64,000 nucleotides of DNA from Prevotella sp. E15-22. Lineage in GTDB: Bacteria; Bacteroidota; Bacteroidia; Bacteroidales; Bacteroidaceae. The stretch is taken from positions 2,976,001 to 3,040,000 of the forward strand of contig NZ_CP096247.1 of the NCBI RefSeq assembly GCF_023204875.1, read 5' to 3'. Under the pieces are notes generated by a model. The model made no database searches, was not told the DNA's origin, and saw only the letters and a list, made by a program, of their open reading frames with translations. Each line of letters opens with the position of its first letter. The first letter of the stretch is position 1. A program made the position numbers and the translations under genes. Positions 1 through 64,000 of this stretch are shown here, one piece after another.

Positions 1-526
1 TGGCACGGTCCACCTTCACATTCTTGGGCACGTAAACCAACAAGCCGTCCTGCGCCAGCATCGTATTGAGTGCCGTAACAGCATCCTCACTGGTTTTAGC
101 CAGCTTCGTGTAGTACTTACTCACCAGCTCAGGGTAATCGCGCATGGAGCCGATAACAACGCCCTCAGGAAGATGATGGTTGGCTTGAGGCTTTCTCTCA
201 CCTTTCACCTCTACGCCATCACCTCTATAGAACATGTCGTTAACCACAAAATAGAGGCTTGTGCTCAGATTGGGCACATCGCAATGGAAAGCCTCATAGG
301 GATCGACAGGAATCTGCAGGCGATTCAGGTTTACACCATAGTCGGGCTCAAACAACTTCTGCATATCGGTGTACTTATATCGCTCCACCTTTTTTGAAGG
401 GAAACCCTGGTTACGGAAGTCGTCAAAAGCCTGGTCGCGCACCACGTTCATCGACTCTGGGGCATGCGAGATAATCATCTCACGTGCCTGCTGATAGAGG
501 TCAATATATTGTTGTTCGCTATTCAT
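1..526 (-). CDS. sufD: SufD, Fe-S cluster assembly scaffold subunit (C-terminus cut by window edge)
   Basis: This is the first 175 residues of SufD, which pairs with SufB and the ATPase SufC in the SufBCD complex that builds iron-sulfur clusters in the cytoplasm. The reading frame begins MNSEQQYIDLY and contains KKVERYKYTDMQKLF, typical of the SufD N-terminal helical region, followed by the start of the beta-helix (DGLLVYVPKNVKV). The start codon overlaps the sufC stop by one base (TAATG), so the two genes are translationally coupled. It is last of four genes in the minus-strand suf operon. The remaining C-terminal portion lies outside the window. The assignment rests on operon order plus sequence resemblance. 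Confidence 0.93.
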   Translation of the reverse strand, partial: MNSEQQYIDLYQQAREMIISHAPESMNVVRDQAFDDFRNQGFPSKKVERYKYTDMQKLFEPDYGVNLNRLQIPVDPYEAFHCDVPNLSTSLYFVVNDMFYRGDGVEVKGERKPQANHHLPEGVVIGSMRDYPELVSKYYTKLAKTSEDAVTALNTMLAQDGLLVYVPKNVKVDRA

Positions 527-1281
527 TATTCCTCGCCTATTTCTTCCTTAATCCAATCGTAGCCATGCTCCTGAATCTGCACAGCCAACTCTGGTCCACC
601 AGTCTTCACAATACGTCCCTTGTAGAGCACATGCACAAACTGAGGTTTGATCATCTCCAGCAGACGGTCGTAGTGGGTAATGACGATGCACGAGGTTTCA
701 GGTGTCTGCAGTTTGTTCACACCCTCGGCCACAATGCGCATAGCGTCAACATCAAGACCTGAGTCGGTCTCATCGAGGATACTGAGCTTAGGCTCCAGCA
801 TAGCCATCTGGAAAATCTCATTGCGTTTCTTCTCACCACCACTGAACCCTTCGTTCACCGAGCGGTTTGCCAACTTTGAGTCGAGTTCAACAATCTTACG
901 TTTCTCGCGCTGCAGCTTCAGAAACTCGGCAGCGTTCATTGGTTCCAATCCCTGATACTTACGCTTCTCGTTGATGGCAGCCTTCATAAAGTTAGTCATC
1001 GACACACCAGGAATCTCAACGGGATACTGGAACGAGAGGAACAGACCCTCGTGGGCACGGTCCTCAGGCTTCATCTCCAGCAAGTTCTTACCGTTGAAGA
1101 AAGCCTCGCCCTCGGTAACCTCGTAGAGAGGATTGCCTACGAGCACGGCGCTCAGGGTCGATTTTCCTGAACCGTTAGGGCCCATGATAGCATGTGTCTC
1201 ACCGTCGTTGATCACGAGGTCGATGCCTTTTAATATCTCTTTATCGCCAATCTTGGCGTGTAAGTTCTTTACTTCTAACAT
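526..1281 (-). CDS. sufC: SufC, ABC-type ATPase of Fe-S cluster assembly
   Basis: SufC is the cytoplasmic ATPase of the SufBCD scaffold; ATP binding drives rearrangement of SufB and SufD during cluster assembly. The 251-residue length is normal. Walker A GPNGSGKST lies at 34-42, the Q-loop at about 85 (SFQYP), the signature SGGEKKRNE at about 147-155 and Walker B SILDETD at 167-173. The usual family sequence here is DEIDSGLD, so Thr172 replaces a common Ile next to the catalytic Glu171; this is probably neutral. It sits 30 bp after the permease gene and directly before sufD. No promoter of its own is evident, so expression from the sufB promoter is expected. Confidence 0.97.
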   Translation of the reverse strand: MLEVKNLHAKIGDKEILKGIDLVINDGETHAIMGPNGSGKSTLSAVLVGNPLYEVTEGEAFFNGKNLLEMKPEDRAHEGLFLSFQYPVEIPGVSMTNFMKAAINEKRKYQGLEPMNAAEFLKLQREKRKIVELDSKLANRSVNEGFSGGEKKRNEIFQMAMLEPKLSILDETDSGLDVDAMRIVAEGVNKLQTPETSCIVITHYDRLLEMIKPQFVHVLYKGRIVKTGGPELAVQIQEHGYDWIKEEIGEE

Positions 1282-1311
1282 GTTTATTTTTTTATTCTTC
1301 GAACTAAAAAA

Positions 1312-2619
1312 CTATAGGAATGCATATCGGCAAACAAACAATACGGCCAGCAGGATCGTAGCCCAGTTAATATTGTTACGCTCGTCCTTATCTTTGAGTG
1401 TGCCTGACAGCATGTGGATGAGTACGTATGAAATAACACCCATCAGGATACCGTCTGATATACTATATGTAAGGGGCATCAGTACGATACACACAAAGCA
1501 AGGGATAGCCGTAACATAATCGGTAAAGTCAACCTTGCGGATGTCGTGCATCATCATCACACCTACCAATATCAGCGCTGCGGCTGTAGCCTGGGCAGGG
1601 ATAGCCAGGAACAGCGGTGCAAAAAGTAGTGCAACAGCAAAACAGAGGGCTGTAGTCAAACTGGTCAGACCTGAACGTCCACCGACATTAACACCCGATG
1701 CGCTCTCAACATAAGTGGTAACAGTTGAAGTACCCAGCATAGCACCAACGGTGGTACCAATGGCATCAGCCATAAAGGCCTGATTCAGGTTCTTCACATT
1801 ACCGTCATCATCCACCATACCGGCACGATTTGATACACCAATCAGAGTACCGATAGTGTCAAACATATCGATAAACAGGAAGGTTAATACAACCACCACC
1901 ATGTCGACTGTAAAGATGTTGTGGAACTCAAACTGCCAGAAGATAGGGCTGATTGAAGGGGGTGTAGACATAATGCCTGTATAATTGGTGACACCCAGAG
2001 GAATTCCCACGATGGTGGTTACCAAGATACCAATAAGCAATGAACCTGTAACCTTTCTTACCAGCAAGGCTGCTGTAAGGATAATGCCAAAGATAGCCAG
2101 TAGCACTGCGGGATCGTGCAGATCACCTAAGGTGATGAATGTAGCTTCTGACGCACTCACGATACCAGCTCCTTTCAGGCCTACAAAAGCGATAAACAAT
2201 CCGATACCAGGACTGATGGCTCGACGCAATATCAGAGGTATGGCATTAACAATATGTTTGCGAAGCCCTGTTACTGTTAGCAGGATGAATATCAATCCCT
2301 CTATCAGCACAGCAGTAAGCGCGAACTGCCATGTGTAACCCATGGTAAGCACTACAGTGAACGCAAAGAATGCATTCAATCCCATACCAGGCGCCAATGC
2401 AAAAGGCAACTTGGCATAGAGAGCCATTACCAATGTACCAACTATTGCTGAGATACATGTGGTTGTAAACACTGCACCAGCATCCATACCTGTTGCTGAG
2501 AGGATGCTTGGGTTAACGGCTAAGATATAAGCCATTGTCAAAAAGGTGGTAATACCACCAATAACCTCCTTGCGCAAAGTCATTGTGGAGGAATCAAATC
2601 CGAAAAGTTTCTGAATCAT
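1312..2619 (-). CDS. NCS2-type purine (hypoxanthine/guanine) permease, AzgA/PbuG-like
   Basis: This is a 435-residue polytopic inner-membrane protein of the NCS2 (AzgA/PbuG) family, which imports purine bases by proton symport. The N-terminal sequence (GFDSSTMTLRKEVIGGITTF) and the conserved GMGLNAFFAF and DMFDTIGTLIGV segments are hallmarks of this branch. Roughly 12-14 hydrophobic helices are visible. Its start codon is only 5 bp downstream of the sufB stop and sufC follows after 30 bp, so it is co-transcribed inside the suf operon. Nothing in the protein suggests a link with iron-sulfur metabolism. The exact base transported cannot be read from sequence. Confidence 0.9.
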   Translation of the reverse strand: MIQKLFGFDSSTMTLRKEVIGGITTFLTMAYILAVNPSILSATGMDAGAVFTTTCISAIVGTLVMALYAKLPFALAPGMGLNAFFAFTVVLTMGYTWQFALTAVLIEGLIFILLTVTGLRKHIVNAIPLILRRAISPGIGLFIAFVGLKGAGIVSASEATFITLGDLHDPAVLLAIFGIILTAALLVRKVTGSLLIGILVTTIVGIPLGVTNYTGIMSTPPSISPIFWQFEFHNIFTVDMVVVVLTFLFIDMFDTIGTLIGVSNRAGMVDDDGNVKNLNQAFMADAIGTTVGAMLGTSTVTTYVESASGVNVGGRSGLTSLTTALCFAVALLFAPLFLAIPAQATAAALILVGVMMMHDIRKVDFTDYVTAIPCFVCIVLMPLTYSISDGILMGVISYVLIHMLSGTLKDKDERNNINWATILLAVLFVCRYAFL

Positions 2620-2624
2620 AATAT

Positions 2625-4073
2625 TTATCCTACAGTTCCTTCTAATGATACTGATAAAAGTTTCTGAGCCTCAACGGCAAACTCCATAGGCAACTTCTGC
2701 AGCACCTCCTTGGCATAGCCGTTAACAATGAGTCCTACGGCCTGCTCGGTGGGAATACCACGCTGATTGCAATAGAAAAGCTGGTCCTCCGATATCTTCG
2801 AGGTGGTAGCCTCGTGTTCGAAGATTGCCGTGTCATTATGTACATCCATATATGGGAAGGTATGTGCGCCACAGTCAGAACCCAACAACAGCGAGTCGCA
2901 GCTAGAGTAGTTACGTGCATTATCCGCCGTTGCCGCAGCACGAACCAATCCACGATACGAGTTCTGTGAGTGACCTGCCGAAATACCCTTAGAGATAATT
3001 GTCGACTTCGTATCCTTACCCAAATGGATCATCTTCGTACCTGTATCAGCCTCCTGGTAGTTGTTGGTCACAGCCACACTATAGAACTCCGCCTGCGAGC
3101 GGTCGCCACGCAGAATACATGAGGGATACTTCCATGTAATGGCAGAACCCGTCTCCACTTGAGTCCATGACAGTTTAGAGTCAACGCCACGCAAATCACC
3201 ACGTTTGGTGACCAGATTCAGCACACCACCCTTACCATTCTCATCACCTGGATACCAGTTCTGAACAGTAGAGTACTTCACTTCAGCACGGTTCATCACA
3301 ACAATCTCAACGATGGCAGCATGCAACTGGTTCTCATCACGCATCGGAGCTGTACAACCTTCCAGATACGACACATAAGCATCGTCGTCCGCAATAATCA
3401 GTGTACGTTCAAACTGACCCGTATTTCGGGCGTTGATACGGAAGTAAGAACTCAGCTCCATGGGACAGCGAACGCCCTTGGGGATATACACAAACGAGCC
3501 GTCGCTGAACACTGCCGAGTTGAGTGCGGCAAAGAAGTTATCCTTGTAAGGTACTACGGTTCCCAGATACTGACGCACCAGATCGCCGTGCTCCTTGATG
3601 GCCTCACCGATAGAGCAGAAGATAACGCCTTTTTCGCGCAACTTCTCTTTGAAAGTGGTCTTTACGCTGACAGAGTCCATGATTGCATCAACAGCAGTAT
3701 TGCCACTCAAAGCCAGACGCTCTTCCAAGGGGATACCCAACTTATCGAAGGTTTTCTCGAGTTCAGGGTCAATCTTACCATCACCCTCAGGCTTCTTGGC
3801 CAATGGGTCGGCATAGTAACTGATGGCCTGATAGTCAATCTCCGGCACATGCACATGACCCCATTTGGGTTCCTGCTGCTCTTTCCAGTAGCGGAACGCC
3901 TTTAGGCGAAACTCAAGCATCCACTCAGGTTCCCCTTTTTTTGCTGATATCAAACGGACCACATCCTCATTAAGACCAACGGGGATGATTTCCGTATGTA
4001 TGTCCGTAGTAAAGCCAAACTCGTATTTCTGTTCGGCTACTTCACGGACAAATTTATTTTTTTCTTCCATCAC
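2625..4073 (-). CDS. sufB: SufB, Fe-S cluster assembly scaffold
   Basis: SufB is the main scaffold of the SufBCD complex, on which the [4Fe-4S] cluster is assembled from SufE/SufS-derived sulfur. The 482-residue product has the family core: [38 protein letters not shown] and [17 protein letters not shown]. Cys401 in the last motif matches the cysteine (E. coli C405) needed for cluster assembly. The first Met is followed by a second (MMEEKNKF); either could start. It is first in the suf operon, with a promoter element in the 60-bp AT-rich gap upstream. Confidence 0.97.
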
Positions 4074-4089
4074 AAATATTTTTCGCGTA

Positions 4090-4097
4090 CAAAATTA
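4090..4097 (-). promoter_or_regulatory. Candidate suf operon promoter -7 element
   Basis: On the minus strand this reads TAATTTTG, matching the Bacteroidetes -7 consensus TAnnTTTG, 17 bp before the sufB start. I see no matching TTTG box 19-21 bp upstream, so support is the -7 element and its position only. Confidence 0.5.
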
Positions 4098-4134
4098 CAA
4101 TAAAATGAGCGAAATCTTTGTTTTTTATATCGTT

Positions 4135-5091
4135 TTATTTAAGATAAGCATCCAATAGTTGCAGGGCATCCTTACTAAGGAAAGGCTTCACCTTGTCGTA
4201 AGGAACAACGAAAGCAGGCATACCATCAGCATAGCAAGCAATCTCATACTGCCCGTAACAGAACAGCAGTCCCTCACTGGTAGGACAAGGAAGAGTCGCG
4301 GGCAGAGGAATCTGGTCATTTGGACCATCGTAGGGCAGCTGCAAGCGCTCAAACAGCTGGGCAGTGGTCATCGGCTCTTCGCCAGCCTCTGTGTAGTACT
4401 GTTTTAATCCCTGAATAAGTAATGGCTGCATTTCGGCCACACGGGTAGTATCCACAAACTGACTAATCATATGACCATCTGTTTTGCTGAACGTGAGATA
4501 GCCATCTCCTCCTACCCCACCATGAGCGCCCCCCATGAAGATGTAGTCTTGCGAGAGGAATACCACATAGTCCAAGGTATCAGCCGTCTTAACCAACTTG
4601 TATTCATAGCCCCAGCGCGGCATGTCACTTAATGCATTGGCTTTTTGTTCGGCACTAAGTGTAGAATCCTCCTCCAGATAACTGCGACGCTCTCTCATCT
4701 CGTTTGTCGACAGTCTGTCCAAGAGACGCATGGTCTCTTTGAAGTAGTATGCCAACTGTTCGGAAGTCTCGTTGCTCTTGCCATGATATAGCGGATATGA
4801 GCGTTCCGACTCATAAGAACATACATAACTGAGACGATCTCCCACCAAAGACAGCAGATAGCCACGGATAGCCCCTGCAGCCTCGTTCACAGCCTGAGGC
4901 AACTCAACATCTATAGTCAGGTAAGCGTACTTAGCAGAGTCAACACAACCAAAGTGTTCCACGACCAGCGTATCGGTATTCAGTATGCTGTCAGCATCAC
5001 TGGAAACGGCCTCACCACCCTTCTTCTGTGAACAAGCACATAACAGTACCTGCACAACAGCGAGAAAGACTATCAGAATTGTTTTCTTCAT
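4135..5091 (-). CDS. Lipoprotein with RsiV/DUF3298-like C-terminal domain
   Basis: The 318-residue protein starts with a lipoprotein signal ending LLCAC, placing the lipidated cysteine at residue 20, so it is likely anchored in an envelope membrane. The central part (IDVELPQAVNEAAGAIRGYL) and the segment SQDYIFMGGAHGGVGGDGYLTF followed by a C-terminal FCYGQYEIACYADGMPAFVVPY resemble DUF3298 proteins, the extracytoplasmic domain also found in RsiV-type anti-sigma factors. No transmembrane helix or sigma-binding region is present, so it is not itself an anti-sigma factor. It lies downstream of infB beyond a strong terminator, and I found no convincing promoter of its own. Function unknown. Confidence 0.8.
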   Translation of the reverse strand: MKKTILIVFLAVVQVLLCACSQKKGGEAVSSDADSILNTDTLVVEHFGCVDSAKYAYLTIDVELPQAVNEAAGAIRGYLLSLVGDRLSYVCSYESERSYPLYHGKSNETSEQLAYYFKETMRLLDRLSTNEMRERRSYLEEDSTLSAEQKANALSDMPRWGYEYKLVKTADTLDYVVFLSQDYIFMGGAHGGVGGDGYLTFSKTDGHMISQFVDTTRVAEMQPLLIQGLKQYYTEAGEEPMTTAQLFERLQLPYDGPNDQIPLPATLPCPTSEGLLFCYGQYEIACYADGMPAFVVPYDKVKPFLSKDALQLLDAYLK

Positions 5092-5119
5092 ACTACTATC
5101 TCAGATGCTAAAAGCGATT

Positions 5120-5153
5120 AAAATCCCGAACGGCCACGACCATTCGGGATTTT
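5120..5153 (-). terminator. Rho-independent terminator of the rimP-nusA-infB operon
   Basis: A perfect 11-bp inverted repeat, AAAATCCCGAA and TTCGGGATTTT with a 12-base loop, begins 19 bp after the infB stop. The A/T-flanked stem gives a U-tract on the minus-strand transcript and works as a terminator in either direction. Confidence 0.85.
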
Positions 5154-5171
5154 CGTATCGAGTTTCTATTC

Positions 5172-8048
5172 TTACAGTTTCTGCTCTACCTCAATCTCAG
5201 TGAAGGTTTCAATCATATCACCAACCTGAATATCATTGAAGTTAACCAGTGAGATACCACACTCCAGACCTGTAGCCACCTCCTTAGCGTCGTCCTTATA
5301 ACGCTTCAGGGCATCAACAGGAGCAGTATGAACCACAATACCGTCTCGGATCACACGGGCCTTATCTTTGTTGTGTACCTTACCCTCGGTCACCAGACCA
5401 CCGGCCACAGTACCCACCTTAGAAATCTTGAACACCTGCTTCACCTCAATCATACCACAGACGATTTCCTTCTTCACCTTGTCAAGCATACCCTGCATGG
5501 TGCTCTTCACCTCGTCGATAGCATCATAAATGATTGAGTAGGTATTAATCTCCACGCCCTCGCGATCAGCCAAGCGGCGTGCCTCACTTGAAGGACGCAC
5601 CTGGAAGCCCACGATGATAGCCTGAGAAGCAGAAGCCAGCATAACGTCGTTCTCAGAGATCTGGCCAACAGCCTTCGAGATAACGTTAACCTGTACCTTC
5701 TCGGTAGAGAGCTTGATGAATGAGTCTGACAGGGCCTCGATAGATCCGTCAGTATCACCCTTAACAATGATATTAAGCTCATGGAACTCACCCAAGGCAA
5801 TACGATGTGAGAGTTCGTCAAGACCCAACTTCGTGGTAGTACGCAACGACTGTTCGCGTTGCAGCTGTACACGTTTGTTAGCAATATCACGAGCCTCCTG
5901 TTCAGTCTCCATCACATGGAAAGAGTCACCAGCAGTAGGAGCACCATTCAGACCCAGGATGATAGCGGGCTCGGCAGGACCGGCCTTCTCAATGCGCTGG
6001 TTACGTTCGTTGAACATGGCCTTCACCTTACCCCAGGCAGTACCTGCGATAACGATGTCGCCCACCTTCAGTGTACCATTAGACACAAGCACGGTAGACA
6101 CGTAACCACGACCCTTATCAAGCGAGCTCTCGATGATAGAACCAGTAGCTTTACGGTTGGGGTTTGCCTTCAAGTCGAGCATCTCGGCCTCGAGCAGAAC
6201 CTTCTCCAGCAGTTCCTCCACGCCAACACCTTTCTTGGCGGAGATCTCCTGACACTGATACTTACCACCCCACTCCTCTACGAGCAGGTTCATGTTAGCC
6301 AAGTCCTCACGAATCTTATCAGGGTTAGCACCCGGCTTATCAATCTTATTAATCGCAAACACCATAGGTACGTTAGCTGCCTGAGCATGAGCAATAGCCT
6401 CCTTAGTGGTAGGCATCACAGAGTCGTCAGCAGCCACGATGATGATAGCAATATCCGTTACCTGAGCACCACGGGCACGCATGGCGGTGAAAGCCTCGTG
6501 ACCAGGAGTATCCAGGAATGTAATCTGACGACCGTCCTTCAACTTCACGTTATAAGCACCGATATGCTGGGTAATACCACCAGCCTCACCGGCAATCACG
6601 TTCGTATTACGGATATGGTCGAGCAATGAGGTCTTACCATGGTCTACGTGACCCATCACCGTTACGATAGGTGCGCGAGAAATCAGATCGTTCTCGTCAT
6701 CCACCTCCTCGGTGATTGCTTCCTGCACCTCGGCAGAAACATATTCTGTGGTGAAACCAAACTCCTCGGCAACGAGGTTGATAGTCTCAGCATTCAGACG
6801 CTGGTTGATAGACACCATGATACCCACTGACATACAGGTACCGATGACCTTCACAACGGGCACGTCCATCATGGTAGCCAACTCAGACACCGTCACGAAC
6901 TCGGTGAGCTTCAGCACCTTGCTCTGTGCTGCCTCTGCTGCCATCTCCTCGCTCATACGCTCCTGAACAGCATCGCGCTTCTCCTTGCGGTACTTAGCAC
7001 CCTTCTTGTTCTGAGAGGTCTTTGAGGTAAGACGAGCCAGCGTCTCCTTCACCTGACGTGCTACATCCTCTTCGTTAGCCTCCAAAGGACGAGCAGGCTG
7101 GTGATTCTTGTTCTTATTCTTCTTTCCCCCCTGCTGGTTGTTGTCCTGGAAGTTTTGGTTTCCACCCTTGTTCTTTTTCTTTCCGCCGCCCTGCTGGTTC
7201 TGCTGCTGCTTAGCAGCCTCCTCGATGTCAACCTTGCCACCGCGGATGCGCTCACGTTTGCGCTTCTCACCATTCTGTGCGTTATTGGCTCCACCGTGCA
7301 TCTGGGCAGCCTTCTCCTCGCGCTGTTTACGCTTCTCCTCCTTAGTCTTCTTTTTAGGACGAGTGCTCTGGTTCAGGGTAGACAAGTCTATCTTACCCAA
7401 CACGTTCACCTTCGGAGTTAATTTCGATTCACTTCTCAGAGTAAAGATCTCCTTGTCGTCCGAGGCAGCGGGCTGATTATCCTTAAGTTCCTCAACAGGC
7501 TGAGCAGCCTGAACGGGCTGAACAGGTTCAACCTCCTTCTCTACTTTAGGTTCGGGTTTGGGAGTCTCAACAACCTTCACCTCTTCTTTCTTTGGCTCTT
7601 TAGGAGCCTCTACCACTACGGGCTTTGGCTCGGGCTTGGGTTCCTCCTTGACCGGGCTCTCGGCAGCGGGCTCCGGCTTCACCTCCTGGGCAGGTTCCGA
7701 CTTAGCAGCCTTCGGCTTGTTCAAGGCATCCAGGTCAATCTTACCCAGAGGCTTAAACTGCTGTCGTGGCTGATTCGCAACCGTACTTTCCTCAGACTCT
7801 GCTTTGACAGACTTCTCAGGCTTCTTCTCTTTTTTCTTATTGATAAAGAGTTTCTCGGCCTGTGTCTTCACGGCCTTGTCGCCACTGAATGCCTGTACCA
7901 AAGCCTCATACTGTTCGTCAGAGATCTTGGTATTGGTAGTGACGTCGTCGCGAATCTCGCCCAAACTATTCTTTTTCTTTAGGAAATCAACTGCCGTTTG
8001 AAGTCCTATATTCAGTTCTGTTAAAACTTTATTTAATCTTACTCCCAT
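5172..8048 (-). CDS. infB: Translation initiation factor IF-2
   Basis: IF-2 is the GTPase that places initiator tRNA on the 30S subunit and promotes subunit joining. The 958-residue length reflects a long N-terminal region: a short IF2_N motif at the start ([13 protein letters not shown]), then a low-complexity Lys/Glu/Pro/Gln-rich linker to about residue 350. The second IF2_N motif ([24 protein letters not shown]) follows. The GTPase domain has G1 GHVDHGKT at 466-473, G3 DTPGHEAF, G4 NKIDKPG and G5-like EISAKKGVG. The C-terminal domains II-IV follow ([38 protein letters not shown]-like end). It is the last gene of rimP-nusA-infB, 38 bp after nusA, and is followed by a strong terminator. Confidence 0.98.
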
Positions 8049-8086
8049 TTAGTCAAATTGAAAAATTGATAGTTGAAAAATGATAA

Positions 8087-9346
8087 TTACTCAAACTCCG
8101 CACGGAGCACATCCAGCAGATGGTCAACGGTCTCTTCCTCGAGGTCAGCCTTCTCAATAAGCAACTCACGGGGAGCATTGAGTACCTCCTTAGCAGTATC
8201 GTAGCCAAGAGCCTTGATAGCATCGATAACCCACTGATCAACCTCATCGGCAAATTCATCGAGGTAGATATCCTCATCAGTCTCACCCTCGTTAACAACA
8301 CGGAACACGTCGATAGTGTGCTCAGTGAGCATAGAAGCCAGCTTAATGTTCATTCCACCCTTACCAATGGCCAGAGAAACCTCCTCGGGCTGCAGATAAA
8401 CCTCAGCCTTGTGGTTCTCCTCATCGAGACTGATACTGGTCACCTTAGCGGGTGACAGCGCACGCTGAATGAACAGCTGAACATTGCTGGTATAGTTAAT
8501 CACATCGATATTCTCGTTGCAGAGCTCACGGACGATGCCATGCACACGACTACCCTTCACACCTACGCAAGCGCCTACGGGATCGATACGATCGTCAAAG
8601 CTCTCCACAGCCACCTTAGCGCGCTCACCCGGCATGCGGGCCACCTTACGGATGGCGATAAGTCCATCTGCAATCTCGGGCACCTCAGCCTCAAGCAGGC
8701 GCTTCAGGAACTCAGGACTGGTACGGCTCAGCATGATGCGGGGGTTGTTGTTCTCATTGTTCACCTCCTTCACCACGGCACGTACGGTCTCACCCTTATG
8801 ATAAGTGTCAGCAGGAATCTGGTCACCCTTCAGCAGGTGGAGCTCGTTGCCCTCATCGTCCATGAGCAGCACCTCACGCTTCCACATCTGATAAACCTCA
8901 CCGCTAACGATAGTACCTACCTTGTCCTTGTACTTCTGATAGAGTGCATCATGATCCAATTCCAGAATCTTTGAAGCCAGTGTCTGACGCAGGTTCAGGA
9001 TTGCGCGACGGCCGAACTTTGTAAAGTCAACGGCCTCACTTACCTCCTCGCCTACCTCGTAGTCGGGTTCAATCTTCTGGGCGTCGGTCAAAGAAATCTC
9101 TTTGTTCTCATCCTGTACATCGCCGTCGGCCACCACCACACGGTTACGGTGAATCTCGAAGTCACCCTTGTCAGGGTTTACAATCACGTCGAAGTTCTCG
9201 TCAGAACCGAAAATCTTGGCCAGCACGTTGCGGAAGCTCTCCTCAAGCACGCTCACCAGTGTAGTACGGTCAATGTTCTTTGTCTCTTTAAATTCCTGAA
9301 AGGTCTCAAACATACTGGGACCCGCCAATTCTTTCTTTGTTGCCAT
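8087..9346 (-). CDS. nusA: Transcription termination/antitermination factor NusA
   Basis: NusA binds RNA polymerase and nascent RNA and modulates pausing, termination and antitermination. In the 419-residue product an N-terminal RNAP-binding domain (to about 130, with FTKFGRRAILNLRQTL) is followed by an S1 domain (about 135-205, VGTIVSGEVYQMWKREVLL) and two KH domains (about 210-360; RIDPVGACVGVKGSRVHGI and SLAIGKGGMNIKLASML). There is a short acidic C-terminal region but no long duplicated acidic repeats as in E. coli, which is usual for this phylum. It is the middle gene of the rimP-nusA-infB operon, the conserved bacterial order. Confidence 0.98.
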   Translation of the reverse strand: MATKKELAGPSMFETFQEFKETKNIDRTTLVSVLEESFRNVLAKIFGSDENFDVIVNPDKGDFEIHRNRVVVADGDVQDENKEISLTDAQKIEPDYEVGEEVSEAVDFTKFGRRAILNLRQTLASKILELDHDALYQKYKDKVGTIVSGEVYQMWKREVLLMDDEGNELHLLKGDQIPADTYHKGETVRAVVKEVNNENNNPRIMLSRTSPEFLKRLLEAEVPEIADGLIAIRKVARMPGERAKVAVESFDDRIDPVGACVGVKGSRVHGIVRELCNENIDVINYTSNVQLFIQRALSPAKVTSISLDEENHKAEVYLQPEEVSLAIGKGGMNIKLASMLTEHTIDVFRVVNEGETDEDIYLDEFADEVDQWVIDAIKALGYDTAKEVLNAPRELLIEKADLEEETVDHLLDVLRAEFE

Positions 9347-9384
9347 TTGATATCTTTTCTTTTTTACTTTTCCTCTTTGATTGG

Positions 9385-9855
9385 TTACTTAAAGGTCAGG
9401 AGGTATTTGGTCGACTTCACCTCGTCCATTGAGAAAGTCTTATCCACATCCACCTTAACAGGGCGCTTCTTTCCCTCGGGAATCTGCTTCTCCTGAGTGG
9501 TCATCACAAACTGACGACCATCAACACTCTTCAGTACACCTGTCATTTTCTTGCCTGTAGCATCAATCACCTCAATATTGTCACCCACATGGTTAACATA
9601 CTGCTGAGCCACCTTAAAGGGCTGTCCCAAACCGGCTGATCCAACCTCCAGTTCGTAGTCACCCAGTTCCTCGCCTAGTTTCTCTTGCAGGAAACGGCTC
9701 AACTCGGCGCAATCCTCAATCCACACGCCATCAGCGTGATCAATCTCGATGACGATACGGTCGTCACCACCATCCATCTGAATGTCTACCAAGAAGTAGT
9801 CGCCCTTTGCGAGCCACTCCTCTACTAATGTCTTTAATGTTTCTTTCGTTATCAT
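9385..9855 (-). CDS. rimP: Ribosome maturation factor RimP
   Basis: RimP assists maturation of the 30S ribosomal subunit. The 156-residue protein shows the family pattern: an N-terminal alpha/beta domain with VDIQMDGGDDRIVIEIDHADGV and CAELSRFLQEKL, then YELEVGSAGLGQPF (the family SSPGLDRPL position) and a C-terminal Sm-like domain. The family Pro-Gly is replaced by Ala-Gly in GSAGLGQPF, common in this phylum. It is first in the operon with nusA and infB. A consensus promoter and a hairpin in the short leader lie just upstream. Confidence 0.95.
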   Translation of the reverse strand: MITKETLKTLVEEWLAKGDYFLVDIQMDGGDDRIVIEIDHADGVWIEDCAELSRFLQEKLGEELGDYELEVGSAGLGQPFKVAQQYVNHVGDNIEVIDATGKKMTGVLKSVDGRQFVMTTQEKQIPEGKKRPVKVDVDKTFSMDEVKSTKYLLTFK

Positions 9856-9877
9856 TCTAACGTGTTTTAATAACAGA

Positions 9878-9905
9878 AATGAGAGACCCTTTCGAGCCTC
9901 TCATT
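9878..9905 (-). promoter_or_regulatory. Stem-loop in the rimP leader
   Basis: A perfect 8-bp inverted repeat (AATGAGAG / CTCTCATT, 12-base loop) lies in the roughly 60-nt untranslated leader between the promoter and the rimP start. It is not followed by a T-run, so it is not an obvious terminator. It could be an autoregulatory or RNA-stability element; this is inference. Confidence 0.45.
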
Positions 9906-9919
9906 CCACTGAACGGCTG

Positions 9920-9951
9920 CAAAGGTACAAAATTTCCGTGAACTGTGCAAA
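9920..9951 (-). promoter_or_regulatory. Promoter of rimP-nusA-infB (TTTG-N20-TACCTTTG)
   Basis: On the minus strand a TTTG box (9951-9948) is followed after 20 bp by TACCTTTG (9927-9920). Both elements and the spacing match the Bacteroidetes housekeeping promoter. The predicted transcript start is about 60 nt before the rimP start codon. Confidence 0.85.
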
Positions 9952-10011
9952 TATTTGGCTCACTATTTTGACTTTTTAGGTGAAAACGATGGGTATTCGG
10001 ATTTTTCTAAC

Positions 10012-10019
10012 TACCTTTG
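10012..10019 (+). promoter_or_regulatory. Promoter -7 element for the GH51 gene
   Basis: TACCTTTG matches the -7 consensus and lies 33 bp before the chosen start codon at 10053. It supports that downstream ATG, because the upstream in-frame Met at 10017 would begin inside this element. Confidence 0.7.
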
Positions 10020-10052
10020 CAACAATTATTTTCCAATAAACTAAAAAAGATA

Positions 10053-12065
10053 ATGAACAAAAGAATGACACTTGGCGCTGCCCTCTTGGCAGCCTCCCTG
10101 GGCCTCAACGCCCAGAAGCCTATGTCGGCCCCTTCTGGCGGCAAGGCTATCAGTGACGAACTTATCGGCATCTTCTTTGAAGACATCAGCAGTGCCGCAG
10201 ATGGCGGTCTGTATGCCGAATTGCTTCAGAATGGCTCGTTTGAGTTTAACCCTGCCGAGCGTGATGGTTGGGGTCCTGGCACAGCATGGAAGCAGGTTCG
10301 TCCCGGTCACTCACTGGGCACCCTACAGGTACGTATGGACAACCCCATCCACCCCAACAACCCTACCTATATGCGACTGCACACAGAGCGCGTGAAGGAG
10401 TTCTACGATTACAAGGGATGGAAAGGTTTCGGCCTGCAGAACGACGGTTTCAACGGCATCAGTGTCAAGGCTGGCGCTAAGTACGACTTCTCGGTATTCC
10501 TCCGCAATGTGAATGGTGCTGCTAAGAGCGTACGCGTGGTATTGGCAAAGCCTGGACAGGGTTGGGGTGCAGAGCCCACCGTACTGGCAGAGGCAACCCT
10601 TGATATCAGCAACAAATCATGGCAGAAGTACGAGGCTGTTCTCACACCCACCGAAGACTGCAAGAATGCTAACCTCCAGATTCTAGTTCTCAACACCGGC
10701 GACATGGACATCGACCAGGTATCACTGATGCCCGAGGATACCTATAAAGGTCACGGACTTCGTAAGGACCTGGCCCAGGCGCTGGCCGACCTACAGCCTA
10801 AGTTCATGCGTTTCCCTGGCGGTTGTGTTGTTCATGGTGGCGGCGACGGTTTCTGGGACACCTACCGTTGGAAGAACACCATCGGTCCGAAGGAGCAGCG
10901 TAAGAGTCTGAAGAACACCTGGGGTTATCATCAGAGCATGGGACTGGGCTACTTCGAGTATTTCCAGTTCTGCGAGGACCTGGGCATGGAGCCCCTGCCT
11001 ATTCTGCCTTGCGGTGTAAGTTGTCAGGGCACCAATGGCGGTTGGAGCATGCGCACACAAGCTCAGGACGTTGTTCCCATGAGCGAGATGGACGAGTGGG
11101 TAGCCGAGGCTATCGACCTGATTGAATGGGCCAATGGTGATCCCGCCACTAACAAATGGGCAAAGATGCGTGCCGACGCCGGCCATCCCAAGCCCTTCGG
11201 CCTGAAGTACCTGGGTCTGGGCAACGAGGAGAAGATCACACCCGAGTTCGCTGAACGTTTCAAATATATCTATGAGCGCGTGACGAAGGCTCACCCCGAG
11301 ATTGTTATCGTAGGTACCGCCGGCCCAGGTTCTCATCCTGGCAATCCCGACCTGGAGAACGGTTGGAAGTTGGCCGACGAGCTGGGTATGCCCATCATCG
11401 ACGAGCACTACTATGAGCCCAACAACTACTTCCTCAACAAGCGTCAGTACGACAACTACCCCCGCGACCGCAAGACAAAGGTCTATCTGGGCGAGTACGC
11501 TGCTAAGGACAAGAAACTCATTGACGCCCTGGCCGAGGGTCTGTATCTGCTCCACGTTGAGCGTAATGGCGACATTGTATCGATGACTTCTTATGCACCT
11601 TTGTTTGCCCGCAAGGACAACACCAACTGGAACCCCGACATGATCTACTTCGACAACGAGCGTGCCTACCTCACCTGCAGCTATTATGTTCAGCAGCTCT
11701 TTGGCCAGTCAAGCGGTCAGTACTACTATGGTGACTGCGTGAAGTTCGAAGGCGACGCCAAGGACGCTATCCAGCCCATGGAGAACGTTCACTACGGTCA
11801 GTCGGTCATCCTCAATGCCAAGACCCGCAAGCTCTATGTAAAGGTTTGTAACGCATCAGACGAGGCAAAGAAGGCCAACATCAACCTGAGTCGTTTTGGC
11901 ATCAAGAAGAACGCTGTAAAGACCGTTATTGCCGGTAATGCCAACGACGAGAACAACTACGACCAGCAGCCCATCGTTCCCAAGAAGGAGACCATCAAGG
12001 CTCAGAAGAAGTTCACACTTGATGTTGCTCCCTACTCCTTCATCATGCTGGAGTACAGCCTGTAA
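10053..12065 (+). CDS. Secreted alpha-L-arabinofuranosidase, GH51
   Basis: This enzyme releases terminal alpha-L-arabinofuranose from arabinan or arabinoxylan. The 670-residue product has an N-terminal signal peptide (TLGAALLAASLGLNAQ) for export to the periplasm or surface. An N-terminal beta-sandwich carbohydrate-binding region covers about 25-230 (ELLQNGSFEF, DIDQVSLMPED). The TIM barrel follows (MRFPGGCVVHGG, GLKYLGLGNEE, IDEHYYEPNNYF, KVYLGEYAA), then a C-terminal beta domain. Glu392 in GLGNEE is the expected acid/base and Glu481 in LGEYAA the nucleophile. The start was moved to MNKRM because the upstream in-frame Met falls inside the promoter. It stands alone, converging on the SusD gene through a shared terminator. 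Confidence 0.93.
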   Translation: MNKRMTLGAALLAASLGLNAQKPMSAPSGGKAISDELIGIFFEDISSAADGGLYAELLQNGSFEFNPAERDGWGPGTAWKQVRPGHSLGTLQVRMDNPIHPNNPTYMRLHTERVKEFYDYKGWKGFGLQNDGFNGISVKAGAKYDFSVFLRNVNGAAKSVRVVLAKPGQGWGAEPTVLAEATLDISNKSWQKYEAVLTPTEDCKNANLQILVLNTGDMDIDQVSLMPEDTYKGHGLRKDLAQALADLQPKFMRFPGGCVVHGGGDGFWDTYRWKNTIGPKEQRKSLKNTWGYHQSMGLGYFEYFQFCEDLGMEPLPILPCGVSCQGTNGGWSMRTQAQDVVPMSEMDEWVAEAIDLIEWANGDPATNKWAKMRADAGHPKPFGLKYLGLGNEEKITPEFAERFKYIYERVTKAHPEIVIVGTAGPGSHPGNPDLENGWKLADELGMPIIDEHYYEPNNYFLNKRQYDNYPRDRKTKVYLGEYAAKDKKLIDALAEGLYLLHVERNGDIVSMTSYAPLFARKDNTNWNPDMIYFDNERAYLTCSYYVQQLFGQSSGQYYYGDCVKFEGDAKDAIQPMENVHYGQSVILNAKTRKLYVKVCNASDEAKKANINLSRFGIKKNAVKTVIAGNANDENNYDQQPIVPKKETIKAQKKFTLDVAPYSFIMLEYSL

Positions 12066-12085
12066 GAACAACGAAAGTAAAACAT

Positions 12086-12128
12086 AAAAAAAATAGCGCG
12101 AGGCATTTCGCTTCGCGCTATTTTTTTT
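12086..12128. terminator. Bidirectional terminator between GH51 and SusD genes
   Basis: Eight A residues, an 8-bp stem (TAGCGCGA / TCGCGCTA, 11-base loop) and eight T residues form a symmetric intrinsic terminator. It lies 20 bp after the GH51 stop and 12 bp from the end of the opposing SusD gene, serving both. Confidence 0.93.
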
Positions 12129-12140
12129 ATGCAATTCAGA

Positions 12141-13973
12141 TTAATATCCCACCTTGTTCTTCCACTTAATGAACCAGTTCTGCTGGTTAGCAAGGTTAAA
12201 GGTAGTGGGGTTATTCTGACCCTTGCGGGCACCGATAATCTTCATCATCGTAGCACCTGGGTCATCCTGACGCAATGCATAGCGCATAATGTCATAGTAA
12301 CGTGTTCCCTCGAGTGCGAACTCCAGAGCCGACTCAGTCAAGATGAGCTTATCAACATAAGCCTGATGCTCCTTGATGAGCTGAGCACGCTTCTCGGCAT
12401 CAAGCTCAATGGTATCGTTAGGCAGCACATAAGTGGTATCCATCGGAGTAAAGCCACAACCACGAGCGTGGATACCCATCATGTTGTGACTCTCAACCGA
12501 ATACTGGCCATCGCGGATGAAGTCGTAAACATCACAAACCTCATAACGAGTATTGTTGAAGTCGAAGTAGTTCAGGTTGAGAGAGTCCTCCATAGTAGGA
12601 TAGTAGGGTCTCACCTCATCGTCAATCACATCGTTACTCAGACCCTGAGCCAGGATCTCGTAAGCCATACGAGGATAGCCAGCCATGTTCAGAGCCTCGG
12701 CCAGGCGCAGGTAAACCATTGTACGGCGATAGATATGAACGTTACGCTGAGAACTGTACTTATAGATATACTGAGTCTCAATACGCTGACCAGTCACATC
12801 ATCGATATCCCAGCTCTTTCTATAGTAGTCACTCAGACGCAGGTCACCAGACATATAGTCAGCCAGGCCCTTAGGAGCAAACATCATAGACATACCGTCG
12901 TTTCCGAGTACACAGTTGTTCTGAGACTCAGAGATCTCAAACAGACGTGCAGAAGGCTTGATGCTCACCTTGTACTCATTCTCCTCACGAGAGGTGAAGA
13001 GGTTACGCAACTCACTGTAGTGACCCTCCGCAGGGATAGAGTCGCCAGGAATCAAGGTAATCAACTCCGTCTCAAGACCAACTCTCTCAGCAACAGGGAA
13101 GAGAGAACCAGAAGGGCTAAGCCACTCGGTTGTACCAGGCTTCCACATGATACGCTGAGAGATGGTGGTTGGGTAAGCACTGTTTTCACCATTACGCTGG
13201 TTAATGTAGTCATAGTACTCCTTGGCAGCATCCAGATACAAAGCCTTATTATCCTTATGGAAAGAAGCCTTCCAGAGTTTCAAGTCACCACGTACGATGC
13301 TCAAGGGGAAGAACATCAAACGAGATTCCACGCCACGGATATCACGATAGCCAGGATATTCGGAGTTATAGCGAATGGGCAGTGAGCTCAAGTCATCAAT
13401 GAAGTAATCACAGATCTCCTCAAGTGTCTTGGTGGTCTTCTCTGCTTCTTCGGCAGCGTCCTTGGTCAGCAAGGGCTCAGTGAAGAAGGGCACCTTACCA
13501 TAAACAAGACCTAACTGCAGGTAGGTCCATGCACGGATAGCCTTCACAGCGCAGAACTCCTTCATGAAGATATCCTGGTTACGGTTGCTCTTCAGGGCGG
13601 TGTCAGCATGTGCGATGAAATAGTTACAGTTGTTGATAACAGCATAATAGTCACTGGGCTGGTTATACTCGTTATCATCGGTCACATTAAACTCGGCGAT
13701 TTCGTGCAAGTCCTTGTTAGCAACACTGGTCAGGTCAACCAGGTCGGCACGCAACTCACCAAACAGGATGGTGCGGTCTGCCAGAGTCTGCAGCTTTGCC
13801 AGGATACCAGTCACAGAGTAGATCGTATCCACAGCATTATTCAAGTGCTCATTCTCTGCATAAAGCACGTCATCGCTCTCTTGATTGAAAAAGTCCTCGC
13901 AAGAGGTGAGGGTTGCGGCAATACCGCAACCAATCACACCTGCGCAGAATATTTTATAAATCTTGGTAATCAT
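12141..13973 (-). CDS. SusD/RagB-family surface glycan- or nutrient-binding lipoprotein (second pair)
   Basis: SusD-like proteins cap the SusC barrel and bind the imported ligand at the cell surface. From the chosen start (MITKIYKIFCAG) the product is 610 residues with a lipoprotein signal ending TLTSC; the acidic EDFFNQ after the cysteine fits surface export. Family features are AIRAWTYLQLGLVYGKVPFF in the first third, YLRLAEALNMAG in the TPR region and a C-terminal LEFALEGTRYYDIMRYALRQ. An upstream in-frame Met at 14003 would add ten charged residues before the signal and is less likely. It is the last gene of the seven-gene Sus/FAS1 run, 36 bp after its SusC partner. Confidence 0.93.
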   Translation of the reverse strand: MITKIYKIFCAGVIGCGIAATLTSCEDFFNQESDDVLYAENEHLNNAVDTIYSVTGILAKLQTLADRTILFGELRADLVDLTSVANKDLHEIAEFNVTDDNEYNQPSDYYAVINNCNYFIAHADTALKSNRNQDIFMKEFCAVKAIRAWTYLQLGLVYGKVPFFTEPLLTKDAAEEAEKTTKTLEEICDYFIDDLSSLPIRYNSEYPGYRDIRGVESRLMFFPLSIVRGDLKLWKASFHKDNKALYLDAAKEYYDYINQRNGENSAYPTTISQRIMWKPGTTEWLSPSGSLFPVAERVGLETELITLIPGDSIPAEGHYSELRNLFTSREENEYKVSIKPSARLFEISESQNNCVLGNDGMSMMFAPKGLADYMSGDLRLSDYYRKSWDIDDVTGQRIETQYIYKYSSQRNVHIYRRTMVYLRLAEALNMAGYPRMAYEILAQGLSNDVIDDEVRPYYPTMEDSLNLNYFDFNNTRYEVCDVYDFIRDGQYSVESHNMMGIHARGCGFTPMDTTYVLPNDTIELDAEKRAQLIKEHQAYVDKLILTESALEFALEGTRYYDIMRYALRQDDPGATMMKIIGARKGQNNPTTFNLANQQNWFIKWKNKVGY

Positions 13974-14009
13974 AATTATCTTTTTTCTTGTTTCAATATT
14001 CACTTTCGA

Positions 14010-17000
14010 TTACAAGTTAAACTTCACACCAGCCACAATGCTACGGCTCTGAGGAAGACGACCCAGGTCGATACCCTGACCAAGAACACTTGAGGTCATG
14101 GTAGCCTCAGGATCGCTACCCAGATACTTCGTGAAGGTGAGCAGGTTGTTGCCCTGGATCCAGAACTGAACACCCTGGATATACTCAGACTTCAGAGGCA
14201 GGTTGTAGCTCAGGGTAACGGTCTTCAGACGGAGGTATGAGCCATCCTCAATCCAGCGGTCGCTGAAGCGAGAATTACCCTTAGGATCCTGAAAGGCGAT
14301 ACGTGGCATATCGGTCTCCTGACCTTCCACCTGCCAGCGGCGCAGCATAGCTGTGCTCTGGTTCATGAAGCGTGAGCCACCCTCGAGTTGTGAGCGCATA
14401 TAGTTGTAGATATCATTACCCAGCGAATAGTTGAAGTTCAAATCGAGCTTGAAGTTCTTCCAAGACAGCGAAGTGAAGATATTACCATAGATATCGGGGT
14501 TAGGATCACCGATGATGGTCTGGTCGGCCTCATTAATCATGCCGTCACCGTTCAGGTCGGCGAAATGAACGTCACCAGCCTCGAAGTACACACGATCGAT
14601 ACCGTTCTTATCCATGAAGTAGAGACCCTGAGGATCATAAGTAGCAGTACCGGCAGCATGTGCAGAAGCACCCTGAGCCTCAGCAGTTGTTGAGAACACA
14701 CCGAGAGACTTATAACCATAGAACAGGTTAGCAGCGCTGCCCACCTGTGTGCGAACAGTAGCACCATAAATCTCGTTGTCCAGATAAGTAGCAGCATCAG
14801 GCAGAGCAGTGATCTCGTTCTTGTAGTGACCTATGCTGGCACCGAGTTCCCACTGCCAATCCTTCAGGTTCAGCACCTTAGCATTGAAGTTCACGTCGAA
14901 GCCCTGGTTCTTCAGCTTACCCTCGTTAGACCAGTTCTCTTTCAGACCGCTGAGGAAGCCCAACTGCTGAAGAGCCAGCAGGTTGTCGGTGTTCGAACGG
15001 AAGTAGTTGAAGCCAACGCTCAAGCGGTTGTTCAAGAGGCTGGCCTCCAGACCTACATTAAAGCGGCGAGTGGTCTCCCACTTGATCTTGGTGTTACCGA
15101 TACCATCGAACGACAGCGTAGAGATGGTATGCAGGAACTGACCAGAACGGAAGAAGCTGCGAGCAGCGTAGTAGTTGATATCGTCGTTACCACTGATGTC
15201 ATAACCAGCAGAGAGACGCAGGTAATCCAGACCCTTAACACCAGCCATCCAAGGTTCGTTAGTGAGTACCCATGAAGCCTGGATGCCGGGGAACACAGCC
15301 CAAGCGGCTTTAAACAGACGGAAGTCACCACCGTCCTGACCGAAGCGTGAAGAACCGTCGATAGTCAGGTTAGCCTGCAGGAAGTAGCGGCTCAAGTAGT
15401 TATAGTCAGCCTGAGCATACCATGACAGTGTGTTCCAGTTCTCGTTCACACCCTGAGCATCCTTATCGGCCAACTGACCAGAGATCTGAGGAGTCTTATC
15501 ACTACCGGTGTTATAACCTACAGAAGAGTTGGTTGAGAAGCTCTCCCAGTTGATGCGGGCACCACCAAACAGATGGAGGTAGTGAGCATCGAAGCGGTTC
15601 TCCCAGTCAACACGAGTGTCACTCATCACAGAGTTCTGCTTAGAAGCCAGCGAGCGGGTCTCGTTCTGACGGAAGCCACCCAGACGACTTACATAGTAGT
15701 TGTCAGGCGTACCATTGATAGGAATATAGAACAGTTCGTTGGTGTTCACCAGGTTGTAGCTGAAGTGCTCACTCACCGAGAGATTCTGGTTAATCTCATA
15801 CTTCGGAGTCACAGTCAGGTTCAGCATAGAAGTCTCGAAGCGGTTCTTCGACTCACCCTCAGCATACTCGTTAATAGCAGCGGGGTTACCCAACTTCCAG
15901 TTGTATTTGGTGTAGTTGTACAGCGCCTCGGTCAGGTATGTCTCAGGATCGATATCCCAGTGAGAGTCAGAGAAGCGACCGTTACCCTTTCCATCGTGAC
16001 CATAGCTATAAGGACTCAAGAATGGGCTCTTCACATAAGCCAGGAAAGCGGGCGATGTAGGTGTACCCTCATCATAGCTCTCAGGAGCACCGTCGTTACG
16101 GATGTCGCGTGTTTGGTTGGCAAACGAAGCGTCGAAGCGAACAGACAACTTGCGGCTCAGCGAGATATCCGTGTTGAAGCGTACGTTCAGGCGGTCCATA
16201 TCGTTGTACTTCAAGGTACTCTCAGCACTGGTATAGCCCACTGACAGGTTGTAGTTAGCCACAGCGTCACCTCCCTCAATGTTAATACCATAGTTCTGAG
16301 TCATTGCTGTCTGATAAACGTAGTCCTTCCAGTCAGTACTCTGATGATACTGATCATAGTAGTAGTACTTCTTACCCTTCTGGTCGTATTCAGGCATCAA
16401 GAAGCTGAACTCCTGCAACTTGGTGTTGGTGGTCTTCAGCATCTCAGATGCATAGCTGCGATACTGACCGGCATCCATCACTGACAGATACTTAGGCTCG
16501 AGCACCACACCAGCCGAGATGTTGGCAGTAATGCGGGTAGCCATAGACTTGTTACGGCGAGTCTGAATCAGAATCACACCGTTAGCGCCCTTTGAACCAT
16601 AGAGAGCCGTACCGTTGCGCATCACCGTCACCTTCTCGATATCAGAAGGGTTCAGGTTGGTCAGCACGTCGTTATAGAAGCCATCGTGAAGCAGCGTACG
16701 ACCATACTGCTGGTCGATAATCACATCATCGATGACAACCAGAGGCTGTGCGTTCACGTTCAGAGAGTTCAGACCCTGAATGAACATCACGCTGCCCACA
16801 CCAGGTGTGCCATTGAAGGTAGTGGTATAGACCTGAGCACCCAGCTGCTTCTGAATCTCGTCCTTGATATTCAGTGCATTGGTATACTTAAAGTCCTTCA
16901 CTTGATAGTCACCACGTACATTGGTCTGCGTGCCATATTCCGACTTAAAGACAGTAGGATACAGATACACATCCTTCTGCTTCTCACCAGCCTGCAAACC

Positions 17001-17333
17001 AATCTTCACAGGGTTGTGGTCTGGTGTTGTGAAATAGATACCAGAAGCGAAGACAGGCACCTTCACTGTGTAGCTACCATCATCACCGGTCAGCGCACTG
17101 TAACCATCGATCTCGGCAGCACGAACAATAGCACCCGAAACGGGCTGCTTGGTAGCAGCATCATAGACGAAGCCCTTAACCGAGCGAGTCTCATACTGCT
17201 TGATTTTCTTTACAACACGCTGTACCTGAGCTTCCTCTACAACCTCCTCCTCATCGTCTTCATAATCCTGAGCAGAGATACTCAAGGGGAAAGCCATCAG
17301 CAGCGAAAATCCGAATAAGATATATCGTTTCAT
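14010..17333 (-). CDS. SusC/RagA-family TonB-dependent transporter (second pair)
   Basis: This is an outer-membrane transporter that imports a ligand delivered by its SusD partner using TonB energy. The 1107-residue protein has a signal peptide ending ISAQ, then an unusual acidic stretch (YEDDEEEVVEEA) before the carboxypeptidase-regulatory-like domain (KGFVYDAATKQPVSGAIVRA). The plug (LVVIDDVIIDQQYG, VTVMRNGTALYGSKGANGVILIQTR) and the 22-strand barrel follow, ending SRSIVAGVKFNL with a terminal hydrophobic beta-signal. The usual plug wording (NDIESI.VLKDA) is diverged here to PSDIEKVTVMRNG. It lies 27 bp after a FAS1 lipoprotein gene. The ligand cannot be inferred. Confidence 0.94.
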   Translation of the reverse strand: MKRYILFGFSLLMAFPLSISAQDYEDDEEEVVEEAQVQRVVKKIKQYETRSVKGFVYDAATKQPVSGAIVRAAEIDGYSALTGDDGSYTVKVPVFASGIYFTTPDHNPVKIGLQAGEKQKDVYLYPTVFKSEYGTQTNVRGDYQVKDFKYTNALNIKDEIQKQLGAQVYTTTFNGTPGVGSVMFIQGLNSLNVNAQPLVVIDDVIIDQQYGRTLLHDGFYNDVLTNLNPSDIEKVTVMRNGTALYGSKGANGVILIQTRRNKSMATRITANISAGVVLEPKYLSVMDAGQYRSYASEMLKTTNTKLQEFSFLMPEYDQKGKKYYYYDQYHQSTDWKDYVYQTAMTQNYGINIEGGDAVANYNLSVGYTSAESTLKYNDMDRLNVRFNTDISLSRKLSVRFDASFANQTRDIRNDGAPESYDEGTPTSPAFLAYVKSPFLSPYSYGHDGKGNGRFSDSHWDIDPETYLTEALYNYTKYNWKLGNPAAINEYAEGESKNRFETSMLNLTVTPKYEINQNLSVSEHFSYNLVNTNELFYIPINGTPDNYYVSRLGGFRQNETRSLASKQNSVMSDTRVDWENRFDAHYLHLFGGARINWESFSTNSSVGYNTGSDKTPQISGQLADKDAQGVNENWNTLSWYAQADYNYLSRYFLQANLTIDGSSRFGQDGGDFRLFKAAWAVFPGIQASWVLTNEPWMAGVKGLDYLRLSAGYDISGNDDINYYAARSFFRSGQFLHTISTLSFDGIGNTKIKWETTRRFNVGLEASLLNNRLSVGFNYFRSNTDNLLALQQLGFLSGLKENWSNEGKLKNQGFDVNFNAKVLNLKDWQWELGASIGHYKNEITALPDAATYLDNEIYGATVRTQVGSAANLFYGYKSLGVFSTTAEAQGASAHAAGTATYDPQGLYFMDKNGIDRVYFEAGDVHFADLNGDGMINEADQTIIGDPNPDIYGNIFTSLSWKNFKLDLNFNYSLGNDIYNYMRSQLEGGSRFMNQSTAMLRRWQVEGQETDMPRIAFQDPKGNSRFSDRWIEDGSYLRLKTVTLSYNLPLKSEYIQGVQFWIQGNNLLTFTKYLGSDPEATMTSSVLGQGIDLGRLPQSRSIVAGVKFNL

Positions 17334-17360
17334 ATCGTTCTTTCTTTATTTATGTGAACA

Positions 17361-19229
17361 TTAGCGTTGCAAATACCAGGCTTTATACGACCTGTCATTG
17401 TATTTTCCGTGAGGATACAGCAGAACACCGGGAGTGCCCTGATGCTTGGCAGGAATAGCCACACCAGGATTACCAACCTCACCGGGCAGAGCGTCAACAA
17501 GCTCAAGTGTTCCGTGAGGCACCAGAAGCACACAGTTAAAACGCATGGTACGTGTCTTCTTACCGTTACGAATATCTGAGTTACTTACACGTGTCTCAAT
17601 CTTCAGCAACGCCTGCAGATCTTCATCTGTGACACCATAGGTACAGTTATCAAACTTATAGTTTTCTGCCAGCAAGATATAGTCAACAGCATCGGTAGCC
17701 GTTACGAACGACTTGTGAGAGCCATCAGCACCCATCAGCTGCTCCTCACCCTTACCTGGGCTATAAATGTAGCAACGTACTTCCGTTGGCAGACGTTCGT
17801 AGTCAGAAGCGGTAGAGTCACCTGCCAAGGCTGGAGCGCTAATCAGGTAGATATCATAGCCCATGTTAGAGAGTACGCTGGGCAGGATATAGGTCACCGT
17901 ATGGTTCAATGCAGTGGTCTCCTGCTCAAACTCGATATACTGGTTGCCCCACAACTTGTTGTAGAACTTATTGTCAGAGGTCACGTAGTGAACCACGGGT
18001 CTAATTGTCTCGATAGAGTCCTTCTCGCTGGTACTCTTCGGGTCTCTGATCTTACTAACCTCCTTGAATCTTGAAATAGAGAACTTATACGTGTTGAACG
18101 TATTCAGATCGCTGATGTTCCACTTTGAGGTCTTCAGCACCTGACCGTTACTACAATCCACCTTCTCCACCTGTCCCATAGCGCCATTGGCCTCGAGGGG
18201 CTTGTAGTACTGGTAGTACTCAAACGGGCGGAACCAGTCTGACAAACGAGACTGATAGTTGACGGTGCACTCAGTAGACATGGCTGAGTCCTGCAACTGC
18301 TTATCAGAGTTGAAGGTACGGCTGAACGAAGAGCCTGCGATGGTATACAGACGCGGCATGGTGTACATCAAAGAGTCGCGCTGAACCAGCTTCTCAGGAT
18401 AAACGAAGTAAGGCTCATACTTAGCCACAAGCTCCTTCCACGCCTCGTTGGTGGGAGCCAGATACAGGTAAGTACTATCCTCCGAGTTGATGCGGCCAAC
18501 ATAGCTGAACAGCTCATTAACCTGATAGAACACAGAGTCCAGATACTGCATCTTACCATTTACGATACTACCAGGTACACTCTGACCCGGATCAAACTCT
18601 CTATAGTAGTAATGACTGTTATAGAGGAAGCTTCTCAAGCTGTCCAACTCAGGATCCTTGGCAATATACTCAAATACAGTTGGCAAGAATTTCACCTTAT
18701 TGTTCAGCGTAAAGAGCACGCCATTCTCATAAAGCTGGTTCTTGTCGAGCAGCTTCACGTTATTAATAGCGGTATCGCTCAGCACGGCATACTTACCATT
18801 CATCAGCACGATAGAGTCTGTTCTCAGGCTCGTTACAGAGTGGTTGTAGAGAGCGATGTGGTTCTGAACGAACTCCTTCAACACCGTATTGTTCTCCTGA
18901 TTCACGTTAGCAGCCACCTGCTCCTCATAATCTTTAATCAGGGCATTAGCCTGCTCCAGTGTAAACTGATCGTTTGTAGGAGCGAAGACCGTGAACACCT
19001 GACTACCGTCCAAGATGGGCTTATACTGGCACTTCTCCAGAACTTTGGCGAAGTTTGACAGGTTCTGATTGTTAGAGATAGCCTGCCACAGAGTACCCTC
19101 ATGCATGCCATTGGCGCCACCACCCAGGCTCTCATAGTGGTCGTCCCAAGTATCGGTACAAGCCACGAAGGTGAGGGCGGCTACTGCCAGCCCTAACACC
19201 TTATTGTATAATAGTTTTTTGGAAATCAT
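17361..19229 (-). CDS. Fasciclin (FAS1)-domain lipoprotein, third of three
   Basis: FAS1 domains mediate adhesion or ligand binding; in Bacteroidales such lipoproteins often accompany SusC/SusD pairs. The product of about 622 residues has a lipoprotein signal ending TFVAC with acidic residues after it (TDTWDD). The first FAS1 domain covers about 40-200 (KPILDGSQVFTVFAPTNDQF, VLKEFVQNHIALYN, LLDKNQLYENGVLFTLNNKV) and a second weaker one follows (STYLYLAPTNEAWKELV). The C-terminal half is a beta-rich region of unknown type. ATGs at 19238 and 19229 both fit; I chose the one giving a compact signal peptide. It sits between another FAS1 gene and the second SusC. Confidence 0.85.
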   Translation of the reverse strand: MISKKLLYNKVLGLAVAALTFVACTDTWDDHYESLGGGANGMHEGTLWQAISNNQNLSNFAKVLEKCQYKPILDGSQVFTVFAPTNDQFTLEQANALIKDYEEQVAANVNQENNTVLKEFVQNHIALYNHSVTSLRTDSIVLMNGKYAVLSDTAINNVKLLDKNQLYENGVLFTLNNKVKFLPTVFEYIAKDPELDSLRSFLYNSHYYYREFDPGQSVPGSIVNGKMQYLDSVFYQVNELFSYVGRINSEDSTYLYLAPTNEAWKELVAKYEPYFVYPEKLVQRDSLMYTMPRLYTIAGSSFSRTFNSDKQLQDSAMSTECTVNYQSRLSDWFRPFEYYQYYKPLEANGAMGQVEKVDCSNGQVLKTSKWNISDLNTFNTYKFSISRFKEVSKIRDPKSTSEKDSIETIRPVVHYVTSDNKFYNKLWGNQYIEFEQETTALNHTVTYILPSVLSNMGYDIYLISAPALAGDSTASDYERLPTEVRCYIYSPGKGEEQLMGADGSHKSFVTATDAVDYILLAENYKFDNCTYGVTDEDLQALLKIETRVSNSDIRNGKKTRTMRFNCVLLVPHGTLELVDALPGEVGNPGVAIPAKHQGTPGVLLYPHGKYNDRSYKAWYLQR

Positions 19230-19261
19230 AGTTATCAATTTTCAAATTGTCTGTTGTTCTT

Positions 19262-21484
19262 TTAGAGGTCATCCTCCATCTCACCAGAGCCGTCAACACT
19301 GTAGACACTCTTCGGAACCATCTCGAAGAAGTCGAGCATGAACTCGTTATCATTACCTTGCTTACCATCCGAAGCCACACGGAAACGCAGGTAGTGGTCC
19401 TTCGTAGCATCGATGTAAGTCTGGCACAGCACACGGCGCATCATGTGAACAATGCCCCATGAGTAGTTCTTCTGCTGACCGTTGTTACCAATGTTGTAGC
19501 ATGAACGCGGTCCGCGGTAAGCACCCAAGTTCTTCAGCAGTTTCTGCTCAGAAGCCAAATCCTCGATAGAGGTGGTCTTATAAGTACTGAGCTGAGGATC
19601 GTCCTTTGCACGGTCACCAAGATACATCTCAGAATCCAGTGTGTTCATCATATCCAAGGGGATACCCTGAGGTACACCATCGAAGTACACCTGCATCACA
19701 CCACGGGTCTCCAGCGGAGCGAAGCCTAAGCGCAGCTGCCACTCACCGCTATAGGGCACGGGAGGAATACGGAAGATGAAGTCATAGTCACCAAAGAGGT
19801 TCACCTCATCACCCTGCCAAGACCAGAACTCCCAGTGAGGACGGCGATAAACCAGGTGACAGTTGGTATTGAACTTCACGTTCTCCAGATAGCCCATGGG
19901 GAAGTAACGGTTCTTACCGTTCTTTGGCTGCTCAGAGTCATCAGGCACATCCTGATTATCATCCTGGTCGTAGTTGCCCTTCAGACGCATATCATTGGTC
20001 ATGATTTCGGGGAACACCGTCGAGAAGTCCATACGGATACGCATGTTCTGTACCACGTCGCGAACCTCCTTACTGAACACCACCAGATCGTCCACATAGA
20101 AGTAGTGACCATTCAAGGCATCGTGGTTAGGTGTCTTCTCAACAGTACCATCCACATAAGAGCCACGGTACTCATACTCAGGAGACTCATAGCGGCGGTT
20201 CACAAAGTGACCCAGTTTCTTGTCAGCATCAGGACCCCAGATGTCCACAGGCAGAGCCTTACCATTCACGTCCTCACGCTTGTTCTTACTCAGCTGTTCA
20301 ATCTTCAGCATGGTGTGAGGCAGCAGAGTCTCGTACCAGTCAACAGGGTTCACCCATTTCGTCTCTGTACCGAAAGCCTCTCTTACAGACGCAGCAGCCT
20401 GTGGCTTATCAATAACAAGAGCGGTGAGGTCGGCAGTACCGGCCACGTAGCGAGTCATGATATGATACTGGATGAAACGCTTCAGAGGGTTGATGCTGTC
20501 TGTCAGGTTCTCAAACTTCCAGCCATCCTTAGCCTCATCGAGCAAGTTACCTTCCTCGTCATGTCCATAAACAGGACCATATACCTTACATGCCAGGTCA
20601 TAGAGTGCATAGAGATCACCCTTGCTGGTGTCAATAGGCTGACCCTTATAACCATTCTTGAAATACTCTCGATAGATTGAGTCGGGCTCTACGAAAGCTG
20701 TGAAGCCATACTTTCTGGTATCAGGCACCCAACCCACCTCTTTTCTGATGTGCGACTTATAGTAGTACTTAGGATACTTCTTGGGATCCCAGTTCTCATC
20801 GGCCACCTTCTCAACGAGCAGGTCCTTCAGGCCTGTAGCCTCGAAAGCCTTATAGAACAGACTAATCTTGGGGTTATCACGCAGGATATCAGTCACGGTG
20901 CTGTTCGACTTCTCGATCACCATGTCGATAGGCTGAACGATACCATTCTCGACAGAGTCGTTCTGATGAACAATACTTCCGTTGGGATAAGTCTTCTCGA
21001 AAATAATATGACTCAGGCCCTCCAGATAAACCACAGCATTGCTGTCGGCATCCACGCCCTGTGAGGTAGCGATATAACGACCCAGCAGGTTGGCATTAGG
21101 CAGACGGTCCTGTGTCATCTCAAAGGTAGAGTAGATATTATTCACCAAGTGCGTACGTGCAATGGTGTCGCAGTCTTCCTTTGTCAGCTCCTCAACGCTC
21201 TTCATGCCGCGGTCCTGCAGGTACACGTTGATAGCATCATTGTCTGGCAGGAAGCAAGTATACTTACCATAGGTAGACAGTGTTGGCATCAGGCCAGCCT
21301 TCTCTACGATGGCAGCAAACTCGCTGTACTGCTCACGGTTTTTCAGATAGTCGCTCATCATTTCACCCGTGAACGCATAGAAATACTCGCTATCGGGCTC
21401 ATCAGAGCAGCTGGTCAGCGAACCTGAAGCCAGGAGGGCAGCCAGTGCCATGAAAGCAACTCTAATATTTTTCTTGATATTCAT
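19262..21484 (-). CDS. Fasciclin (FAS1)-domain lipoprotein, second of three
   Basis: This is a 740-residue lipoprotein (signal ending SLTSC, then SDEPDSE, an acidic pattern typical of surface-exported Bacteroidales lipoproteins). A FAS1-like domain occupies about 30-200 (GLMPTLSTYGKYTCFLPDNDAI, ARTHLVNNIYSTFEM). A second begins at about 200 (NSTVTDILRDNPKISLFYKAFEATGL). The last 200 residues form a beta-sandwich-like region (YDFIFRIPPVPYSGEWQLRLGF, MQVYFDGVPQGIPLDM) that may bind a ligand. An alternative start eight codons upstream exists but would put MNTQNKKT before the signal peptide. It is third after the first SusC/SusD pair. Ligand unknown. Confidence 0.85.
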   Translation of the reverse strand: MNIKKNIRVAFMALAALLASGSLTSCSDEPDSEYFYAFTGEMMSDYLKNREQYSEFAAIVEKAGLMPTLSTYGKYTCFLPDNDAINVYLQDRGMKSVEELTKEDCDTIARTHLVNNIYSTFEMTQDRLPNANLLGRYIATSQGVDADSNAVVYLEGLSHIIFEKTYPNGSIVHQNDSVENGIVQPIDMVIEKSNSTVTDILRDNPKISLFYKAFEATGLKDLLVEKVADENWDPKKYPKYYYKSHIRKEVGWVPDTRKYGFTAFVEPDSIYREYFKNGYKGQPIDTSKGDLYALYDLACKVYGPVYGHDEEGNLLDEAKDGWKFENLTDSINPLKRFIQYHIMTRYVAGTADLTALVIDKPQAAASVREAFGTETKWVNPVDWYETLLPHTMLKIEQLSKNKREDVNGKALPVDIWGPDADKKLGHFVNRRYESPEYEYRGSYVDGTVEKTPNHDALNGHYFYVDDLVVFSKEVRDVVQNMRIRMDFSTVFPEIMTNDMRLKGNYDQDDNQDVPDDSEQPKNGKNRYFPMGYLENVKFNTNCHLVYRRPHWEFWSWQGDEVNLFGDYDFIFRIPPVPYSGEWQLRLGFAPLETRGVMQVYFDGVPQGIPLDMMNTLDSEMYLGDRAKDDPQLSTYKTTSIEDLASEQKLLKNLGAYRGPRSCYNIGNNGQQKNYSWGIVHMMRRVLCQTYIDATKDHYLRFRVASDGKQGNDNEFMLDFFEMVPKSVYSVDGSGEMEDDL

Positions 21485-21510
21485 AGTTTTCTTATTTTGA
21501 GTATTCATTA

Positions 21511-23292
21511 TTATTTGGCTGTTTTCTCCGTGCTTGTGTTCACACCACTTCCGAACGACGGGTTCTGAACCAAGTTGTGGTTCACCTTCAGCTCGTCATA
21601 GTTATAAGGCCAGAAAATAGCATCCATCTTTCTGAAGAAGTTCTGAGCGAACGTACCGTTCACATCATCACGCTTACCTACAGCCGACATAATCTCTTGG
21701 GTATTGCCGGCACGCATAGCATAGCGTACCAGGTCGTACCAGCGCTTACCCTCGAACATCAGCTCACGGCGACGCTCACGCTTCACCAACTCTGTCATCA
21801 AAGTCTTTGATCCATAGTCGGCATACTTAATCGTATCGGCATCGGTCAAGAGCTGGGTCACAGGTTTCATGAGAGAACGCTTGTAAACGGCGTTAACCAA
21901 CCAGAAGGCCTCCGTTCTCAATGGCTCGTTGATTGCCATAGCCTCCTCATCGGTTCCGTCAACCATCTTCTCACACAGGGCCTCTGCCTTCATCAGCATG
22001 ATGTCTGCCAGGCGGTAGATGGGCCAGTGGCTACCATTGCTGTTATCAGGATAAACCGACCTTGAGGTTGACTTTGTTGTTCCTGAGCCAGAAACGAGCA
22101 CCTCTTCACAAGCAAACTTGAGGATGGCTTGCACGTTTGAGCTATAGTAGATGTAACGACGCACATCATTGTCCTTAGATGACTCCATCTCGAAGATTTC
22201 CTTAGCCTTAGGCTCTTTCACCTCACCGTCAACATAAGAAGAACCAGTTACCAAGCCCACATCGTTTCTTTCATTACCATAGTACGAAGCGATGGCGCTG
22301 TTATTGGTACCTTTTGTTGAATTGGGGTCTCTGTCATAGTTCAACTCAAAGATAATCTCTTTGGCAGCCTCTGTTCTACTTTCAGCCGTAAAGAGTGTAG
22401 CATAGGCATCACCAAAGGTTGATCCATTCAAAGTGTGATAAATCAAGGGGAAGCCATTCAGACGCTTATCAACCTGTGTCTGATAGCTGAAGTTACGATA
22501 GTACTCCTTGTAGTAATCCTCAGCATAAGCCTTCTTAGATTTAATCACATCGTCTGCTCGGGCAATACACATGTCATAGTTACCATCCCAGAGATACATC
22601 TCACAGAGCATGGCATTGATAGCGTCATAGGTGATACGACCCGTCTGATAACGGTCCTTGGTGACAGGATAACGCTTCACGGCATCGCCCTTCACGCTCT
22701 CCAGATCATCGATAATATTATGCAGCACATCTTTAAAAGGTGTTGCGGGCAGGTCCATCACCTGATTATCATCCGTATAAGCCTCACGAGAGAAAGGTAC
22801 GTCGCGGAACGTACGGATCAGGTAGAAGTAACACAGTGAGCGCAGAGCAGTCACCTCGGCGATATTAGCCTTCAAGTCACCCTCCGTATAAGCGGGGTCC
22901 TTGGCAGCCACCTCAGGAGCATACTTAATCACGGTGTTACAACGGTTAATCACATCATAGAAATACACCCATTTGGTAAAAGGGTTCTTGGCGGTGATAT
23001 TCTCCTTCAGCACATTAGCCAGGTTCATATCACTATTGATATTGTTACCCGACATGATGTTATCGCTGCGGAACTCACCCCACACCATCATACGTTTACG
23101 GGCTTCGCCATCCTGAAGTGCGGAATAGCAGCCAGAAACGATATTCTCCACGTCGGCCTTTTCATTCCAGAAGTCCTCCAGAATAATCTCACGCTGGTCC
23201 TTGATTTCCAAGAAGTCGGCACACGACGTGAGACCGCAGATGACACAGATGGCACTGATTATTTTATAATAATTCTTTTTCATAATCTTCAT
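21511..23292 (-). CDS. SusD/RagB-family surface lipoprotein (first pair)
   Basis: This 593-residue SusD-like protein has a lipoprotein signal ending GLTSC followed by ADFLEIKDQ. Typical family stretches are TEENVLSGCYSAL-like VENIVSGCYSALQDG near the N-terminus, EVTALRSLCYFYLIRTFRDVPFS, YDAINAMLCEMYLWDGNYDMCI in the TPR region and RRELMFEGKRWYDLVRYAMR near the C-terminus. It should partner the SusC encoded 27 bp upstream. An alternative start three codons in (23283) is equally plausible. No enzyme is encoded nearby on this strand, so the substrate class stays unknown. Confidence 0.94.
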   Translation of the reverse strand: MKIMKKNYYKIISAICVICGLTSCADFLEIKDQREIILEDFWNEKADVENIVSGCYSALQDGEARKRMMVWGEFRSDNIMSGNNINSDMNLANVLKENITAKNPFTKWVYFYDVINRCNTVIKYAPEVAAKDPAYTEGDLKANIAEVTALRSLCYFYLIRTFRDVPFSREAYTDDNQVMDLPATPFKDVLHNIIDDLESVKGDAVKRYPVTKDRYQTGRITYDAINAMLCEMYLWDGNYDMCIARADDVIKSKKAYAEDYYKEYYRNFSYQTQVDKRLNGFPLIYHTLNGSTFGDAYATLFTAESRTEAAKEIIFELNYDRDPNSTKGTNNSAIASYYGNERNDVGLVTGSSYVDGEVKEPKAKEIFEMESSKDNDVRRYIYYSSNVQAILKFACEEVLVSGSGTTKSTSRSVYPDNSNGSHWPIYRLADIMLMKAEALCEKMVDGTDEEAMAINEPLRTEAFWLVNAVYKRSLMKPVTQLLTDADTIKYADYGSKTLMTELVKRERRRELMFEGKRWYDLVRYAMRAGNTQEIMSAVGKRDDVNGTFAQNFFRKMDAIFWPYNYDELKVNHNLVQNPSFGSGVNTSTEKTAK

Positions 23293-23319
23293 GTTTCTTT
23301 AGAGTTGTCAATCCACTTA

Positions 23320-26300
23320 TTAGAAATCAACAGTTATACCGAGCGTATACGAACGTGAACGAGGAGTCTGTGCACCGTCGGTTGCAGGCGACTCGCCGCC
23401 GAATGCGATATCGGGGTCAACACCAGAGTATTTGGTGATGACGAAGGGGTTGTTGATACTTGCATAGAACGAGAGGCGGTTCAGACCCAGCCATGTCAAG
23501 TACTTCTTCTTCACGTTGTAGTTCAGCTGAGCATAGCTCATACGCAGATAGCTACCATCCTCAACGAAGCGGTCACTGATCAGCGTGTTGTAGTTACTGG
23601 TATTACCATACATAGCGCGTGGGATAACAGTTACGTCACCCTCCTGACGCCAGCGGTAGTTCACAGCTTGGCTCTGGTTGTCGTTACCGATCATTGCCTC
23701 GGCATCCAGACGAGCCAGGTTGATGATCTTGTTACCCACACGATAAGTGAACTGGGTTGACAGACGCCAGTCGCCATAGCTGAAGTTGAAGCCGAAACCA
23801 CCAGTCAGCTTAGGCAGAGAAGAACCCAGGTAGGTAATATCCAGAGCGTTGATCTGACCATCGTGGTTCAAATCCTCGTAAATAGCATCACCACCGTTAA
23901 AGCCGGGGAAGTTCTGGTCGTGACCAGTACCATCGATACGATAGTCGTAACGCATACGAACAGGCACGTTGTTACCACTCAGAATCAGGTTGCCATTAGC
24001 GTCAACAGCCACAGGAGCCGTCTTGCCCTCTGCGCGGAACTTCTGCCAGTAAGCCTGAATCTCCTCAGGAGTCATACCAGCCACAGCATTCTTAAAGGTG
24101 TTGTAGTTATACTGGTAAACACCCAGGTACTTGAAGCCGTAGATAGCGCCGAACGGGTTGTGCAACTGTACGCGCTTCAAGGTCTCACGGTTAGCATAGC
24201 CAAAGTCGGGGTTCTTACTTTCAAGGATATTAGCATCCATCTCCAGGATCTCGTTGCGGTTGTTACCGAAGTTCACGTTCATATCCATCTTGAACTTACC
24301 AGCCTTGATCAACTGGTTGGTGTTGATGTGGAACTCCCAACCGGTGTTACGCATTCTACCGTTATTATGAGTAGGAACGGTCTCGAAACCAGAGTTTGAA
24401 GGAATATGGAAGCCACCGAGCAACATGTCAGAACGTGTAGACTGATAACCCTCGAGGGTCAGGTTCAACTTACCGTCGAAGAAGCCCAGGTCGATACCGA
24501 AGTTATAACTCTGAATCTGCTCCCAACGCAAGTCTGACAGGCGGATGTTCAGAGGCTTCATGGCAGGCATATCGATATACTTCGCAGCAGAACCATACTT
24601 AGAGGTATAGAGGTAGTTCTGTCCAGGCTGGCTACCATTCAGACCCCAGCTAGGACGGATAGCAAACATAGAGAGCAGGGGCTTCAGTTTCTGCATCCAA
24701 GGCTCGTCACTAACAATCCACTTCAGAGATACAGAGGGGAAGTAACCCCAGCGGTTATCAGGGCCGAACTTGGTGGTACCATCGGCACGCAGAGTCACGT
24801 CGGCCACGTAGCGTCCCTTATAAGCATAGTGAGCAGAGAATGTGTAGTACATTGAACGCCACTGGCTGAAGCCAGAAGAAGGCGAGTCAATCATACCAGC
24901 AGTAGGCGATACGATAACACTACCAGTAGAAGGCAGACCGTAAGCAGAGGTTGACTGCGAGTTGCTTGAACCAGAAGTCAGCTCGAAGCGGCCCATCATC
25001 ATGGCACTGTGATCCTTGTTTGCAAATGCAGGAATCAAGGTCAGGGTGTGCTTGGTGTTGAACGAAACACTCTTTGAAGAACCAGAAGAAGCGGTGTTCA
25101 GCTTATCCTTCCATGACTTAGAAACCAGTTCCTGAGGATAGAAGGCATCGTTATAGCCGTTAGAGATGTTCATGTAAACCGAACCACGCCAGTTCAACTG
25201 CCAGTGGTCGCTGTCCAGACCCAACAGGTTGTAGCTAACAACCAACTCAGGGTTCATGTCGTAGTTACGCTGGTTTCTGCGAGCCAGGTTGGCCACAGCC
25301 ACAGGGTTAGAGTATGTACGCTGGTCTTTCTCGAATACACTTGATCCGATGTAAGGACCACTCTGCAACATATTATAATAGGTGTCGGTGTCCTCGCCTG
25401 TCAAAGGATTCTTCTCGTAGATGCTCATGTTAGGCATCTTCTTCAGGGCGATAGGCAGAAGCTCCTCGTAGTTACGCTTATTGTTCGTGTAGGTCATTGA
25501 GAAGTTGGTGCTCACACGGATACGCTGGCTGACATTATAGTCCAAGTTCACACGTGTAGAGAAACGACTCAACTTCTGCTTGATAATCGTACCCGTCTCA
25601 TGGTCGAAACCGGCACCGATACGGAAGCTGGCCTTCTCACCACCACCAGTAATGGTAGCATAGTGGTTCTGACGCAGACCCCACTGAGTAACGGCATCAC
25701 GCCAGTCAGTGTTGTCGCGATACTGACGCCACTCTGAGTAACCAGAGGTATTGTCCAGGTAGTTAATCTCAGGAATACGGTCACCGTCTGAAGCGTTATC
25801 GTCCTGACGGGGGTTGAAGTACGACTCCTTCAGCATCATGGTGTAGTCGTCACCATTCAGCAGGTCGTAGCCCTTAGGCTGATAAGTACCAGTCAGCTTC
25901 AGAGAGTAGGTTACGTGAGGCTTACCCTGAGTACCACGCTTCGTGGTCAACTCGATAACACCGTTACCACCCTGTGAACCATAAACGGCACAAGCAGCAG
26001 CATCCTTCAACACCGTGATAGAAGCGATATCCTCAGGGTTGATGTTCAGCAACTCAGCAAACTTCTCATCGTTGGCGCCCTGCATATCGAAGTTATCGAG
26101 GTTCACCTCGCGGATGTTACCATCGACCACGATCAGCGGGTTAGCGTCAGTCAGTGTTGACAGAGAAGAAGCACCACGCAGACGCATGGTAGAGCCAGAA
26201 CCCAGGTTACCTGAGTTACCGATAATATCCAGACCTGCAATACGTCCCTGCAGAGCCTCATCCACTGAGGTGATACCCAGACCCTCGAATTCCTTCATGT

Positions 26301-26706
26301 TAATGGTCTGAGTAGCATAAGAAATCTCTCGCTGAGGGATAGGCAGTGTGTTACCCTGCAGACGTCTTTCACCCTTGATGACAACGGGCTTCAGCACGGT
26401 CTTCGATTTCATTGTAATCTTGAAAGAGTTCTTGTTGATGGGCAGCACCACGTCGGTCATACCCACATAGGTAATCTTCAGCTTGTTCTTTGAGTTACCA
26501 CTCACCTTCATAGTGAAGTTACCGTTCAAGTCTGTGATTGTTGAGTTGATGTTACGATCGTTGGCATCAATCTCTCGTACGGCGGCACCCATCAGAGGTC
26601 CCATATCGTCACTTACCGTACCGTGTACAGACGTAATATTCTGTGCGCTCAGTGTTGTTGAGAACATCAGCGCCAGGATAAACATGACTGATTTAAGTAT
26701 TTTCAT
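23320..26706 (-). CDS. SusC/RagA-family TonB-dependent transporter (first pair)
   Basis: This 1128-residue outer-membrane transporter begins with a signal peptide ending TLSAQ. A carboxypeptidase-regulatory-like domain (VHGTVSDDMGPLMGAAVREI) is followed by the plug (VDEALQGRIAGLDII, STMRLRGASSLS, NPLIVVDGNIREV, ASITVLKDAAACAVYGSQGG) and the beta-barrel, which ends RSRSYTLGITVDF with a C-terminal Phe. It is the second gene of the seven-gene run, 20 bp after the first FAS1 gene and 27 bp before its SusD. The barrel is complete with no frameshift. Confidence 0.95.
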   Translation of the reverse strand: MKILKSVMFILALMFSTTLSAQNITSVHGTVSDDMGPLMGAAVREIDANDRNINSTITDLNGNFTMKVSGNSKNKLKITYVGMTDVVLPINKNSFKITMKSKTVLKPVVIKGERRLQGNTLPIPQREISYATQTINMKEFEGLGITSVDEALQGRIAGLDIIGNSGNLGSGSTMRLRGASSLSTLTDANPLIVVDGNIREVNLDNFDMQGANDEKFAELLNINPEDIASITVLKDAAACAVYGSQGGNGVIELTTKRGTQGKPHVTYSLKLTGTYQPKGYDLLNGDDYTMMLKESYFNPRQDDNASDGDRIPEINYLDNTSGYSEWRQYRDNTDWRDAVTQWGLRQNHYATITGGGEKASFRIGAGFDHETGTIIKQKLSRFSTRVNLDYNVSQRIRVSTNFSMTYTNNKRNYEELLPIALKKMPNMSIYEKNPLTGEDTDTYYNMLQSGPYIGSSVFEKDQRTYSNPVAVANLARRNQRNYDMNPELVVSYNLLGLDSDHWQLNWRGSVYMNISNGYNDAFYPQELVSKSWKDKLNTASSGSSKSVSFNTKHTLTLIPAFANKDHSAMMMGRFELTSGSSNSQSTSAYGLPSTGSVIVSPTAGMIDSPSSGFSQWRSMYYTFSAHYAYKGRYVADVTLRADGTTKFGPDNRWGYFPSVSLKWIVSDEPWMQKLKPLLSMFAIRPSWGLNGSQPGQNYLYTSKYGSAAKYIDMPAMKPLNIRLSDLRWEQIQSYNFGIDLGFFDGKLNLTLEGYQSTRSDMLLGGFHIPSNSGFETVPTHNNGRMRNTGWEFHINTNQLIKAGKFKMDMNVNFGNNRNEILEMDANILESKNPDFGYANRETLKRVQLHNPFGAIYGFKYLGVYQYNYNTFKNAVAGMTPEEIQAYWQKFRAEGKTAPVAVDANGNLILSGNNVPVRMRYDYRIDGTGHDQNFPGFNGGDAIYEDLNHDGQINALDITYLGSSLPKLTGGFGFNFSYGDWRLSTQFTYRVGNKIINLARLDAEAMIGNDNQSQAVNYRWRQEGDVTVIPRAMYGNTSNYNTLISDRFVEDGSYLRMSYAQLNYNVKKKYLTWLGLNRLSFYASINNPFVITKYSGVDPDIAFGGESPATDGAQTPRSRSYTLGITVDF

Positions 26707-26726
26707 ACGTTGTTTCCTCCTCTCTT

Positions 26727-29570
26727 TTATTTAAGTGCTTTCAGTGCTTCAACCACAACCTCACGCCAAGGACGCATGTCAACAGTCTTACCGTCGGCAT
26801 ACTTATAACCGTAGCACATAGCACCGTCAATCTGGTGCAGAACCACGTTACTTGCCATGAACATACGTGAAGTGTTTGTATAAGGCTTGGTCTCGAACCA
26901 GTACTCACGACAGATCTTGTTATACAGATTTTTGTCCTTCAGCACCTGGTGGGGCTTACCGAAGGCGTCGGTCACGGTCAGGCTTGTATTGTCATAGACA
27001 GCCTTGATAGGATAGTAACGGCCAGTGTTAGGATTACGCTTCATACTCTCGAAAGAGGTAGAGGCATTAGCAGCCTTAGCCAGGCCGATGGCCACTGAGT
27101 TATCCTGCACGTGATAGCGAACGAAGTCGTTCACAACGCCACGGATAGCCTCGATAACGGCCTTACGCACCTTCTTCTGGTCAGAGTTGTACTGATACCA
27201 GCCCTCAGCCACGCACATGCTGTCAACGGCAGGCTCTTCCTCAGTCACCTCACTGAAATCGCCACGAGAGAGTTCTTCGTCGGTAGGCAGTTTCTTCTCA
27301 TCCTGCAACTTCTTGATGGCCTCGTTTGTTGGCACATAAACGGTGTAGTTGTAGTTATCGAGGATACGCAGGTTCTCACTACCCTGAGCGGTCTGACCAG
27401 CATAGTAAGTGGTAGAACCCTTAATCGTCGTTGCAAGCAGGTCGCAGTAGTCGTTCTTCAAGATATTCAGGAAGCCATGGAATTCGGGATGAGCCTGCAG
27501 TGTGAGGTACACAGTAGACTGTGCGCCCATGGGGCACTGGCTCTCCAACTGATAAGAGTTACCATTCTGCTTGTCATAGCGCTGCACACTGGTAATCTTT
27601 CTGCCGTTGTGCTCCATCTGCCAGCCACCCTCAAAGCAGAGGCTGTCGCCTTCGTAAGAAGCGCGGATGATAGCACCACCCTTGGTCTTGAAGTAGTTAT
27701 AGCCAGCCTTCACATAGTCTTCCACAGTCATGCTCTTGTCGGGAATGACAATGATCAGCTGGTCCATCATACCGTCGAACACCGTGTTAATCACGTTGTC
27801 GGCCACCTGAAGCTGCTTACGAGTGCCCTTGGTGATGTTACCATCGGCATCCACCTGACCCTCGTAACGGCTAGCCTTCACGCTCTTGCTGGTGAGGTCC
27901 CACTTAAACTCGAAGATATCGGGAGTCTCCACAACAACGCTATCGCCGTCGATCTCCATCTTTGTGGTCTTACCATACGAACCCTGGTCCACATAGTTCA
28001 GCAGTGCACCGTTGGTAGGCAACAGCAGGGCGTACTTAGAGTCCATAGAAAGCAGATAAGGCAGGAAGCCGCGTGCATCAATACCACCGCGATAGATAAT
28101 GTTCATGTTTGACACATGAGCCAGAGCGGGATAAGCCACTGATGAGAACTCGGCAGGAGTGAACACCTTATTAGTCTTATAGACAACACCGTTACAGCCC
28201 ATGTAGGTACCAATCACGTCGGAAGCCTTGATACCCAGAGACTCCTTGGCATCGTTCAGCACCATGTCGAACTTAGAAGGAACAGCCTCCGAGAATGTGG
28301 TCAGCATGTTCACGTTGATCAGCTTAGCGATGATATCGTCAGGAATAGAGTCCATCTCCTTGTACTCGTCCTGCAACTCCTTACCAGAACCGTTCCACCA
28401 GTCAAGGATAGCCTTATTGGTAGGCACAATCATCACACCGGCATCATAGTGCACGTCGTTATCGTTCTTAGAGTTGTTATCGATATACTGGTTCCAAGCG
28501 GGATCATACTTCAAGTAAGCATATACCAAGTTTCCCTCGGGATCGGTAGGCTTGTCAGTATTCTTGTTGGTGTAGTTCACAATACGACCGGTTCTGTGAT
28601 CATAGCAACGCTGACTGAAGTAGCGCAGCACGAAGGCAGAGTCCTCGGTGTTATAGATACGGTCGTACTCACGGGTACCCACCTCATAGAAGTAAGGAGC
28701 CGAGAAGCGGTCCAGCAAGTGACTCCAGATAGAGGTAGACGCATCCTGACGGATAATCTCCGCCATGTTGGGACTTGACTCAATCACGCCGTCCACCTTG
28801 TGGATATAACCGTTCTTACAAGTGATATCATAGTCAATCTTCTTACGGTTGGGATCACCAGAGTTCAGCACCTGTATGCCGTTCACCCAAGCCTCGTTCA
28901 GACTGCTGGCACGACCATTGGTCAGCACCTTCAAGTCTTCAGCCGTAATGTTGTTGTTTTCCATGTAAGCAGGAAGGAAGTGAATCATCGTAGGCTTGGT
29001 AGCGTCCTTGAACAAGGGAACAGCCTTTCCACGCTGACGCAGATAATCCCAATACTTCACTTTAGGCATAGAGTCCAGTGGCATCACATAGACAGAGTCA
29101 TAGATTTCCACAGAAGACTCGCGGCGCATGGTACGTCCCCACTCAGGTGTGGCGGCATCACCCTGTGCCTTTCCGTTAGACATAAGCTCCAGAAGATAAG
29201 CGTTGTTGATCATAGCATTCTTCAACAGCATTTTCTTCTTTGCATCGCTCAGTTCATCATAACTCTTCACGCCCCATTTGTTCGAACCGAACCACGCATT
29301 GAATGCGCTGTCTGAGGCAACGAACAGAGTTTTTGAACCAGTGTGGCTAAGGACTTCCTTTTGGCCAAGGTCGTCGATTAAACGCAGCATGGTCTTGTAG
29401 TTACCGTCTTCCTGCAAACGCTCATAGATAGAGTTTCCCAGCCAGTCAGGCTGTCCTGTCAGGATCAGATCGTCGTCTTTACACGACTGCATCACGGAGG
29501 CCCCTATCAGCAGTGCACAGGCAGCCAGAGCCACGCTTCGTCCTTGCTTTACGATAGTTTTACGTTCCAT
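26727..29570 (-). CDS. Large fasciclin (FAS1)-domain lipoprotein, first of three
   Basis: This 947-residue lipoprotein heads the Sus/FAS1 run. Its signal ends VMQSC at Cys30, followed by KDDD, a close match to the Bacteroidetes surface-export signal. The N-terminal FAS1-like domain is visible at about 50-260 (NYKTMLRLIDDLGQKEVLSHTG, KTLFVASDSAFNAWF, GYIHKVDGVIESSPNM); two further FAS1-like segments occur (VMIVPTNKAILDWW; NYTVYVPTNEAIKKL), the last ending in VLHQIDGAMCYG. The likely role is surface adhesion or ligand presentation together with SusC/SusD. No catalytic motif is seen. No consensus promoter is obvious upstream; a weak TGAATTTG lies at 29733-29726. Confidence 0.87.
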   Translation of the reverse strand: MERKTIVKQGRSVALAACALLIGASVMQSCKDDDLILTGQPDWLGNSIYERLQEDGNYKTMLRLIDDLGQKEVLSHTGSKTLFVASDSAFNAWFGSNKWGVKSYDELSDAKKKMLLKNAMINNAYLLELMSNGKAQGDAATPEWGRTMRRESSVEIYDSVYVMPLDSMPKVKYWDYLRQRGKAVPLFKDATKPTMIHFLPAYMENNNITAEDLKVLTNGRASSLNEAWVNGIQVLNSGDPNRKKIDYDITCKNGYIHKVDGVIESSPNMAEIIRQDASTSIWSHLLDRFSAPYFYEVGTREYDRIYNTEDSAFVLRYFSQRCYDHRTGRIVNYTNKNTDKPTDPEGNLVYAYLKYDPAWNQYIDNNSKNDNDVHYDAGVMIVPTNKAILDWWNGSGKELQDEYKEMDSIPDDIIAKLINVNMLTTFSEAVPSKFDMVLNDAKESLGIKASDVIGTYMGCNGVVYKTNKVFTPAEFSSVAYPALAHVSNMNIIYRGGIDARGFLPYLLSMDSKYALLLPTNGALLNYVDQGSYGKTTKMEIDGDSVVVETPDIFEFKWDLTSKSVKASRYEGQVDADGNITKGTRKQLQVADNVINTVFDGMMDQLIIVIPDKSMTVEDYVKAGYNYFKTKGGAIIRASYEGDSLCFEGGWQMEHNGRKITSVQRYDKQNGNSYQLESQCPMGAQSTVYLTLQAHPEFHGFLNILKNDYCDLLATTIKGSTTYYAGQTAQGSENLRILDNYNYTVYVPTNEAIKKLQDEKKLPTDEELSRGDFSEVTEEEPAVDSMCVAEGWYQYNSDQKKVRKAVIEAIRGVVNDFVRYHVQDNSVAIGLAKAANASTSFESMKRNPNTGRYYPIKAVYDNTSLTVTDAFGKPHQVLKDKNLYNKICREYWFETKPYTNTSRMFMASNVVLHQIDGAMCYGYKYADGKTVDMRPWREVVVEALKALK

Positions 29571-29769
29571 AAGTTTTGTTAGTTATTTAATATGTAATTA
29601 TTGTTTATGCTTCTTTCCTTAGTTTCAACGGTTGTTTATGTTTCGTCCGTCGTCTATATATATTGAGTCCTGTTGCCAGGATCATGGTCTTCCATATTTG
29701 GGGCTCCATAGAGGAGCAGAGTTAGCAAATTCATTTCTCTGGTGGTTTTGGTTGTCAATTAAATAAACG

Positions 29770-29810
29770 AAGGAACCGGAGACAGCCTTTTCGGCTGCCC
29801 CCAGTCCCTT
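29770..29810 (-). terminator. Intrinsic terminator after the 1241-residue secreted protein gene
   Basis: On the minus strand an 18-bp stem with G-U pairs (outer arms AAGGGACT / GGTTCCTT, inner arms GGGGGCAGCC / GGCTGTCTCC, loop GAAAA) lies about 40 bp after the stop, followed by a T-rich stretch. It separates that gene from the FAS1/Sus run, implying an independent transcript downstream. Confidence 0.75.
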
Positions 29811-29851
29811 TTTATGAGAGATTGGTCAGTTTTTTATTTCTGAACATTTCT

Positions 29852-32800
29852 TTAGTTACGAATCTTCTGAATCAGGGTAGCGCCATTGCTCAGGGTTACC
29901 TTCTGGATCATGATGCCCTTATGAGCCTTGGTAGCCTTGCGGCCATCCAGTGTGAAGTACTCAACCTTAGCGGTCTTGCCTTCCACAGTAGCGATACCAG
30001 TGAGGTCGGGGCTGCCAGCCTTAGAGCTGTTCTTACCGAGGTAATAGAGCTTGAAGTCGTCAGCAACAACCCAGCTACTTGTCTTTTCCTGAGCCTTCTT
30101 GATACCGATGGTCAGCGTCTCGTCGGCCTTCACCTTCACGATAGCCTTATTGGTGTAAGTTCCAGGATTCATCTCGATGAGACCCTTACCGCTTACCAGT
30201 GAACCAGGTACATAGTAGGTAACGCCATCAACAGAGAATTCACCCTCACCTTCATAGCCAGTAGACTCGAGCATTGCGTCACCAGCAGCCATCATGTTGG
30301 CGATAGGAGCAGTGTAAACAACGCTGTCACCATCAACACCATAGAGCAGAGCCATTGAGTTAGAAGGATCTTCCTTCCAGCCAGTGAAGTTCTCATCGTT
30401 TTCACCGTTACGTACCCAAGCGTCAACAGTCAGCTCATAAGTACCCTCGGGCAGACCCTTGATGGTCTGATACATATCGAATGCTGACTGCCAGAACTCG
30501 ATAGCCAGAGCGCTCTTCTGAGTATCATCATTACCCAGGTTACCAGGATTTGTCCAACCCTCTGAAGAGTTAGCAGTCTCGTCAACGTCAGAGAAGCTTG
30601 CAGACTTGATCACTGCAGTAACATCCTTAGGATCATCGTCGCTTGCAGAAGCCCAATCAGAGGGCAACATCAACTTGGTGTACACGACAGCAATCTTCTC
30701 AAGGTATTCAGTAGCCTCAGCATCAGTAATAGAGTGTTCCTCAATACCATTCATAATGGTAGTGTACAGATTATTAGCCTCATCCTTAGCATCCTGGTTC
30801 TCAGAACTGCTAATAGCCTCATTGAGTGATTCTGCAGCAGAACTCAACTTCTGGAACAGGGCTACAGACTTAATGATAGCAGCACTCAGGTCATAAACCT
30901 TAGTCAGCACAGCGAACATTGCCTTACCATCCTTAGCAGCAATAGCGTCCTGAGCCTCCTGATTCAAAGCAGAAGCCTGCTCATAGATATCCTTACCCAT
31001 AGCCTGGTCAAGGTTCAAACTCTTCAGAGCCTCCTCAAGTACAGGCTGAACCAGCTCAGCTGTGGGCTCGTGGTAAATCAACTTGAAGTTATCCCAGATA
31101 CACCACCAGTCTTCATTCTTATCCATCTTCACACCAATACGGAAGGTATCGCCCTCCTTGGCAATCAGACCATAGGCAGTTGTCTTATACATACCATACA
31201 AGCCAGCCTCCTCGTCAATATGGAAGCACTGAGCAGCGCCACCCATTGAGTTGGGGAATTCATTGCCATTAACTTCCTCCTTAGTCCAGCTCTCAACAAT
31301 CTGGAAGTTAACACCAGCCTCAGCAGGAATCTCTGAGTAAACACTGGGGAACTGACTCATAGCATTGTTCATATAGAGGTATACAGGAGAAGTATAGGGC
31401 TCTACAAGCTCATCACCACGCTGGTATCCACCAACCTCGCAACGAACATAACCCTGAACCTGCAACTCATACATACCTACAGGCAGATTCTTAATCTCCT
31501 GCCATACATCCCACTTGTGACAGTGCCAAGACTCGAAGCAAGCATTGTAGTAGCCAACAGTAGACAGGAAGGTATCACCATCGCCATTGATAGGACCAGG
31601 AGTTACGTTACCGCCATCTACACGATCAACAGTCCAGCCCTCGCTGGTACCGCTGTTCTCTGTTGTGCTCTTCTCGAAAGTAGGATTGGTAATGAACTTG
31701 GTCATGTTCTTGCCTTCGTAAACGCCAAGCTTATCAAGTTCAATAATTTCATTCATCCAAGCTTTAACCTTAGCGATCTCAGCCTCAATTTCCTCATTAG
31801 TCAAGCTAAGTTCGTCAATAAAGAACTCATAGCCCTCCTCATCATCTTCAATATAGTCTGCCAAATCCTGTGCAGGTTCCATCTCTTCATAATCAGGATT
31901 TACAACCATATTTCTAGCTTCATTAATAACAGAAGTATATTCCTTCCAGAGTTTGATGTTCTTATCCAGAGCAGCCTTGGTCTCGTCAACGCTCTTCAGG
32001 ATAGCGTTAACCTCAGCCAAAGAAGAAGCAGAAGCGCTATTGTTTGAGTAAGCAGCCTGATAAGCCTCCAAATAAGACTTGGTGTAGAGAGTACCTGGCT
32101 CGATTACATAATCACTGTAATCTTCCATAGCCTTTTGCAGGTAGAACTGACAAGCATCGGCAGCCTTACCATAATAAGTCAGAGAGAAGTCATCGAAGAT
32201 AGACCACTCATCACCAATATTAACATCCTTCTTCACACCGATACGCAGGGTGTCACCAGCGTTAACAGCCAAATAAAGGGTATTCTTGTACTGTCCCAGA
32301 GTGTGCATATAATACTCTGCAGCACCCATGTTGTTAGGAACGTAAACAGTTACGCTCTCACCACTTTCAGGATCGTCATATGTTACAGCAACGTCACCAA
32401 CATTCTGGTTCTCAGCCTGAGCACCGCTAAACACATTAGCAATAGCGGTCTGACGTGTATTGCCACCTGCTACAGCATACAACTTAGCATACTTAGAAGC
32501 CTCGTTGTGAGCCAACCAGTTCTGGATGGCGCTTGAGCCATTGCTACCAGCACGATAGAATGCGTTTACGCCCAAAGCATACACACCTTCAGGAAGTTCC
32601 TTAATATCCTGATAGGTATTGTAGTTCATGTTCCAGTACTCAGCATTCTCTTTACCACCATTTGCGTTGAACTTAGTGCTCCAACCAGTAGTAAGGTCGT
32701 TTCCATCGAAGCTGGGGTTCACAATCTTATTGGTCAAGTCAGCAGGATTCTCCAAAGAAGCATTGGTCTTACCCCACTCTACGAATGCTGCATTCAAATC

Positions 32801-33577
32801 GCTGATAGCCTTCTCAAGCTCAGCCTTAGTTGCAGCCTCATTAGCATAGATAGCCTCATATGCAGAAGTCTCGGTAAAGCCCTTTGCCTTCACGTCCTCA
32901 ATCAAGACACGTAATTTCTCGGCAACAACCCAAACATCAATAGCCTCAGCATAGGGAGCATAGTTCTCTTCAGTCACGAAAGCCCAGTTAATGCAGTTAC
33001 CCTCTTCCACGGGAAGATAAGGTACGCATGCGGTACTTGTGCTGCCGGTCTTCCAACCCATATACATTCCCTCACGATATGCAGGATGTTCAATGGTCTC
33101 ACCAGTCTCTGCATCGGTAGTAGCATCCCAACCGGGGTTACCATTCTCCTCACTCTGAGCAAAGAGTCGGAATGTCGCACCATTATCCTCAACACCCCAA
33201 CGGTAGTTAGCCTGGTTGCCAAGGTCAACGAACATAGAATTCTCGTTGTCGAAGAACGTCAGTTTCCATGCGTTCTTAGCAAGAGAGAAGTCGTTAAACA
33301 AATAGGTGAGGTCATAATTTCCATCAACCGTGAAAGCGACCTTCAAGCCTTTGTCACCGATACTCACCTGGGTACCCCAAGCATTGCCTTCGGTGAAGAA
33401 AGCTTTGGCATCAACATTGTAGAGATAGAAATACGTATCAGTAGTCTCGCTTGCCTCAAAACCCTGGGTCTGAGCAGGAGCGGGCTTCTGACGTACGCCA
33501 TCTACAATCGTTGCCTGAACAGTTCCGGTTAATCCCAACCAGAGCGCCGACAAAACTAGTAGTCTTGAAATTTTCAT
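29852..33577 (-). CDS. Large secreted protein with three CBM-like beta-sandwich modules and a short C-terminal sorting-like tail
   Basis: The 1241-residue product has a signal peptide ending TVQA. After an N-terminal domain of about 250 residues come three similar modules at about 283-470, 626-832 and 989-1177. Each opens with a NPSFDG-like strand, has a YQDIKELPEGVY / WQEIKNLPVGMY / YQTIKGLPEGTY core, and closes with a DTLRIGVKK plus W..FDDF.L.YYG strand, resembling carbohydrate-binding jelly rolls. Helical linkers separate them. The end (YFTLDGRKATKAHKGIMIQK) is a tail common in secreted Prevotella proteins. No catalytic domain is visible. It is monocistronic, with its own promoter and terminator. 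Ligand and function are unknown. Confidence 0.8.
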   Translation of the reverse strand: MKISRLLVLSALWLGLTGTVQATIVDGVRQKPAPAQTQGFEASETTDTYFYLYNVDAKAFFTEGNAWGTQVSIGDKGLKVAFTVDGNYDLTYLFNDFSLAKNAWKLTFFDNENSMFVDLGNQANYRWGVEDNGATFRLFAQSEENGNPGWDATTDAETGETIEHPAYREGMYMGWKTGSTSTACVPYLPVEEGNCINWAFVTEENYAPYAEAIDVWVVAEKLRVLIEDVKAKGFTETSAYEAIYANEAATKAELEKAISDLNAAFVEWGKTNASLENPADLTNKIVNPSFDGNDLTTGWSTKFNANGGKENAEYWNMNYNTYQDIKELPEGVYALGVNAFYRAGSNGSSAIQNWLAHNEASKYAKLYAVAGGNTRQTAIANVFSGAQAENQNVGDVAVTYDDPESGESVTVYVPNNMGAAEYYMHTLGQYKNTLYLAVNAGDTLRIGVKKDVNIGDEWSIFDDFSLTYYGKAADACQFYLQKAMEDYSDYVIEPGTLYTKSYLEAYQAAYSNNSASASSLAEVNAILKSVDETKAALDKNIKLWKEYTSVINEARNMVVNPDYEEMEPAQDLADYIEDDEEGYEFFIDELSLTNEEIEAEIAKVKAWMNEIIELDKLGVYEGKNMTKFITNPTFEKSTTENSGTSEGWTVDRVDGGNVTPGPINGDGDTFLSTVGYYNACFESWHCHKWDVWQEIKNLPVGMYELQVQGYVRCEVGGYQRGDELVEPYTSPVYLYMNNAMSQFPSVYSEIPAEAGVNFQIVESWTKEEVNGNEFPNSMGGAAQCFHIDEEAGLYGMYKTTAYGLIAKEGDTFRIGVKMDKNEDWWCIWDNFKLIYHEPTAELVQPVLEEALKSLNLDQAMGKDIYEQASALNQEAQDAIAAKDGKAMFAVLTKVYDLSAAIIKSVALFQKLSSAAESLNEAISSSENQDAKDEANNLYTTIMNGIEEHSITDAEATEYLEKIAVVYTKLMLPSDWASASDDDPKDVTAVIKSASFSDVDETANSSEGWTNPGNLGNDDTQKSALAIEFWQSAFDMYQTIKGLPEGTYELTVDAWVRNGENDENFTGWKEDPSNSMALLYGVDGDSVVYTAPIANMMAAGDAMLESTGYEGEGEFSVDGVTYYVPGSLVSGKGLIEMNPGTYTNKAIVKVKADETLTIGIKKAQEKTSSWVVADDFKLYYLGKNSSKAGSPDLTGIATVEGKTAKVEYFTLDGRKATKAHKGIMIQKVTLSNGATLIQKIRN

Positions 33578-33679
33578 AAGCCTTAATTAGTAAGTTAGTA
33601 AAAATATAAAGTTAATTAAAAGAGTTAAATTTCACATATTGTTATTGGTGAAAAGACCCACTTTAGGCCAATTCGGGTG

Positions 33680-33687
33680 CAAATATA
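33680..33687 (-). promoter_or_regulatory. Promoter -7 element for the 1241-residue secreted protein
   Basis: The minus strand reads TATATTTG, matching TAnnTTTG, with a TTTG 23 bp upstream (slightly longer than usual). The predicted leader is about 100 nt, AT-rich, without an obvious fold. Confidence 0.6.
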
Positions 33688-33749
33688 GTTATTTTTTTAA
33701 TAACTCGTATCAAAAATTGAAGTTTTTTTTGAATTTAACAAAAAAATAT

Positions 33750-33807
33750 AGTGTTCATGAAACACTGAGAAAAATGAAAGCCTCGCAACCCGTTGAGGTC
33801 GCGAGGC
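33750..33807 (-). terminator. Terminator of pnp, with a second small hairpin behind it
   Basis: On the minus strand an 11-bp stem (GCCTCGCGACC / GGTTGCGAGGC, one G-U pair, 6-base loop; 33780-33807) lies about 30 bp after the pnp stop and is followed by TTTCATTTTT. A second perfect 6-bp hairpin (AGTGTT / AACACT) at 33750-33766 leads into another T-run, so this may be a double terminator. Confidence 0.75.
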
Positions 33808-33835
33808 AAAATATGAAAACTTAAAACGGATTTAA

Positions 33836-36220
33836 TTAAAAATCCATGTGGTCCAGCGCGTCGCTGAAGTCCTTCGGCTCCTTACTCTCGGTAGGATCAC
33901 GATAGGGCTCAGCCTCTTGCTGTTGCTGCTGTTCAGGACGGGGACGACGCTCGCCACGCTCAGGGCGCTCACGACGGTCGCGGCGATCACCACGGTCGCG
34001 ACGGTCACCACGCTCAGGGCGCTCACGGCGCTCGCCACGGGCAGGACGCTCTACATAATCGGCGGGCTTCTCAATCAGCACGCGGTGTGAGAGCTTATAC
34101 TTACCTGTCTTAGGATCGATCTCAAGGAGCTTCACCTGGATGTGGTCACCCTCCTTGATGCCAGCCTCCTCGACAGTCTCGAGGCGCTTCCAGTCGATCT
34201 CAGAGATATGAAGCAGGCCATCCTTACCAGGCATAATCTCTACGAAGCAGCCGTAAGGCATGATGCTGCGAACCACACCATCATAAACCTCGCCTACCTC
34301 AGGAATAGCAACGATAGCCTTGATCTTAGCCAGGGCAGCGTCGATGCTATCCTTATCGGGACCAGACACCTGTACCTTACCAACACCGTCGGTTTCCTCG
34401 ATGGTGATAGTGGTCTTGGTATCCTCCTGCATCTGCTGAATGATCTTACCGCCAGGGCCGATGACAGCACCGATGAACTCCTTAGGAATCTCGATCTGAA
34501 CAATGCGGGGAACCTGAGGCTTGAACTCAGCACGTGGCTCAGCGATAGTATCGGTGAGACACTTCAGGATGTGCTCACGACCAGCCTTAGCCTGCATCAG
34601 AGCCTTCTCGAGGATGTCGAAGCTCAGACCGTCGCACTTGATATCCATCTGGGTAGCAGTCAGACCATCCTTTGTACCAGTAGTCTTGAAGTCCATATCA
34701 CCCAGGTGGTCCTCGTCGCCGAGGATATCGCTCAATACAGCGTATTTATCTTCTCCAGGATTCTTGATCAGACCCATGGCGATACCAGAAACGGGCTTCT
34801 TCATGGGCACACCAGCGTCCATCAGGGCGAGGGTACCAGCACAAACGGTAGCCATTGATGAAGAACCGTTTGACTCGAGGATCTGAGAAACCAGACGTAC
34901 GGTGTAAGGGAAGTCCTCAGGAATCTGACCCTTCAGACCGCGCCATGCCAGGTGACCATGACCAATCTCACGACGGCCTACGCCGCGCTGAGCCTTAGCC
35001 TCACCAGTACAGAATGGAGGGAAGTTATAGTGAAGCAGGAAGCGCATGTAGCTCTTGTCGAGCACATCGTCAACCATCTTCTCGTCGAGCTTGGTACCCA
35101 GCGTACAGGTAGAAAGTGACTGTGTCTCACCACGGGTAAAGATGGCACTTCCGTGAGGCATGGGCAGGGGAGATACCTCGCACCAGATGGGGCGGATATC
35201 GGTGGTCTTACGACCATCCAGACGGATACCCTCGTCCAGAATGCAACGGCGCATAGCGTCGCGCTCCACATCGTGGTAGTAGCGATCCATCATAGCGCTG
35301 TACTCGTCGTCAGAGATGACCGGAGTTTCTGAATTTTCCGGAGTTTCTGGAGCAGCAGCGCGCTCAGCGAAGAACTTCTCCTTGAAGTCCTCGAGCAGTT
35401 TCTCGAAAGCGTCGGCACGGTCCTGCTTGGGCAGAGCCTGCTTGGTGATATCGTATGCGGGCTGATACAACTCTTTATTCATGCGTGCGCGCAAGTCCTC
35501 GTCGTTGATCTCATGGTTGTACTCGCGCTTTACATCCTTGCCGAGCTCCTTGCTCAACTCCTTCTGCAGTTCGCACATAGGCTTGATAGCATCCATGGCA
35601 GCTTTCAGGGCACCGAGCAGATCCTGCTCAGAAACCTCCTTCATCTCACCTTCCACCATCATGATGTTCTCGGCAGAGGCACCAACCATGATATCCATGT
35701 CGGCCTCCTTCATCTGCTCGAAGGTAGGATCGATTACATACTCGCCATTGATACGAGCCACGCGCACCTCAGAGATGGGGCACTCGAAGGGAATATCCGA
35801 GCAGGCCAGTGCAGCCGAAGCAGCAAAGCCAGCCAATGCATCGGGCTGATCAACGCCATCTGCAGAAAGCAGCATCACGTTGACGAAAACTTCTGCGTGA
35901 TAATTGCTGGGGAACAGAGGACGGAGCACACGGTCCACCAGACGACTGGTCAGGATTTCGTTATCAGAGGCTTTACCTTCGCGCTTGGTGAATCCACCGG
36001 GGAAACGGCCAGCAGCACTATACTGCTCGCGATAGTCTACCTGCAAAGGCATAAAATCGGTTCCGGGAACTGCATCTTTTGCGGCACAAACAGTGGCCAG
36101 GAGCACAGTGTTGTTCATCTTCAGCATGACAGCACCGTCGGTCTGTTTTGCCACTTTCCCGGTTTCAATGGTGATGGTTCTGCCATCAGCCAATTGAATG
36201 GTTTTTGTAATTACGTTCAT
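33836..36220 (-). CDS. pnp: Polynucleotide phosphorylase
   Basis: PNPase is a 3'-5' phosphorolytic exoribonuclease in RNA turnover. From the start [14 protein letters not shown] the protein has 794 residues. Two RNase PH cores are present ([44 protein letters not shown] with [16 protein letters not shown]). A KH domain ([20 protein letters not shown], about 575-640) and an S1 domain ([19 protein letters not shown], about 645-715) follow. The C-terminal 70 residues are an Arg/Gly/Glu-rich disordered tail (repeats of [11 protein letters not shown]) and an acidic end, likely for extra RNA or protein contact. An upstream in-frame ATG at 36256 overlaps the promoter -7 element, so the internal start is preferred. 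Confidence 0.97.
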
Positions 36221-36253
36221 CTTGTTTAAAACATCTAAAAAAATAAAATCGTG

Positions 36254-36261
36254 CAAAGATA
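36254..36261 (-). promoter_or_regulatory. Promoter -7 element for pnp
   Basis: The minus strand reads TATCTTTG, matching TAnnTTTG, 33 bp upstream of the chosen pnp start. No clear TTTG box is seen at the usual upstream spacing. Confidence 0.6.
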
Positions 36262-36372
36262 CATATTATTTTAGTATTTAGTGCACGAAAAATGAATATT
36301 TTACTCTTTTTTATGATTTTAATGGCGTTTCGATTAAAAAAATCCGTTTCTTGTTAAAAAAAAGAGTTTTTT

Positions 36373-36403
36373 TTTGTTTTGTTGTCGTTTAATCGTAACT
36401 TTG
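36373..36403 (+). promoter_or_regulatory. Promoter (TTTG-N19-TAACTTTG) for the envelope gene run
   Basis: TTTG at 36373-36376 and TAACTTTG at 36396-36403 are separated by 19 bp, a full match to the Bacteroidetes promoter pattern. It precedes the start at 36425 by 21 bp and rules out starting at the upstream in-frame codon at 36374. Confidence 0.8.
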
Positions 36404-36424
36404 CACGCAAAATTTGAAGAAACG

Positions 36425-37588
36425 ATGAAGAATATCTTTGTTTTGGCCATCGCTACATTAGCCTTTGCAGCCTGCGGCGAGAAGAAACCAGTGTTCACTG
36501 TCAAGGGCACCGTAGAGGGTGCTCAGGACTCAGTCCTTTATCTCTACAACAACTCACTGAGCGGTCCTGTAAAACTCGACTCTGTGAAGTTGGGCAAGGA
36601 CGGTGCGTTCTGCTTCGAGAGCGAGGCACCGCAGGCACCCGACCTCTATTGCCTGAACATTGACAATCAGATCATCTATATCGGTATCGACTCAACCGAG
36701 ACGGTCACCATCAAGGCGAAATATCCCAACATGAGTCAGCGCTACGAGGTAGAGGGCTCGGAAAACTGTCAGAAGATCAAGGAGCTGGCGCTGAAGCAGC
36801 AGCAGTTGCAGCAGCAGGCCATCGCCCTAGAGCAAAACCTCGACCTGAGTCGCCAGCAGGCCCTCGACTCTATCCAGACGCTGGTCAAGGCTTATAAATA
36901 CGACGTGGTGCGGAACTACATCTACCCTGATCCCAAGACCATCTACGCCTACTTCGGTCTATTCCAGACCTTAGGTCAGTGGAACCTCTTCGACCGTCAG
37001 GTGGCCGAGGATGTGCCCATCTTTGCCGCCGTGGCCACCAGTTGGGACACATTTTATCCTGAGTCAGACCGTGCCAAGCACCTGCACAACATGGCATTGA
37101 AGGGCATGAACGACAACCGTCAGGCCATGGCCCGCGAGATGATGGCCGCCGAGACAGCCGAGAAGGTGGTGACCTCTGGCATCCTCGACCTGGAGTTGCC
37201 CGATGCCAGCGGACGCACGCGCACACTCACCAGTCTCAATGGCAAGGTGGTACTGCTCGACTTCCACCTCTTTGGCATGAAGGAGTCGGCTGCCCGCATC
37301 CTGAGTCTGCGCGAGCTGTACAACAAATACCATGCCCAGGGCTTTGAGATCTATCAGGTAGGACTCGATGAAAACGAGCATTTTTGGAAGCAGCAGACAG
37401 ACAATCTGCCCTGGATATGCGTATACGATCCCACCTATGCCTCGGCCCAGCGCTATAACGTGCAGGACCTGCCCGAGTACTTCCTGATTGACCGCAGCAA
37501 CACGCTCTACAAGCGTTCGTCGCAGATGAACGACGTGGAGGCCGAGATTCGCACGCTCCTGGCAAACCCTACCAGCTCAGCCAAGTAA
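36425..37588 (+). CDS. Thioredoxin-fold lipoprotein (DUF4369 + TlpA/AhpC-like) lacking the CxxC motif
   Basis: The 387-residue product has a lipoprotein signal ending FAAC. The N-terminal part (FTVKGTVEGAQDSVLYLYN, LDSVKLGKDGAFCFE) matches the DUF4369 domain that often precedes thioredoxin-like domains in Bacteroidetes. A Gln-rich coiled-coil segment follows at about 120-155. The C-terminal domain has the TlpA layout (LDLELPDASGRTRTLTSLNGKVVLLDF, YNVQDLPEYFLIDRSNTL), but where WCxxC should stand it reads FHLFGMKES (about 280-288), with no cysteines. It therefore cannot act as a disulfide oxidoreductase and may be a binding or chaperone-like relative. It is first in a plus-strand run through CapA. 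Confidence 0.85.
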   Translation: MKNIFVLAIATLAFAACGEKKPVFTVKGTVEGAQDSVLYLYNNSLSGPVKLDSVKLGKDGAFCFESEAPQAPDLYCLNIDNQIIYIGIDSTETVTIKAKYPNMSQRYEVEGSENCQKIKELALKQQQLQQQAIALEQNLDLSRQQALDSIQTLVKAYKYDVVRNYIYPDPKTIYAYFGLFQTLGQWNLFDRQVAEDVPIFAAVATSWDTFYPESDRAKHLHNMALKGMNDNRQAMAREMMAAETAEKVVTSGILDLELPDASGRTRTLTSLNGKVVLLDFHLFGMKESAARILSLRELYNKYHAQGFEIYQVGLDENEHFWKQQTDNLPWICVYDPTYASAQRYNVQDLPEYFLIDRSNTLYKRSSQMNDVEAEIRTLLANPTSSAK

Positions 37589-37632
37589 GCGATAGTCTCT
37601 ACTGGCTGAACGACTGGCGGCTGCCCTACCCT

Positions 37633-37971
37633 GTGTACCGTTTCTGCACAGGCGACGTGGATGGAGACGGGAGCCTCGACGCATTGGTGGGCGTCGTCAA
37701 AAACACGCGATTCCATCGGGAGGTAGCACGCCGTATCTTCATCTTCAAACAGGTAGATGGCAAGGTGCGCCCCCTGTGGTTAGGCTCGCGCTTGGGAGCC
37801 ACCCTGGTAGACTTCCGTTTCGTTGATGGCTGCATCAGGGCCCTGGAGACCGATGAAAAGGGCCATTATGCGGTGGTAGACTATACCTGGAAGGACTTCG
37901 GACCGGCCTTCAAACGGTTCATCATCAAAGACACCAATAAAAATAACGCCATAAAACAATTTAATCTATGA
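37633..37971 (+). CDS. Small conserved-looking protein with an FG-GAP-like calcium-binding motif; start codon unresolved
   Basis: This reading frame encodes CTGDVDGDGSLDALVGV, resembling an EF-hand/FG-GAP repeat calcium loop, then FIFKQVDGKVRPLWLGSRLG and VDFRFVDGCIRALE. The only ordinary start is GTG at 37633, but the frame is open upstream from 37492 and reads SLYWLNDWRLPYPVYRF, which looks like protein sequence belonging to the same domain. No ATG, GTG or TTG exists in that upstream part. It overlaps the next gene by four bases (ATGA), so it is translated in series with it. Function unknown; the N-terminus, perhaps including a signal peptide, may have been lost or be reached by frameshifting from the preceding gene. 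Confidence 0.6.
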   Translation: MYRFCTGDVDGDGSLDALVGVVKNTRFHREVARRIFIFKQVDGKVRPLWLGSRLGATLVDFRFVDGCIRALETDEKGHYAVVDYTWKDFGPAFKRFIIKDTNKNNAIKQFNL

Positions 37972-40331
37972 GAATAATCATTTCCTTGGTTTTCGCCGCC
38001 ATGCTCCTGGTGGGCTGTGCCACCAAAGACCAGACGGCACCCGTGAGCACACTCGACGTGGAAAGTCTGCGCGACAGTGTGGACCTCGACATGGACATCA
38101 CGGGTCTGTCACTCAGCGACCTGCGCATCCTGGAAAACGTCTTCCTGGCACAAAAAGGCTATCCCTTTGAAGATGCCTACATCCGCAGTGTCTATGGTTC
38201 AACAACATGGTACGACTCGCTGATGTGGGAATTCGACCAGAACGAGCAACACTTCGTCGACGCCCCATACAACGAAAACATGTCGTATCGCGAAAGCTAC
38301 TATAACAGCATAAAGCCCGAATTCATCGCCTATACCGACGAACAGCGCGCCTTTGTGAACCGTGTGCGACAGCGCGAGGACGAGTTGCGCAAGCTGAACT
38401 TCAAGTCAGAGAAGGAAGGCGACAAGGTGAACATCCTCAATATCGTGAACCCTGCCTTGCTGAAAGATCCAGACCAGCAACTATGGGACTACCTGGGACG
38501 CAACGGCTTTGCCATCGTACCTGCCCAGCACCAGCAACTGTTCCATGTCTATGAGCAGAACGACTACCACGAGTTCCCTGCCTTCGTCACCACCGACCTC
38601 TTCCTACAGCTCTATCACCTCTATTTCGACTGCATGTTGCGTGAGGTAGAGCAGGAGAAGTTCATACCACTCTTGGATGAGTTCTGCAAAGAAGCCCGCA
38701 ACAAGTTGTCGACAGAGAACGACGACCCAGCAGAACAGTGGCTCTCCACCTACTTCACCGTGGCCAACGCCCTGTTGGACGGATGCCCTTTAACCACCGA
38801 TGAAACGGCACAAACAGAATATAAAAAGGTGATGGAGAGCGAGGACGCCCCGTCGGAGTTCCTGGGTTATACGGACGTCTTGTTCAACTACAGTCTGTTC
38901 CGCCCTCGCGGCCATTACACCCGCAACGAGGCGTTAGGCCGTTACTTCCGCACCATGATGTGGCTGCAAACCGTACCTTTCCAGACCGACAAGGAAGAGG
39001 ATATGAAAAAGGCACTCATGCTGGCCCAACTCATTGGTCACAACACCAAGTTAACGAAGCTCTACAAGCAGTTGACAGAACCCATGACCTATCTGATGGG
39101 ACAGCCCGACGACGTGAGTATCCTGCAGGTTTGGCAGTTACACCAGCAAGAGCCCGACTTCAAGAAACTCTGCAAAAAGATCGATGAAATCGCAGAAAAA
39201 CAAACACGCATCCGTCCGAAGTTCCTGCGTACGAGCAGAAACAAGGTGCGCCTGATGCCCCAGCGCTATCAGCCCGATGCTGAGGTGCTGCAGGAGATGG
39301 TGGACTACGATTCTGAGACCACCAAGCGCAAAGCACCCAAGGGCTTGGACGTGTTTGCCGCCATGGGCGTGAGTGCTGCCGAAAAGATTCTCGTTGACGA
39401 GTTGAACGAGCCCAATCGCTGGGGCAAGTACACCACCAACCTGAAACGCATGAAGAAGCGCATGAACGAGATCAAATGGAGCGAGAATGCCTCGACCCAG
39501 TGGATGAGCGCGCTGAAGACCATCGCCGACAAACCCCAGCATGCACCTTACTTCATGCTCACGCCCGAATGGGATAAGAAGTCGCTGAACGCCATGCTGG
39601 GCTCCTGGACAGAACTGAAACACGACGCCATCCTCTATGCCAAGCAGCCCATGGGTGCCGAGTGTGGAGGCGCTGGTCCTCCCGACCCCATCGTCAAGGG
39701 CTATGTGGAGCCCAACATCCAGTTCTGGCAGAAGGCCATCGACCTGCTGAAGGAGAACAAGAAGATACTGAGCACCCACGACCTGCTCACAGAAAAGATT
39801 GCCAACGCCAACCAGCAACTCATCGAGCAGGCTGAGTTCCTGCTGGCCATGAGTAAGAAAGAACTCAAGGGCGAGGTATTGAAAGACGTGGAGTACGACC
39901 AGCTGGAATATATCGGCGCGAAGTTCGAAAACATGTCTTTAGACCTGCTGCGCGACAGCGAGCACGAGTTCTGGAGCTGGGAAGCCATCCAGGGCCCCGA
40001 CCGCAAGGTGGCGCTGGTGGCCGATGTCTATACCGCCAATGCCGACAACAACCCAGACAAGAGCATCCTCTACGAGGCCATCGGCGATGCCGACGAGATC
40101 TACGTGGTGGTGGAGATTGGCGGCTACCTGTGGCTCACCCGTGGCGCTGTCTTCTCGTATCGCGAGTTCGACCGTCCCATCGACGAACAGCGCATGAACG
40201 ACGAGGAATGGCAGCAGTATCTGGAGCACCACCCCAGATGGGGCGTGCCAGAATGGATGAACCCCATCATTGTGCCGTTGAATCAGGCACCCATAGATAA
40301 TGAAAGCGTTTTTTATAGCTCTGGTTGCTAG
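37968..40331 (+). CDS. DUF3160 lipoprotein with N-terminal YARHG domain
   Basis: This 787-residue lipoprotein has a signal ending LLVGC. Residues about 45-85 (LSLSDLRILENVFLAQKGYPFEDAYI, then TTWYDSL) match the YARHG domain, an extracellular module often found beside peptidase or cell-wall proteins. The remainder is the large DUF3160 domain, mostly helical (FPAFVTTDLFLQLYHLYFDC; KSLNAMLGSWTELKHDAILYAKQ; HEFWSWEAIQGPDRKVALVADVYT). DUF3160 has no established function. It overlaps the preceding small gene by 4 bp and the following CapA gene by 32 bp, pointing to one transcript. Confidence 0.85.
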   Translation: MRIIISLVFAAMLLVGCATKDQTAPVSTLDVESLRDSVDLDMDITGLSLSDLRILENVFLAQKGYPFEDAYIRSVYGSTTWYDSLMWEFDQNEQHFVDAPYNENMSYRESYYNSIKPEFIAYTDEQRAFVNRVRQREDELRKLNFKSEKEGDKVNILNIVNPALLKDPDQQLWDYLGRNGFAIVPAQHQQLFHVYEQNDYHEFPAFVTTDLFLQLYHLYFDCMLREVEQEKFIPLLDEFCKEARNKLSTENDDPAEQWLSTYFTVANALLDGCPLTTDETAQTEYKKVMESEDAPSEFLGYTDVLFNYSLFRPRGHYTRNEALGRYFRTMMWLQTVPFQTDKEEDMKKALMLAQLIGHNTKLTKLYKQLTEPMTYLMGQPDDVSILQVWQLHQQEPDFKKLCKKIDEIAEKQTRIRPKFLRTSRNKVRLMPQRYQPDAEVLQEMVDYDSETTKRKAPKGLDVFAAMGVSAAEKILVDELNEPNRWGKYTTNLKRMKKRMNEIKWSENASTQWMSALKTIADKPQHAPYFMLTPEWDKKSLNAMLGSWTELKHDAILYAKQPMGAECGGAGPPDPIVKGYVEPNIQFWQKAIDLLKENKKILSTHDLLTEKIANANQQLIEQAEFLLAMSKKELKGEVLKDVEYDQLEYIGAKFENMSLDLLRDSEHEFWSWEAIQGPDRKVALVADVYTANADNNPDKSILYEAIGDADEIYVVVEIGGYLWLTRGAVFSYREFDRPIDEQRMNDEEWQQYLEHHPRWGVPEWMNPIIVPLNQAPIDNESVFYSSGC

Positions 40332-41214
40332 TATAACATGTCTCTCTGGTTTTTCCAAGGAATCCAGAGAGACATGTTTGCTTTTTACTGGCGACATCCT
40401 TCTGGACCGAGGGGTGCGCACCGTCATCGACAAGCACGGCATGCATCACCTGTTCACCCCACAGATGGACTCGCTCCTCAGGGCGTCGCAGGTGGTGGTG
40501 GGCAACCTGGAATGCCCTGCCACCAAGACGAAGGCTCCTGTACAAAAGCGCTTCATCTTCCGTGCCGAGCCAGAATGGCTGACGGTGCTCCGTCAGCATG
40601 GTTTTACACATTTGAACCTGGCCAACAACCACAGCATAGACCAAGGACGCCAGGGACTCCTGGACACGACAGAAAGGATCCGTAAGGCGGGCATGACGCC
40701 CGTCGGCGCTGGTCGCAACATGCAGGAGGCCGTGCAACCCGTGCTCCTTTGCTCCCACCCACGCAAGGTATGGCTGGTGCCTTCGCTCCGTCTGGCATTG
40801 GAAAACTACGCCTATCTGCCAGAGAAGGCCTGCGTGAGTCAGGAGCCGATGGAATCAGTGATTTTGCGCGTCAGGCAACTCAAAAAGGCCGACCCGCAGG
40901 CCGTGGTCATCGTGTCGCTCCACTGGGGTGGCGAGCACACGCTGAAGCCCGTTCCCAGTCAGCGGCTGGAGGCTCACCGACTGATCAACGCTGGTGCCGA
41001 CGCCCTGATCTGTCACCACACCCACACGCTGCAAACCATCGAGAACTATCGTGGAAAGCCCATCTACTATAGCATCGGCAATTTCATCTTCGACCAGCAA
41101 AAGCCACTGAACAGTAAGGCATGCGTGGTGAAGGTCGAAGTGACCAAAAGCCAAGTCAAGACAACAACGATTCCTATTCAGATAAAAAACTGCGTACCCA
41201 TCCCTATTTTCTAG
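40300..41214 (+). CDS. CapA/PgsA-like metallophosphatase-fold protein (PGA_cap family), secreted
   Basis: The 304-residue product has an N-terminal signal peptide (KAFFIALVASITCLSGFS), then the PGA_cap core: LLFTGDILLDRGV, VVVGNLECPAT, HLNLANNHSIDQGRQGL, VIVSLHWGGEH, ICHHTHTLQTIE and IYYSIGNFIFDQ. These are the metal-ligand motifs of the CapA branch of calcineurin-like enzymes, associated with poly-gamma-glutamate capsule synthesis or with uncharacterised phosphodiesterase roles. No CapB/CapC is nearby, so capsule synthesis is unlikely. It starts 32 bp inside the DUF3160 gene, and a perfect 15-bp hairpin lies in its signal-peptide codons. Confidence 0.87.
   Translation: MKAFFIALVASITCLSGFSKESRETCLLFTGDILLDRGVRTVIDKHGMHHLFTPQMDSLLRASQVVVGNLECPATKTKAPVQKRFIFRAEPEWLTVLRQHGFTHLNLANNHSIDQGRQGLLDTTERIRKAGMTPVGAGRNMQEAVQPVLLCSHPRKVWLVPSLRLALENYAYLPEKACVSQEPMESVILRVRQLKKADPQAVVIVSLHWGGEHTLKPVPSQRLEAHRLINAGADALICHHTHTLQTIENYRGKPIYYSIGNFIFDQQKPLNSKACVVKVEVTKSQVKTTTIPIQIKNCVPIPIF
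40335..40378 (+). promoter_or_regulatory. Perfect 15-bp stem-loop inside the start of the CapA-like gene
   Basis: AACATGTCTCTCTGG at 40335-40349 is exactly inverted at 40364-40378 (loop 14 bases), followed by TGCTTTTTAC. It begins 4 bp after the DUF3160 stop and falls within codons 12-27 of the CapA-like gene. It looks like a terminator or RNA-processing signal placed inside a coding region. Confidence 0.7.
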
Positions 41215-41275
41215 CTAAATCGTTAAGAAAATAAAAAATCTCCTATATATATAAGGTGGAAACAAACTTTTTGCT

Positions 41276-41283
41276 TACTTTTG
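41276..41283 (+). promoter_or_regulatory. Promoter -7 element for topA
   Basis: TACTTTTG matches TAnnTTTG, 29 bp before the topA start at 41313. An in-frame ATG at 41256 lies upstream of the promoter and is unlikely to be used. Confidence 0.65.
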
Positions 41284-41312
41284 CACCCCAAATTATCATA
41301 ACAAGCAAAAGT

Positions 41313-43631
41313 ATGCAGAAAAATCTTGTAATTGTGGAGTCGCCTGCCAAGGCCAAAACAATTGAGAAGTTCCTGGGCGGAGACTATAAGGTGATGTCCA
41401 GCTACGGACATATTCGCGACCTGAAAAAGCGCGAACTAAGCATCGACGACAACTCGCTGGAACCCGAGTACGAGATTCCCGAGGAAAAGACTAAACTGGT
41501 GAACGAACTGAAGGCGCAAGCCAAGAAAGCCGATCAGGTGTGGTTGGCATCCGATGAAGACCGCGAGGGAGAAGCCATCTCATGGCACCTGTGCGAGGTC
41601 CTGGGCCTCGACGAGGAGAAGACCAAGCGTATTGTCTTTCACGAGATTACCAAGCCAGCCATCCTCGATGCCATTGAGCATCCACGTACGCTGGATATGA
41701 ACCTGGTGAACGCCCAGCAGGCACGTCGTGTACTGGACCGCCTGGTAGGTTTTAAACTGTCACCCGTGCTTTGGAGAAAAGTAAAGCCCGCCCTCTCGGC
41801 TGGCCGTGTACAGAGTGTGGCCGTGCGCCTCATCGTTGAGCGCGAGCGCGAGTTGCAGGCCTTCAAGAGCGAGACCTACTATAGTGTGAACGGCATCTTC
41901 GCCATCACCAACCCTGACGGTTCGATGAGCGAGGTGAAGGCCACGCTGGCCCAGCGCCTGAAGACCGAGGACGAGGTGCAGAAGTTCCTGGAGCTTTGTA
42001 AGGACGCCACCTTCACGGTGGAGTCAACCCAGAAGAAGCCCACCAAGCGCACCCCTGCTCCCCCATTCACCACCTCTACCCTTCAGCAGGAGGCCGCCCG
42101 TAAGTTGGGCTTCACGGTGAGTCAGACCATGATGGTGGCGCAGCACCTCTACGAGAACGGACGCATCACCTACATGCGTACCGACTCAGTGAACCTGTCG
42201 TCACTGTGCGTCGAGGCTGCCAAGGAGGAGATTACCAACCGCTATGGCGAGCAGTACAGCAAGGTGCGCCAGTATCACACCTCATCGAAGGGTGCACAGG
42301 AGGCTCACGAGGCCATCCGTCCCACCTACCTGAATCAGGAGAACATCGAGGGCACAGCACAGGAGAAGCGCCTCTACGACCTTATCTGGAAGCGCACGGT
42401 GGCCTGTCAGATGGCCGATGCCGAGATCGAGAAGACCACAGTGAATATCACCATCAGCACCAGCACCGAGCAGTTTGTGGCTCAGGGCGAGGTGGTGAAG
42501 TTCGACGGCTTCCTGAAGGTTTATCGCGAGTCGGTGGACGATGACGACGACAACAACAAGGACGAGTTCTCGCACATCCTGCCCCCACTGAAGAAGGGCA
42601 TGGAACTGGTTCGTCGCGAGATCAACGCCACAGAGCGCAACAGTCAGGGCCCCCAGCGCTATACGGAGGCCTCGCTGGTGCACAAGCTCGAGGAGTTGGG
42701 CATCGGTCGTCCTTCTACCTACGCTCCCACCATCAGCACCATCCAGCAGCGCGAGTATGTGGTGAAGGGTGATCACAAGGGCGAGGAGCATCAGTATGCT
42801 GTTATCAGCCTGAAAGGCAAGCAGATAGCTACAAAATATCGCACTGAGCTCACTGGTTCCGACAAGGGTAAGCTGATGCCTACCGACATCGGTATCGTGG
42901 TGAACGACTTCCTCATGGAGAACTTCCCTGGCATCATGGACTACAACTTCACCGCCAAGGTGGAGCAGTCGTTCGATAAGATTGCCGAAGGCAAGCAGAA
43001 GTGGGGCAAGATGATGAAGGACTTCTACAAGGACTTCGAGCCCGTGGTCGAAAAAACCCTCAACGCCCGTTCTGAGCACAAGGCCGGCGAGCGCGAACTG
43101 GGCATCGACCCCAAGAGCGGCAAGCCCGTGTTCGTGAAGATCGGTCGCTTCGGACCCGTCATTCAGATTGGCTCGGCCGAGGATGTGGAGAAGCCTCAGT
43201 TTGCCCACATGCCCAAGGAGCTGAGCATGGAGACCATCACCCTGGAGCAGGCACTGGAACTGTTTAAGTTGCCACGCATGCTGGGTGCCTACGAGAACGA
43301 GCCTGTGACCATCGGCACTGGTCGTTTTGGTCCCTACGTGCTCCACAAGAAGACCTATACCTCACTGCCCAAGGGTACCGATCCCATGACCATCACCATT
43401 GGCGAGGCCGTGAAGATCATCGAGAGCAAGCGTAAGGCAGAGGCACAGAAGCACCTGAAGACGTTCAGCGAGGACGCTAAGTTGGAGGTGCTCAACGGTC
43501 GCTACGGCCCCTACCTGGCCTACGACGGCACCAACTACCGCCTGCCCAAGGCCATGCACGAGCGTGCTAAGGACCTGACCTACGAGGAGTGCATGAAGAT
43601 TGTGAATAAAGGTCAGAAGCCCGAGGCTTAA
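41313..43631 (+). CDS. topA: DNA topoisomerase I
   Basis: Topoisomerase I relaxes negative supercoils. The 772-residue product begins with the Toprim domain (LVIVESPAKAKTIEKFLG, WLASDEDREGEAISWH). The type IA core carries the active-site Tyr287 in RITYMRTDSVNLS and the RPSTYAPTISTIQQR motif. Instead of the C-terminal four-cysteine zinc fingers of E. coli, it has topoisomerase C-terminal repeats (FVKIGRFGPVIQIG, TIGTGRFGPYVLHK, EVLNGRYGPYLAYDG), the usual arrangement in this phylum. It is followed after 6 bp by aroK, probably co-transcribed. Confidence 0.97.
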   Translation: MQKNLVIVESPAKAKTIEKFLGGDYKVMSSYGHIRDLKKRELSIDDNSLEPEYEIPEEKTKLVNELKAQAKKADQVWLASDEDREGEAISWHLCEVLGLDEEKTKRIVFHEITKPAILDAIEHPRTLDMNLVNAQQARRVLDRLVGFKLSPVLWRKVKPALSAGRVQSVAVRLIVERERELQAFKSETYYSVNGIFAITNPDGSMSEVKATLAQRLKTEDEVQKFLELCKDATFTVESTQKKPTKRTPAPPFTTSTLQQEAARKLGFTVSQTMMVAQHLYENGRITYMRTDSVNLSSLCVEAAKEEITNRYGEQYSKVRQYHTSSKGAQEAHEAIRPTYLNQENIEGTAQEKRLYDLIWKRTVACQMADAEIEKTTVNITISTSTEQFVAQGEVVKFDGFLKVYRESVDDDDDNNKDEFSHILPPLKKGMELVRREINATERNSQGPQRYTEASLVHKLEELGIGRPSTYAPTISTIQQREYVVKGDHKGEEHQYAVISLKGKQIATKYRTELTGSDKGKLMPTDIGIVVNDFLMENFPGIMDYNFTAKVEQSFDKIAEGKQKWGKMMKDFYKDFEPVVEKTLNARSEHKAGERELGIDPKSGKPVFVKIGRFGPVIQIGSAEDVEKPQFAHMPKELSMETITLEQALELFKLPRMLGAYENEPVTIGTGRFGPYVLHKKTYTSLPKGTDPMTITIGEAVKIIESKRKAEAQKHLKTFSEDAKLEVLNGRYGPYLAYDGTNYRLPKAMHERAKDLTYEECMKIVNKGQKPEA

Positions 43632-43637
43632 CCCGTC

Positions 43638-44165
43638 ATGAAAAGAATCATTCTCATAGGCTATATGGGAGCCGGCAAGACCACCGTCGGCAAGGCGCTC
43701 TCCAAGGAGCTGAACATCCCCTTCTACGACCTCGACTGGTATATCGAGAGTCGCCGTCGCAAGACGGTGCCCCAGCTCTTTGCCGAGGTGGGCGAAGCAG
43801 GGTTCCGCGAGATAGAGCGTAGCATGCTGCACGAGGTGGCCGAGTTCGAGGATGTCATCATCAGCTGTGGTGGCGGCACGCCTTGCTTCTTCGACAATAT
43901 GGCGTATATGAACCAGCAGGGCCAGGTGGTCTATCTGCAGGCCTCGCCCGAGGTGCTGCATGGTCATCTGCTCATGGGTAAGACGGAGCGTCCGCTCCTG
44001 AAGAACAAGAGTAAGGAGGAACTGCTGGACTTCATCAAGGCGCAACTCAAACAGCGTGAGCCCTACTATACGCAGGCGCAGTTCACGCTCAATGTCGACC
44101 TGATGGAGAACTACGAGAAGATCCAGATCACCGTCAACAAGCTTCGCTCGCTGCTGGGCATCTAA
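43638..44165 (+). CDS. aroK: Shikimate kinase
   Basis: Shikimate kinase phosphorylates shikimate at O3 in the aromatic amino acid pathway. The 175-residue length is normal. Walker A GYMGAGKTT is at 8-16, followed by the substrate-binding DLDWYIE, the FREIERSML segment and the glycine loop SCGGGTPCF; the lid has KTERPLL. It lies 6 bp after topA, so expression from the topA promoter is likely, and it ends at a strong terminator. Confidence 0.96.
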   Translation: MKRIILIGYMGAGKTTVGKALSKELNIPFYDLDWYIESRRRKTVPQLFAEVGEAGFREIERSMLHEVAEFEDVIISCGGGTPCFFDNMAYMNQQGQVVYLQASPEVLHGHLLMGKTERPLLKNKSKEELLDFIKAQLKQREPYYTQAQFTLNVDLMENYEKIQITVNKLRSLLGI

Positions 44166-44188
44166 GGCTCTGTGAGAACAACAATAAC

Positions 44189-44224
44189 AAGCGGTTGGAA
44201 AGTGCATGCTTTCCAACCGCTTTT
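44189..44224 (+). terminator. Terminator of topA-aroK
   Basis: A perfect 14-bp stem (AAGCGGTTGGAAAG / CTTTCCAACCGCTT, 6-base loop) is followed by TTGCTTTG, 23 bp after the aroK stop. Confidence 0.9.
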
Positions 44225-44399
44225 GCTTTGATATTATTTTACAATAGCGCCTCTGAGATTTAAAAATTCTGAGCCAAAAATTTTTTCTGTGCGTACAGGC
44301 GAAATATGAGCATGTTTGTAAATCACTGAAAATGAGGGGTTTACAAAATTGGCTCGAAAAGTGTAATGATTTAGAACGCAATCGAATATTCGTTTAGGT

Positions 44400-44487
44400 T
44401 GTAACGGAGCCTGAGTTACACTGCAACGGAGCCTGTTTTGCATGGTAAAACAGCATGAGTTGCATCGTAAAACAGCCTCCGTTGCAT
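44400..44487. repeat. Four-unit 22-bp array of degenerate palindromic repeats with swapped half-sites
   Basis: Four consecutive 22-bp units (44400-44421, 44422-44443, 44444-44465, 44466-44487) each have the form G[CT]AA...TT[GA]C. The inner text of each half is one of three words: AACGGAG, AAAACAG or AACTCA. The units combine them as AACGGAG/AACTCA, AACGGAG/AAAACAG, AAAACAG/AACTCA and AAAACAG/AACGGAG, the second word always inverted. A decayed fifth unit may follow. It lies between aroK and speA. No known element is recognised. Confidence 0.75.
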
Positions 44488-44592
44488 CCTAAAATCGATA
44501 GGGGTCCTCCGAAAGGTCATTTTTACCCCATTTTTGCGTTCTAGTTTGCATTTTTTCAGAACCCCTTTTTTCGGCACTATTTCTTTACAATA

Positions 44593-44680
44593 TACAATGA
44601 ACAATGTACAATGAACAATGTACAATGAACAATGTACAATGAACAATGTACAATGAACAATGAACAATGTACAATGAACA
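44593..44680. repeat. Tandem 14-bp (2 x 7) repeat TACAATGAACAATG
   Basis: Four exact 14-bp units TACAATGAACAATG are followed by a fifth with one extra AACAATG heptamer and a partial unit. The array is a chain of ACAATGA/ACAATGT heptamers, a candidate for slipped-strand copy-number change. Confidence 0.9.
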
Positions 44681-44682
44681 AA

Positions 44683-44926
44683 CGCGAGGCGGACGTCGCG
44701 CCAGCCGAAATAAGAGACAAGCCGGACCTTTGATGGTCCGAGCCGACGAACGAAGTAAGGGCAGAGTCGAACTTGTTCGAACTATGCCTTACGAGGAGGA
44801 GGGGGACCGAAGGTCAACTTACCTTAATGTAAGAGCGACGAGTAGTCGCGGTTGGAGCCCTCCCTGGAAAGGGAGGGGGCCGGGGGTAGGTCGAAGCCCT
44901 CCTTAGGCAAGGAGGGTTGGGTGGTT
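44683..44926. repeat. Composite of eight successive stem-loops, probably an interspersed structured repeat
   Basis: Perfect or near-perfect hairpins follow one another: CGCGA/TCGCG (44683-44700), CGGACC/GGTCCG (44723-44740), a long one at 44755-44792 with inner TCGAAC/GTTCGA, GACC/GGTC (44805-44815), CTTAC/GTAAG (44818-44833), GCGAC/GTCGC (44835-44849), CCCTCCCT/AGGGAGGG (44858-44877) and CCCTCCTT/AAGGAGGG (44897-44916), the last two with trailing G/T-rich tails. The CCTCCCT element recurs inside the M16 peptidase gene, which shows that at least this part is dispersed. It could be a palindromic mobile repeat or a structured RNA. An open frame across it is not credible as a gene. Confidence 0.7.
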
Positions 44927-44985
44927 GTGAAAAAAAATAATTCGTTGAAGGTAAGAGAGGGTTGAGGGTTCTTTGTTAAAAAGAA

Positions 44986-45020
44986 AAAAACATCAAATTC
45001 TTATATATTTTGATGTTTTT
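44986..45020. terminator. AT-rich hairpin upstream of speA
   Basis: AAAAACATCAAA and TTTGATGTTTTT form a 12-bp stem with an 11-base loop, ending in a T-run. It may stop transcription coming from the repeat region before the speA promoter. The remaining parts of 44225-44399 and 44488-44592 hold no gene; I see only a TTTGTAAA/TTTACAAA inverted repeat at 44315-44347. Confidence 0.55.
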
Positions 45021-45054
45021 CTTTATTTTACGCACGTATAAGCAAAAAAAAACT

Positions 45055-45062
45055 TATCTTTG
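45055..45062 (+). promoter_or_regulatory. Promoter -7 element for speA
   Basis: TATCTTTG matches TAnnTTTG and lies 21 bp before the speA start at 45084; the in-frame codon at 45060 lies inside it and is rejected as a start. Confidence 0.65.
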
Positions 45063-45083
45063 CAGTCAAAAATAAAACAAAAG

Positions 45084-46979
45084 ATGAAGAAATGGACCTT
45101 GGATGATGCCCGCGAGTTGTACAACATCAACGGATGGGGCACAAGTTACTTTGGAATTAACGACAAGGGCGACGTCTATGTGACGCCCAGCAAAGACGAT
45201 GCACAGATAGACCTGCGCGAGGTGATGGACGAGCTGTCGCTGCGCGACGTGACCGCCCCTGTGCTGCTGCGTTTCCCAGATATTCTGGACAATAGAATCG
45301 AGAAGACCTGGAGCTGCTTTAAGAAGGCAGCCAAGGAATACGACTACAAGGCCGAGAATTACGTGGTCTACCCCATCAAGGTGAACCAGATGCAGCCTGT
45401 GGTCGAGGAGATTATCAGTCACGGCCGCAAGTTCAACCTGGGTGTTGAGGCAGGCTCGAAGCCTGAGTTGCACGCCGTCATCGCCGTACAGTGTCAGAGC
45501 GACTCGATTATCGTGTGCAACGGCTACAAGGACGAGAGCTACATCGAGTTGGCCCTGCTGGCGCAGAAGATGGGTAAGCAGATCTTCATCGTGGTTGAGA
45601 AGTTGAACGAGCTCGACATCATTGCACGCGTGGCCAAGCAGTTGAACGTGCGCCCCAACATCGGCATCCGCATCAAGCTGGCATCGAGCGGCAGTGGCAA
45701 ATGGGAGGAGAGCGGCGGCGACGCCTCGAAGTTTGGACTGACCAGTGCCGAGCTGCTGGAGGCCCTGGAACTGCTCGACAAGAAGGGCATGCGCGACTGT
45801 CTGCGCCTGATTCACTTCCACATCGGCTCGCAGATCACCAAGATACGCCGCATCCAGACGGCCCTGCGCGAGGCCTCACAGTTTTATATCCAGCTGCATA
45901 AGATGGGTTACAACGTGGACTTCGTGGACTGCGGTGGCGGTCTGGGCGTCGACTACGACGGCACGCGCTCACCATCGAGTGAGAGTTCTGTGAACTACTC
46001 TATCCAGGAGTATGTGAACGATTGTATCTACACCTTTGTGGATGCGGCCAACAAGAATAACATCCCCCACCCCAACATCATCACGGAGAGCGGCCGCTCG
46101 CTGGCTGCCCACCATTCTGTGCTGGTGATCGACGTGCTGGAGACGGCCTCGCTGCCTGAGATGCCCGAGGAGTTTGAGCCCGATGAAAACTCGCACCAGC
46201 TGGTGAAGGACCTGTACGAGATCTGGGACAACCTCTCGCCTCGCAACGTGCTGGAGGACTGGCACGACGCTGAGCAGATTCGCGAGGAGGTGCTCGACCT
46301 GTTCTCACACGGCATCGTGGATCTGAAGACGCGTGCCGAAATCGAGGCGATGTACTGGAGTGTGTGTCACGAGATCAACGCCCTGGCGAAGAACCTGAAG
46401 CATATCCCTGAGGAGCTGATGAATATTGATAAGCTGCTGGCAGACAAATACTTCTGTAACTTCTCACTGTTCCAGAGTCTGCCCGACTCATGGGCCATCG
46501 ACCAAATGTTCCCCATCATGCCCATCCAGCGACTGGACGAGCGCCCCACGCGCAATGCCACGCTGCAGGATATCACCTGCGACAGCGATGGCAAGATTGT
46601 GAACTTCGTGACCAACCGTCACAACTCACACTCACTGCCCGTTCATGCGCTGAAGAAGAACGAGACCTACTATCTGGGCGTGTTCCTCGTGGGTGCCTAC
46701 CAGGAGATTCTGGGCGACATGCACAACCTCTTTGGCGACACCACGGCCGTTCACGTATCGGTGAAGGACGGCAAGTACCACATCGACCAGATCTTCGACG
46801 GTGAGACCGTGGCCGAGGTGCTGGAATATGTGCAGTATAACCCCAAGAAGCTGGTGCGCCAGCTGGAGATCTGGGTGTCGAAGAGTGTGAAGGAAGGCAG
46901 AATCTCGCTGGAGGAGGGTAAGGAGTTCCTGAGCAACTATCGCAGCGGACTCTACGGCTACACCTACCTGGAGCAGTAA
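45084..46979 (+). CDS. speA: Biosynthetic arginine decarboxylase
   Basis: This PLP enzyme converts arginine to agmatine, the first step of polyamine synthesis. The 631-residue length and the N-terminal sequence (WTLDDARELYNINGWGTSYF) fit the SpeA family. Lys99 in VVYPIKVNQM is the expected PLP-binding lysine; GVEAGSKPEL, HFHIGSQI, VDCGGGLGVDYDG and TESGRSLAAHHSVLV follow, and the C-terminal domain ends NYRSGLYGYTYLEQ. It heads a plus-strand run ending with argB, so arginine synthesis and consumption genes bracket the run. A promoter -7 element precedes it. Confidence 0.96.
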   Translation: MKKWTLDDARELYNINGWGTSYFGINDKGDVYVTPSKDDAQIDLREVMDELSLRDVTAPVLLRFPDILDNRIEKTWSCFKKAAKEYDYKAENYVVYPIKVNQMQPVVEEIISHGRKFNLGVEAGSKPELHAVIAVQCQSDSIIVCNGYKDESYIELALLAQKMGKQIFIVVEKLNELDIIARVAKQLNVRPNIGIRIKLASSGSGKWEESGGDASKFGLTSAELLEALELLDKKGMRDCLRLIHFHIGSQITKIRRIQTALREASQFYIQLHKMGYNVDFVDCGGGLGVDYDGTRSPSSESSVNYSIQEYVNDCIYTFVDAANKNNIPHPNIITESGRSLAAHHSVLVIDVLETASLPEMPEEFEPDENSHQLVKDLYEIWDNLSPRNVLEDWHDAEQIREEVLDLFSHGIVDLKTRAEIEAMYWSVCHEINALAKNLKHIPEELMNIDKLLADKYFCNFSLFQSLPDSWAIDQMFPIMPIQRLDERPTRNATLQDITCDSDGKIVNFVTNRHNSHSLPVHALKKNETYYLGVFLVGAYQEILGDMHNLFGDTTAVHVSVKDGKYHIDQIFDGETVAEVLEYVQYNPKKLVRQLEIWVSKSVKEGRISLEEGKEFLSNYRSGLYGYTYLEQ

Positions 46980-47021
46980 AAGCCGCCCTACAAGGAGAAG
47001 TAAACACTAAATTATGATAAC

Positions 47022-47456
47022 ATGACAAACCAAGAGGCTGACACACGCTATGAGCGCAGTCTGACCCTGCCCAACGACGTACAGACGGTGCCGCAACTGG
47101 CCGAGTTTGTAGAGGAGGTATGCGAGACCACAGGTCTGGACATGGGCACGGCCATGAAGATGAACCTGGCCATCGAGGAAGCGGTGGTCAACGTGATGAA
47201 CTACGCCTATCCCGCTGGCGAGGAGGGCACGGTGACCATCGACGCCAAGGCCGATGGAACGACGCTCACCTTTGTCATCATCGACAACGGTACGCCCTTC
47301 GACCCCACGGCCAAGGGAGAGGTGGACACCACCCTGTCGGCCGAGGAACGCGGCATTGGCGGACTGGGCATTCACCTTATTCGTCAGCTGATGGACAGTA
47401 TTAACTACGAACGCAATAACGGACGCAACGTCCTTACGCTCGTCAAAAAGCTATAA
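47022..47456 (+). CDS. RsbW/SpoIIAB-like anti-sigma serine kinase (HATPase)
   Basis: This 144-residue GHKL ATPase resembles the switch kinases of partner-switching systems, which phosphorylate a STAS antagonist and bind a sigma factor or other target. The N-box AIEEAVVNVMNYAY, the G1 box IIDNGTPFDP and the G2 box RGIGGLGIHLI are present. A STAS protein that could be its substrate is encoded two genes downstream, with a transporter gene in between. No sigma factor gene is in the window, so the target is unknown. It lies 42 bp after speA. Confidence 0.88.
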   Translation: MTNQEADTRYERSLTLPNDVQTVPQLAEFVEEVCETTGLDMGTAMKMNLAIEEAVVNVMNYAYPAGEEGTVTIDAKADGTTLTFVIIDNGTPFDPTAKGEVDTTLSAEERGIGGLGIHLIRQLMDSINYERNNGRNVLTLVKKL

Positions 47457-47465
47457 TATAAAACA

Positions 47466-49262
47466 ATGTTAAGCGAGTTTATATTCCTAGGATTCAGCAT
47501 TGAGGCGTGGATCACCCTTCTGACGGTGGTCAGCATCTTTGTGGTGATGGCCCGCTCGCGCATTCCTGCCGAGGTGGCTTTCCTGGGTGCACTCACCGTA
47601 CTGCTGGTGACGGGCGTGGTGAGCGAGGAAGAAGGCATGGCGGGCTTCGGCAGCGAGCCGGTAGTGATCCATGCGGCCTTCTTTGTCATCATCGCCGGAC
47701 TGATGCAGACGGGTGTGCTCTACTGGCTCACCAAGAACGTGCTGGGCGATCCTAAGAACTATAACAACGCGCTGCTGCGACTGATGGTGCCCACGAGCAT
47801 CCTGGCAGCTCTTCTTAACTCGGTCAACGTGGTGGCCCTCTTTATCGATGCGGTAAAGATTTGGGCACGCAAACTGAATATCTCTCCCTCAAAGCTTCTG
47901 CTTCCCCTGAGCTATGCGGCCACGCTGGGCGGCATGTGCACACTGCTGGGCAACTCGTCGAACCTGGTGGTGGCAGGCCTCTATCTGAATAAGACGGGCC
48001 AGTCGATGAACCTCTTCGAGCCACTGCTGCCAGGACTGGTGCTCACCGTGGTGGGCGTGCTCATGGTGATGATGCTGCAGCATTACATCCCCTCGCGCAG
48101 GTCGGCTGAGCAATCGTTCGAGACCACCAGCGACTATACTGTGGAACTGCTGGTGCCCACAGACAACCCTGCCGTGGGCGAGACGGTGGAAGAGGCTGGC
48201 CTCTATAGCGTGAAGGGTGGCTCGCTGGTGGAGATTGTGCGCTTCGACCGCGAGATTATCATGCCCGTGCCTAAGGATGAATGGGTGCTGGGCGGCGACC
48301 GACTGATTTATGCCGGCCAGATTAACGAGATACTGGAACTGAAACGCACACACGGACTGGCAGCTGCCGACCACCATGTGTGGAGCATCAACGACATTGA
48401 CACCAAGCGCAAGATGCGCACGGCCTACGTGGACTTTGGCAGCAGTCTGATTGGACGCTCCATGGCGCAATGTCATTTTGAGCAGAAGAACAACGTGGCA
48501 TTGGTGGCTGTGGCGCGCCAGGGCTACCGCGTAGATGGTCAGCCACGCGAGATCAAGCTGGAAGCTGGCGATACGCTGCTGCTGGAGTGTCCGCCTAAGG
48601 GCGACCGACTGCTGGAGCAGGAAACCCGCCACACGGTGACCTTCTTCGACAGTCATTTCGTGCCGCATCTGGGCAAAAAGACCATCACCTCGGCTATCAT
48701 TCTGGTGCTGATGTTCCTCATTTCATCGCTCCACCTGATGCCGCTGATGGCCTCGACGATGATGGCGGCAGGACTGATGATGCTCCTGGGCTGTTGTCGC
48801 ATCACGGGCGTCACCAAATATATTGAATGGGAACTGCTGCTCATCCTGGGTGCCACGGTGGTCTTTTCTGTGGCCATCACCAAGACGGGCATTGCCGACA
48901 ATATTGCCAACCAGGTGCTGCAGCTGTGCGGCCGAAACCCCTATGTGGTCATGGCCGTGATGTGTCTGCTGGCATCACTGGTGAGCGAGTTTGTGAGCGA
49001 CGTGGGCTCGAGTGCCGTGTTCTTCCCCATCATGTTTCAGCAGGCCGACCTACTGGGATGCAACCCCATGCCGTTCGTCATGTCGCTGATGCTAAGCGTC
49101 ACCATCAGCTTCGCCTCGCCCATCGGCAGCAACACGCACATGCTGATTTACGGTCCTGGCTCGTTTAAGTTTACCGACTTTGCCCGCCTGGGCATCGTGA
49201 TGCACATCGTGCTACTGGCGCTGGCACTGATTCTTGTGAACATTATTTATCCATTATACTAA
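47466..49262 (+). CDS. SLC13/DASS-family transporter with two central RCK_C (TrkA-C) domains
   Basis: The 598-residue inner-membrane protein has the SLC13-type layout: about five N-terminal helices (ITLLTVVSIFVVMARSRIP, LNSVNVVALFIDAV), a soluble middle of about 200 residues with two TrkA-C-like domains (VKGGSLVEIVRFDREIIMPV; IKLEAGDTLLLECPP), then the C-terminal helices with SNTHMLIYGPGSFKFTDF. Members carry dicarboxylates, sulfate or other anions with sodium; the RCK_C domains probably bind a regulatory ligand. The substrate cannot be told. It is 9 bp after the RsbW-like gene and 11 bp before the STAS gene, so the three are co-expressed. Confidence 0.88.
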   Translation: MLSEFIFLGFSIEAWITLLTVVSIFVVMARSRIPAEVAFLGALTVLLVTGVVSEEEGMAGFGSEPVVIHAAFFVIIAGLMQTGVLYWLTKNVLGDPKNYNNALLRLMVPTSILAALLNSVNVVALFIDAVKIWARKLNISPSKLLLPLSYAATLGGMCTLLGNSSNLVVAGLYLNKTGQSMNLFEPLLPGLVLTVVGVLMVMMLQHYIPSRRSAEQSFETTSDYTVELLVPTDNPAVGETVEEAGLYSVKGGSLVEIVRFDREIIMPVPKDEWVLGGDRLIYAGQINEILELKRTHGLAAADHHVWSINDIDTKRKMRTAYVDFGSSLIGRSMAQCHFEQKNNVALVAVARQGYRVDGQPREIKLEAGDTLLLECPPKGDRLLEQETRHTVTFFDSHFVPHLGKKTITSAIILVLMFLISSLHLMPLMASTMMAAGLMMLLGCCRITGVTKYIEWELLLILGATVVFSVAITKTGIADNIANQVLQLCGRNPYVVMAVMCLLASLVSEFVSDVGSSAVFFPIMFQQADLLGCNPMPFVMSLMLSVTISFASPIGSNTHMLIYGPGSFKFTDFARLGIVMHIVLLALALILVNIIYPLY

Positions 49263-49273
49263 ATTCTACCCTT

Positions 49274-49576
49274 ATGAAAACGACATTTAAAGAAGAAAAC
49301 AACGATTTCGTGATGTATTTCGAAGGACGTCTTGACACTGCCGCCGCACCTGCAGTTGAGAGCGAGATGACACCCCTGAACGACTGCACCGGTCATGATA
49401 TCATCCTTGACTGCTCGCAGCTGGAATATATCTCATCAAGCGGTCTGCGTATCTTCCTGGCTATCCTGAAAAATGCTAAACCCAAAGGCAGTCACGTGTT
49501 TATCCGTGGCTTGAACGATGACCTCCGTCAGGTGTTTGCCATGACGGGCTTCACTAATCTGTTCGAGTTTAAATGA
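49274..49576 (+). CDS. STAS-domain anti-sigma factor antagonist (RsbV/SpoIIAA-like)
   Basis: This 100-residue single STAS domain includes the phospho-acceptor region LDCSQLEYISSSGLRIFL, where a serine of the SSSG stretch is the usual phosphorylation site, and ends in the conserved FAMTGFTNLFEF. It is the expected substrate and partner of the RsbW-like kinase two genes upstream. Its stop overlaps the argB start (ATGA), coupling translation of the two. Confidence 0.92.
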   Translation: MKTTFKEENNDFVMYFEGRLDTAAAPAVESEMTPLNDCTGHDIILDCSQLEYISSSGLRIFLAILKNAKPKGSHVFIRGLNDDLRQVFAMTGFTNLFEFK

Positions 49577-50364
49577 TACCCAAGATAACAATCGTGAAAG
49601 TGGGCGGCGCCGTTGTCGAAGACGAAGCACAACTGAGTCGCCTGCTTCAGGACTTCTGCGCTATCGACGGACCAAAGATACTGGTGCACGGCGGCGGCCG
49701 CAGGGCTACGAAGATAGCCGAGCGACTGAACATCGAGACGAAGATGGTGAACGGCCGACGCATCACGGATGCCGAGATGCTCGAGGTGGTGACGATGGTC
49801 TACGGCGGACTGGTGAACAAAAACGTGGTGGCACGACTGCAGGCCCTGGGCTGCGATGCCATCGGACTCACTGGTGCCGACGCCAACATTCTGCTCTCGG
49901 CAAAGCGCCCTGTCAAGATGGTGGACGGCACACCCGTTGACTATGGCTTCGTGGGCGACGTCAAACAGGCTAACGGTACAAAAATTGCCCATTTCATCGA
50001 TACCGGACTCATTCCTGTGATTGCGCCGCTGACGCACGACGGCGAGGGCCACATGCTGAACACCAACGCCGACACAATGGCCTCCGAGACGGCCAAGGCC
50101 ATGGCTGCCGTGGGCTTCGACGTGACGCTGATCTATGCCTTCGAGAAGCCTGGCGTGCTGCGCAATCCTGACGACGACAACTCAGTGATTGCCACCATTA
50201 ACCATGCCGACTTCGAGGTGTATAAGGCCGACGGCACTATCAGCGGCGGCATGCTGCCGAAAATAGAAAACGCGCTCGCCGCCACAGATGCTGGCGTCAA
50301 GCGCGTCATTATCACGCAGGCCACGGCCATCGACGGCCTTCATGGCACTGTTATTTCTTCTTAG
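49573..50364 (+). CDS. argB: Acetylglutamate kinase
   Basis: ArgB phosphorylates N-acetylglutamate in arginine biosynthesis. The 263-residue product has the amino-acid-kinase motifs KVGGAVV, LVHGGGRRAT, a substrate loop VNGRRITDAEML, GADANILLSAKR, LNTNADTMASETAKAM and ISGGMLPKIENALAA. It lacks the long N-terminal helix typical of arginine-inhibited hexameric enzymes, so allosteric arginine inhibition is not obvious. It overlaps the STAS gene by 4 bp and its last 14 bp overlap the convergent helicase gene. Confidence 0.95.
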   Translation: MIPKITIVKVGGAVVEDEAQLSRLLQDFCAIDGPKILVHGGGRRATKIAERLNIETKMVNGRRITDAEMLEVVTMVYGGLVNKNVVARLQALGCDAIGLTGADANILLSAKRPVKMVDGTPVDYGFVGDVKQANGTKIAHFIDTGLIPVIAPLTHDGEGHMLNTNADTMASETAKAMAAVGFDVTLIYAFEKPGVLRNPDDDNSVIATINHADFEVYKADGTISGGMLPKIENALAATDAGVKRVIITQATAIDGLHGTVISS

Positions 50365-52129
50365 GCTTACGACGGGCCCAGCCTTCCTCCGAGAAGTCGG
50401 GCACCTCGCCTTTAAAATCCACACGACTGGGGTTCATCAATGAGCGCCAGTCGTCTTTTTTATGCCCTTTCTTTCTGGGACTGTCATCTCGGCGCTGACC
50501 AGCGTCCTTGTCGTCCTCGGCGTTACAGCGCACCGTGCGACCCTTATAGCGGATGCCTGTGAGCTGGGTCATCACCTTGCGGGCGTCCTTCTCGGGCACC
50601 TCGAAATACGAGATGGTGTCCAGCAGGTCGATATGTCCCACCTCCTGACGGCCGCCCACATAGCGGTTCAGCGTCTGCATCAGCACGCCAGGGAAGAAGC
50701 CGTCCTTCTTGCCCAGGTTGATAAAGAGGCGCTTATAGCCCTTCTGAGCCTTATTGAGGCGCTTCTCGCGATCGCTCTGGGGCTTCTTCTCTTTTTCCTT
50801 AACGGGTGCCTCAATCTCAGGTGCATCGGCATAGTAGGCCAGGAACTTACCAAACTCCAGTGAAACAATCTTCTTGATGAGCTCGTCCTTGTCGATAAAC
50901 TCGAAATAGCGGTTGATATCCTGCAGGAAAGGCGCTATCTCATCGTCGTCCACATCGGTCTTCACAATCTGGTCCATCACCTTATAGAGCTGCTTCTTAC
51001 AGATCTCCTCGGCCGATGGAATGGGCGTTTCTATGAACTTCTTACCAATAATCTTTTCGATATCGCGAATCTTATGTTTCTCCTTGGAGTGAACAATCGA
51101 GATGCTGGTACCCTTCTTGCCGGCACGGCCCGTACGGCCAGAACGGTGGGTGTAGCTCTCCGTATCATCGGGCAGACCGAAGTTGATAACGTGCGTCAGG
51201 TCGTCCACATCCAGACCACGGGCAGCCACATCGGTGGCCACGAGCAGTTGGGTGAGATGCTGGCGGAACTTCTGCATGGTGAGGTCGCGCTGCTGCTGAC
51301 TCAGGTCGCCATGCAGCGACTCGGCATTATAGCCGTCGCGAATCAGCTTGTCGGCAATCTCCTGCGTCTCCAACTTGGTGCGACAGAAGATAATCGCAAA
51401 GATCTTGGGGTAATAGTCAACGATGCGCTTCAGGGCCAGATACTTGTCCTTGGCCTGCACCATATAATAGATGTGGTTCACACTCTCGGCACCCTCGTTG
51501 CGCGAGCCTACCACCACCTCCTCGTAGTCGGTCAGGTATTTCTTGGCCACGCGCTCCACCTCACGGCTCATCGTGGCCGAGAACATCAGCGTGCTGTGGT
51601 CGGCAGGCAGCGACTCGAATATCTCGTTGATGGCATCCGAGAAGCCCATGTTCAGCATCTCGTCGGCCTCGTCGAGCACAATATTGGTAACGTTTTCCAA
51701 TTTGGCAAAGCCACGGTTCTTCAAGTCAATCAAGCGACCTGGCGTGGCCACGATCACCTGCACACCCTTCTTCAGCGCGCGTATCTGCTGCTCGATGGCG
51801 GCACCGCCATAAACGGCCTCCACATGAACACCATCCATATATTTCGAGAAGTCGCGCAGATCGTCGGCAATCTGCAGACACAGTTCACGCGTGGGACTCA
51901 ACACCAGCGCCTGCGTGTCGCGGTTACTCAAGTCAAGTCTCATCAACAGCGGTATGCCGAACGAGGCTGTTTTGCCCGTTCCGGTCTGCGCCAAAGCAAT
52001 CATGTCTTGTGTGCTGGTCAGTAGTCTTGGAATGACCTCCTCCTGTACAGGCATGGGCTGTACAAATCCCATTTCTTCAATGGCTCGGCGTATCTCTACG
52101 CTCACACCTAATTCTTCAAATGTCTTCAT
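50351..52129 (-). CDS. DEAD-box RNA helicase (DeaD/CsdA-like)
   Basis: This 592-residue ATP-dependent RNA helicase likely acts in ribosome assembly or mRNA decay. Motifs seen: Q-motif FVQPMPVQEEVIP, motif I AQTGTGKT, Ia PTRELCLQIA, II DEAD in VLDEADEMLNMGF, III SAT in MFSATMSRE, V ATDVAARGLDVDDLTHVINF and VI HRSGRTGRAGKKG. A C-terminal DbpA-like RNA-binding domain (LFINLGKKDGFFPGVLMQTLN) and a basic tail follow. Its promoter is part of the divergent module at 52149-52209. The last 14 bp overlap argB tail-to-tail. Confidence 0.95.
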   Translation of the reverse strand: MKTFEELGVSVEIRRAIEEMGFVQPMPVQEEVIPRLLTSTQDMIALAQTGTGKTASFGIPLLMRLDLSNRDTQALVLSPTRELCLQIADDLRDFSKYMDGVHVEAVYGGAAIEQQIRALKKGVQVIVATPGRLIDLKNRGFAKLENVTNIVLDEADEMLNMGFSDAINEIFESLPADHSTLMFSATMSREVERVAKKYLTDYEEVVVGSRNEGAESVNHIYYMVQAKDKYLALKRIVDYYPKIFAIIFCRTKLETQEIADKLIRDGYNAESLHGDLSQQQRDLTMQKFRQHLTQLLVATDVAARGLDVDDLTHVINFGLPDDTESYTHRSGRTGRAGKKGTSISIVHSKEKHKIRDIEKIIGKKFIETPIPSAEEICKKQLYKVMDQIVKTDVDDDEIAPFLQDINRYFEFIDKDELIKKIVSLEFGKFLAYYADAPEIEAPVKEKEKKPQSDREKRLNKAQKGYKRLFINLGKKDGFFPGVLMQTLNRYVGGRQEVGHIDLLDTISYFEVPEKDARKVMTQLTGIRYKGRTVRCNAEDDKDAGQRRDDSPRKKGHKKDDWRSLMNPSRVDFKGEVPDFSEEGWARRKPKKK

Positions 52130-52148
52130 CTTAAATATTTAATCTGTG

Positions 52149-52209
52149 CAAAGATACGAATTAATTATGAACTATGAACTATGAATTACGAATTATTTTA
52201 CTACTTTTG
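52149..52209. promoter_or_regulatory. Divergent promoter module (helicase / LOG protein) with heptamer repeat
   Basis: CAAAGATA at 52149-52156 gives TATCTTTG for the helicase on the minus strand, and TACTTTTG at 52202-52209 serves the LOG gene. Between them lie four heptamers (ATGAACT, ATGAACT, ATGAATT, ACGAATT; 52167-52194). The LOG start codon follows the -7 element by only 4 bases, implying a near-leaderless transcript. The module is nearly copied at 53727-53788. Confidence 0.75.
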
Positions 52210-52213
52210 CATC

Positions 52214-52744
52214 ATGAAACTATGTATTTTCTGTTCGGCCAATCAGAATATTGACCCAGTTTTTTTCGAGATGACCCATGAATTGGGCGAGTGGGCTGCC
52301 AAAAACGGCCATTCCATCGTGTTTGGCGGCCATGACGCAGGACTGATGCATGCTGTGAGTAAGGCAGCGCACGAGAACGGCGGCCAGGTGATTGGCGTGG
52401 TGCCACGAAAGATTGAAGAGATGGGGCGACTGAGTCCTTACCTGGATGTGCACATCCCTACGGAGAACCTGACCGACCGCAAGGACCTGATGATGCTGCA
52501 GGGCGATGCGTTCATCGTGCTGCCTGGCGGCATTGGCACCCTCGACGAACTCTTCACCACAGCGGCGGCAGCCACCCTGCAATATCACCAGAAGCCCCTC
52601 ATATTGTGGAATATGAAGGGCTTCTGGAATTCGTTCATTGCCTGCATGGACGACCTGCAGCAAAAGGGGGTTATTCGTGGCGAGTGGCGCAACGGCATCA
52701 AAGTGGTTGACACCCTCGATGAAATCAAGGATTTACTCGGATAA
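52214..52744 (+). CDS. LOG family protein (cytokinin riboside 5'-monophosphate phosphoribohydrolase-like)
   Basis: This 176-residue Rossmann-fold protein is of the type often misannotated as lysine decarboxylase. It begins KLCIFCSANQN, then has FGGHDAGLM and the signature LPGGIGTLDELF (PGGxGTxxE), which forms the phosphoribohydrolase active site acting on nucleoside 5'-monophosphates. The start was chosen at MKLC because the family N-terminus begins there and the upstream in-frame ATG precedes the promoter. The role in bacteria is uncertain. Confidence 0.9.
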   Translation: MKLCIFCSANQNIDPVFFEMTHELGEWAAKNGHSIVFGGHDAGLMHAVSKAAHENGGQVIGVVPRKIEEMGRLSPYLDVHIPTENLTDRKDLMMLQGDAFIVLPGGIGTLDELFTTAAAATLQYHQKPLILWNMKGFWNSFIACMDDLQQKGVIRGEWRNGIKVVDTLDEIKDLLG

Positions 52745-52773
52745 GCGTTTTCTTATTCGCGTATTCATCACGC

Positions 52774-53703
52774 TTACTTCATACTCTTGGCAAAATCCTC
52801 GTCTACATAGTTGTTGATGCTCTTGCAGACGTTGGCCGAGAACTTCATGGCGTAGTCGATAACTGCATCCCACTGGGCCTCGCTGAGTCCGTTGTCAATC
52901 ACCTCACGGGTGATGTTGTGCTTCAGGAGTCCGTAGATAAAGCCGGCATTGAAGTTATCGCCAGCACCGATGGTGCTCACCACATGGTCGTTCTTCAGGA
53001 TGGGATACTGCTTCTTGAAACCGTTGTCGGCACGCAGTTCCACGGGCTCTGAGCCGTTGGTGCAGATGAACTTCTTGGTATAGAACGACACCTGCGAGCG
53101 ATAGATGGCGTCGGCATCGGTCTTGCGAAACATCACCTCGAAGTCTTCGGTTGAGCCGCGAAGGATGTCGGCCAACTCCAGGTTTTCAAGGATGTTGGGC
53201 GTGAGTTTCATCACCTCATCCTTATGCGAAGAACGGAAGTTCACGTCGTAGTAGAGGATGGCGCCGTGCGACTTGGCATAGTCGAGGAAGCCATGCACCT
53301 GCGGACGGATCACGGGGTTCACGGCATAATACGAGCCGAACACCACCACGTCGTTCTCGTTGACCTCAGGATAGTTGAAGTCCAGGCGGTCCTTGGGATG
53401 GTCCTTATAGAAGATATACTCGGCATCGTTGCGCTCGTTGAGGAATGCCAGCGAAAGGGGCGACTTCGAGTCGGGATACACCGACACCGACTTGGCATCC
53501 ACGCCGTTCTCCTCGAGGAAGCTGATGATGCGGCGACCCACACGGTCGTTACCAGTCTCGCTGATAAACGATGCGTTCACACCACAACGGCCCAACGAAA
53601 TCAGACAGTTAAACGTGCTGCCACCAGGAACAGCCGCCATGGGCTGGTCGTCCTTGAATATAATGTCGAGAACAGTCTCGCCAATACCTATTACTTTTCT
53701 CAT
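52774..53703 (-). CDS. PfkB-family sugar kinase
   Basis: This 309-residue ribokinase-fold enzyme phosphorylates a sugar or nucleoside. It shows VIGIGETVLDIIF, the substrate-binding AAVPGGSTFNCLISLGRCG, the NFRSSH segment and the anion-hole/catalytic motif STIGAGDNFNAGF, in which Asp is the base and the usual DT is replaced by ST. It converges on the LOG gene and has its own promoter in the second divergent module. The substrate (fructose, ribose or another) cannot be read; the fructokinase of the fructan locus is a separate gene. Confidence 0.9.
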   Translation of the reverse strand: MRKVIGIGETVLDIIFKDDQPMAAVPGGSTFNCLISLGRCGVNASFISETGNDRVGRRIISFLEENGVDAKSVSVYPDSKSPLSLAFLNERNDAEYIFYKDHPKDRLDFNYPEVNENDVVVFGSYYAVNPVIRPQVHGFLDYAKSHGAILYYDVNFRSSHKDEVMKLTPNILENLELADILRGSTEDFEVMFRKTDADAIYRSQVSFYTKKFICTNGSEPVELRADNGFKKQYPILKNDHVVSTIGAGDNFNAGFIYGLLKHNITREVIDNGLSEAQWDAVIDYAMKFSANVCKSINNYVDEDFAKSMK

Positions 53704-53726
53704 AGTCTCTTATTTTTTGTTGGCTG

Positions 53727-53788
53727 CAAAGATACGAATTAATTATGAACTACGAACTATGAACTATGAATTATTTTTCGTACCTTTG
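53727..53788. promoter_or_regulatory. Divergent promoter module (PfkB kinase / M16 peptidase) with heptamer repeat
   Basis: CAAAGATA at 53727-53734 gives TATCTTTG for the kinase and TACCTTTG at 53781-53788 serves the peptidase. Four heptamers (ATGAACT, ACGAACT, ATGAACT, ATGAATT; 53745-53772) lie between. The first 28 bases match the module at 52149. The peptidase start codon is only 8 bases after the -7 element. Confidence 0.75.
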
Positions 53789-53796
53789 CATCGCAA

Positions 53797-55047
53797 ATGA
53801 CAAAATACAATACAATAACACTGGAAAACGGCTTGCGCATCATCCACCTGCCCTCCGACTCGCAGGTGGTTTATTGCGGCATTGCCGTGAAGGCCGGCAC
53901 CCGCCACGAAATGCCTGGCGAGGAGGGACTGGCCCATTTCTGCGAGCACCTGTCGTTCAAGGGCACGGAGCAGCGCAGTGCCGTACAGATTATCAACGCC
54001 ATCGAGGGACTGGGCGGCGAGTTGAACGCCTTCACCAACAAGGAGGACACGGTGTTCTATTGCGCCATCCAGGCACGTCATTTCATGAAGGCGGTCAACG
54101 TGCTCTGCGACATCGTGTTCCACAGCACCTATCCACAGAGCGAGGTAGAAAAGGAACGCGAGGTGGTGTGCGACGAGATTGAGAGTTACGAGGACACGCC
54201 AGCCGAGCTAATCTTCGATGAAATCGAGAATATTTTGTTCAAGGGCCATCCCCTGGGCCACAACATCCTGGGCACCAGCGAGCAGGTGCGTCAGTACAAC
54301 AGCGAGGATGCCCATCGCTTCACCAGTCGCTACTACCGCCCCAACAACTGCGTGTTCTTCGCCAGTGGTGACATCAACTTCAAAGAACTAACAAAGCTAT
54401 TAGGAAAGAACACAAATAATATCACAGAACCCCTCGACCACCAAACTATCTACTCCCCTCCCTCACAGGGAGGGGCCGGGAGTGGGTCCGTTGGGTCTGC
54501 TGGGTCTTTTATCCGCCATCGCGGCACCCACCAGGCTCACGTCATCATCGGCTCGCGTGCCTATGCAGCCGACGATAAGCGCCGTTGGGCCCTCTACCTG
54601 CTGAACAACATCCTGGGCGGCCCAGGCCTCAACTCGCGCCTGAACCTGTCGCTCCGTGAGCGCAACGGACTGGTATATAGCGTGGAGAGCAGCATGGTGT
54701 GCTATGGCGACACAGGCTGCTGGTGCGTGTATTTTGGTTGCGATCCACACGATGTGAAACGCTGCTGCCGACTGGTGAGCCGCGAGCTCAGCAAACTCAT
54801 GGAGCGCCCCCTGTCGCCCACCCAACTGCGCAAGGCGAAGCAGCAGCTGCAAGGTCAGTTGGCCATTGCCAGCGACAGTCGCGAGCAGTTTGCCCTCGAC
54901 TTTGCCAAGAACTATTTGCACAGCGGCAAGGAGCGCGACCTCAGCGACATCATGCGCCACATCGACTGCCTCACCCCCGAGGACTTACAAAAAGTGGCCT
55001 GCGACATCTTTGCCACAGACCACCTCACTACGCTGATTTACGAATAA
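53797..55047 (+). CDS. M16 family zinc peptidase carrying an in-frame intergenic repeat
   Basis: This 416-residue peptidase of the pitrilysin/processing-peptidase family has the inverted zinc motif HFCEH (His47, Glu50, His51) in LAHFCEHLSFKG, and the downstream zinc ligand Glu in EREVVCDEIESYED. NAFTNKEDTVFYC, HNILGTSEQV, NNCVFFASGDI and the second-half GGPGLNSRLNLSLRERNGLVYSVES are also typical. No signal peptide is present, so it is likely cytoplasmic. Residues about 220-240 (SPPSQGGAGSGSVGSAG) are encoded by a palindromic repeat and look like an inserted flexible linker between the two half-domains. The frame stays open. Confidence 0.92.
   Translation: MTKYNTITLENGLRIIHLPSDSQVVYCGIAVKAGTRHEMPGEEGLAHFCEHLSFKGTEQRSAVQIINAIEGLGGELNAFTNKEDTVFYCAIQARHFMKAVNVLCDIVFHSTYPQSEVEKEREVVCDEIESYEDTPAELIFDEIENILFKGHPLGHNILGTSEQVRQYNSEDAHRFTSRYYRPNNCVFFASGDINFKELTKLLGKNTNNITEPLDHQTIYSPPSQGGAGSGSVGSAGSFIRHRGTHQAHVIIGSRAYAADDKRRWALYLLNNILGGPGLNSRLNLSLRERNGLVYSVESSMVCYGDTGCWCVYFGCDPHDVKRCCRLVSRELSKLMERPLSPTQLRKAKQQLQGQLAIASDSREQFALDFAKNYLHSGKERDLSDIMRHIDCLTPEDLQKVACDIFATDHLTTLIYE
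54455..54493 (+). repeat. Copy of the CCCTCCCT palindromic element inside the M16 peptidase gene
   Basis: CCCCTCCCT / AGGGAGGGG is a perfect 9-bp palindrome with a CAC loop (54455-54475), followed by the tail CCGGGAGTGGGTCCG. Palindrome and tail match the intergenic element at 44858-44892. The copy keeps the reading frame and encodes a Gly/Ser-rich linker. Confidence 0.8.
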
Positions 55048-55130
55048 AATCCTATTCTGTCTTTTATCTTAGGATATCATCATCATCCAGATCGTCGTCA
55101 AAGGACAGACTGTCGTTTAGAACTGATGTG

Positions 55131-56015
55131 TTATATCTTGGCAATCAGTGTGTCAGGGTATTTGGGCATAGCACCATTCTGTGTGCAGACATAGGCACTG
55201 ACCTCTACAGCTATGCGGTGAGCAGCCTCCAGAGATTTGCCGTTGAGGATGGCTGCGCAGAACGAGCCCGTGAACGAGTCGCCAGCACCTACCGTGTCAG
55301 CAACGGTCACCTTCGGCGTCTCCTGGAAAGACGTCAGACCAGGCGCAAAGACGTACGAACCATTGGTGCCACACGTCAGAACCAGCATCTTCAGCTTATA
55401 TTCTGCCAGCATCTTCTCGCAGATGCCACGCATGTCCAGATCGTCATAGCCATACATGCGCTTGATGACAACCAATTCTTCATCGTTAATCTTCAGGATG
55501 TTGCAGCGCTTCAGCGACTCCTCAATGACATCCTTGGTATAGAACTGCTGGCGCAGATTGATATCGAAAATCTTTAGGCAGTCCTCTGGCGTGTTGTCAA
55601 GGAACTGGCGGATGGTGGCCCAGGAAGTGACATTGCGCTGAGCCAGTGAACCGAAACAAACGGCACGGCACTGACGGGCAATCTCTGCAATATCTGGTGT
55701 GTAGGGAATGTTGTCCCATGCCACATTCTCCTTGATCTCATAGGCAGGAATGCCATCGCCTGACAGCGTAACATGTACTGTACCTGTGGGGAAGGGCACC
55801 CGTGGCATCAGGTAGTTCAGTCCGTGTTCTTTCAGCGCCTCGATGGTCTCTTCGGCCAGCGCATCCTCACCCAGTGCACTGATGGCCAGTGTCTGCAAGC
55901 CAAACTGTCCGGCATGATAAGCAAAGTTAGCGGGGGCACCGCCCAGTTTCTTTCCTTCGGGAAGAACATCCCATAAAGCCTCTCCGAGACCTACTATAAA
56001 TCGTTTCTGTTCCAT
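55131..56015 (-). CDS. Fructokinase-like PfkB sugar kinase of the fructan locus
   Basis: This 294-residue ribokinase-family enzyme probably phosphorylates fructose entering through the neighbouring MFS importer. It begins FIVGLGEALWDVLPEG with the substrate motif KLGGAPANFAYHAGQFG, then FDINLRQQFY, and the catalytic DTVGAGDSFTGSF near the C-terminus. The gene starts 4 bp after the MFS stop and is last in the GH32-MFS-kinase operon, an order seen in Bacteroides fructan loci. Fructose as substrate is inferred from this context. Confidence 0.9.
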   Translation of the reverse strand: MEQKRFIVGLGEALWDVLPEGKKLGGAPANFAYHAGQFGLQTLAISALGEDALAEETIEALKEHGLNYLMPRVPFPTGTVHVTLSGDGIPAYEIKENVAWDNIPYTPDIAEIARQCRAVCFGSLAQRNVTSWATIRQFLDNTPEDCLKIFDINLRQQFYTKDVIEESLKRCNILKINDEELVVIKRMYGYDDLDMRGICEKMLAEYKLKMLVLTCGTNGSYVFAPGLTSFQETPKVTVADTVGAGDSFTGSFCAAILNGKSLEAAHRIAVEVSAYVCTQNGAMPKYPDTLIAKI

Positions 56016-56019
56016 TGTC

Positions 56020-57183
56020 TTATGCGGTTTTTAATTGTTTGATATACGTAAAGAGGTAGATGACGCCAACAGCCATTACCAACACGGCGCCAGCCTGTCC
56101 CATGGCATCGCTCATGAAGCCCATCAGCAGCGGGAAGATGGTACCACCAAACAGTCCCATTATCATCAGGCCGCTCACCTCGTTCTGTTTCTCAGGCATC
56201 GACTCCAGAGCGGTAGCGAAACACATGGAGAAGACATTCGAGTTGCCGTAACCCACCAGAGCTATGGCAGTATAGAGCATCCACTGCTCAGTGCCGATGA
56301 ACAGTCCGCACATCGACAGGGCCATCATGGCGATAGAGATGGTGAAGAAGGTGCGCATCTTCAGCACGCGGAGGAAGAACGAACCCGTCAGACAGCCCAG
56401 GGTACGGAAGATGAAGTACAGACTTGTGGCAAATGCCGCCTCGTTGAGCGTCATTCCCAGGCGCTCCATCAGAATCTTCGGTGCGGTAGTGTTAGTACCT
56501 ACGTCAATACCCACATGGCACATGATTCCCAAGAACGACAAGAGGACGATAGGTGTTCCCAGCAGTTTGAAGCACTCTACAAAGGTCGACGGCCTGCCCT
56601 CAATGGGTGGCTCCTCGATAGGTGTTACGAAGAGCAGCACCGTAGACAGGATGCCCACCACGAAGAAGATGCCGAAGAGCACGCGCCAGTTCAGTCCGAA
56701 CTCAGGAATGACCAGTGTAGCGCCCCACATAGCCAGATAAGGTGCCGAGAAGGAGGCAATAGCCTTGATGAACTGACCGAAGGTCAGCGTTGCTGCCAGG
56801 TTGCCGCCCCCCATCACCGTCGATACCAGCGGGTTCAGCGAGGTCTGCATCAATGCGTTGCCGATGCCCAGCAGTGAGAAGGCTACCAGCATAATGCTGA
56901 ACGTCTCGCCAAACAGTGGCAAGAGTAGCGACACGACAGTCACCACCAGCGACAGCAATACAGTCTTCTTACGACCGATTCTGTTCATCAGCATGCCCGT
57001 GGGTACGCTGAAGATGAGGAACCAGAAGAATACTAGCGATGGCAGTACGTTGGCAACTGAGTCGCTCAGTGCGAGGTCTTCCTTTACATAGTTGGAGGCA
57101 ATGCCCACCAAGTCCACGAAGCCCATGCAGAAGAAGCAGAGCATCACGGGAATCAGGTAAATCGTTTTGTTTTGCTTAGTCAT
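56020..57183 (-). CDS. MFS sugar (probably fructose) importer
   Basis: This 387-residue major facilitator superfamily protein has about 12 hydrophobic helices and a FucP-like pattern (CFFCMGFVDLVGIASNYVKEDL; MNRIGRKKTV between helices 2 and 3; LLGIGNALMQTSLNPLVSTVMG). It likely imports the monosaccharide released by the GH32 enzyme for phosphorylation by the kinase encoded 4 bp downstream. A fructose role matches the equivalent position in Bacteroides levan/inulin loci but is inference. Confidence 0.85.
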   Translation of the reverse strand: MTKQNKTIYLIPVMLCFFCMGFVDLVGIASNYVKEDLALSDSVANVLPSLVFFWFLIFSVPTGMLMNRIGRKKTVLLSLVVTVVSLLLPLFGETFSIMLVAFSLLGIGNALMQTSLNPLVSTVMGGGNLAATLTFGQFIKAIASFSAPYLAMWGATLVIPEFGLNWRVLFGIFFVVGILSTVLLFVTPIEEPPIEGRPSTFVECFKLLGTPIVLLSFLGIMCHVGIDVGTNTTAPKILMERLGMTLNEAAFATSLYFIFRTLGCLTGSFFLRVLKMRTFFTISIAMMALSMCGLFIGTEQWMLYTAIALVGYGNSNVFSMCFATALESMPEKQNEVSGLMIMGLFGGTIFPLLMGFMSDAMGQAGAVLVMAVGVIYLFTYIKQLKTA

Positions 57184-57232
57184 AATATTTTATAATTATC
57201 AATTCTTAGCTGTTAGCTCTTCACTATCTTTC

Positions 57233-57260
57233 TTAACTCTTAATTCTTAATTCTTAACTT
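57233..57260. repeat. Heptamer repeat at the GH32 gene end
   Basis: Four heptamers TTAACTC, TTAATTC, TTAATTC, TTAACTT run across the last codons and stop of the GH32 gene. Their reverse complement (GAATTAA) resembles the heptamer repeats at 52167 and 53745. Confidence 0.7.
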
Positions 57261-58908
57261 GATAGATCGTAGCCTTTCCACCTTTCACCTTGAGGGTGTT
57301 GTAGGGCTCTGACGGGAATACCAAGTTGGTCATAGCCATCTTGCCCTCTGCATCAAACACCTCGATGCTGCAGCGGTCGATGAAGATGCGCAGTTGTTTG
57401 ATGGTGCCAAACGTTGGGGCTACCGTCTCAGCAGGGAATGCCTCGCTGAAGCTGACGTCGCCACTCTTCACACGCTCCATCATAAACGTCTGCTGTTGGC
57501 CGTCGTATTTCATCGTCACCTTTTCGCCCTTGTTGTTGGAGAGCACTATCTCCGTCTGACTCTTTGTGTCGATGAGAATCTCGCAGGCCTCGGTAGGATT
57601 CTTTATCTTTGCGCCACGCACGGCCAGCATCTCCTTGGACGGTGTTACGCTGACGTAAGTCTCTTCACCATGATGGAACAGTCCCAGGTCGCGGGGTATG
57701 GAGTTGGCTGAGCGGAACTGCTTGGTGGGTACCTGGTTGGCATACTGCCAGTTAGACATCCATGCCAGTACCGTGCGGCGGTTGTCGGGTGCATTGTAGA
57801 ACGACACCGTAGCATAGTGGTCTTTGCCGTAGTCCAGCCACTTCGTCACCTTCGGCATCGACTCGCACGTGAACTTGTGACCATCGAACTGTCCTACGAA
57901 ATATTGCGTAGCACTACCGCCAAAGGGTCCACCAGGATTGATGTTGCAGATGAGCACCCACTTGTTGTCTATCTTGAACAGGTCAGGACACTCCCACACA
58001 CCGCTGTGGTTGCCATACTCCTTGCCGAATGACGACTCATACTTCCATGCCTTCAAGTCCTTCGACGAGTAGATGCGCATCTCTTGACCTGCAGCCAGAA
58101 TGAGGTTCCACATCTTGGCATCCTCGTTCCAGAATGCTTTGGGGTCGCGGAAGTCGGGTATGTCGCTGGTCGTCAGTATGGGATTGCCACTATACTTCTT
58201 AAAGGTACTGCCGCCATCCTTTGATACCGCCATGGATTGTGTTTGATGATGGCCTGCGGAAGTGTAGAAAGCCACCACATCGTTTCCATTCGTCACACAT
58301 GAGCCGCTGAAGATAGAACCTAACCAATCGGCCTCAATAGCCAGTGGCTGAGCCTCCCAGTGTATTAAGTCCTTCGAGGTGCTGTGCCCCCATGTCATAT
58401 TCTCCCACTGACTGCCGTAAGGATTATACTGGTAGTAGAGGTGCCACACACCATCCTTGTAAAACATTCCGTTGGGATCGTTCATCCAACCATAGAGTGG
58501 GGTGTGGTGGTAGACAGGACGGAAGTGCTCACGGTTCTGAGTGTCGAAAGTGTTGGAGTACTTCATCTCTCGCCAGCAAGCGAACTCACCCACAGCACCC
58601 TTCTGGCGGCGGTCTCCGTGGAATTCGATATCCAACAGGCAAACACCCTTCAGTTCGTAAGGCACATAATAGTCTACGCGGTCAACGGCCAGCTTCACGT
58701 TGAGGCGTTGTATCATATTATTATAGTTGTCTAACACGGCGATGGCTGCGATGTCTTCCGTTTCCTGTACAGGCAACAGCAGATAGCGGGAGCTTTGCTC
58801 CATTTTCAACATGGCGTGCTTGTCGCCCAGCACGATAGGCTTCACCTGTGCTCCAACCGTACAGGTTAGCATGACAGTCATCAGTGTCAGTAAAAATCTT
58901 TTCTTCAT
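57247..58908 (-). CDS. Secreted GH32 fructan hydrolase (levanase/inulinase/invertase)
   Basis: GH32 enzymes cleave beta-fructosidic bonds in levan, inulin or sucrose. From MKKRFLLTLM the product is 553 residues with a signal peptide ending TVGAQ. An N-terminal beta domain of about 100 residues precedes the five-bladed propeller. The nucleophile is Asp144 in WMNDPNG, the transition-state stabiliser Asp255 in DFRDPK and the acid/base Glu306 in WECPDLF. A C-terminal beta-sandwich (LRIFIDRCSIEVFDAEGKMAMTNLVFP) ends the protein. It heads the GH32-MFS-kinase operon and lies divergent from the regulator. Linkage specificity and endo/exo mode cannot be told. Confidence 0.94.
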   Translation of the reverse strand: MKKRFLLTLMTVMLTCTVGAQVKPIVLGDKHAMLKMEQSSRYLLLPVQETEDIAAIAVLDNYNNMIQRLNVKLAVDRVDYYVPYELKGVCLLDIEFHGDRRQKGAVGEFACWREMKYSNTFDTQNREHFRPVYHHTPLYGWMNDPNGMFYKDGVWHLYYQYNPYGSQWENMTWGHSTSKDLIHWEAQPLAIEADWLGSIFSGSCVTNGNDVVAFYTSAGHHQTQSMAVSKDGGSTFKKYSGNPILTTSDIPDFRDPKAFWNEDAKMWNLILAAGQEMRIYSSKDLKAWKYESSFGKEYGNHSGVWECPDLFKIDNKWVLICNINPGGPFGGSATQYFVGQFDGHKFTCESMPKVTKWLDYGKDHYATVSFYNAPDNRRTVLAWMSNWQYANQVPTKQFRSANSIPRDLGLFHHGEETYVSVTPSKEMLAVRGAKIKNPTEACEILIDTKSQTEIVLSNNKGEKVTMKYDGQQQTFMMERVKSGDVSFSEAFPAETVAPTFGTIKQLRIFIDRCSIEVFDAEGKMAMTNLVFPSEPYNTLKVKGGKATIYQVKN

Positions 58909-58941
58909 TGTCGTTTGATGTTTTAGCGTAGAAATTTGTTG

Positions 58942-58949
58942 CAAATATA
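58942..58949 (-). promoter_or_regulatory. Promoter -7 element for the GH32 operon
   Basis: The minus strand reads TATATTTG (TAnnTTTG), 33 bp upstream of the GH32 start. No TTTG box is seen at the standard distance, as expected for an activator-dependent promoter. Confidence 0.6.
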
Positions 58950-59000
58950 CATGATTTCTCTTTTTGCTTCTATAAATTATGATACAAAAGCTAATAAAAA

Positions 59001-59036
59001 ACGTTCATTGCAATAAAAAAGACAGACAATGAACGT
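59001..59036. promoter_or_regulatory. Putative operator dyad between GH32 and its regulator
   Basis: ACGTTCATTG (59001-59010) and its exact inverse CAATGAACGT (59027-59036) are spaced by 16 bp. The dyad lies 51 bp upstream of the GH32 -7 element and 18 bp before the regulator's. The same CGTTCAT half-sites recur upstream of susC, suggesting binding by the encoded AraC-type regulator. Confidence 0.6.
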
Positions 59037-59054
59037 ATTTTCTATTTTTTTTCG

Positions 59055-59062
59055 TATTTTTG
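59055..59062 (+). promoter_or_regulatory. Promoter -7 element for the fructan regulator
   Basis: TATTTTTG matches TAnnTTTG, 29 bp before the regulator start. Confidence 0.55.
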
Positions 59063-59091
59063 CCAACAAAACCTGTTAATACAATTCTACG

Positions 59092-60639
59092 ATGATGCAT
59101 AAACAACTTTTGGGGGGCTTGCTGTTGGCGTTGCTACTGACTATATTAGGATGTGCCAACCCTAAACCTCATTATATAATAGGTGTATCTCAGTGTTCGG
59201 CAGATATCTGGCGTGAGAAGCAGAATGCCGAGCTGCGTATGGGTGCCTATTGTCAGGAAAATGTAGAGCTGCGTTTCGCTGCAGCCCACGATAGCGACGA
59301 GCGTCAGGTGCAACAGATAGACTCGCTGGTGAACAGCGGCATTGACCTGCTGATTGTTGCTCCCAACCAGGTGCAGACTATCTCGCCTGCCATCGACCGT
59401 GCCTACGATAAGGGTATTCCTGTTATTGTCTTTGAACGAAAGACCAATTCACAGAAATATACGTCATTCATCAGTGCCGACAACTACGAGATGGGGCGCA
59501 TTATGGGTGAATACATCGCCAGTCGACTGCATGGCAAAGGACGTGTCATGGAAATCATGGGACTCAAGGGCTCGTCACCGGCCATCGAGCGCCACAACGG
59601 TTTCGCTGATGCCCTGAAGAATTACCCTGATATCACTGTTGTTGCCACCCTGCAAGGCGACTGGACAGAGGAGAGTGCCGTCAAGGCCGTGAAAGCCTAT
59701 CCTGGCAATCTAGACCATATCGACTTTGTCTTTGGGCAGAACGACCGTATGGCTATGGGTGCCCGTCGTGCCTTGCAAGAAAGCCAACAGCTAACAGCTG
59801 ACAGCCATCAGCCACTCTACTGTGGCATTGACGGTCTGCCTGGTGAAGATGGCGGCATCCGTCTGGTACGCGACAGCATCCTGGATGCTTCCTATATCTA
59901 TCCTACCCATGGTGACAAAATCATAGAATTGGCTATCAACATCCTTGAAGGCAAACCCTACGAGAAGGAAACTCTTCTGCAGTCAGCACTGGTTACTCGC
60001 GACAATGCTAAGGTGCTGTTGATGCAAAGCGAAGAGATGATGCACCAGGCTGAGTATCTCGACCAGTTGCATAGCAGGGCAGACACCTATCTGAAAGAGT
60101 TAGCTACGCAGCATGTCGTCAACTGGATGTCGATGGGTGTCATTCTGCTCTTGGTGGTAACCATCGTGTTGTTCTATCTGTATCATCTCCGTAAGGTGAA
60201 GTTGCAGCAAGAGCGTGTCGTCAGTACCCTGTGGAATATGGAGATAGAGCCAGCACCTGTTGCTGACGAAACAAAGGAGCAGACAGTAGACAGCTCGGCA
60301 GACGAGAAACCGTCCGTCGTTGCCGAAAGTGCTTTCCTCGCACGGTTCCGCGAGGTCGTTGAGGCTCGCATGGAAGATAGCGAGGTCAGTGTCGACGACC
60401 TGGCAGCAGAGATGAACCTCAGTCGTGTACAACTCTATCGTAAGATTAAGACGATAACTGGTTCCTCACCCGTAGAACTGCTGCGCACCACGCGCTTGAA
60501 GCGCGCCTATCAGATGCTGCTCACCACCGACAAGAGTGTCAGCGAGGTGGCATACGCTGTCGGATTCACTGCCCCCAGCTACTTCTCCAAATGTTTCAAA
60601 GAGGAGTACGGCATGGTGCCTGGCGACATCCGGAAATAG
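59092..60639 (+). CDS. One-piece membrane regulator: periplasmic sugar-binding domain, TM helix, AraC-type HTH
   Basis: The 515-residue product combines a RbsB-like periplasmic binding domain (about 27-310; IIGVSQCSADIWREKQNAELRMGA, NSGIDLLIVAPNQ, YCGIDGLPGEDGGIRLV), a transmembrane helix (about 344-366, VNWMSMGVILLLVVTIVLFY) and a cytoplasmic AraC/XylS DNA-binding domain (about 415-515; DLAAEMNLSRVQLYRKIK, SVSEVAYAVGFTAPSYFSKCFKEEYG). The N-terminus also has a lipobox-like LTILGC at Cys21. The linker between membrane and HTH is only about 50 residues, with no histidine kinase or receiver, unlike the hybrid two-component regulator of Bacteroides fructan loci. It likely senses fructose or a fructan fragment and controls the flanking operons. 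Confidence 0.9.
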   Translation: MMHKQLLGGLLLALLLTILGCANPKPHYIIGVSQCSADIWREKQNAELRMGAYCQENVELRFAAAHDSDERQVQQIDSLVNSGIDLLIVAPNQVQTISPAIDRAYDKGIPVIVFERKTNSQKYTSFISADNYEMGRIMGEYIASRLHGKGRVMEIMGLKGSSPAIERHNGFADALKNYPDITVVATLQGDWTEESAVKAVKAYPGNLDHIDFVFGQNDRMAMGARRALQESQQLTADSHQPLYCGIDGLPGEDGGIRLVRDSILDASYIYPTHGDKIIELAINILEGKPYEKETLLQSALVTRDNAKVLLMQSEEMMHQAEYLDQLHSRADTYLKELATQHVVNWMSMGVILLLVVTIVLFYLYHLRKVKLQQERVVSTLWNMEIEPAPVADETKEQTVDSSADEKPSVVAESAFLARFREVVEARMEDSEVSVDDLAAEMNLSRVQLYRKIKTITGSSPVELLRTTRLKRAYQMLLTTDKSVSEVAYAVGFTAPSYFSKCFKEEYGMVPGDIRK

Positions 60640-60669
60640 TACGGAAATACTTGTAATACTAAGATTATT

Positions 60670-60724
60670 CGTTCATTCCATTGTAATTTTGTTACATTGC
60701 AACAATTTTTGAATGGGATGAACG
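60670..60724. promoter_or_regulatory. Putative operator dyad upstream of susC
   Basis: CGTTCATTCCATT (60670-60682) is inverted at 60712-60724 as AATGGGATGAACG (12 of 13 positions). The CGTTCAT half-sites equal those of the GH32/regulator dyad. The right arm ends 31 bp before the susC -7 element. Confidence 0.6.
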
Positions 60725-60755
60725 ATATTTTTCATACCAATAACTATATCATTAC

Positions 60756-60763
60756 TATTTTTG
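60756..60763 (+). promoter_or_regulatory. Promoter -7 element for susC of the fructan locus
   Basis: TATTTTTG matches TAnnTTTG, 43 bp before the susC start. No standard TTTG box is visible, in keeping with activation from the upstream dyad. Confidence 0.55.
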
Positions 60764-60806
60764 CGACAGAATCTGAAACAAGAGTATTAACTAAAAACAA
60801 AAGCAA

Positions 60807-63800
60807 ATGAAACAAACGAAACGATTGTTTTTAAGTTTCTTGACGATGCTGGTCGCTACGATGACGTACGCACAGAAGGTGACAGGAACTGTGTCTGACT
60901 CTTTTGGGCCAGTGATTGGAGCTACAGTCATGGAGAAAGGAACCACCAATGGCACGGTGACTGACTTCGACGGAAACTTTACACTCAAAGTGAAAGCCGG
61001 CACTACGCTGGTGTTTAGCTATGTGGGCTGTCTGACACAGGAGTTGCCTGCTCAGAATGGCATGCAGGTGATGCTGAAAGAAGACAGCAAGCAGCTGCAG
61101 GAAGTAGTAGTGACAGGTTACACTACCCAGCGCAAGGCCGACCTGACGGGTGCTATCTCTACCGTCAGCGTTGACGAGATGGCTAAGCAGAACGAGAACA
61201 ACCCGATGAAGGCCCTGCAGGGTCGTGTTCCAGGCATGAACATCTCTGCCGACGGTAATCCTTCGGGTGCTGCTACCGTGCGCATCCGTGGTAATGGTTC
61301 ACTGGAGCATAACGATCCTCTTTATATTATTGATGGTGTGCCCACCACTGCCGGTATGCACGAGTTGAACGGCAACGATATCGAGAGCATCCAGATTCTG
61401 AAGGATGCAGCCTCGGCATCTATCTATGGTTCGCGTGCTGCCAATGGTGTGATTATTATCACCACGAAGAAGGGTAAGGAGGGTAAGATCAAGGTCAACT
61501 TCGACGGTTCTGTCGCTGCCTCGTTCTATACCAACAAGATAGAGACCATGAATGCCTCGGAGTGGGGACGTGCCTTCTGGCAGGCTAACGTCAACGATGG
61601 TATGAACCCCTCGAACAACAACCTGGGTTACAACTACGACTGGAGCTACGACCAGAATGGCAACCCCGTGCTGAACAAGATGACCATGAACATGTACCTC
61701 GACGAGAATGGTACCGTACGTGCCGGTGACACGGACTGGTTCAAGGAGGTGACGCGTACGGGTGTCGTTCAGCAGTATAACCTCTCTGTCAGCAATGGCT
61801 CAGAGAAGGGCAACTCCTTCTTCTCATTAGGTTACTACGACAACCAGGGTACCATCAAGGACTCTTGGTTCAACCGTCTGTCTGCCCGTGCTAATGCAGA
61901 CTATAAGCTCTTTGATGGCAAACTGACCATTGGTGAGAACTTCACGCTGAACCGCAACAAGGGTGTCGATGCTCCTGGCGGTATCCTGCAGAATGCACTG
62001 CAGTTCAACCCCAACTTCCCCATCTATGCAGAGAACGGCCAGTATGCTCAGGCTCTGGGTGCTTACTCAGAGCGTGAGAATCCGCTGAGCATGATTCGCA
62101 ATGCTAAGGACAACGAGTATACCCTGTGGCGCATGTTCGGTGACGTTCACCTGAGCGTAACCCCGTTCAAGAACTTTACCCTGCGCACCACTTTAGGCTT
62201 GGACTACACCCAGAAGGAGCAGCGCTTCTTCATGTACCCCATTGCCAATGGTAAGGTAAAGCGCACCGACACAGCCGTAGAGAGCAAGCAGGAGCACTGG
62301 ATGCGCTGGATGTGGAACGCCATTGCTACCTATAACCTGGAGATTGGCAAGCACCGTGGTGATGCTATGATTGGTATGGAGGTCAACCGCGAACAGACCA
62401 AGTGGAGCAGTGCCCAGCGCTATGAGCTGGCTATCTTGAATACAGACTATATGTGGCCGTCAGCCGGTTCTGGCAAGCAGTTGGCTTTAGGTTCTGGCGA
62501 TGGCTATTCACTGGTGTCCTTCTTTGGTAAGATCAACTACACCTATAATGACAAGTACCTGGCTTCGTTCACCATCCGTCGTGACGGTTCCAGCCGTTTC
62601 GGTAAGAACAACCAGTATGGTACCTTCCCCTCTGTCAGTGCCGGTTGGCGCCTTTCTGAGGAGTCGTTCATGAACTTCACCAAGAGCTGGCTGGACAACC
62701 TGAAGGTTCGCTACTCTTGGGGACAGACGGGTAACCAGGAAATCTCCAACATCGCACGCTATACCATCTATAAGTCTGTGGTATCTACAGGCTTGTGGGG
62801 CAGTGGTCAGGCAGGTTCTGCCTATGACATCACCGGCCGTAACGGCGGCTACGACCTGAGCAATGGCTACGTTCGTCAGCAGCGTGCCAATGAGGACATC
62901 AAGTGGGAGACCACCACGCAGCATAACATCGGTGTCGACTTCGCCTTCCTGCACAACTGCATCTATGGTAGCTTTGACTGGTTCGACAAGAAGACCACCG
63001 ACATCCTGCTCTTCATGGACGGCATCGCCGCGATGGGCGAGGGTGCCTCACAGTGGATCAATGCCGGTGAGGTGAAGAATACCGGTTGGGAATTCAGCCT
63101 GGGCTACCGTCATAAGCTGGCCAATGGCTTCTCATGGGACATCAATGGTAACATCAGCCGTTATAAGAATGAGATTACGAAGTTGCCTGAGACGGTGGCT
63201 GCCAAGGGTACGTATGGTGGTAATGGCGTGAAGAGCGTCGTTGGTCGCCCCATGTTTTCTGAGGTGGGCTATGTCGCTGACGGCATCTTCAAGAGTCAGG
63301 AGGAAATTGACAACCATGCACAGCAGGACGGTGCAGGACTTGGTCGCATCCGCTATAAGGACTTGAACGGTGATGGCAAGATTACCGAGGCCGACCAGGA
63401 CTGGATTTACGACCCGACACCCGACTTCACATGGGGTCTGAACATCTACCTGCAGTACAAGGACTTCGACTTCACCATGTTCTGGCAGGGTGTGCAGGGT
63501 GTTGATGTCAACTGTATTGGTTATAAGTCGCAGACCGACTTCTGGGCCAACTCTAATGTCAACGTGCCTTACCTGAACAAGGGTACACGCGTGTTGAACG
63601 CCTGGAGTCCTGCCAATCCAGACAGCGACATCCCCGCACTGACCACATCAGACACCAACCGCGAGGGTCGTCTGTAAACCTACTACATCGAGAATGGCTC
63701 TTACGCCAAGCTACGTACCGTACAGCTGGGCTATAACATGCCAAAGAGCATTACTGAGAAGCTGAAGATGGACCGCATCCGTCTGTACGTCTCTGCCCAG

Positions 63801-63911
63801 AACCTGCTGACCATCAAGAGCGGCAAGTTCACTGGCAACGATCCTGAGCGTCCTGGATTTGACTATCCTATTCCTCTCAACCTCACCTTCGGCGTGAATG
63901 TAGGATTCTAA
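60807..63911 (+). pseudogene. SusC-family fructan transporter interrupted by an in-frame TAA
   Basis: This outer-membrane TonB-dependent transporter would be 1034 residues but meets TAA at codon 957 (63675-63677). The frame then continues without another stop as TYYIENGSYAKLRTVQLGYN and ends GVNVGF at 63911, the normal SusC C-terminus. The N-terminal signal (TMTYAQ), carboxypeptidase-like domain (VTGTVSDSFGPVIGATV), plug (LQGRVPGMNISADG, PLYIIDGVP, IQILKDAASASIYGSRAANGV) and barrel are otherwise intact. Homologues usually have Ser or a similar residue at this point (EGR.STYYIENGSY), so one base change (TCA to TAA) would explain it. Losing the last strands should prevent outer-membrane insertion unless read through. 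A sequencing error is the main alternative. Confidence 0.85.
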
Positions 63912-63943
63912 AGACCACGAATGCAATTAAACGAATAAAAGTT

Positions 63944-64000
63944 ATGAAAACAACATATATAAAATACATCTGTGCCATGTGCGCCATCTGCGGTCTGACG
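63944..64000 (+). CDS. SusD-like lipoprotein, 5' end only
   Basis: Nineteen codons are visible (MKTTYIKYICAMCAICGLT) before the window ends. They form a signal peptide that would continue into the usual LTSC lipobox. The position, 32 bp after the end of the SusC frame, makes a SusD partner very likely. No domain can be checked. Confidence 0.65.
   Translation, partial: MKTTYIKYICAMCAICGLT

Follow-up and report, generated by a model that had tools for sequence, protein, structure and literature searches.

What kind of element varies by exchanging whole words instead of single bases? In the window, by which the whole stretch of 64,000 nucleotides analysed here is meant, a first-pass annotation had placed an array at 44400..44487, made of four units in 22-bp register and of three interchangeable words, with the right-hand word of each unit inverted. 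The four units were confirmed on the plus strand, with starts at 44401, 44423, 44445 and 44467, and span 44401-44488. Each consists of a 7-mer word, one centre base, an inverted 7-mer word and a 7-nt spacer. Two of the words, AACGGAG (designated a) and AAAACAG (b), stand as described, but the third, given as AACTCA, has either G or T as its seventh base and is divided here into AACTCAG (c) and AACTCAT (d). With capitals for inverted words, the window array reads aC aB bD bA. Unit 1 (44401..44422) is AACGGAG-C-CTGAGTT with the spacer ACACTGC, unit 2 (44423..44444) is AACGGAG-C-CTGTTTT with GCATGGT, unit 3 (44445..44466) is AAAACAG-C-ATGAGTT with GCATCGT, and unit 4 (44467..44488) is AAAACAG-C-CTCCGTT with GCATCCT, which continues beyond the unit. 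That the array goes beyond chance was indicated by a degenerate unit pattern with 110 matches in the own genome compared to three when read backwards, by the words common to 28 arrays, and by a lag-22 self-identity of 0.73 (shuffled maximum 0.40). Upstream lies a shikimate kinase gene (43638-44165), itself located after a topoisomerase I gene, and downstream the arginine decarboxylase gene speA (45060-46979).

The array is the core of a non-coding element of about 350 bp (~44241-44591, plus strand, ACAATAGCGCC...TTTACAAT), so that the location given before fits the array but covers only this core. The ends were placed where agreement stops among the 28 aligned copies from the own genome, of which the window's, L021, belongs to family A. 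That the array forms the middle of a dispersed element, and that its units together fold in silico as one hairpin, goes beyond the first-pass annotation. On the same strand, the leader begins with an end block (44241..44270, ACAATAGCGCCTCTGAGATTTAAAAATTCT), the best conserved leader stretch between the two families, with a mean identity of 0.985 among family-A copies and 0.926 between A and B. It further contains a small hairpin (44317..44345, plus strand), formed by alignment columns 77-81 with 101-105, where two pairs carry changes on both sides in some copies. The tail (44494..44591, plus strand, ATCGATAGGGG...GGCACTATTTCTTTACAAT) includes a cassette at 44506..44530 on that strand, which is block-exchanged between copies (L034 compared to L037, L026 compared to L040). 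Among open reading frames of at least 84 bp, one of at least 80 aa partly overlaps the element on each of two minus-strand frames, and none of at least 80 aa both starts and ends inside the window element.

Two features were noticed at the borders of the element. A 7-bp tandem repeat, ACAATGA/ACAATGT, begins at its 3' end (44586-44681 in the window); the repeat is present at the 3' end of six copies (the window's, L022, L024, L025, L026 and L042), where it runs into another segment common to these copies. At the other border, many copies have a GAA about 8 bases before ACAAT despite differing 5' flanks (for example, 44225-44245 in the window), which resembles, in opposite polarity, the GAATTATCTTTACA end of the elements in genome G017.

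In the own genome, 28 copies of the element were identified, 22 of family A and six of family B. A query of 301 bases comprising the array and its surroundings returned 37 matches: the 28 copies, one fragment of the tail, and eight opposite-strand matches to these same copies, which arise from the partly palindromic array. With the leader as the only query, the same 28 copies were retrieved along with one 52-bp fragment, and no further full end was found elsewhere in the genome. This fragment is located about 1.6 kb before the element L030 and precedes a gene for 457 aa, a near copy of which precedes the element L037. All family-A copies but one are 81-100% identical to the window copy (21 of 22); the remaining one, L042, has a 61-bp deletion inside the array and an identity of 71%. 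For the six family-B copies, the identity is 74-80% over the aligned part. Four units are present in 27 of the 28 copies.

For the comparison of words, 28 four-unit arrays were used, 27 from the own genome and one (L065) from RUG12087, an uncultured Prevotellaceae MAG (G422); L042 was left out, since only one unit remains. Exact words were identified at 223 of 224 half-sites, the sole exception being AATTCAG in L046. Counting centre bases, the arrays fall into 12 arrangements, and by words alone into nine. The arrangement of the window, aC aB bD bA, is present in 13 arrays, aC aB bA bA in five, aC cB bA bA in two (L036 and L065), and aC cB bD bA and aC dB bA bA in one array each, and the six arrays of family B all differ from each other once centre bases are counted. 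The right word of unit 3 is A, not D, in eight family-A-type four-unit arrays and in all six of family B. Where words in the 22 family-A-type arrays deviate from the majority, they do so only at the position sets {188,189}, with 191 in addition for L041, and {215,217,218}; the remaining differences in the array lie at centre-base or spacer positions. Over leader columns 58-120, the mean difference is 14% within family A (86% identity) and 36% between A and B.

Individual copies document the block changes. L035 and L036 have about 2.4 kb of upstream sequence in common, which as scanned in L036 contains a 16S rRNA gene and a tRNA; their flanks beyond the element are unrelated. From -2400 to the element end (~2.6 kb) they show seven differences, three of which constitute a single word in unit 3 (D to A). 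In L032, the spacer is ACCATGC, compared to GCATGGT in 20 of the 28 arrays, meaning that the loop between words B and b, the central spacer, is exactly inverted. L034 and L037 differ, among other differences, by a word-plus-spacer block and by the 25-bp tail cassette. The view that variation proceeds by whole words and not by random decay is thus borne out, both across the 22 family-A-type arrays and between L035 and L036, and the reshuffling of the same words among loci, which had been anticipated, is seen in the 12 arrangements and in the recurrence of the layout with other vocabularies. Freely varying words or a unique array, either of which would have spoken for mere decay, are not what the own genome contains. 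Absence from close relatives, the third outcome named in this sense, is partly true, in that one close relative was found with a single copy.

This relative is RUG12087, with one copy compared to 28 in the own genome, although copies may be missing from it because it is a draft MAG. At its copy, the left-hand gene and about 44 bp of the right flank match L023, but unlike in L023, about 0.8 kb of other sequence separates the left-hand gene from the element. In the comparison of ~1.2 Mb of this MAG, eight of the 28 element neighbourhoods were matched. Both flanks were comparable for L021, L041 and L024, and the element is absent from all three sites; at the site orthologous to that of the window, 226 bp lie between the flanking matches, and the L024 site differs from the own genome by more than the element. 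The site orthologous to the window's (L173:1655-1881) carries a different short tandem repeat, which is ATCGGAGGTA-like. By eye, no target-site duplication was recognised in the copies inspected, and the sites in the MAG are too diverged for placing the junctions. In the neighbourhoods of the copies, no transposase was tied to the element, and no shared neighbour gene, recombinase or binding protein was identified within ~1.5 kb. A gene travelling with the element was also considered and rejected: of seven ORF clusters present in at least two genomes, those inspected (by the longest member, all but two or three small clusters) resemble translations of the element itself.

The copies are unevenly placed on the chromosome. 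All 22 family-A copies are located at 71-848 kb and 2331-3314 kb of the own contig C1, the half around the likely origin, and leave 44% of the chromosome empty; 20 of 200,000 uniform draws were as extreme, for a pattern noticed post hoc. Five of the six family-B copies fall in the arc that is empty of family A. Sampled GC skew, in which some samples had the wrong sign, points to an origin close to the contig ends and to a terminus at about 1.75 Mb.

In silico, the plus strand of the window element folds into one long hairpin (-111.9 kcal/mol, z -5.6), in which unit 1 pairs with unit 4 and unit 2 with unit 3; for the minus strand, the values are -101.6 kcal/mol and z -5.2. AATAGCGCC and GGCACTATT pair in the predicted fold, but the outermost bases have no inverted-repeat match; the only terminal inverted match seen is a short one, AATAGYGCC. 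Pairing was analysed by shuffling half-words within each of 11 genomes, with P-values that are too small because of shared descent among arrays. Units that combine two like words fall below expectation in five of the 11 genomes; in the own genome, for which 13 arrays were used (nine distinct by words), two were observed and 17.3 expected. Complementary unit pairs are commoner than expected in four of the 11. In G311 and G247, complementary units are not in excess and tend in the opposite direction, so that the hairpin is not universal.

On balance, the array is probably part of a non-autonomous, mobile (MITE-like) fold-back element, whose whole-word differences would stem from template switching or from gene conversion among its own 22-bp units, which are complementary to one another. 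Copies would spread by transposition, with the enzyme supplied in trans. Mobility is supported by the 28 copies in the own genome compared to one in RUG12087 and by the sites of L021 and L041 without the element. One word would be overwritten with another when a polymerase changes template within the hairpin, or by conversion from unit to unit. This is supported by the exact words, the block differences, the spacer inversion in L032, the long-hairpin fold and the complementary pairs in four of 11 genomes. Spacer inversion and the homogenisation of arms are both reported, in the cited passages, as products of template switches from one inverted repeat to the other (PMC8604942). The D-to-A change between L035 and L036 lies opposite c and is not accounted for by a copy of the opposite unit, so that direct-repeat conversion or exchange between copies would be needed in addition. 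Words would stay exact through homogenisation together with selection, either by hairpin geometry or by a putative binding factor. Selection or between-copy exchange is favoured here, since homogenisation within the element alone leaves the exact words common to A and B unexplained. Against mobility and the hairpin stand the absence of a recognised duplication in the copies inspected, the short terminal match, the failure to tie a transposase to the element near the copies, and double-sided changes in only 3 of 67 consensus pairs. Dozens of copies show multi-base block changes directly, so that copying between palindrome arms would be measurable in a bacterium.

Relatives of the array were searched for throughout the genus and order. 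With the whole element as query, matches were obtained in 20 of 398 genomes sampled from the genus, the own included. From nine genomes, 25 array stretches (three pairs of which overlap) align without gaps over 88 columns, and from these a sequence-only model was built, with arrays called at E<=0.001. With it, the array layout was identified in 134 of the 398 genomes, including the own and the training genomes, with vocabularies that differ; this count was obtained with strict filters, a rough calibration and at most 11 candidates scored in the genomes listed. For a sample of 198 genomes of the order, matches were found in the own genome and in two of 197 others, G457 from another genus of the same family (13 matches) and G460 (one borderline match). 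Blocks similar to the leader or tail were identified at seven loci of other genomes. Five of these show a 22-bp period in cores chosen by eye, where the lag-22 identity is 0.56-0.63 and the maximum after shuffling 0.34-0.40; most of the inverted matches keep the same spacing, and four of the five use other words. For L097 and L099, which have related end blocks, no 22-bp period was found in the core. At L097:100-520 (genome G404), related leader and tail blocks flank such a core, an indication that the array may be exchanged as a cassette.

An alternative that we consider possible but rather unlikely is that a factor with sequence-specific DNA or RNA binding occupies the array at several sites. 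Each word would then be a half-site and each unit a hetero-dyad, repeated about every two helical turns, and factor and vocabulary would co-evolve. This reading would account for words that are exact in both families in spite of the leader difference of up to 36% (columns 58-120), and for the depletion of like-word units in five of 11 genomes. It also fits the vocabularies of 30 other genomes, collected from arrays of at least three chained units. Here, AAAACAG recurs in 18 genomes and AACGGAG in nine, and the words change from genome to genome (AATTCAG, AAAACAG and AATCCAG in G311; AAAACCT, AAAACAG and AAAAGCG in G017; AAAAGAG in G247) with the 22-bp register kept. However, these arrays were picked by a skeleton of an AA or TT core and 8 of 13 fixed positions, so that the constancy of the skeleton is partly selected for, and the words are so to a lesser degree. 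Moreover, exchange between copies could equally keep words exact, and the neighbourhoods hold no candidate factor. Of the readings in the first-pass annotation, neither the protein-binding array nor the recombination substrate, taken as site-specific, was established. A related and doubtful possibility combines mobility with a combinatorial site code, in which genus-wide elements carry 22-bp frames of two inverted 7-bp words read by a putative co-evolving partner; related elements would then keep their ends and pitch and change their vocabulary. If a factor does read the words, the arrays would be the targets of a binding system not described so far, spread over a large gut/rumen lineage.

A use by the host as an RNA hairpin at gene 3' ends, in processing, stability or termination, with word exchange as an incidental matter, appears improbable. 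An end of the element lies within ~75 bp of a predicted stop codon (custom gene calls) in 16 of the 22 family-A copies, and the array is more stable as RNA on the plus strand in 26 of 28 cases. However, the orientation relative to neighbouring genes is mixed, and when the whole element is folded, the plus strand is the more stable one in no more than 21 of 28 copies, with all six of family B reversed. Covariation is weak, and together with the fold falls short of proving an RNA. No Rfam family was matched at gathering score by the element, the best match being below threshold, and no terminator-like site was identified inside the window element, the nearest one (44189-44222) preceding it.

Ordinary tandem repeats in random decay are hardly credible, since, although the units are tandem and 61 bp are deleted within the array of L042, changes inside words occur only as blocks, the unit number is four in 27 of 28 copies, and 134 of the 398 genomes show the layout. 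A plasmid or phage iteron was likewise rejected, as plasmids and phages gave no match to the element, and four viral contigs contain single units with no array seen there.

The closest published system found, as far as the cited passages go, is the BrickBuilt MITE of Porphyromonas gingivalis, a dispersed intergenic non-coding element from the same order with 19 copies in one strain (PMC4596501). Like the element described here, BrickBuilt consists of a leader, a central short-period array and a tail in dispersed copies, with predicted long stem-loops and no internal transposase (PMC4596501). Its array, however, is described there as consisting of direct repeats of 23 nt, which number 1 to 22.8 in an element and have imperfect bases scattered among them (PMC4596501), whereas the period here is 22, the units number four in 27 of 28 copies, and inverted words are exchanged whole. 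The ends of BrickBuilt are given as IS5-type terminal repeats GAGACC.../...GGTCTC (PMC4596501), compared to ACAATAGCGCC and TTTCTTTACAAT here. REP and REPIN sequences are, in the passages cited, similarly dispersed, mostly intergenic, palindromic and non-autonomous, but REPs are 20-40 bp long, most with GTAG or CGTC tags (PMC3116915, PMC3733652), compared to ~350 bp with a unit array. Quasipalindrome template-switch mutation resembles the changes seen here, in that several bases change at once with the opposite arm as template and the loop is inverted, and is described in these sources for isolated inverted repeats (PMC7202029, PMC8604942, PMC8794818). Here, to judge from the sequence alone, its substrate would be tandem units in a family of dispersed elements.

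MITEs in general are short, non-coding and multicopy, as is the element with its 28 copies, and they show insertion polymorphism between relatives, as seen for the L021 and L041 sites that are empty in RUG12087; they have a matching autonomous transposase, whereas none was identified near the copies here. Terminal inverted repeats and target-site duplications are further traits of MITEs, to be compared with the short terminal match and the junctions described above. The hallmarks of integron attC and invertase sites are a crossover core and a recombinase. In the open-licence literature, within the portions of it that were available, no account of these arrays from the lineage was found. What is new compared to these systems is that inverted words stand in a fixed register of 22 bp and that their vocabulary changes.
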